Source of the DNA: a virus
Virus record (IMG/VR): IMGVR_UViG_3300034061_001002
Coordinates: 1 to 20,134 of that record
DNA length: 20,134 bases
Strand: one strand, 5' to 3'
Position numbers and translations under genes: made by a program. Positions 1 to 20,134 of the stretch are shown one piece after another; within the stretch, counting starts at the first letter, position 1; every line of letters starts with the position of its first letter. The notes beneath the pieces were generated by a model, which saw only the letters and a list, made by a program, of their open reading frames with translations, was not told where the DNA came from and did not search any database.

Positions 1-2
1 CC

Positions 3-335
3 TGGGAGCGATGCGGTATCACGCCGCACTGGCCCGACGACGAGGCAGGAAGCATTGTCAGTCACGCGGAATCGATGGCGATGGAGATCGCCCGGCTCCG
101 CGAGGAGCGGCGGTGGATTCCGGTGGGCGAGAGGTTGCCGGAACACGGCGATAGCGTCTGGGTGTTCGACGGCACTGACGTTGTCATTGGCGAATACTGG
201 GGTACATGGCAGTCCTACGGTGCGTCCTGTGACGGCGAGGGGCTCAATAGCGAGACCCTCCTTGGCATCACGCACTGGACGGAGATTCGGAAGCCGTCCC
301 CGCCGTTACCAAACGCAAACCGGCTTGCGGATTGA
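3..335 (+). CDS. DUF551-like phage protein, 5' end outside window
   Basis: The frame is open from the left edge of the window, so the true start probably lies upstream. An internal ATG at 75 would give 86 residues, but the codons before it (reading WERCGITPHWPDDEAG and on) look like protein, so I treat the gene as partial. The core reads WIPVGERLPEHGDSVWVFDG, then GEYWG, and ends with HWTEIRKPSPP. This is the pattern of DUF551 proteins: WIPV.ERLPE near the start, a V..FDG strand and a closing THW...P. These are small phage and prophage proteins of unknown function. The helical, charged stretch before the domain (EIARLREERR) is typical of how DUF551 is appended to other phage proteins. Function is not known. 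The family call is from memory of the motif pattern and not from a search. Confidence 0.7.
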   Translation, partial: WERCGITPHWPDDEAGSIVSHAESMAMEIARLREERRWIPVGERLPEHGDSVWVFDGTDVVIGEYWGTWQSYGASCDGEGLNSETLLGITHWTEIRKPSPPLPNANRLAD

Positions 336-343
336 GGCTTTGG

Positions 344-363
344 GGACATTGGTAGGGTAGGAG
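344..363 (+). promoter_or_regulatory. Recurrent intergenic leader element, copy 1, with SD
   Basis: The 37-base gap before the Cys-rich gene holds GGACATTGGTAGGGTAGGAG, whose 3' end (GGAG) can serve as ribosome binding site. It is followed by CA, seven C residues (366-372) and the ATG at 373. A closely similar element precedes the scaffold gene (6617-6636) and a looser one precedes the portal gene (15162-15180). I see no convincing -35/-10 pair, so this may act on translation or transcript structure instead of as a promoter. Confidence 0.4.
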
Positions 364-372
364 CACCCCCCC

Positions 373-1167
373 ATGTCATGCCCTACCCACTCTTGCAACT
401 GCTGCAAGGGAGCCTGCTGCTGCGGTCGACACACCTGCACGCAGCTAAAGTGCGACGAGTGCGAAAGCACCACCTCCGTCACCTCGACCAAGGGGTACGG
501 ACTGTTCATGGGGTACGGCCAACTCTGTGCCGACCATGACTCTGGGTCGCCGCCGTCGTACTACCCGTACTGCGACCGGCCTGTTGGCTGGTGTTGCAAC
601 AAGGCCACGGGTTCGTGTGCCCGCGATTCCGTAAACGGGCCGACAATCTCCCAGTGTGAGTGCTACCGGGAGAAGGGTTTGCCGCCGACCATTGAGTGGC
701 AGGCCAACCCGTTTTGCGAAGACCCCACGCAGCCGTGCTGCCCATACGGCGTGTGCTGCTACACCAACGGCACATGCGGCAACGAGACGAAGTGCATGTG
801 CGAGTACCTGGGAGGCAACTTCCTTGAGGCTGGCGAGGAGAACGTCTGCGACACGGGGGCCTGCTGTTCGGGGACGACCTGCACGGTGCGGACCAAGTGT
901 GCATGCTCCGTGATCGGCGGGGCGACGTTCAAGGGTTACGGGACGACCTGTAGCCCAAACCCATGCACCACATGCTCTCTGGACTCCGACTGTCCAGAGG
1001 GTGCGGCCAAGTGCTGCAACGGCACGTGCATCCCATCGGAGTGCTGCGTCATCGCCATCTCCACCACGTGCCAGGCAACCTGCAATCTTGGGTGTACGCT
1101 TATCACTTCCGGCCCAAATGCCGGGAAGTTCAACTGCTTCCGCAACGACTGCAACCCACTGCCATGA
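373..1167 (+). CDS. Cysteine-rich tandem-repeat protein (264 aa, 45 Cys)
   Basis: About 17% of residues are cysteine. The protein is built from roughly four divergent modules of 35-45 residues (about 13-52, 71-115, 126-159 and 161-198). Each follows the pattern GaCC-x-G-x-C, then a CxC or C-x2-C pair, then an aromatic/glycine stretch ending in C; GACCSGTTC and GYGTTCSPNPC are from the clearest copy. A last segment (199-225, CSLDSDCPEGAAKCCNGTC) is of a different, WAP- or Dickkopf-like spacing. There is no signal peptide or membrane segment. Such GACC repeats occur in bacterial extracellular proteins and some phages, where they are presumed disulfide-stabilised small folds. A virion-surface or adhesion role is my inference. 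The start has GGAG ten bases upstream. The stop overlaps the next gene as ATGA, implying coupling. Confidence 0.75.
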   Translation: MSCPTHSCNCCKGACCCGRHTCTQLKCDECESTTSVTSTKGYGLFMGYGQLCADHDSGSPPSYYPYCDRPVGWCCNKATGSCARDSVNGPTISQCECYREKGLPPTIEWQANPFCEDPTQPCCPYGVCCYTNGTCGNETKCMCEYLGGNFLEAGEENVCDTGACCSGTTCTVRTKCACSVIGGATFKGYGTTCSPNPCTTCSLDSDCPEGAAKCCNGTCIPSECCVIAISTTCQATCNLGCTLITSGPNAGKFNCFRNDCNPLP

Positions 1168-1697
1168 ACCCAATCTGGTCTTCGCCGGTCTACCTCCAAG
1201 AGCGTGCCAGCCAACGCGGGTACGCCTACGACGAGGTGACCCCGTGCATCGTCGAGGTCAAGGACGGGATGATCCTGGTGGACGTCGATCACCCGGCCTA
1301 CCCGCTCCATCCCAAGCCTGGGTTCCACGAAAAGGCCACCGCTGCCCTGCGGGCTGAGTCCGAGGCCCGGCAAGCCGCCTTGGACAAGGAGCGTGGGGCC
1401 AAGGGGCCAGGGACGGAACTCAAGCGGATGCTGCGGTTGGTGGGGATCACAGCCACCCCCAACTGCTCCTGCAACGCACGGGCCGAGGAAATGGACACCC
1501 AGGGGTGCCTGTGGTGCCTCAAGAACACCGACAAAATCGTTGGTTGGCTCAAGGAAGAGGCTGACAAACGGCAATTGCCGTTCAGCCACGCTGGTGCAAG
1601 GGCACTTGTTTATGCGGCCGTTGCTCGGGCTGGGGCCAAGTCGACGGTGCGGAAGTTGATTCCTGGCAAGAAGGGGAAGGCCGATGCCAAGTCTTGA
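1164..1697 (+). CDS. Small protein with CxC-x11-CxxC motif (177 aa), unknown function
   Basis: The start at 1164 overlaps the previous stop (ATGA) and is preferred over an in-frame ATG at 963 that would lie inside the Cys-rich gene. Residues 1-60 form a beta-rich stretch (VEVKDGMILVDVDHP) and 60-80 a charged helix. Residues 84-145 are a compact domain: GTELKRMLRLVGI, CSC at 101-103, then C115 and C118 (CLWC), then a helix IVGWLKEEADKR. The CxC...WC pattern with a following WL..EA..R helix is one I recall from conserved hypothetical proteins of phages and planctomycetes. The four cysteines could bind zinc, but that is unproven. The C-terminus is basic (GKKGKADAKS), which might contact nucleic acid. 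Function unknown. It overlaps the next gene by 14 bases. Confidence 0.75.
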   Translation: MNPIWSSPVYLQERASQRGYAYDEVTPCIVEVKDGMILVDVDHPAYPLHPKPGFHEKATAALRAESEARQAALDKERGAKGPGTELKRMLRLVGITATPNCSCNARAEEMDTQGCLWCLKNTDKIVGWLKEEADKRQLPFSHAGARALVYAAVARAGAKSTVRKLIPGKKGKADAKS

Positions 1698-2244
1698 GGA
1701 AACAGCCAAGCGGTTTGGGATCGACCCAATCAAGGTGCCCGACCGGCAGAAGCTGACCGAAGCTGTCATCCAAGCTCGGGCTGGCGGCGACGTCCCGAAG
1801 GAAATCGCCCTCGTTGCCCCAGAACCCCCAGCCGCTCCCGCCGATCCGCCTCCTGCCGCACCGCCCCCGCCGCCCGCTGGCAACAACCAGCAAGCCAGGG
1901 CAATGAACCAAGCCCACTCGGTGGTGTACGGGGCTCCGGTCATCGACCCGACGCACATGAGCAACCTCATGGAGAGCCAGCGGTCGCTCAGCAAGACCGA
2001 GTCGTACATCGCCAAGGAGAACGAGTCTCGGGTCGAGCAACTCAAGGAGGAGGCCGAACGCCAGCATGAGAAGGAGATGCTGGCCATGAAGCAGCAGGGC
2101 AGGGACAGGGAGTCCTCCTTGATCGACCGGCTTGGCAAGGAGTCGTCTCGCGGTGGCTCGCTTCGCGTCTGGGACCCCGCAAGCAAGTCCTGGAAGTACG
2201 GCAACAAACTCCAGGTTGGCCGTGGCGGGGCAAGGCTCACATGA
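1684..2244 (+). CDS. Proline-rich/coiled-coil phage protein (186 aa), unknown function
   Basis: Three regions are visible. Residues 1-40 are a short helical head (LEETAKRFGIDPIKV...) that resembles a small DNA- or protein-binding helix bundle. Residues 45-70 are a proline/alanine linker with runs of P. Residues 95-155 are a long charged helix rich in E, K, Q and R (YIAKENESRVEQLKEEAER and on), likely a coiled coil. The C-terminus is glycine-rich and basic. A head-linker-coiled-coil layout upstream of capsid genes would suit a virion-internal or scaffold-associated protein, but I recognise no family. The ATG at 1684 lies 14 bases before the previous stop and the gene's own stop overlaps the next start as ATGA. 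It therefore sits in the middle of a translationally coupled chain. Confidence 0.7.
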   Translation: MPSLEETAKRFGIDPIKVPDRQKLTEAVIQARAGGDVPKEIALVAPEPPAAPADPPPAAPPPPPAGNNQQARAMNQAHSVVYGAPVIDPTHMSNLMESQRSLSKTESYIAKENESRVEQLKEEAERQHEKEMLAMKQQGRDRESSLIDRLGKESSRGGSLRVWDPASKSWKYGNKLQVGRGGARLT

Positions 2245-2930
2245 ACCCACTCAACGCCGCCAGTCGATTTCTTGTCGACCGAATCGCGGATGTAGCCAAC
2301 GCCGCTGCAACACGCGTCGGTGGTGGCAATCGCACGCGGGCCATGCTGGCTGCTCGCCGTGGCATCAATGTTCTACCGCTCCCAGGTTCTGGGGCGGAAA
2401 GGCAGGCTGTCCTGGACAACCCGGCACTCTCGCCCAGTGTCGCCTATCGGCTGAAAAACAACTTCATCTCTGGCGGGTTCGTTCCTGGCGACCGGCAAAC
2501 GTCCAACATTGGAACGGCCATCTACCCGGAGGGCAACAACGCCCTCAGAGACCATGAGATCAACCACGGGTACTGGGAGGCGGCTGTACGCGACCCGACC
2601 GACATGCCAGCGTTCATGCGGTGGTTGGTAGGCCGCGTGAAGGAAGCGGCCCCCGGCGATGAGTACAGGAGGGCCGAGGCCACTCGCAATCTGTTCAACG
2701 AGATCGCCGCCCAGATGCGAGGGGGCCGCAATTTCACGGACATCCCCGCCGAGACGTACGCACGCCTGCACGCGAACAACCCAGAGCTTGCCGAGGCGTA
2801 CCGTGCCTTCGGTCGATTCCAGGCTGGGGCCGAGGGAATGGCTGGGGGGGCAATCGGAGGCGTGTTGGGTGCCTCTGCTGGACTCGGCATAGACACGCTC
2901 GGTGGTCTTCTTGACGATTCGGAGATGTGA
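2241..2930 (+). CDS. HEXXH zinc-metallopeptidase-like protein with C-terminal glycine zipper (229 aa)
   Basis: The sequence HEINH at residues 105-109 matches the zincin HEXXH motif, and a candidate third ligand, E154 in NEIAAQ, lies 45 residues downstream within a helix. This spacing and the NALRDHE context fit minimal metallopeptidases seen in phage polyvalent proteins. Residues 1-25 start MNPLNAASRFLVDRIADVA, a leader-like amphipathic helix resembling the MPNPLNRA leaders of the genes at 3880-5649. Residues 199-224 form a glycine-zipper hydrophobic segment (AGGAIGGVLGASAG) able to enter a membrane. Zincins hydrolyse peptide bonds; the substrate is unknown. Possibilities are an ejected protease, a maturation protease for the leaders, or an inactive relative. 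Start and stop overlap neighbours (ATGA at 2241; TGATG at 2928-2932). Confidence 0.65.
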   Translation: MNPLNAASRFLVDRIADVANAAATRVGGGNRTRAMLAARRGINVLPLPGSGAERQAVLDNPALSPSVAYRLKNNFISGGFVPGDRQTSNIGTAIYPEGNNALRDHEINHGYWEAAVRDPTDMPAFMRWLVGRVKEAAPGDEYRRAEATRNLFNEIAAQMRGGRNFTDIPAETYARLHANNPELAEAYRAFGRFQAGAEGMAGGAIGGVLGASAGLGIDTLGGLLDDSEM

Positions 2931-3880
2931 TGCCTGCATTTGCTGGACCACTCAAGTCCGGGTACATCCCGGCGGCAGCCGCTGGACCGAACATCCCCTG
3001 GCTGGTGGATGACGCCAAGCAGAAGATTGCTGTCCAGAGGCCGGTGGAGTTGCCGAGCCTAGCCAGCCGGATGTTCCATCACCCTGGCGTCTTGGGATAC
3101 GCCATGCGTGACCAGGATGAGTACAACGACGCCGTCAAGCACGACCTCCTCGTCAAGCGTCTTCGGGAGATTCGCGACCAGTTCCCGAACGAGTTCGCCA
3201 ACACCAACGCTGGCACCGGTCCAGATGGCAAGCCCATCCAGTGGGGCGATGTCCCGCTGGACCAAGACACCACCCCGTCGCCGTACAAGTGGCGTGGAAT
3301 CTCTGCCCCCGGCCAGCCGATGCGAGAGGGGTCTGACTGGCTTCGTTCGGTGTTCTCAATCCCGCAGAACGCCGTCCGGGTGATGGGCGGAAGCGTCAAC
3401 CAAGCCAAGGCCGAGAGCGACATGGCCAAGGGGTTGGACACCGCACTCATGGGCATCCCCTCCATGATCCAAGGCAAGGACGCCAACCCAGAGTGGTCGG
3501 GTGACAAGGAGCGTCCCTTTGCTGCCCTGGAGCGACTGACGGAATACCCGGAATCGCAGGGGCTCCTGGAAGCCAAGCCTTCCAATTCCGATGAGGCGAG
3601 GGACGGAATCACCTCGTTTGGCCAAGCCTTCGTGGACATCGGTGCCCCCGAGAACACGGCCACCTACATGGTTGGCGGTCTTCTCGATGGCCTGACCGAC
3701 CCATTCCCGCTTGGTCCAGCGGCTTTCCGATCGGCCATGGCCAAGCAGTACGGCAAAGCTGCTATCCAAGCCGCCGCCGAGTTTGGCCCCAACCTTGGAG
3801 CCAGCTATGTCGCAGCCCCCCGCAAGCCAGTCGCGCCGCCAGAACCCGTTGTCCATAAGCACTGGTCGGAGTACCACTGA
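2930..3880 (+). CDS. Unknown phage protein, candidate virion-internal (316 aa)
   Basis: I recognise no family. The preferred start is the ATG at 2930, which overlaps the preceding TGA (TGATG). A GTG at 2927 would add one residue. The N-terminus (MPAFAGPLKSGYIPAAAAG) is small-residue rich. The middle has a helical charged segment near residues 60-85 (YNDAVKHDLLVKRLREIR), then a loop rich in P, D and G. Around residues 235-265 there is a mildly hydrophobic, glycine-containing stretch (TATYMVGGLLDGLTDPFP), followed by an alanine-rich helix (AIQAAAEFGPNLGAS). The tail is proline-rich. It sits between the metallopeptidase-like gene and the four MPNPLNRA genes and is coupled to both sides. A role with that cassette is therefore likely, but this is positional inference only. 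Confidence 0.7.
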   Translation: MPAFAGPLKSGYIPAAAAGPNIPWLVDDAKQKIAVQRPVELPSLASRMFHHPGVLGYAMRDQDEYNDAVKHDLLVKRLREIRDQFPNEFANTNAGTGPDGKPIQWGDVPLDQDTTPSPYKWRGISAPGQPMREGSDWLRSVFSIPQNAVRVMGGSVNQAKAESDMAKGLDTALMGIPSMIQGKDANPEWSGDKERPFAALERLTEYPESQGLLEAKPSNSDEARDGITSFGQAFVDIGAPENTATYMVGGLLDGLTDPFPLGPAAFRSAMAKQYGKAAIQAAAEFGPNLGASYVAAPRKPVAPPEPVVHKHWSEYH

Positions 3881-4461
3881 TGCCGAACCCGCTGAACCGC
3901 GCAATGGCAATAGCGTCTAAGGTGGTTGGGGAACTCCCTGTCGGGAAAGTACTTCCGCCTCCACCGCCGCCCCCTCCCGCTCCTGCCAGGGCGTTCCATC
4001 AAGCAGAGGCACCTGCTGCGAACTCTCGTCTTGACGAAGTTCTTGCTGCCGTGCAGCGAGCCATTTCCAAGCAGCCTGTTCCGGAAGGCCACTCTCGGCT
4101 GTATCGGTACGGCCCAGTGCCTGCTGACGCGTCTGGCGACGGCACGCGAACAGTGTTCGGTAAAACGTATACGCCAGAGGAGTGGGACAAGTACCTCGCT
4201 TCTAAAGGAATACGAAACACAGAGCCGACCGGCGCTCGCGGACGGTGGTTTACGGACGTCCCAGAAGAACTTGACTACTACGTCAAGGACGCAGCTTTTC
4301 CAAAGCCCCTGTATGCCGTGGACGTTCCATCCGCAAGGCTTCCAGACATAAACGTGTCGCGCACCCCGTACTCAGAAAGTTCATCGAACCACGCGCGTGA
4401 GTTTGTGGTGCCTGACGAATACCTGACGCAAGCAAGGCGGCTTCTTGAGGGACGCCAGTAA
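3880..4461 (+). CDS. MPNPLNRA-leader protein with ADP-ribosyltransferase-like C-terminal domain (193 aa)
   Basis: Residues 1-19 are the shared leader MPNPLNRA plus a helix (MAIASKVVGEL). Residues 26-33 are eight prolines forming a hinge. The C-terminal domain (about 72-185) has RLYRYGP (73-79), GRWFTDVPEELDYYV (121-135), LYAVDVP (144-150) and REFVVPDEYL (173-182). These are in the order and spacing I associate with small phage ADP-ribosyltransferase-like folds, where an R or H near the first strand, a [FY]T segment and a late E line the NAD pocket. E174 in EFVVP could be the catalytic glutamate. The family call is tentative because no canonical H-Y-E or R-S-E triad is unambiguous. The ATG overlaps the previous TGA (TGATG) and its stop overlaps the next ATG (TAATG). 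Codon use is less G+C-biased than in the portal gene. Confidence 0.65.
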   Translation: MPNPLNRAMAIASKVVGELPVGKVLPPPPPPPPAPARAFHQAEAPAANSRLDEVLAAVQRAISKQPVPEGHSRLYRYGPVPADASGDGTRTVFGKTYTPEEWDKYLASKGIRNTEPTGARGRWFTDVPEELDYYVKDAAFPKPLYAVDVPSARLPDINVSRTPYSESSSNHAREFVVPDEYLTQARRLLEGRQ

Positions 4462-5048
4462 TGCCGAACCCACTGAACCGAGCGGTCGGGCAGCTTGATG
4501 GGCTTCTGGCAAGGCTGGCTGGGTACAGCACACGCTCGCCTCGCGTCCACTCTGGCGTGAGGTTCAATCCGGCTGACGGTCTTGGCGGAACCCCCGACGC
4601 CGCCAACATTGACTACCGTGGCTTCCAGGCGTACATGACACCGGCTGAGTTCCTTGGGCTGAACCCGGCAAGGAATTATCCGTACGACCATGTCCAGGAA
4701 GCCATCCGGTCTGGCCAGGAAATCAGCACGCCCATGCTGATGGTCGACCGACTCCCGAAAGGCGAGGGCTGGAAGGTGGTGGGGCACGAAGGCCGTGGAC
4801 GCATGATGTCGTTGGCCGAGCAATCCCCGGACTCCCTGTTCCCCGTTGGCGTCCACCCGTACGGAGAAGTTCGGGCCAGGAACCTTACGCCCGACGACTT
4901 GTTCCGAGCTATCAAGCCCGAGATGGACAACTCGCGGTCTGTTGCTGTGCCGAGGATGGCAATCCTGAACAAGACGCCATACGTTCGCCCTGGGCTTGGC
5001 GACGACGAGGCCGTGGTCCGTGCTCTCCTTGAGATGCTGGGGGAATAA
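4461..5048 (+). CDS. MPNPLNRA-leader protein with ParB-like domain (195 aa)
   Basis: Residues 1-20 are the shared leader MPNPLNRA followed by a helix (VGQLDGLLARLAG). The rest has a pattern I associate with ParB/sulfiredoxin-like nuclease-fold domains found in phage polyvalent proteins. These have FQAYMTPAEFLGLNP (55-69), an IRSGQEISTPMLMVD stretch (82-96) and VVGHEGRGRMMSL (106-118), the last resembling the GHxGRHR signature strand-turn-helix that binds nucleotide in ParB-like proteins. Here the second position reads GRGR instead of GRHR, so catalytic competence is uncertain. ParB-like domains bind or hydrolyse CTP/ATP or act on DNA; the target here is unknown. The gene is coupled on both sides by TAATG overlaps. 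The alternative is a structural protein that merely resembles the motif. Confidence 0.65.
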   Translation: MPNPLNRAVGQLDGLLARLAGYSTRSPRVHSGVRFNPADGLGGTPDAANIDYRGFQAYMTPAEFLGLNPARNYPYDHVQEAIRSGQEISTPMLMVDRLPKGEGWKVVGHEGRGRMMSLAEQSPDSLFPVGVHPYGEVRARNLTPDDLFRAIKPEMDNSRSVAVPRMAILNKTPYVRPGLGDDEAVVRALLEMLGE

Positions 5049-5635
5049 TGCCGAACCCACTGAACCGAGCGATGAACGTGGCGAAGTCGGTTGTTGATGC
5101 AGCCATGGCACCGGCCGCACGCAAAGTAGACCCGGCGTCCCTGCCTCCTATCCCGGAAGACTATGTGCGACTGACGCACAACACATCTCGGGTTGATCCG
5201 TTCCAGGCCGGTGCCCCGTTCCGCTATGCCGGTGAAATCATCGACAGCAGCACGGACTCGTTCACCAACAACGAACAGGTCGCCAACTGGGTCAGCCAAG
5301 GCAAGCGAGACAGCTTCGGCCCGCTCACCTTGCTGATGGACATGCCGATCGACGAGCACAACAAGAGGATGTGGCGGTTCGGGTGGAGTGGGTACAAGCC
5401 CGTGCCAAACAGCAACATCATCGGCCACATCGACGAGGCAGGGAAGTTCGTCCCACTCAAGGTCGACACGACCAACGCCGACCAGTATTCGGGTCGTCTG
5501 TATCGCGAGTCAAAGGAGTCTGACTACGTTCGGCGTCTTCTCAAAGACATGGACGACGCCATTCTCGACGACTACAACCCGATCCCGCCGCCCGTCAAAT
5601 ACATCAGACCGCCCGGCGACCCGGACGTTTTCTAG
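5048..5635 (+). CDS. MPNPLNRA-leader protein with possible ADP-ribosyltransferase-like domain (195 aa)
   Basis: Residues 1-22 are the shared leader MPNPLNRA plus a helix (MNVAKSVVDAAM). The body starts YVRLTHNTS (39-47), which resembles the first strand of ADP-ribosyltransferase-like domains (R/H near L.H.T). It continues with DSSTDSFTNNEQV (67-79), an LLMDMPIDEHNKR segment (95-107) and VPNSNIIGHID (119-129). I recall this series from conserved phage proteins in which the same order of motifs occurs. A clear catalytic glutamate is not certain. The C-terminus (165-195) is acidic then proline-rich. Start overlaps the preceding TAA; unlike its two predecessors it is followed by a 13-base gap containing AAGGAG before the next gene. 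Function is a guess at fold level only. Confidence 0.6.
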   Translation: MPNPLNRAMNVAKSVVDAAMAPAARKVDPASLPPIPEDYVRLTHNTSRVDPFQAGAPFRYAGEIIDSSTDSFTNNEQVANWVSQGKRDSFGPLTLLMDMPIDEHNKRMWRFGWSGYKPVPNSNIIGHIDEAGKFVPLKVDTTNADQYSGRLYRESKESDYVRRLLKDMDDAILDDYNPIPPPVKYIRPPGDPDVF

Positions 5636-5648
5636 GCAAGGAGCGTCA

Positions 5649-6614
5649 ATGCCCAACCCGCTCAACCGTGCGGTCGACATGGCTGGTGATGCAGTCCGCA
5701 AGATCATCGCCTACCACGGCTCTCCGCACAACTTCGACAGGTTTGATGCCAGCAAGATCGACACTGGCGAGGGCGTTCAGGCATTTGGTCACGGCCTGTA
5801 TTTTGCGGGCAACGAAAGCACGGGGCAGTACTACCGCGACACGCTTGGTGGCCAAAAGATCGTTGACTACCTCGACGGGAATCCGCTCGACAGAAGCGAA
5901 TACGCCAAGTATGCAACTGGCGAGGTCGCATACCCGAGCATTGACACTGAGCAGGGGGTGCTTGCAAGACTGCTTTCGACTCCAGGGTTTCCGATTCAAG
6001 GCTCGTCCTCATTGCTGGACCGGCAGATAAAGAGAATCGAAACGCCATCAAGGAGACACTCAAACTCGCTGGCCTTGCGGTTAATGGGCACCCCGTGGGA
6101 AAGCGCTTCGGTCGATGAGCTAAAAGCAGCCAGAGACATTGCGGCAAATCTAGAGAGCCGCACATCTAGCGTGCGTTCCCCGGCAGGAGTCATGTACCAA
6201 GTAGAGATTGGGCATCCGGAGTCATCTCTTCTGGATTGGGATGCGCCAATGAGTCAACAGCCCCTGCCTGTTCGCCGGGCGTTTGGTGACTCGGGCATGG
6301 ACCTTCCTGGAGACGGACGCAGGGTTTACATGGACGCGGTCACGCGATTGGGGGAGGGCTTTGACGATGATGCGACTGGATTTTTGGCTGGCAAGGCTGC
6401 TGCCGAAGAGTTGCTTTCCGAGGGAATACCGGGCATCAAGTACCTAGACGGAATGTCTCGCAATCTTGGGGCAGGCAGCCGCAACTACGTCATGTTTCCC
6501 GGCACCGAGGACTCCATCACCATCCTCCGCAAGTACGGTTTACTGCCCGCCGTAGGGGTCGGAGCGGCCTCCGCAGGGAGTGCCATGCAAAATCCTGCGC
6601 AAGATTCGCAGTAG
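5649..6614 (+). CDS. MPNPLNRA-leader ADP-ribosyltransferase of polyvalent type (321 aa)
   Basis: The first 18 residues are the shared leader (MPNPLNRAVDMAGDAVRK). The catalytic domain begins IIAYHGSPHNFDRFD (19-33), with H23 expected to hold NAD. GEGVQAFGHGLYFAGN (40-55) carries the conserved Y, and the late part GIPGIKYLDGMSRNLGAG (259-276) and RNYVMFPGTEDSI (278-290) is the usual C-terminal signature. This matches the ART domain of phage polyvalent proteins (ART-PolyVal), which transfers ADP-ribose from NAD+ to a target. The target here is unknown. A weakly hydrophobic Ala/Gly tail (298-313) follows. The start at 5649 is chosen because AAGGAG (5638-5643) sits five bases upstream and the leader is conserved; the frame stays open to 5388, inside the previous gene. 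Bases 6001-6060 are 52% G+C, low for this window. Confidence 0.85.
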   Translation: MPNPLNRAVDMAGDAVRKIIAYHGSPHNFDRFDASKIDTGEGVQAFGHGLYFAGNESTGQYYRDTLGGQKIVDYLDGNPLDRSEYAKYATGEVAYPSIDTEQGVLARLLSTPGFPIQGSSSLLDRQIKRIETPSRRHSNSLALRLMGTPWESASVDELKAARDIAANLESRTSSVRSPAGVMYQVEIGHPESSLLDWDAPMSQQPLPVRRAFGDSGMDLPGDGRRVYMDAVTRLGEGFDDDATGFLAGKAAAEELLSEGIPGIKYLDGMSRNLGAGSRNYVMFPGTEDSITILRKYGLLPAVGVGAASAGSAMQNPAQDSQ

Positions 6615-6616
6615 CT

Positions 6617-6664
6617 GGACATTAGGCAGGTAGGAACCAATCCCCCCGAAAGGATTCCAAGCCA
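6617..6664 (+). promoter_or_regulatory. Leader of scaffold gene: recurrent element copy 2 plus C-tract/SD
   Basis: The 50-base gap before the scaffold gene contains GGACATTAGGCAGGTAGGAA (6617-6636), close to the element before the Cys-rich gene. Next is CCAATCCCCCCGAAAGGA (6637-6654), which shares a CCAA-C-run-GA-AGGA layout with the leaders at 11157 and 17502. AATCC (6639-6643) can pair with GGATT (6652-6656) across an eight-base loop, which would partly hide the AGGA ribosome binding site. The ATG at 6665 lies ten bases beyond it. Confidence 0.4.
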
Positions 6665-7735
6665 ATGTCCATCGAAGACTCCATCACTTCCGACGCGACG
6701 AGCGAATCGCTCGGCTCCCAGGATGCCGGTGTTTCCGGTTTCTCTGGGGCTGACGCTGGCTCGCAGCCCCCGCAGTCGACCGACCCATCGGCCGGTTCTT
6801 CTGCCGGTGGCTTCAGTACTCCGTACGAAGCGTTCCGGCATCTCCCCGACTTCCAGGGCAAGGACGACCTTGCGATCGCACGGGACTTGTACAAGGCCCA
6901 TGCGGAGCGGCAGGAGCTTTCCCGGCAACTCAACCAGTTTCAGACGTTGCTTCCGGCCACGCAGGACTACGTTCGCCATGAGCGTGAGTTCCAGGCGTGG
7001 AAGCAAGCCCAGGCCGAAGCGGCGCGGCCCAGGGCTCCGGAGCAGCCGAAGTGGTGGAATCCGCCGAAGGTCGAGGATTCGTGGAAGAGTTACATCGTCC
7101 GCGATCCCCAGACCGGGAGGGAGGTGATCTCGCCTGACGCCCCGTACGAAGCCCAGCAGGCTCTGCGTCAATACCAGAGCTACACGGCTGACTTCGTCCG
7201 ACGCTTCGCCACCGACCCCGAGTCGACGCTGAAGCCGTTCGTGGAGCAGGTCGCCGTCCAGAAGGCCCAGGAGATGGTGCAGAACCATCTCAACCAGTAC
7301 GCCACCACGAACTACGTCCAGGACCTGAACCGGCAGAACGCGGACTGGCTCTACGACGACCAGGGCCGCACGACCCAGGCCGGTCAGGCGATCTCGCACT
7401 ACATCAACGAAGCCGCCAGCATGGGCATCCAATCGGCCCAGGACCGTTGGCGGTACGCGACGGGCTCGCTCCAGCGTGACCTGCTCGCGGCCCAATACCA
7501 GCGAGTCATGGCTGGCCAGCAGGCCCCCCAGGCTCAGCCGCAATCCATCCCGCAGGCCCCAGTGGGCGTCCAGCAGCAGGACGACGCCGCGGCTCGCGAC
7601 ATGCAGTTTCTTCGGGAACGGGCGATGCACGCCCCGAACCGAAGTGGTGGCTCAACTGAACCGAGGGCACCGCGCCCCCGGCAGAGTTTCAATGATCGAC
7701 TTCGCTCCCAACTTGAGCATGACGGAGTAATCTGA
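6665..7735 (+). CDS. Probable capsid scaffolding protein (356 aa)
   Basis: The assignment rests on position directly before the major capsid gene (three-base gap) and on composition. Residues 1-55 are an acidic, Ser/Gly-rich disordered head. Residues 55-125 are helical and charged (DLAIARDLYKAHAERQELSRQ). Residues 150-290 are largely helical and Q/A-rich, with a Q/P-rich linker (QAPQAQPQSIPQAP). The C-terminus is basic (RPRQSFNDRLRSQLEHDGVI), which would suit a helix docking on the capsid protein's inner face. Scaffolding proteins chaperone procapsid assembly and leave or are degraded; they evolve too fast for motif recognition. I see no protease domain fused to it. An alternative is an internal virion protein. 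The ATG at 6665 is preceded by AGGA at 6651-6654. Confidence 0.7.
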   Translation: MSIEDSITSDATSESLGSQDAGVSGFSGADAGSQPPQSTDPSAGSSAGGFSTPYEAFRHLPDFQGKDDLAIARDLYKAHAERQELSRQLNQFQTLLPATQDYVRHEREFQAWKQAQAEAARPRAPEQPKWWNPPKVEDSWKSYIVRDPQTGREVISPDAPYEAQQALRQYQSYTADFVRRFATDPESTLKPFVEQVAVQKAQEMVQNHLNQYATTNYVQDLNRQNADWLYDDQGRTTQAGQAISHYINEAASMGIQSAQDRWRYATGSLQRDLLAAQYQRVMAGQQAPQAQPQSIPQAPVGVQQQDDAAARDMQFLRERAMHAPNRSGGSTEPRAPRPRQSFNDRLRSQLEHDGVI

Positions 7736-7737
7736 CA

Positions 7738-8850
7738 ATGAGTTCTAATGTTGACTGGGCACGTTCCATTGCCACGACCATTGTCAACCATCTCCGCGAG
7801 GAGGAGGTTGCATCGCTCCGTAAGTACAAGGTTTTCTCGCTGATCGAGGGTTCCGGCAACGTCCGGACCAACGAGGCTGGGCGAGGTTTCGACTGGGAAA
7901 TCCAGTACAGGAATCACACTCCGTCCGGCAATAACGGCGAGACTCCTCGTTCGTTCGCTCGCCAGAACCTGTGGAAGCGGGTTGAGCTGGAGTACAGAGG
8001 AGCACAAGTCACGGACGCGATCTACAAGCGCGAGATGCTTGAGAACCGTTCGTCTTCTGCCCTGGTCAACGTCGCCGGGAAGATGGCTTCCCGCCTCCTG
8101 ACGTCGATGGAGCAGTATCTGGCGCGTGAGTGGGTTCAGGACGGTTACGCCAGCGGCAACGAGCTTCGGTTCCACGGGACCGAGTCGTTCATGGGCGTGA
8201 ACGGCACTGTCAACATCGCGGACGGCACGCAGCGTTCGGCCAATGCCGCCGATCCCTTCGGTTACCCGAGCGACACCTACGGCGGTCTCTCGACCGTCCT
8301 GGGTTCGTACGGTGGATCGCAGGCTTCCGGCAGCGTGTGGCCGAACGGGTACGCCGACCCGGAGTTCGACTTCTTCTCTCCCGTGATCGTCAACTTCACC
8401 TCGACCTACTTCGGTGGGTCGACCTGGAGTTCGAACTGCACCAAGGCTCTCCGCGAGGCGATCCACCAGACTCGCCGCAACGACAGCAAGGAAGACCAGA
8501 TCGACACCGTGTTCCTGGATCGTCGACTCTTCATCGACTTCCTCAACACGCTCGACGCCAAGGAGCGAGTGATCGTCAGCCGCACCAACGGCCTCCGGTC
8601 CTACGGCTTCACGGACGTCTTCGAACTCGACGGCGTCGAGGTGTCTTCGGAGAACTCTGTGCCGGTGAACACTGGGTACGGAATGGCCATGGGCAATGTT
8701 GAGTTGCTCTGCATGGAAGGCCAGCTTCTGAACTCTGAGGGTCCGTTCTACGACGAAATCACGCAGCAGTTCCGCTACGTGGTGTCGTGCCTCGGCAACC
8801 TCAAGTTCAAGTCACCGAGGAACTTCTTCAAGCTCCAGGCTCTTGCTTGA
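7738..8850 (+). CDS. Major capsid protein (370 aa)
   Basis: The length, position after the scaffold candidate and sequence style fit an HK97-fold major capsid protein of podovirus-like phages. The N-terminal helix (IATTIVNHLREEEVASL) and the stretch RKYKVFSLIEGSGN (28-41) leading into GRGFDWEIQYRNH (48-60) recall capsid proteins that start an N-arm and E-loop with G...W.V.Y. Middle sections are rich in helix-capping S/T/G, then a long Gly/Ser/Asn region (165-240) that could be an insertion domain. The end, FRYVVSCLGNLKFKSPRNFFKLQALA, looks like the closing A-domain strand. No delta-domain or maturation cleavage site is evident. It assembles the icosahedral shell around the DNA. High expression is expected. 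No terminator follows directly, so the decoration-like gene should be co-transcribed. Confidence 0.85.
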   Translation: MSSNVDWARSIATTIVNHLREEEVASLRKYKVFSLIEGSGNVRTNEAGRGFDWEIQYRNHTPSGNNGETPRSFARQNLWKRVELEYRGAQVTDAIYKREMLENRSSSALVNVAGKMASRLLTSMEQYLAREWVQDGYASGNELRFHGTESFMGVNGTVNIADGTQRSANAADPFGYPSDTYGGLSTVLGSYGGSQASGSVWPNGYADPEFDFFSPVIVNFTSTYFGGSTWSSNCTKALREAIHQTRRNDSKEDQIDTVFLDRRLFIDFLNTLDAKERVIVSRTNGLRSYGFTDVFELDGVEVSSENSVPVNTGYGMAMGNVELLCMEGQLLNSEGPFYDEITQQFRYVVSCLGNLKFKSPRNFFKLQALA

Positions 8851-8886
8851 TCTCTGCGGTAATCTCTCTCACAGGAACCAGATCGA

Positions 8887-9477
8887 ATGAGTACGATGTA
8901 CGAAGACCCGCCGTTCCCGCTGGGTCAAGTCCTTGGCACCACGACTCCGAGCGACATCCTGGTCAGCCCGTCTGTTCCGGTGGGGAGCAACGTCTACGGA
9001 ATGGTCAAGCTGTTCCCGGACGTCAACCCGATTACCGGTCGCGTTCGGAGCAACCGGATCAAGAAGTGCCTCGCCGTCCGGAACTCGTCTGGCATCACGC
9101 TGGCTGCCAAGCGTCTTGTCTCGCTGAAGTCCGGCTCGCTCCATGAGGTCGACGGTTACGGTTTCCGTACCGATGGCATCGTGAGCGGCGTGGTGGACGA
9201 GTACCTGTCGGGCGGTTGCCCGGCCGGTGAGGTGTGCTGGATCACGATCGAGGGTCCCACGGAAGTCTCGCTTGGCCTTGCCTCGCAGGCTGCTGCGGAC
9301 ACCGACCTTGTGGCCCTCACTTCGGCGGCTTCGACGGATGCTTCGACGGCCGGTCGTGCCCAGACGGCGAACGTCACCACGGTGGCTCAGCTTCGTTCTG
9401 TGTTCGGCCGGGCTCTTTCCGCGAGTGCGACCACGGCGGCTGACGTCCTGGCTTCTGTGTTCCTCTCTCGGAGGTGA
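8887..9477 (+). CDS. Putative capsid decoration or head-associated protein (196 aa)
   Basis: It lies right behind the capsid gene, the usual place for head decoration proteins. The N-terminal part is beta-rich with a run of short strands (ITLAAKRLVSL, GIVSGVVDEYLSGG, VCWITIEGPTEVSL), as in small all-beta decoration domains such as the DUF2190 type. The segment from residue 130 on is an Ala/Thr/Ser-rich region (TSAASTDASTAGRAQ) ending in a helix (LSASATTAADVLASVFLSRR). I see no signal peptide or catalytic motif. A role in stabilising or ornamenting the capsid is inferred from position and composition. The ATG at 8887 has AGGA at 8873-8876; an ATG nine bases later is possible. Confidence 0.6.
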   Translation: MSTMYEDPPFPLGQVLGTTTPSDILVSPSVPVGSNVYGMVKLFPDVNPITGRVRSNRIKKCLAVRNSSGITLAAKRLVSLKSGSLHEVDGYGFRTDGIVSGVVDEYLSGGCPAGEVCWITIEGPTEVSLGLASQAAADTDLVALTSAASTDASTAGRAQTANVTTVAQLRSVFGRALSASATTAADVLASVFLSRR

Positions 9478-9478
9478 T
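9470..9478 (+). promoter_or_regulatory. Unusually complete Shine-Dalgarno, GGAGGTGAT
   Basis: GGAGGTGAT is the full complement of the usual 16S rRNA 3' end and is the strongest such site I found in the window. It overlaps the preceding stop codon (TGA 9475-9477), and its GGAGG core is six bases from the ATG at 9481. This decides the start of the 88-residue gene and suggests high expression of a stoichiometric virion component. Confidence 0.75.
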
Positions 9479-9480
9479 GT

Positions 9481-9747
9481 ATGCCCCTTTCGTCCAATGA
9501 CACGCGAGCAAACCTCATCATCGGGCTGGCCGACCGCCAGCTTGGTGAGGAGGTTCATGACTCGCTTCGCCACACCACGGGCGCGACCAACGCCCTTACG
9601 GTCGGTGCAACTACCACTCGGCTTGGTGTGGCGGGTGGGACGGTGGCGTTCTTCGGCGGGACGGGCTCGACTCGGGCCTCCTCGACCGGCGTCACCGATG
9701 TGGCTGGGCTTGTGACCGTGCTTCGCAACTACGGCCTGTTTTCGTGA
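9481..9747 (+). CDS. Small virion-type protein (88 aa)
   Basis: Residues 1-30 are a polar helical head (DTRANLIIGLADRQLGEEVHD). Residues 35-70 are beta-like and rich in T, G and A (NALTVGATTTRLGVAGGTVAFF). The end (TDVAGLVTVLRNYGLFS) matches a short motif, 'L.tvLr.yGL', that I recall at the C-terminus of many phage head- or tail-fibre proteins, typically after a G(F/V)xG-type strand. Such proteins are small capsid fibres, decoration proteins or trimerising fibre tips. The excellent ribosome binding site and position after the capsid genes suggest an abundant structural protein. The exact role is unresolved. A strong intrinsic terminator follows, so this is probably the last gene of the capsid transcript. 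Confidence 0.6.
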   Translation: MPLSSNDTRANLIIGLADRQLGEEVHDSLRHTTGATNALTVGATTTRLGVAGGTVAFFGGTGSTRASSTGVTDVAGLVTVLRNYGLFS

Positions 9748-9750
9748 CAC

Positions 9751-9768
9751 AGCCCCTTACCGGGGGCT
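9751..9768 (+). other. Upstream hairpin of attenuator-like region
   Basis: AGCCCC (9751-9756) and GGGGCT (9763-9768) form a six-base stem with loop TTACCG. No T-run follows, so it is not itself a terminator. Its right arm is also complementary to AGCCCC at 9779-9784, the left arm of the terminator hairpin. The two structures are therefore mutually exclusive with a middle (anti-terminator) pairing. Confidence 0.5.
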
Positions 9769-9778
9769 TTCGGGGGGG

Positions 9779-9820
9779 AGCCCCTGGTTGGGAAACCGGC
9801 CAGGGGCTTTTCTCTTTTCT
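9779..9820 (+). terminator. Rho-independent terminator after capsid gene block
   Basis: AGCCCCTGG (9779-9787) pairs perfectly with CCAGGGGCT (9800-9808) over nine bases around a 12-base loop. The stem runs into a T-rich tail (TTTTCTCTTTTCT, 9808-9820). It lies 31 bases after the stop of the 88-residue gene and before the 52-residue gene. It separates the scaffold-capsid-decoration transcript from the downstream genes. Confidence 0.85.
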
Positions 9821-9834
9821 GGAAAGTGAGAAAC

Positions 9835-9993
9835 ATGCCAGAGCCTTCCGCCATCCAGAACATGGACTTCCTTCGCCAGCTTCTTGAGCGGGCCAAGCAA
9901 GACCCCCAGATCATGGACATGCTTCGCTTGAGGATGCTCCAGGGGTCCGGCCTTGGTCTGGACGCCGTCGCTCGCCTGCGGGGTGACCAATGA
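9835..9993 (+). CDS. Small helical protein (52 aa), unknown function
   Basis: The ATG at 9835 follows GGAAAG (9821-9826) and opens a frame of 52 codons ending in TGA at 9991-9993, which overlaps the next ATG (ATGA). The product is almost wholly helical: MPEPSAIQNMDFLRQLLERA, then KQDPQIMDMLRLRMLQGSGL and a short basic end. Its position between the terminator and a coupled downstream gene, the ribosome binding site and the absence of any competing frame support it as a real gene. I recognise no family. It could be a small regulator, adaptor or virion component. Confidence 0.6.
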   Translation: MPEPSAIQNMDFLRQLLERAKQDPQIMDMLRLRMLQGSGLGLDAVARLRGDQ

Positions 9994-10472
9994 ACCCGCT
10001 CGACGGCTTGATGGGCGACGGGAAGCCCAGCCCGTTTGTCATGGTCTCCGACGAGCGGAAGCCAGCCGCCGAGATGTCTCTTCGCAATCTGATCGCGGAG
10101 TACCTCGCCTACCAAGAGGAGATGGGCCGGGAAGACGCTCTGCCGTCAGACGACTCCCCGGAAGGCATCCAAGCCTGGAACGAACGGATGGCCCGCACAA
10201 AGGACGTAGGCAAGGAAGCCGCTGGTCGCCTGGGGGTCTACTGGAACGACTTCGTGATGGGGGCTCCCATTGGCGTGTGGAAGCAGAGCACCGTCCACAA
10301 CGACGATCTCCTCATGAACCGCAAGCCCACGTTCGGGACCAACGGTGTGATCTCCGCCCCAACGGACCGCTTGATCCCGCGAAGGAGAAACTCCAACACC
10401 AAGGTCTTCCGTCTGCCGGTTGACCGCGGCAAGCTGCCGTCGAATCCCCACCCCGATCAGAACAAAACGTGA
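9990..10472 (+). CDS. Unknown phage protein beginning MNPL (160 aa)
   Basis: The start overlaps the preceding stop (ATGA). The N-terminus MNPLDGLMGDG resembles the leader of the upstream MNPL/MPNPL genes over three residues only. Residues 25-60 are a charged helix (EMSLRNLIAEYLAYQEEMG), 60-95 a second helical region, and the C-terminal third is basic and disordered (RLIPRRRNSNTKVFRLP). I recognise no family. The downstream gene starts at 10480, eight bases after this stop. A virion-associated role is plausible from position between head genes and packaging genes, but the sequence does not show it. Confidence 0.65.
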   Translation: MNPLDGLMGDGKPSPFVMVSDERKPAAEMSLRNLIAEYLAYQEEMGREDALPSDDSPEGIQAWNERMARTKDVGKEAAGRLGVYWNDFVMGAPIGVWKQSTVHNDDLLMNRKPTFGTNGVISAPTDRLIPRRRNSNTKVFRLPVDRGKLPSNPHPDQNKT

Positions 10473-10479
10473 GGCAGCA

Positions 10480-11136
10480 ATGATAAAGGCCATGTCTTCC
10501 TACACGGGATCGCAGCAGCCCCAGAGCGGCGGATACCAGTCGGTCTACAGTCAGAGTGGTGGGCCGAGTGCCTACACCCCCAAGCCCCAGGCTCCGAAGC
10601 GGAAGGCTGCTCCTGGTGATGTGTACTCCGCTCGCCGTGCCTGGAAGCAGGCCGGGGGAACCGGCGACTGGCGGGCCTACATGCCTGGGGCTGGCGGATA
10701 CCAGAACGCCCCGCTGGCCGAACCGGGCGGAATGTCGATGCCAGCGTACGCCCCTCCCTCGCAGCCTGGGACCCGAGGCGGTGCTGCCACCCCCGGCCTG
10801 TTGGATGGAGGCTGGGGGCAGCCGAACGCTCGGCCCAGCAGCCCGATCCCTCCTTACGCCGCTGCCCTTCCTCAAGGTGGGTTCAACGCGTCGTACGGCC
10901 AGCTTGGCGGTGGCTACGGCTCCACGCCCGACTTCAATCGCCGGGACGCGTTCATCAACAACATCAACGAGACCATGGCCGGGTATCAGGGGAACCAGGG
11001 AACCTACCAGGGGAACGACACTCCACCGGCCACATGGGGTCAGGCCCCGCAGTTTGACTTCCCTGCCCTGTGGAAGCAGGCGGGCAACATGGTCCAGAGC
11101 GGCTGGCAGAACCCGCTGCTCGGACTGCTCGGGTAA
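10480..11136 (+). CDS. Low-complexity Gly/Gln/Pro/Tyr-rich protein (218 aa)
   Basis: The chosen ATG at 10480 has GAGG at 10471-10474, five bases upstream. An in-frame ATG at 10420 would lie within the previous gene. Residues 1-45 and 75-150 are low-complexity (SGGYQSVYSQSGG, GGFNASYGQLGGGYG) with many Y, Q, G and P. In between is a conserved-looking island (GDVYSARRAWKQAGGTGDWRAYMPG). Near residue 163, FNRRDAFINNINETMAGYQ looks like a helix, and the end (FDFPALWKQAGNMVQSGWQNPLLGLLG) is amphipathic. The WKQAG motif occurs twice (47-75 and 190-200 regions), which suggests a small repeat. Composition suits an extended structural or adhesive protein. I recognise no family. Confidence 0.65.
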   Translation: MIKAMSSYTGSQQPQSGGYQSVYSQSGGPSAYTPKPQAPKRKAAPGDVYSARRAWKQAGGTGDWRAYMPGAGGYQNAPLAEPGGMSMPAYAPPSQPGTRGGAATPGLLDGGWGQPNARPSSPIPPYAAALPQGGFNASYGQLGGGYGSTPDFNRRDAFINNINETMAGYQGNQGTYQGNDTPPATWGQAPQFDFPALWKQAGNMVQSGWQNPLLGLLG

Positions 11137-11137
11137 G

Positions 11138-11146
11138 TGCTATACT
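11138..11146 (+). promoter_or_regulatory. Candidate extended -10 promoter before glycosyltransferase gene
   Basis: The 43-base gap after 11136 contains TGCTATACT, matching an extended -10 (TGnTATAAT) at five of six hexamer positions, in an otherwise G+C-rich neighbourhood. No good -35 lies 17 bases upstream, which extended -10 promoters can do without. It would give the glycosyltransferase gene its own transcript start within a mostly coupled region. It is a weak prediction without transcript data. Confidence 0.35.
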
Positions 11147-11156
11147 TCCGTCCACT

Positions 11157-11174
11157 CCAACCCCCCCCGAGGAG
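11157..11174 (+). promoter_or_regulatory. C-tract/SD leader, copy with eight C
   Basis: CCAA, eight C residues (11161-11168) and GAGGAG (11169-11174) precede the ATG at 11180 by five bases. The same layout, CCAA-[T]C-run-GA-purine-rich SD, occurs at 6637 and 17502. GAGGAG is a good ribosome binding site. Confidence 0.5.
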
Positions 11175-11179
11175 AGACG

Positions 11180-12631
11180 ATGATCCAGAAGTTCAAGGTC
11201 GGTATCTGCACGTTCAGCTACGGCGGCAATGGAGGCATCTCCTCCGAGGTGCCCGACATCCGGGAGTGGATGATCCCCCTGGTGGCTTCGGCCCAGTCCG
11301 ACCCTCGCATTGACGCCATCCAGGTCTGGAACCTGTCCGACACGCCGATCACCATGACCCGCAACCGGGCAGTGATCCAGGCTCGCCAGAACGGCTGCGA
11401 CTTCCTGCTCATGGTCGACTCCGACATGAAGCCGGACCTGTACTTCGGCTCCGACCCCCTGGCCCAGCAGTTCTTCCAGTCGTCTTTCGACTTCCTGGCC
11501 AAGCACTACCACAAGGGCCCGGCGTGCGTCGGTGCCCCGTACTGCGGGCCCCCGCCGAACGAGTGCGTCTACGTGTTCCGCTGGGCGAACTTCCAGAACG
11601 AGAACCCGAATCCGGACTTCGCCCTGGAGATGTACGACCGCCACACTGCCGCCAAGCTGGCTGGCATCCAAGAGTGTGCGGCTCTCCCGACCGGCCTGCT
11701 CATGTACGACATGCGGCTGTTCGACATCACCGAGCCGAAGCAAGAGGGTGACAAGCCCTGGTTCTACTACGAATGGAAGGACGTTTATTGCTCGGAGAAG
11801 GCGTCGACCGAGGACGTCACCAACACCCGAGACCTGTCCCTCGTTGGCACGCAGAAGCTGGGGTACAACCCCGTGTTCTGCAACTGGGACGCCTGGGCCG
11901 GTCACTGGAAGCCGAAGTGCGTCGGCAAGCCCACGCCCGTGGACGCCAGCGCCATCGCCTCCAAGCTCAAGGAGTCATGGGAGGCCGGGTACGACGGCAG
12001 TACCAAGCTCCTCGACCTTCGGCCCATCGACAGTCCGGTCGTGCCCAAGGGCGAGATGACTCGGCCCACCGCCCTGTCCCTGCTCCCAGACGGGTTCGAC
12101 GACATGGGCATGGGGCTTCCGGCCCAGGATGCCGACGCTCTCCGGACCATGATCGAGCGGTTCAAGGAGCAGTTCGGGCACGCCCCGCGTGTCCTTGAGA
12201 TCGGATCGTGGGCTGGCAAGTCAGCCATCATCATGGTCGAGTCCGGTGCCGCCTGCGTCCACTGCATCGACACCTGGGAGGGCTCCAAGAACGACGACGG
12301 CACGAAGGCTTACACCGGTGCCGTCCCTCCCATCCAGGTGTTCTTCGACAACACCGAGGCGTACAGGCGTCAACTGAAGATCAAGTGGTCTAAGGCTCGC
12401 TCGCCCGACATCGCCAAGAACTTCACCTATCCCCCGGTCCCGCACGACATCGTCTACATCGACGCCGAGCATGACTACGAATCGGTCATGGCAGACATCG
12501 CGGCGTGGCGTCCGATCGTCAAGTGGGTTGCCGGTCACGACTACCACTCCTTCGAAGGCGTGCGTAAGGCCGTGGCCGATTCCGGACTTGTCCCAGAGGT
12601 GCATGGAAATGTCTGGTGGGCCACACCTTGA
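11180..12631 (+). CDS. Fused glycosyltransferase / SAM-methyltransferase (483 aa)
   Basis: The start is set by GAGGAG five bases upstream; the frame is open further up, inside the preceding gene. Residues 1-250 look like a GT-A-type glycosyltransferase: SDTPITMTRNRAVIQA (53-68), FLLMVDSDMKPD (75-86) with a DSD (DxD-like, 80-82) metal/nucleotide-sugar site, and ALPTGLLMYDMRLF (168-181). Residues 330-483 look like a class I methyltransferase: VLEIGSWAGKSA (338-349) is the glycine-rich SAM loop, HCIDTW (361-366) the acidic strand, and IVYIDAEHDYESV (424-436) plus AGHDYH (451-456) a Methyltransf_24-like pattern. Acceptor unknown; virion protein, DNA base or host-surface glycan are all possible. 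It overlaps the small terminase start by 23 bases. Confidence 0.8.
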   Translation: MIQKFKVGICTFSYGGNGGISSEVPDIREWMIPLVASAQSDPRIDAIQVWNLSDTPITMTRNRAVIQARQNGCDFLLMVDSDMKPDLYFGSDPLAQQFFQSSFDFLAKHYHKGPACVGAPYCGPPPNECVYVFRWANFQNENPNPDFALEMYDRHTAAKLAGIQECAALPTGLLMYDMRLFDITEPKQEGDKPWFYYEWKDVYCSEKASTEDVTNTRDLSLVGTQKLGYNPVFCNWDAWAGHWKPKCVGKPTPVDASAIASKLKESWEAGYDGSTKLLDLRPIDSPVVPKGEMTRPTALSLLPDGFDDMGMGLPAQDADALRTMIERFKEQFGHAPRVLEIGSWAGKSAIIMVESGAACVHCIDTWEGSKNDDGTKAYTGAVPPIQVFFDNTEAYRRQLKIKWSKARSPDIAKNFTYPPVPHDIVYIDAEHDYESVMADIAAWRPIVKWVAGHDYHSFEGVRKAVADSGLVPEVHGNVWWATP

Positions 12632-13166
12632 GCGGCGGGCTTGCCTGACTTGCGGCAAGACCTACGCCCTGGAGCCTAGGTTCTGGCACAAGGCCAAGGA
12701 TGGCTTTCACGCCCACTGCAAGCGGTGCCGCAACGGCAGCATCAAGAAGAAGCGTGCCGCCAAGCGGAACGAGAAGCTTGAGGAAATCGAGAAGGGTGCC
12801 GTCGATCTCTTCCTGGCATCGGCTCGGGTGGGGGGTGCCAACATCCCTCACTCGGCCGAACTGCTGGAAGTGCTCATGCGGTACTTCGGTGGGGCTGGCG
12901 GGTTTGCCAACGCCTACATGAAGCAGTTCTTCGACGCACCATCCGGCGGTGCGTTCCGGACCAAGATGCTCGACACGGTGGTTCGCTTGGTCCAGGCCAA
13001 CACCGCCATGGGTGGAGCCCAGAAGCCGCTGGAGTTCTGGACTGAAGAAGAACTCCAGAACGAACTGAAGAAGAAGCTGCTGCTTGCGGCCCAGGGCATG
13101 AAGCTCATCGAGGTCACCCCAGAGCCTGTCTCCGCACCGGCTGAGCCCGAGCGAGAGACGGCATGA
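12609..13166 (+). CDS. Probable terminase small subunit with N-terminal zinc ribbon (185 aa)
   Basis: It is directly upstream of and coupled to the large terminase (ATGA overlap). Residues 8-45 form a CxxC-x21-CxxC zinc-ribbon/HNH-like segment (C12, C15, C37, C40; CLTCGKTY and CKRCRNG), followed by a basic stretch (KKKRAAKRNEK). Residues 58-165 are helical: LLEVLMRYFGGAGGFANAYM, then FRTKMLDTVVRLVQANTAMGG and EFWTEEELQNELKKKL, as in small terminase regions that follow a DNA-binding head. Small terminases recognise the packaging site and regulate the large subunit. Start: GAGG (12596-12599) is nine bases before ATG 12609; ATG 12603 would be only three bases away. Role is inferred from neighbourhood and style. 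Confidence 0.7.
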   Translation: MSGGPHLERRACLTCGKTYALEPRFWHKAKDGFHAHCKRCRNGSIKKKRAAKRNEKLEEIEKGAVDLFLASARVGGANIPHSAELLEVLMRYFGGAGGFANAYMKQFFDAPSGGAFRTKMLDTVVRLVQANTAMGGAQKPLEFWTEEELQNELKKKLLLAAQGMKLIEVTPEPVSAPAEPERETA

Positions 13167-14836
13167 AGAAGCACCCGCCGATCCCTCCACCTCCCATACC
13201 CGAGGTGGCAGAGTCGAACATCACGCAGCATGCGATGTCGCAACTGCGTGACCTCCAGGCGGAACTGGCCAATCGCCAGATCGAGGCCCTGCGTCTCTAC
13301 GAGCCCATGCCCAAGCAGGACGAGTTCCACAGGTGCATGGCGTCCGAGCGGATCGTCATCGGCGGCAACCGGTCGGGTAAATCCCTATCGACGTTCATCG
13401 AGGACGCACGGGCGGTCACCGGCCAGGACCCCTACAACAAGTACCCCAAGGAGAACGGCAACCTCGCCATCATCGGCAAGAACTGGTCTCACATCGGCTT
13501 GGTCGTTTACCCCATGCTGTTCCGAGCCGGGGCGTTCCGCATGATCCGCGACGAGGTGACTGGTGTCTGGAGGGCATACCGCCCAGCCACCGACAGCCAC
13601 CGCCTCTTGCAGTCCAAACCCGCTCCTCCTTTAATACCGCCCCGCCTTATTAAAGACATCGCGTGGGTCCAGAAGAACGCTGGGTATCTGAACTCCGTCG
13701 AGCTTACCAACGGCTGGCGAATCTTCGTGTTCTCCAGCGAGGGCGAGCCGCCCCAGGGTTTCCAGGCTGACCTTGTCCACATCGACGAGGACATCAACAA
13801 CGAGCGGTTCGTCGGGGAAATGCAGGCCAGGCTCTCTGACCGTAAAGGGCGGTTTGTCTGGAGTGCAATGCCCCATTCAAAAAATGACGCCTTGCTCGGC
13901 TTGTGCGAGCGTGCGGAGCGTGTGGCTGACAATCCGGACGCAATCATCCGGAAGTTCACCCTGCGGTTTCTTGACAACGATCACATCGACAACGAGGAGA
14001 AGAAGAAGAACGTCGAGCGGTGGTCCGACCTTGGCGTCGAGGAACTCCGCATGCGTGCCGAGGGTGAGTTCACCCACGAATCCACGCTGATGTACCCGAC
14101 GTTCAACACCAGCGTCCACGTGATCCCGCGTTCGGAACTGATGACAATCCCGGATGACTGGACAAGGTACGTTGCCATTGACCCAGGCCACACGGTCATG
14201 GCCGCACTGTTCGGTGCCGTGCCTCCGGGCGAGAAGTTTCTGCTAATCTACGACGAGCTTTACATCCGGGATTGCAACGCACTGATCTTCGGTGAGCACT
14301 TCGCCAAGAAGGCCGAGGCTCAATCGTTCTGGTCGTTCATCCTGGACATGCACGGCGGTCGGTTGCGAGACATCGGTGGTGGTCGACTGCCGCACGAACT
14401 GTACTCGGAGGAGTTGAGGAAACGGAACATCCGGTCGCGTGCGTCAGGCTACGGATTCATCCCTGGCTCCGACGACATCCCGGCTCGCACGGCCATGGTT
14501 CGGCAGATGCTCCACATCCGCGGCGACGGGACGACCAAGCTGAAGTTCTGGGAGGGTGCCTGTCCGAACCTGCTCCGCGAACTGAAGCGATACCGCAAGA
14601 AGACGACGACCCTCAATGGACAGACCTACGTGACCGACGAGCCCCAGACGCGGGGCGAGGTCCACGCCTGCCAAGTCCTTGAGTACCTGTGTGCCTACGA
14701 ACCCAAGTACCACCAACCCCCCAAGGTATTTGGCCCCCGGACCTGGATTGACAAGTACCTCACCGACAAGGCGCGGCGGAAGCGAAGTAGCTCCGATTCG
14801 TGCATTGTCCTTGGCCCCATAGGGAAACAGCCATGA
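13163..14836 (+). CDS. terL: Terminase large subunit (557 aa)
   Basis: The ATPase domain shows Walker A GGNRSGKS (67-74) and Walker B LVHIDED (204-210) with the catalytic acidic pair. The C-terminal nuclease domain begins YVAIDPG (336-342), the first aspartate strand of the RNase H-like fold. A second acidic cluster, LLIYDELYIRD, follows at about 360-370. Length is normal for a phage large terminase. The protein pumps DNA into the procapsid through the portal and cuts concatemers. The start overlaps the small terminase stop (ATGA) and its stop overlaps the next start (ATGA). Residues 5-13 are proline-rich. Bases 13629-13655 carry a perfect AT-rich inverted repeat with unusual codons (see findings). 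No frameshift or intein is seen. Confidence 0.95.
   Translation: MKKHPPIPPPPIPEVAESNITQHAMSQLRDLQAELANRQIEALRLYEPMPKQDEFHRCMASERIVIGGNRSGKSLSTFIEDARAVTGQDPYNKYPKENGNLAIIGKNWSHIGLVVYPMLFRAGAFRMIRDEVTGVWRAYRPATDSHRLLQSKPAPPLIPPRLIKDIAWVQKNAGYLNSVELTNGWRIFVFSSEGEPPQGFQADLVHIDEDINNERFVGEMQARLSDRKGRFVWSAMPHSKNDALLGLCERAERVADNPDAIIRKFTLRFLDNDHIDNEEKKKNVERWSDLGVEELRMRAEGEFTHESTLMYPTFNTSVHVIPRSELMTIPDDWTRYVAIDPGHTVMAALFGAVPPGEKFLLIYDELYIRDCNALIFGEHFAKKAEAQSFWSFILDMHGGRLRDIGGGRLPHELYSEELRKRNIRSRASGYGFIPGSDDIPARTAMVRQMLHIRGDGTTKLKFWEGACPNLLRELKRYRKKTTTLNGQTYVTDEPQTRGEVHACQVLEYLCAYEPKYHQPPKVFGPRTWIDKYLTDKARRKRSSSDSCIVLGPIGKQP
13629..13655 (+). repeat. AT-rich inverted repeat inside terL
   Basis: CTTTAATA (13629-13636) and TATTAAAG (13648-13655) are perfect inverse complements separated by 11 G+C-rich bases. 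They encode the segment around LIPPRLIK with codons TTA, ATA, ATT and AAA, which are rare in the surrounding gene. Confidence 0.7.
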
Positions 14837-15162
14837 ACGCCGAGACGAAGGCTTACCAGATGCCCGCCGCCGAAGTGGGCGACTGGGTTCTCTTTTACCC
14901 CCACCAGGACGCCGACTCGATCCCGGCCATGGTGACGAAGGTGTCGTCACGCACCCTCACCCTCTGGGCGATCGCCCCTGGGTACGGCGGGATCGACCGG
15001 TTCTCGGTCCACCACAAGTCCGACCCCGGCCTCCAGGAGTTCCCGGAGTGGAAGACGACCGGCCTGTGGGAGCACCGCCGCTCGCAGCACGCGATTTTGG
15101 CTGAAAAACTGGCTTCCCTGGAGAAGCGTCTGGCTGAAGTTGAGGGTCGCAACCGCAAGTAG
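14833..15162 (+). CDS. Conserved small phage protein (109 aa), between terminase and portal
   Basis: The start overlaps the terminase stop (ATGA). Residues 12-60 have a beta-barrel look: VGDWVLFYPHQDADSIPAMV, then SSRTLTLWAIAPG. Residues 60-85 continue with FSVHHKSDPGLQEFPEW. The end (90-109) is a charged helix, LAEKLASLEKRLAEVEG, likely a coiled coil. I recognise the pattern 'vGDwVl.y...........A.V..v..rt..l' from small phage and plasmid proteins of SH3-like fold, but with no known function. Being between terminase and portal suggests a packaging or head-completion helper. The next gene starts 24 bases on. Confidence 0.65.
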   Translation: MNAETKAYQMPAAEVGDWVLFYPHQDADSIPAMVTKVSSRTLTLWAIAPGYGGIDRFSVHHKSDPGLQEFPEWKTTGLWEHRRSQHAILAEKLASLEKRLAEVEGRNRK

Positions 15163-15180
15163 GGCACTTACCAGTAGGAG
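15162..15180 (+). promoter_or_regulatory. Leader element before portal gene, looser copy 3
   Basis: GGGCACTTACCAGTAGGAG ends in AGGAG (15176-15180), the ribosome binding site six bases from the ATG at 15187. Allowing two small gaps it matches the elements at 344 and 6617 (CA, TTA, CAG, TAGGA in the same order). Similarity is weaker than between those two. Confidence 0.35.
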
Positions 15181-15186
15181 TTCTAC

Positions 15187-17235
15187 ATGCACGACAACCC
15201 ACTTCGGGCCATCTCGGCGTCCTGGCTCAAGCTCTTGAAGCAGGCCAAGGACCACAAGAAGCCCTTCAACGACGATGCTTGGGAAGCCATGCAGTTCTTC
15301 TGCGGCGATCCCAACTTCATGTGGGAGAACTCCTACGCCCGTGGGGAACGGGGGTACAACAAGGGCATTGAGCCGCCCCCGTTCCGCATGCAGGTTAACC
15401 GGGTGTGGGAGGCCGTCCGCTTGTTTGCGGCGGTCATCCACCACCGGAACCCGACCCGCACCGTCACGGCCCGCAAGTACCCGGCCGTCGAGCCGATGAT
15501 GCTCGGGATCATGCCCCAGCCTCCGCAGCCAATGATGGGCCCCCAGGGGCCTGTGATCGGTCCGGACGGCCAGCCCGTCATGCTCCCGGACCAGGGCTTG
15601 ATGATGTACCAGCAGATGCTCCAGCAGCAGGAGTTCTTCCTGAAGAAGCGAGAGCTTGTGTCGAAGCTGCTGGAGGACTACCTGAACTACACCCCCGTCG
15701 AACTGAACACCAAGACCCACAATCGCAAGGTGGTGGAAGAGGCGTTCATCAAGGGCGTCGGTGTGTGGTGGCATGAGATGTACGCCCCGGCCGGGTCGGA
15801 CGTCCAGATGGCTGGGTCGTTCTACGACACCTTCGACAACCTCGTCTGGGACCCGGACGCCGACGACTTCCAGGACATCCGCTGGGCAGCCCGGCGTCGG
15901 TGCCAGCCCTTGGACGAGGTGGCGGCACGGTTCAATCTCTCCCGCGAGCAACTCAAGGGCCACCTGGAAAGCTACACCTCCCGTGCGGGCGAGGGCGAGC
16001 GTGGCCATGAGTTCAAGAAGAAGACCGGCAAGACGAACGACCTGATCGTCTACTGGGAAATCTACTCCAAGACCGGCTTCGGTGACCGGCTCAAGGGGGC
16101 CGAGATCGACGAACGGATCAAGGGCTCGTTCGACTCCGTGGGTCAGAACTGCTACATCGTCGTGGCCGAAGGCGTGGACTTCCCGCTCAACATCCCGCCC
16201 TCGATGATGGACGAGCCCATCGAGGAGCCGCTGGACGACGGACTGGGCGGCGTGGGTGGCGAACCCGCCAAGACTGCCGTTCCCCAGAAGCTGTTCATGG
16301 CCGCTCAGTGGCCGGTGCCTTTCTGGATCGAGCCCCAGGGTTGGCCGTTCACGCTCTACTCCCTGCACTGGAAGCCTGGGTACTCCTACCCGGTGTCCAT
16401 GATCCGCCCTGGGATCGGTGAGCTTCGCTTCATCAACTGGGCCATGAGTTGCTTGGCGACGAAGATTTCCATCTCGTCCAAGACTCTCATCGGCGTGGCC
16501 AAGGCCGCTGACCCGGAACTCAAGGACAAGATTCTCAACACCTCCGAGAACGGCTTCAACGTCGTGGAAATCTCGGAGGCCATTGGCCGCAACGTCAACG
16601 ACGTCATCTCGGTGTTCCAGATGCCGCAGGTGACGCAGGACATGTGGCACATCATTGCCGAAGTGACGGCAATGTTCGATCGACGCGTCGGGTTGACCGA
16701 ACTCGTCTACGGCATGACGCGGAACCAGTTCCGGAGTGCCGCTGAGGCAAACGTCAAAGCGGAGCAGATTAGCGTTCGCCCTGACGACTACGCTAACATC
16801 CTCGAGGATTCGTTGTCGGAGTGTGCCCGCAAGGAGGCGTTGCTGGCCCGGTGGTTCGTGCGTCCCGAGGACATCGCTCCGCTCATGGGTCCGATGGCTG
16901 CCCAGGCTTGGCAGATGCACGTTCGCAATCAGAACCCGGACCAGATCGTCCGCGAGTACGACTACCGCATCGAAGCCGGTTCGGCACGCAAGCCGAACGT
17001 CGCCACTCGCGTCGAGAACATCAACAACGCCATGCAGATTCTCATGCCTGTTGCCCAGGGCATGCTCCAAGCCGGGAAGCCCGAACTGTTCAACGCCCTC
17101 ATCGAAGACTGGGGCAAGGCTCTCCAGGTGGACGTCGGCAAGTACATCTTGCCCCCGCCGCCACCGCCGCCACCACCACAAGGCCCCGTCGAGGGCCCGC
17201 CACCACAGGAAGGACCACCCGATGGACAGCGCTGA
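15187..17235 (+). CDS. Portal protein (682 aa)
   Basis: Size of about 75-80 kDa, position behind the terminase and motifs fit a podovirus-type portal. The N-terminus reads MHDNPLRAISASWLKLLKQA. Residues 60-95 contain FRMQVNRVWEAVRLFAAVIHHRNPTR, which resembles the conserved 'N.......F...l....P' entry region of portals. The middle has many W/Y/D-containing segments (VWWHEMYAPAGSDVQ, LVWDPDADDFQDIRW) and a long helical region (FINWAMSCLATKISISSKTL). The C-terminus is a run of nine prolines followed by a P/G/Q tail. The portal forms the dodecameric DNA gate at a capsid vertex and docks the terminase and tail. The start is given by AGGAG at 15176-15180. Its end overlaps the next gene by 14 bases. 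Confidence 0.85.
   Translation: MHDNPLRAISASWLKLLKQAKDHKKPFNDDAWEAMQFFCGDPNFMWENSYARGERGYNKGIEPPPFRMQVNRVWEAVRLFAAVIHHRNPTRTVTARKYPAVEPMMLGIMPQPPQPMMGPQGPVIGPDGQPVMLPDQGLMMYQQMLQQQEFFLKKRELVSKLLEDYLNYTPVELNTKTHNRKVVEEAFIKGVGVWWHEMYAPAGSDVQMAGSFYDTFDNLVWDPDADDFQDIRWAARRRCQPLDEVAARFNLSREQLKGHLESYTSRAGEGERGHEFKKKTGKTNDLIVYWEIYSKTGFGDRLKGAEIDERIKGSFDSVGQNCYIVVAEGVDFPLNIPPSMMDEPIEEPLDDGLGGVGGEPAKTAVPQKLFMAAQWPVPFWIEPQGWPFTLYSLHWKPGYSYPVSMIRPGIGELRFINWAMSCLATKISISSKTLIGVAKAADPELKDKILNTSENGFNVVEISEAIGRNVNDVISVFQMPQVTQDMWHIIAEVTAMFDRRVGLTELVYGMTRNQFRSAAEANVKAEQISVRPDDYANILEDSLSECARKEALLARWFVRPEDIAPLMGPMAAQAWQMHVRNQNPDQIVREYDYRIEAGSARKPNVATRVENINNAMQILMPVAQGMLQAGKPELFNALIEDWGKALQVDVGKYILPPPPPPPPPQGPVEGPPPQEGPPDGQR
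17207..17214 (+). promoter_or_regulatory. Ribosome binding site inside portal 3' end
   Basis: AGGAAGGA lies within the proline-rich tail of the portal gene, seven bases before the ATG at 17222. It decides the start of the 92-residue gene and its overlap with the portal. Confidence 0.6.
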
Positions 17236-17500
17236 CAACATCCGCAAGCTACTCAAGGACGGAAAGGCTTGGACACGCAAGGAGGGGCAAGACCCCGAGG
17301 GTGGTCTGAATGAGCGTGGCCGGGCAGCCTACAACCGTGCCAACGACGCCAACCTCAAGCCGCCGCAGCCGGAAGGTGGCCCTCGTCGAGACTCCTTCTG
17401 TGCCCGGATGCAGGGGATGAAGGAGAAGCTGACGAGCAAGGAGACGGCCAACGATCCCGACAGCCGCATCAACAAGTCGCTGCGGAAGTGGAACTGCTGA
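17222..17500 (+). CDS. DUF6321-like small phage protein (92 aa)
   Basis: The core GGLNERGRAAYNRAN, then PPQPEGGPRRDSFCARMQGM and KLTSKETANDPDSRINKSLR, closely matches what I recall of DUF6321: GGLN..GR..YN.A..... L..PQPEG..RRDSFCARM.GM......DP.SRI......W. Function is unknown. The family occurs in phages and prophages near portal and head genes. The protein is basic and helical, with a single internal Cys and a C-terminal Cys. The start at 17222 is chosen for its AGGAAGGA; the frame is open much further upstream inside the portal gene. Confidence 0.8.
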   Translation: MDSADNIRKLLKDGKAWTRKEGQDPEGGLNERGRAAYNRANDANLKPPQPEGGPRRDSFCARMQGMKEKLTSKETANDPDSRINKSLRKWNC

Positions 17501-17501
17501 C

Positions 17502-17519
17502 CCAACCCCCCGAAAAGGA
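17502..17519 (+). promoter_or_regulatory. C-tract/SD leader, copy with six C
   Basis: CCAACCCCCCGAAAAGGA precedes the ATG at 17526 by six bases. It is the third instance of the CCAA-C-run-GA-AGGA layout (others at 6637 and 11157). The gap to the previous gene is only 25 bases, so the element fills the whole intergenic region. Confidence 0.5.
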
Positions 17520-17525
17520 AGTCAG

Positions 17526-18077
17526 ATGCAAGCCGAACGCGACATGGAAGTTCCCGCAGAGATCGCCTCGTCCCCACGGTCCGTCCAGGATCACTACCGG
17601 AAGATGATCCGGGATGGCCAGAGCGAGCGGTTCGCGGTCATGTGTGCCTTGCAGGTCGCCCCCGGAACGCACGGCTGTGACCGGGCGTTCATGGAGGGCC
17701 GCATGAACAACCAGCAACTGGATGACATGCCAGAGAACCAAGCCAAGTACATCGCCCGCGAGGCCCGTGGTGCTGGCATCTCGATCGAGGGCAAGTACTA
17801 CGTTGGTGGTCTGGCTGACGGGCGAGGCTGGAGGGACCCGGAAGCGTGGGTGTCCTCGACCGACGACATCCTCAAGGTCGCCAAGAAGCGGCGTCGGATG
17901 GTTCAGGGCAACGTCAACTACGACCCCGGCCCCGAGGCCCCGCAGCGAAAGGTGATGAGCGAGCGTCTCATCAAGGAGTACGTGGCCAGGGAACGCAAGA
18001 CCGATCGGAAGAGTTCCGACGCTGACCTGCGTGCCAAGGTGATCGAGAAGCACGCCTACAAGGCCAAGGGGCGATGA
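17526..18077 (+). CDS. Conserved phage protein, unknown function (183 aa)
   Basis: The core (30-115) reads MCALQVAPGTHGCDRAFMEG, then a helix (MNNQQLDDMPENQAKYIARE), then GISIEGKYYVGGLAD and DPEAWVSSTDDILKVAKKR. This series, MCA.Q.PPG..G.DR.F..G, is a conserved phage hypothetical protein that I recognise but cannot name. The C-terminal 50 residues are basic helix (RKVMSERLIKEYVARERKT). It may act on DNA or RNA or be virion-associated. Nothing catalytic is clear. It is coupled to the fibre-domain gene by ATGA. Confidence 0.7.
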   Translation: MQAERDMEVPAEIASSPRSVQDHYRKMIRDGQSERFAVMCALQVAPGTHGCDRAFMEGRMNNQQLDDMPENQAKYIAREARGAGISIEGKYYVGGLADGRGWRDPEAWVSSTDDILKVAKKRRRMVQGNVNYDPGPEAPQRKVMSERLIKEYVARERKTDRKSSDADLRAKVIEKHAYKAKGR

Positions 18078-18304
18078 GCAACTACCGCTACTTCCAGATG
18101 AAGCGGGACGACGAATCCGAGTGGATTCGCAAGAACCCCATTCTTCAACCTGGAGAGCCGGGGTTCTCGCGGGACACGAACACCATGAAGGTTGGGGACG
18201 GAATCCTGCGATGGTCGGAACTGCCCAGGGCACTGGGTTCAGCGGGTGCTATTGCCGTGCTTTCCGAGGGGGTCACCACTCCGCTGGTGATTGACGTCCA
18301 ATGA
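18074..18304 (+). CDS. Standalone fibre N-terminal-domain protein (76 aa)
   Basis: Residues 1-52 match the pattern of phage receptor-binding N-terminal domains like that of the Bordetella phage Mtd protein: YFQMKRDDESEWIRKNPIL, GEPGFSRDTNTMKVGDG and RWSELP. The pattern Q.R......W..NP.L..GE.G...DT...K.GDG...W..LP is often fused to fibre shafts to attach them to the baseplate or tail. Here it is separate, followed by 24 residues that end in a short beta segment. Start and stop are both ATGA overlaps with neighbours. The next gene starts with a recognisably similar domain, so this looks like a duplication with one copy freed. Confidence 0.75.
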   Translation: MSNYRYFQMKRDDESEWIRKNPILQPGEPGFSRDTNTMKVGDGILRWSELPRALGSAGAIAVLSEGVTTPLVIDVQ

Positions 18305-19533
18305 CCGCCGCCATGACGTTTCAGACCCGCGTGGTGATCGACCACATTCGCGGGACATCGTCTGCGCTTGCAGCAGCCAACCCGGTCGTTGGGTACGGCG
18401 TGTTCGTCATGGAGACCGACGCCGATCGAGGGAAGTTCGGGGACGGCCTCACGGCCTACAACGATCTTCCGTACTTTGCGGGCGAAGCTACCTGGGCCTC
18501 ACTGTCGGGCAAGCCAGCCAGCTTCACTCCATCGTCGCACGCGTCCACGCACGGCTCGGCCGGTGCCGATCCAATCACCGTCGCCATCAGTCAGGTCACC
18601 GGCCTCCAGACTGCCCTGGATGGCAAGCAGGCTACTGGCAGCTATGTCCTGACCACCGACTCCAGGCTGTCGGACTCGCGAGAGTGGTCGGCAGCCACGG
18701 TCACCCAGGCCCAAGCGGAGGCGGGCACGGGGACGACTCGTCTGGCGTGGACCGTGCAGCGAGTGTGGCAGGCAATTGCCGCATGGTGGGCGGCTTCTGC
18801 GGACAAGACGAAGCTTGACGGCGTGGCGGTCGGTGCGACGGCCAACTCGTCAGACGCTCACCTCTTGAGCCGAGACAACCACACCGGGACGCAGGTCGCC
18901 AGCACGATCAGCGACTTCTCCACGGCAGCAGTCGCGGCGGTCACCTGGACGACCCTGACCGGCAAGCCGTCGTTCGCCACCGTAGCAACAACCGGTTCCT
19001 ACACGGACCTGTCCAACACCCCGGCTGCGTACACGCTCCCAACCGCCACTGCCTCGGTCCTTGGTGGCGTGAAGATCGGTTCGGGCATTAGCATCGACGG
19101 CAATGGCGTGATCTCGGCATCTTCTGGATACACGCTCCCGATCGCATCCGCTTCCGTCCTGGGGGGCATCAAGATCGGTTCGGGTTTGTCCATCGACGGC
19201 TCTGGCGTGGTGTCTGCGGCCGGAACGTACACGCTGCCAAACGCCACGACCTCGACGCTCGGTGGCGTGATCATCGGCACGGGGCTGGCAGTGTCGTCGG
19301 GGACGGTCTCGGTGACCTACGGCACGAGCTCGAGCACTGCATGCGTCGGTGACGACGCGCGGCTCTCAGACGCAAGGACGCCGACGGCACATACGCAGGC
19401 TTGGTCGACCATCACGAGCACGCCTACGACACTTGCTGGATACGGCATTACCGATGGGCAAAAGACGATCACCAGCGGCACGGCCGCCCCGTCCGGCGGG
19501 AGTTCCGGGGATATCTACCTGAGGTACTCCTAA
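18301..19533 (+). CDS. Tail fibre or spike protein with repeated beta modules (410 aa)
   Basis: Residues 1-58 repeat the domain of the upstream 76-residue protein in diverged form (FQTRVVIDHIRG, NPVVGYGVFVMETDADRGKFGDG, YNDLPYF). Residues 60-240 are shaft-like, with ITVAISQVTGLQTALDGKQA and NHTGTQVASTISDFSTA, typical of phage tail-fibre linkers. Residues 244-338 hold three tandem 33-residue repeats (YTLPTATASVLGGVKIGSG and so on), encoded with an exact 99-base period. The end has further fibre-like text (TLAGYGITDGQKT) and a terminal YLRYS. It should be a homotrimeric host-recognition fibre. No chaperone gene is obvious next to it. The start at 18301 overlaps the previous stop (ATGA); an ATG at 18313 is possible. 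Confidence 0.85.
   Translation: MTAAMTFQTRVVIDHIRGTSSALAAANPVVGYGVFVMETDADRGKFGDGLTAYNDLPYFAGEATWASLSGKPASFTPSSHASTHGSAGADPITVAISQVTGLQTALDGKQATGSYVLTTDSRLSDSREWSAATVTQAQAEAGTGTTRLAWTVQRVWQAIAAWWAASADKTKLDGVAVGATANSSDAHLLSRDNHTGTQVASTISDFSTAAVAAVTWTTLTGKPSFATVATTGSYTDLSNTPAAYTLPTATASVLGGVKIGSGISIDGNGVISASSGYTLPIASASVLGGIKIGSGLSIDGSGVVSAAGTYTLPNATTSTLGGVIIGTGLAVSSGTVSVTYGTSSSTACVGDDARLSDARTPTAHTQAWSTITSTPTTLAGYGITDGQKTITSGTAAPSGGSSGDIYLRYS
19030..19326 (+). repeat. Three 99-base tandem repeats in fibre gene
   Basis: Units start at 19030, 19129 and 19228 with the codons for YTLP. They encode versions of YTLP.A(T/S)(A/T)S.LGG(V/I).IG(S/T)G(L/I)(S/A).(D/S)G.(G)V(I/V)S. The first two are close to each other and the third is more diverged at its end. 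They probably form beta-helical or knitted shaft segments whose number could vary between relatives. Confidence 0.85.
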
Positions 19534-19982
19534 TGAACTTGTCCGCTCTCGCCGCGAAGATCCGCGAGCCGCAATACGCCGGGCTCTCCGACCAAATGCT
19601 GGCCGACGCGATCAACGGCCTCCGCGTCTCCGTGCGTCGCCCGGTGCCGACTTGGGCGATCCGGCAAGCGGCAATCGAGGGGGGCTACTGGGTCTCGCTT
19701 CTCGATGCCCGTGAGTCTTCGACCGCTGCCGTCCGCTCGCTCGCTCTGTCGGTCCTCGCGTGGATCGACGATCAGTCGGGGACGATTCAGACCGTCGATC
19801 TCGACAGGCCCGCGGTGGTCGCCATGAGGGCCGCGCTCGTGTCGGCGGGGATCGTGACGCAGCAGCAGGCCGACGCGCTGTCGTCGCTTGCCGACCAGTC
19901 GATCCCGTGGACGGAGTCGGTCGGTCTGCCAGAAGTCGGGATCGGGCTCATCATCAACGCTCGGAGAATCGGCAATGGCTGA
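19533..19982 (+). CDS. Fibre-associated small phage protein (149 aa)
   Basis: The start at 19533 overlaps the fibre stop (TAATG). The N-terminus LSALAAKIREPQYAGLSDQMLADAIN resembles small phage proteins that start '..ALk.el..p.YaGlsd...A..lN'. The C-terminal part LVSAGIVTQQQADALSSLAD, then SIPWTESVGLPEV, matches what I recall of their conserved end ('L...G.i......aLl.la....s....lglp.v....v..AR'). The middle has helical, aromatic-containing segments (QAAIEGGYWVSLLDARESS). Function is unknown. The family is found next to tail-fibre genes in phages and prophages, so a role in fibre attachment or as a structural subunit is likely but unproven. Confidence 0.7.
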   Translation: MNLSALAAKIREPQYAGLSDQMLADAINGLRVSVRRPVPTWAIRQAAIEGGYWVSLLDARESSTAAVRSLALSVLAWIDDQSGTIQTVDLDRPAVVAMRAALVSAGIVTQQQADALSSLADQSIPWTESVGLPEVGIGLIINARRIGNG

Positions 19983-20134
19983 CCTAAAGCTGGCATACGG
20001 CACCGCGAGCGATGTGACAATCACGCTGGCGAGTCTTGCGAGCGACACGAACCTGTTGACGGGCCGCGAGTCGACGGCAGTGGATAACACATCGTCGCTC
20101 GTCCTCGACTACCTCGTATCAGGCAAGATCACGG
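19975..20134 (+). CDS. Fibre-module protein, 3' end outside window
   Basis: The ATG at 19975 overlaps the previous gene by eight bases and the frame is open to the window end (53 codons seen). The visible part reads MADLKLAYGTASDVTITLAS, LASDTNLLTGRESTAVDN and SSLVLDYLVSGKIT. I recall this pattern ('TitLasLA....l..GreS.aidN......D.lv.gki.') from small beta-rich phage proteins next to tail-fibre genes, possibly a decoration or fibre-tip protein. It cannot be judged further because the C-terminus is missing. Confidence 0.75.
   Translation, partial: MADLKLAYGTASDVTITLASLASDTNLLTGRESTAVDNTSSLVLDYLVSGKIT

Follow-up and report, generated by a model that had tools for sequence, protein, structure and literature searches.

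An N-terminal leader shared by unrelated proteins encoded beside phage head genes, a likely address tag for virion loading

Why do neighbouring phage genes with different bodies begin with the same few residues? The question is raised by a 20,134-base virus record, analysed here over its whole length (the window), which has genes for a P22-like portal protein, the large terminase subunit and a capsid protein. An earlier reading of this DNA, made from its letters (the sequence-only reading), had claimed that four adjacent genes share an eight-residue start, and the genes at 3880, 4461, 5048 and 5649 (genes A to D) indeed all begin MPNPLNRA. The same reading had placed them just before the scaffold and capsid genes, and this arrangement was found as well: directly after genes A to D lie a gene named scaffold by its position (6665) and then the capsid gene (7738). 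Beyond these four, a fifth related start, MNPLNAA, opens a zincin-like HEINH gene at 2241. The features of the window, all on the + strand, are as follows.

2241..2930, + strand: fifth cassette gene, zincin-like (HEINH), leader MNPLNAASRFLVDRIADVANAA; homologues in relatives L011, L059 and L076
3880..4461, + strand: gene A, leader MPNPLNRAMAIASKVVGEL; body without a family match
3880..3903, + strand: leader copy A, 24 bases
4461..5048, + strand: gene B, leader MPNPLNRAVGQLDGLLARLAG; possibly ParB/sulfiredoxin-like body, with an invariant GHEGRGRM
4461..4484, + strand: leader copy B, with the same DNA as copy C
5048..5635, + strand: gene C, leader MPNPLNRAMNVAKSVVDAAM; body without a family match
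5048..5071, + strand: leader copy C, identical in DNA to copy B
5649..6614, + strand: gene D, leader MPNPLNRAVDMAGDAVRKII, with the full family consensus; putative ADP-ribosyltransferase of ART-PolyVal type
5649..5672, + strand: leader copy D
6665..7735, + strand: candidate scaffold protein, named by position; without a family match
7738..8850, + strand: major capsid protein (phrog_9953)
13163..14836, + strand: terminase large subunit (phrog_2)
15187..17235, + strand: portal protein, P22-like (PF16510)

As had been claimed, the 24-base leader copies of genes A to D differ only synonymously, at third codon positions; among them there are at least six changes, all silent (P about 5e-4, on the assumption that ~29% of random changes in these codons are synonymous). 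Since B and C have the same DNA, the four copies represent only three independent versions of the leader. In each of the four proteins, MPNPLNRA is followed by an amphipathic helix, with a maximum hydrophobic moment of 0.54-0.74. The exact octapeptide was found in IMG/VR in only two other records, both ~99% identical to the window, and in L001, where the match is a chance hit. Unlike the exact octapeptide, a degenerate version of the leader is widespread.

Among the bodies behind these leaders, that of gene D had been called a clear polyvalent-type ADP-ribosyltransferase (ART), an identity favoured by its tblastn homologues, which in other phages lie among head or internal-protein genes; its match to ART-PolyVal (PF18760), however, is weak (E = 2.3e-4, 22.4 bits, under the curated cut-off of 31.2), and no match was found in solved-structure look-ups. 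Relative L027 reached 26.7 bits against the same profile. For gene B, the AlphaFold model contains a separate N-terminal helix, predicted with low confidence, and the folds nearest to the model are of the ParB/sulfiredoxin kind (Osa, Noc, sulfiredoxin and ParB-N are among the top matches), in keeping with the ParB-like body proposed earlier, but the best Foldseek E, to Osa, is only 0.065 and the fold assignment is weak. Genes A and C matched no family in profile scans, so the ART-like identity suggested for both was not confirmed, and no diverged homologues of either were found among the relatives searched.

To place the leader in a wider setting, relatives were collected via the capsid protein and reduced to 60 distinct loci; these are metagenomic, and their gene starts were picked by simple rules. 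In the phage collection this capsid protein was absent from cultured phages and the portal gave a single weak match; the family consists of uncultured, probably short-tailed phages. As a hint of the host, a 55-kb contig lies within a Pirellulaceae MAG. In nearly every relative the set of genes ahead of the scaffold changes; many of these cassette genes carry a leader, for instance MPNPIRYVDDAGDSVRQVIRAYHGSP, MANPISGIDEAGRKIAGLLTYNPG, MPSWLDDAGDAVRRLTQ or MDREGDKIRKLIPN, and some are without the tag. Across the 60 relatives the tag takes the general form of an amphipathic helix of approximately D-x-x-G-D-x-(V/I)-R-x-L-I, or more loosely D-x-x-G-D-x-(V/I)-R-x-(L/V)-(I/L), preceded by residues that are specific to each genome, and its hydrophobic moment is 0.63 as compared with 0.42 in control N-termini. 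As a refinement of the original proposal, the form common to these phages is the D..GD.(V/I)R.L(I) helix and not the octapeptide. At the other end of the proteins, many effectors finish in an Ala/Gly-rich hydrophobic tail and the C-termini are unusually hydrophobic; a tag-like motif was not enriched there.

The sequence-only reading had named a leader always linked to one domain family as a result that would count against it. We clustered the bodies without their first 28 residues and trained a tag profile only on N-termini from a single family of 84-91 aa, with the threshold set at the 99% level of internal segments. Above this threshold were 45 of the 428 N-termini of other cassette genes, spread over nine other body families, whereas genes downstream of the capsid had 0 of 491 N-termini above it, and internal segments 1%. 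A profile from one family thus recovers the tag on nine others, and the tag is carried by unrelated bodies. These include ART (PF18760-like), DUF6321, several zincins or HExxH proteins, a 474-aa family without a Pfam match, the gene B family, a C5 DNA methyltransferase (PF00145, 1e-21; leader MAQPFRYADAAGDVIRKL in L052), a kinase-like family (an ABC1-like, weak match in L205, of the same family as the tagged L201 protein) and a weakly assigned methyltransferase-like family. Their enzyme types mostly match the repertoire of injected polyvalent proteins (PMC5512222), and at most one domain was recognised per scanned cassette protein. In other phages, homologues of the 84-aa family align only from residue 10-14 and those of DUF6321 mostly from residue 6-15, and two of the DUF6321 proteins found there lack the tag and begin MAKSPAW; because homologues elsewhere align only past it, the leader is, on these alignments, an add-on in the two small families.

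These results bear on whether the genes simply descend from one ancestor, such as an ART gene, keeping the N-terminus while the bodies diverged. In favour of this, D is assigned to the ARTs, of which A and C might be diverged members, and in some relatives two tagged ART genes are adjacent (L067). However, the tag is also found on the C5 methyltransferase, zincins, DUF6321, kinase-like and ParB/sulfiredoxin-like proteins, and homology between bodies is limited to recognised families and short stretches at the C-terminus. At the family level paralogy is largely refuted by the presence of the tag on unrelated bodies, and we give common descent very little chance of being the explanation.

Copies of the tag also occur away from the cassette. 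A 99.6%-identical relative has a near-identical 60.7-kb genome, nearly all of which was read. In its tail/ejection module, so named by position as it follows genes that match virion, connector and tail proteins, the gene for an 818-aa protein begins MANPLNKLVRSAERAGDETLDVIRMFLRL and carries MANPLNKLVRSAERAGDETLDVIRMFL; the protein combines NPLN with AGD..DVIR, and its search for homologues gave one weak match only, to the C-terminal part. Directly after it comes a 1361-aa gene, conserved in 30 of 49 records. In model comparisons, the C-terminal 561 residues of its product matched phage large-polyvalent-protein-associated domains (E to 1e-13), with ART-PolyVal, RelA/SpoT and Zeta toxin proteins among the names matched, and we describe the protein as LPD38-like and putatively of polyvalent type; it has no recognised effector domain, no match in solved-structure look-ups and no useful cultured relative in the phage collection.

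Among relatives, the gene upstream of the 1361-aa homologue starts MPSYYDDAAELIRRLL (MPSYYDDAA..) in L024, where the cassette ART starts MPSYYDDAAKAADDLIRRL, and MPNPIRSGVQ.. in L026, where the cassette leader is MPNPIRYVDDAGDS; both of these match the cassette of their own genome. In L017 it starts MPNPARYADDVADGIRRLL. Overall, 5 of 26 such upstream N-termini were above the profile threshold, and the match between ejection-gene tags and the cassette of their own genome was marginal (P = 0.02; 0.033 without the window). In eight nearly complete genomes, tag hits were found in 19 of 207 ORFs in the cassette and ejection zones and in 3 of 2330 elsewhere, a count in which the cassette hits are partly circular and the four ejection-zone hits are independent. 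The tag is confined to the cassette ahead of the capsid gene and, in some of the genomes, to the ejection module. Copies far from the head genes with no link to the virion had been another outcome foreseen as adverse; the distant copies we found sit in the tail/ejection module, beside the large polyvalent-type protein, and the earlier proposal withstood both this check and the one on domain families. Judged by these N-termini, the link to the ejection module is real but partial. Chance, as a cause of the sharing, is rejected by the downstream and internal-segment controls together with this whole-genome control.

Could the likeness instead arise in the DNA, with the leader serving as a recombination seam at which cassettes are swapped, homogenised by gene conversion and encoding a peptide without a role? 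The DNA identity of leader copies B and C speaks for such mosaicism, and the kinase-like protein of L201 has the run of the ARTs up to IRAYHG, indicating that leaders are sometimes exchanged. Yet the ejection-module copy differs from those of A to D at 11-12 of 24 bases and still keeps NPLN. Among relatives, similar leaders on unrelated bodies of one genome include MPNPVRFADQAGDAVRQVI and MPNPVRFVDQAGDAIRAVI in L016, MATNEELV and MATNEEMV in L014, and MPSPSQID and MASPSQVD in L063. In 13 leader pairs of this kind, 11 lying within a cassette and two matching a cassette leader with one from the ejection module, the same codon was used for 44 of the 94 identical residues, against 44.2 expected from independent choice; as the pairs were chosen for their similarity, this test informs on mechanism and not on significance. 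With synonymous codons at the independent-choice level, recent DNA copying is excluded as the cause, and DNA copying in general is disfavoured by this randomisation; we hold mosaicism to be very improbable. The peptide-level selection claimed earlier from the window was thus borne out in the relatives, where residues are kept while synonymous codons are randomised, and by this comparison the leader is conserved at the level of the peptide.

Tags on unrelated bodies, moreover, co-vary within genomes: those of the same genome had a mean similarity of 25.8, as compared with 17.9 when genome labels were shuffled within body families (P = 2e-4), and the corresponding values without the window were 21.8 and 17.5 (P = 8e-4). 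This bears on a different possibility, namely that the leader is a docking helix whose role begins after entry, aiming the effectors at the host membrane, nucleoid, RNA polymerase or each other, and not at the virion. The higher amphipathicity of the helix relative to control N-termini and the Ala/Gly-rich hydrophobic tails on many effectors would both suit a role at a membrane or in a complex. Nevertheless, post-entry docking leaves the ejection-module tags and the genome-specific co-variation unexplained, and constraint from a host target should act on tags across phages that infect the same host, not within one genome. We consider it unlikely.

The reading that we favour, and think likely to be right, is that the leader is an address tag for loading proteins into the virion, through the procapsid or the ejection apparatus. 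In this scheme a short N-terminal amphipathic helix would mark host-targeting enzymes that are interchangeable, and in some cases an ejection-module gene as well. Within the procapsid, during head assembly, this helix would dock on a shared receptor, which may be the scaffold, the portal or the ejection-protein core. The separately encoded effectors would then be packed and reach the host cell together with the DNA; packaging, docking and delivery are steps that we infer from the genes. In Mantel tests, tag distance correlated with the distances of all four proteins compared (scaffold, capsid, portal and terminase), none of which stood out, so no receptor is singled out. Tentatively, and with rather less confidence, we suggest a trans-loading system in which a lineage-specific docking helix is paired with a co-evolving receptor in the ejection machinery, a leader of 15-20 residues would plug in swappable effectors, and phages sharing a host would not load each other's cargo.

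How does address-tag loading compare with known systems? Polyvalent proteins, which are thought to be injected, combine ART, kinase, zincin, DNA methylase and ParB-like domains and are encoded beside virion genes (PMC5512222). The cassette has the same enzyme repertoire and the same siting, but whereas a polyvalent protein is one multidomain chain, here there are separate polypeptides with a common tag, as if the long chain of other phages had been split into parts sharing a loading signal.

The sequence-only reading had offered T4 as the analogue, in which a short N-terminal capsid targeting sequence sends internal proteins into the prohead (cited in PMC9024508). In phage P1, the Dar proteins are injected antirestriction proteins packed in the head, and the N-terminal 30 residues of DarB suffice to carry a foreign reporter there (PMC9024508). 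The T4 comparison holds for a short N-terminal tag on unrelated bodies, but DarB is an equally close precedent. Common to these systems and the present one, which is known from genes alone, are a short N-terminal sequence on unrelated bodies and tagged genes that adjoin head or ejection genes. Set against T4, the present phage has a P22-like portal. T4 targeting signals are cut by the prohead protease, whereas no evidence of leader cleavage was found in the present phages. P1 has a predicted prohead protease (PMC9024508), whereas no such family was recognised among the proteins scanned here, a subset of the genes. The P1 authors had expected a common Dar signal and BLAST gave no consensus N-terminus (PMC9024508), in contrast to the recognisable, genome-specific consensus that many effectors carry here. 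In the open literature that we searched, of partial coverage, no report of a shared tag of this kind was found.

Little is understood of the signals by which injected proteins are directed into phage heads, as the P1 case illustrates. One motif marking many types of cargo would make the signal, its receptor and the rules of loading testable; it could also guide the listing of injected anti-host effectors in uncultured phages and serve as a basis for loading phage particles with proteins.

Related proteins in other phages have similar neighbours. Gene 5 of the cultured Sulfitobacter phage phiGT1 (MT584811) encodes an ART domain homologous to gene D and lies between portal and scaffold, two genes before the latter; unlike gene D, its domain is fused to a longer N-terminal region of its own, without a matching leader. 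Mass spectrometry of phiGT1 virions has been published (PMC10386132, Table S3). In vir555 the ART domain forms part of a 1974-aa gene that has an internal virion protein nearby. A match to the 474-aa family adjoins a putative internal virion protein in Pelagibacter phage HTVC028P, and in HTVC115P a DUF6321 gene is close to the capsid gene.

Beyond the shared N-terminal helix (the tag), many tagged effectors also carry an Ala/Gly-rich hydrophobic C-terminal tail, e.g., RKYGLLAPIAAGAA; such tails were seen at positions 6500-6614 of the window and in cassette proteins of its relatives. The C-terminal hydrophobicity of cassette proteins was markedly higher than that of controls. Near-identical tails were found on unrelated bodies, namely a protein of the 474-aa family (a tagged family without a Pfam match) at relative locus L115 and an ADP-ribosyltransferase (ART) at locus L053. 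The effectors bearing such tails comprise:

ART effectors
474-aa family effectors
one kinase-like effector
a singleton at locus L017

In many relatives, the cassette is bordered on its left by genes for Cys-rich proteins (MACCKCCC..) resembling a product of the window:

window 373-1167, Cys-rich 264-aa protein, MSCPTHSCNCCKGACCCG..

Untagged genes were observed in or beside the cassette. Small HNH-like or zinc-ribbon insertions, all lacking the tag, lie between cassette genes of L016, L017, L066 and other loci. In L016 and L201, an untagged gene of 287-288 aa adjoins the scaffold gene, at about -2000 in coordinates counted from the capsid gene; its product is PAPS-reductase-like in appearance, and a Pfam search with it returned zero matches.

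Within the head gene block, an ORF at window 11181-12631 was judged by eye to be a candidate fusion of a glycosyltransferase and a methyltransferase-like domain.

As for the source records, IMGVR_UViG_3300049595_001870 (117,778 bases) is probably two joined phage genomes, since two distinct capsid loci of the present phage family (L078 and L084) lie in that one record. A 55-kb contig of the family (L287, JAGYIQ010000016.1) was binned into a Pirellulaceae MAG, a weak hint of Planctomycetes as hosts.
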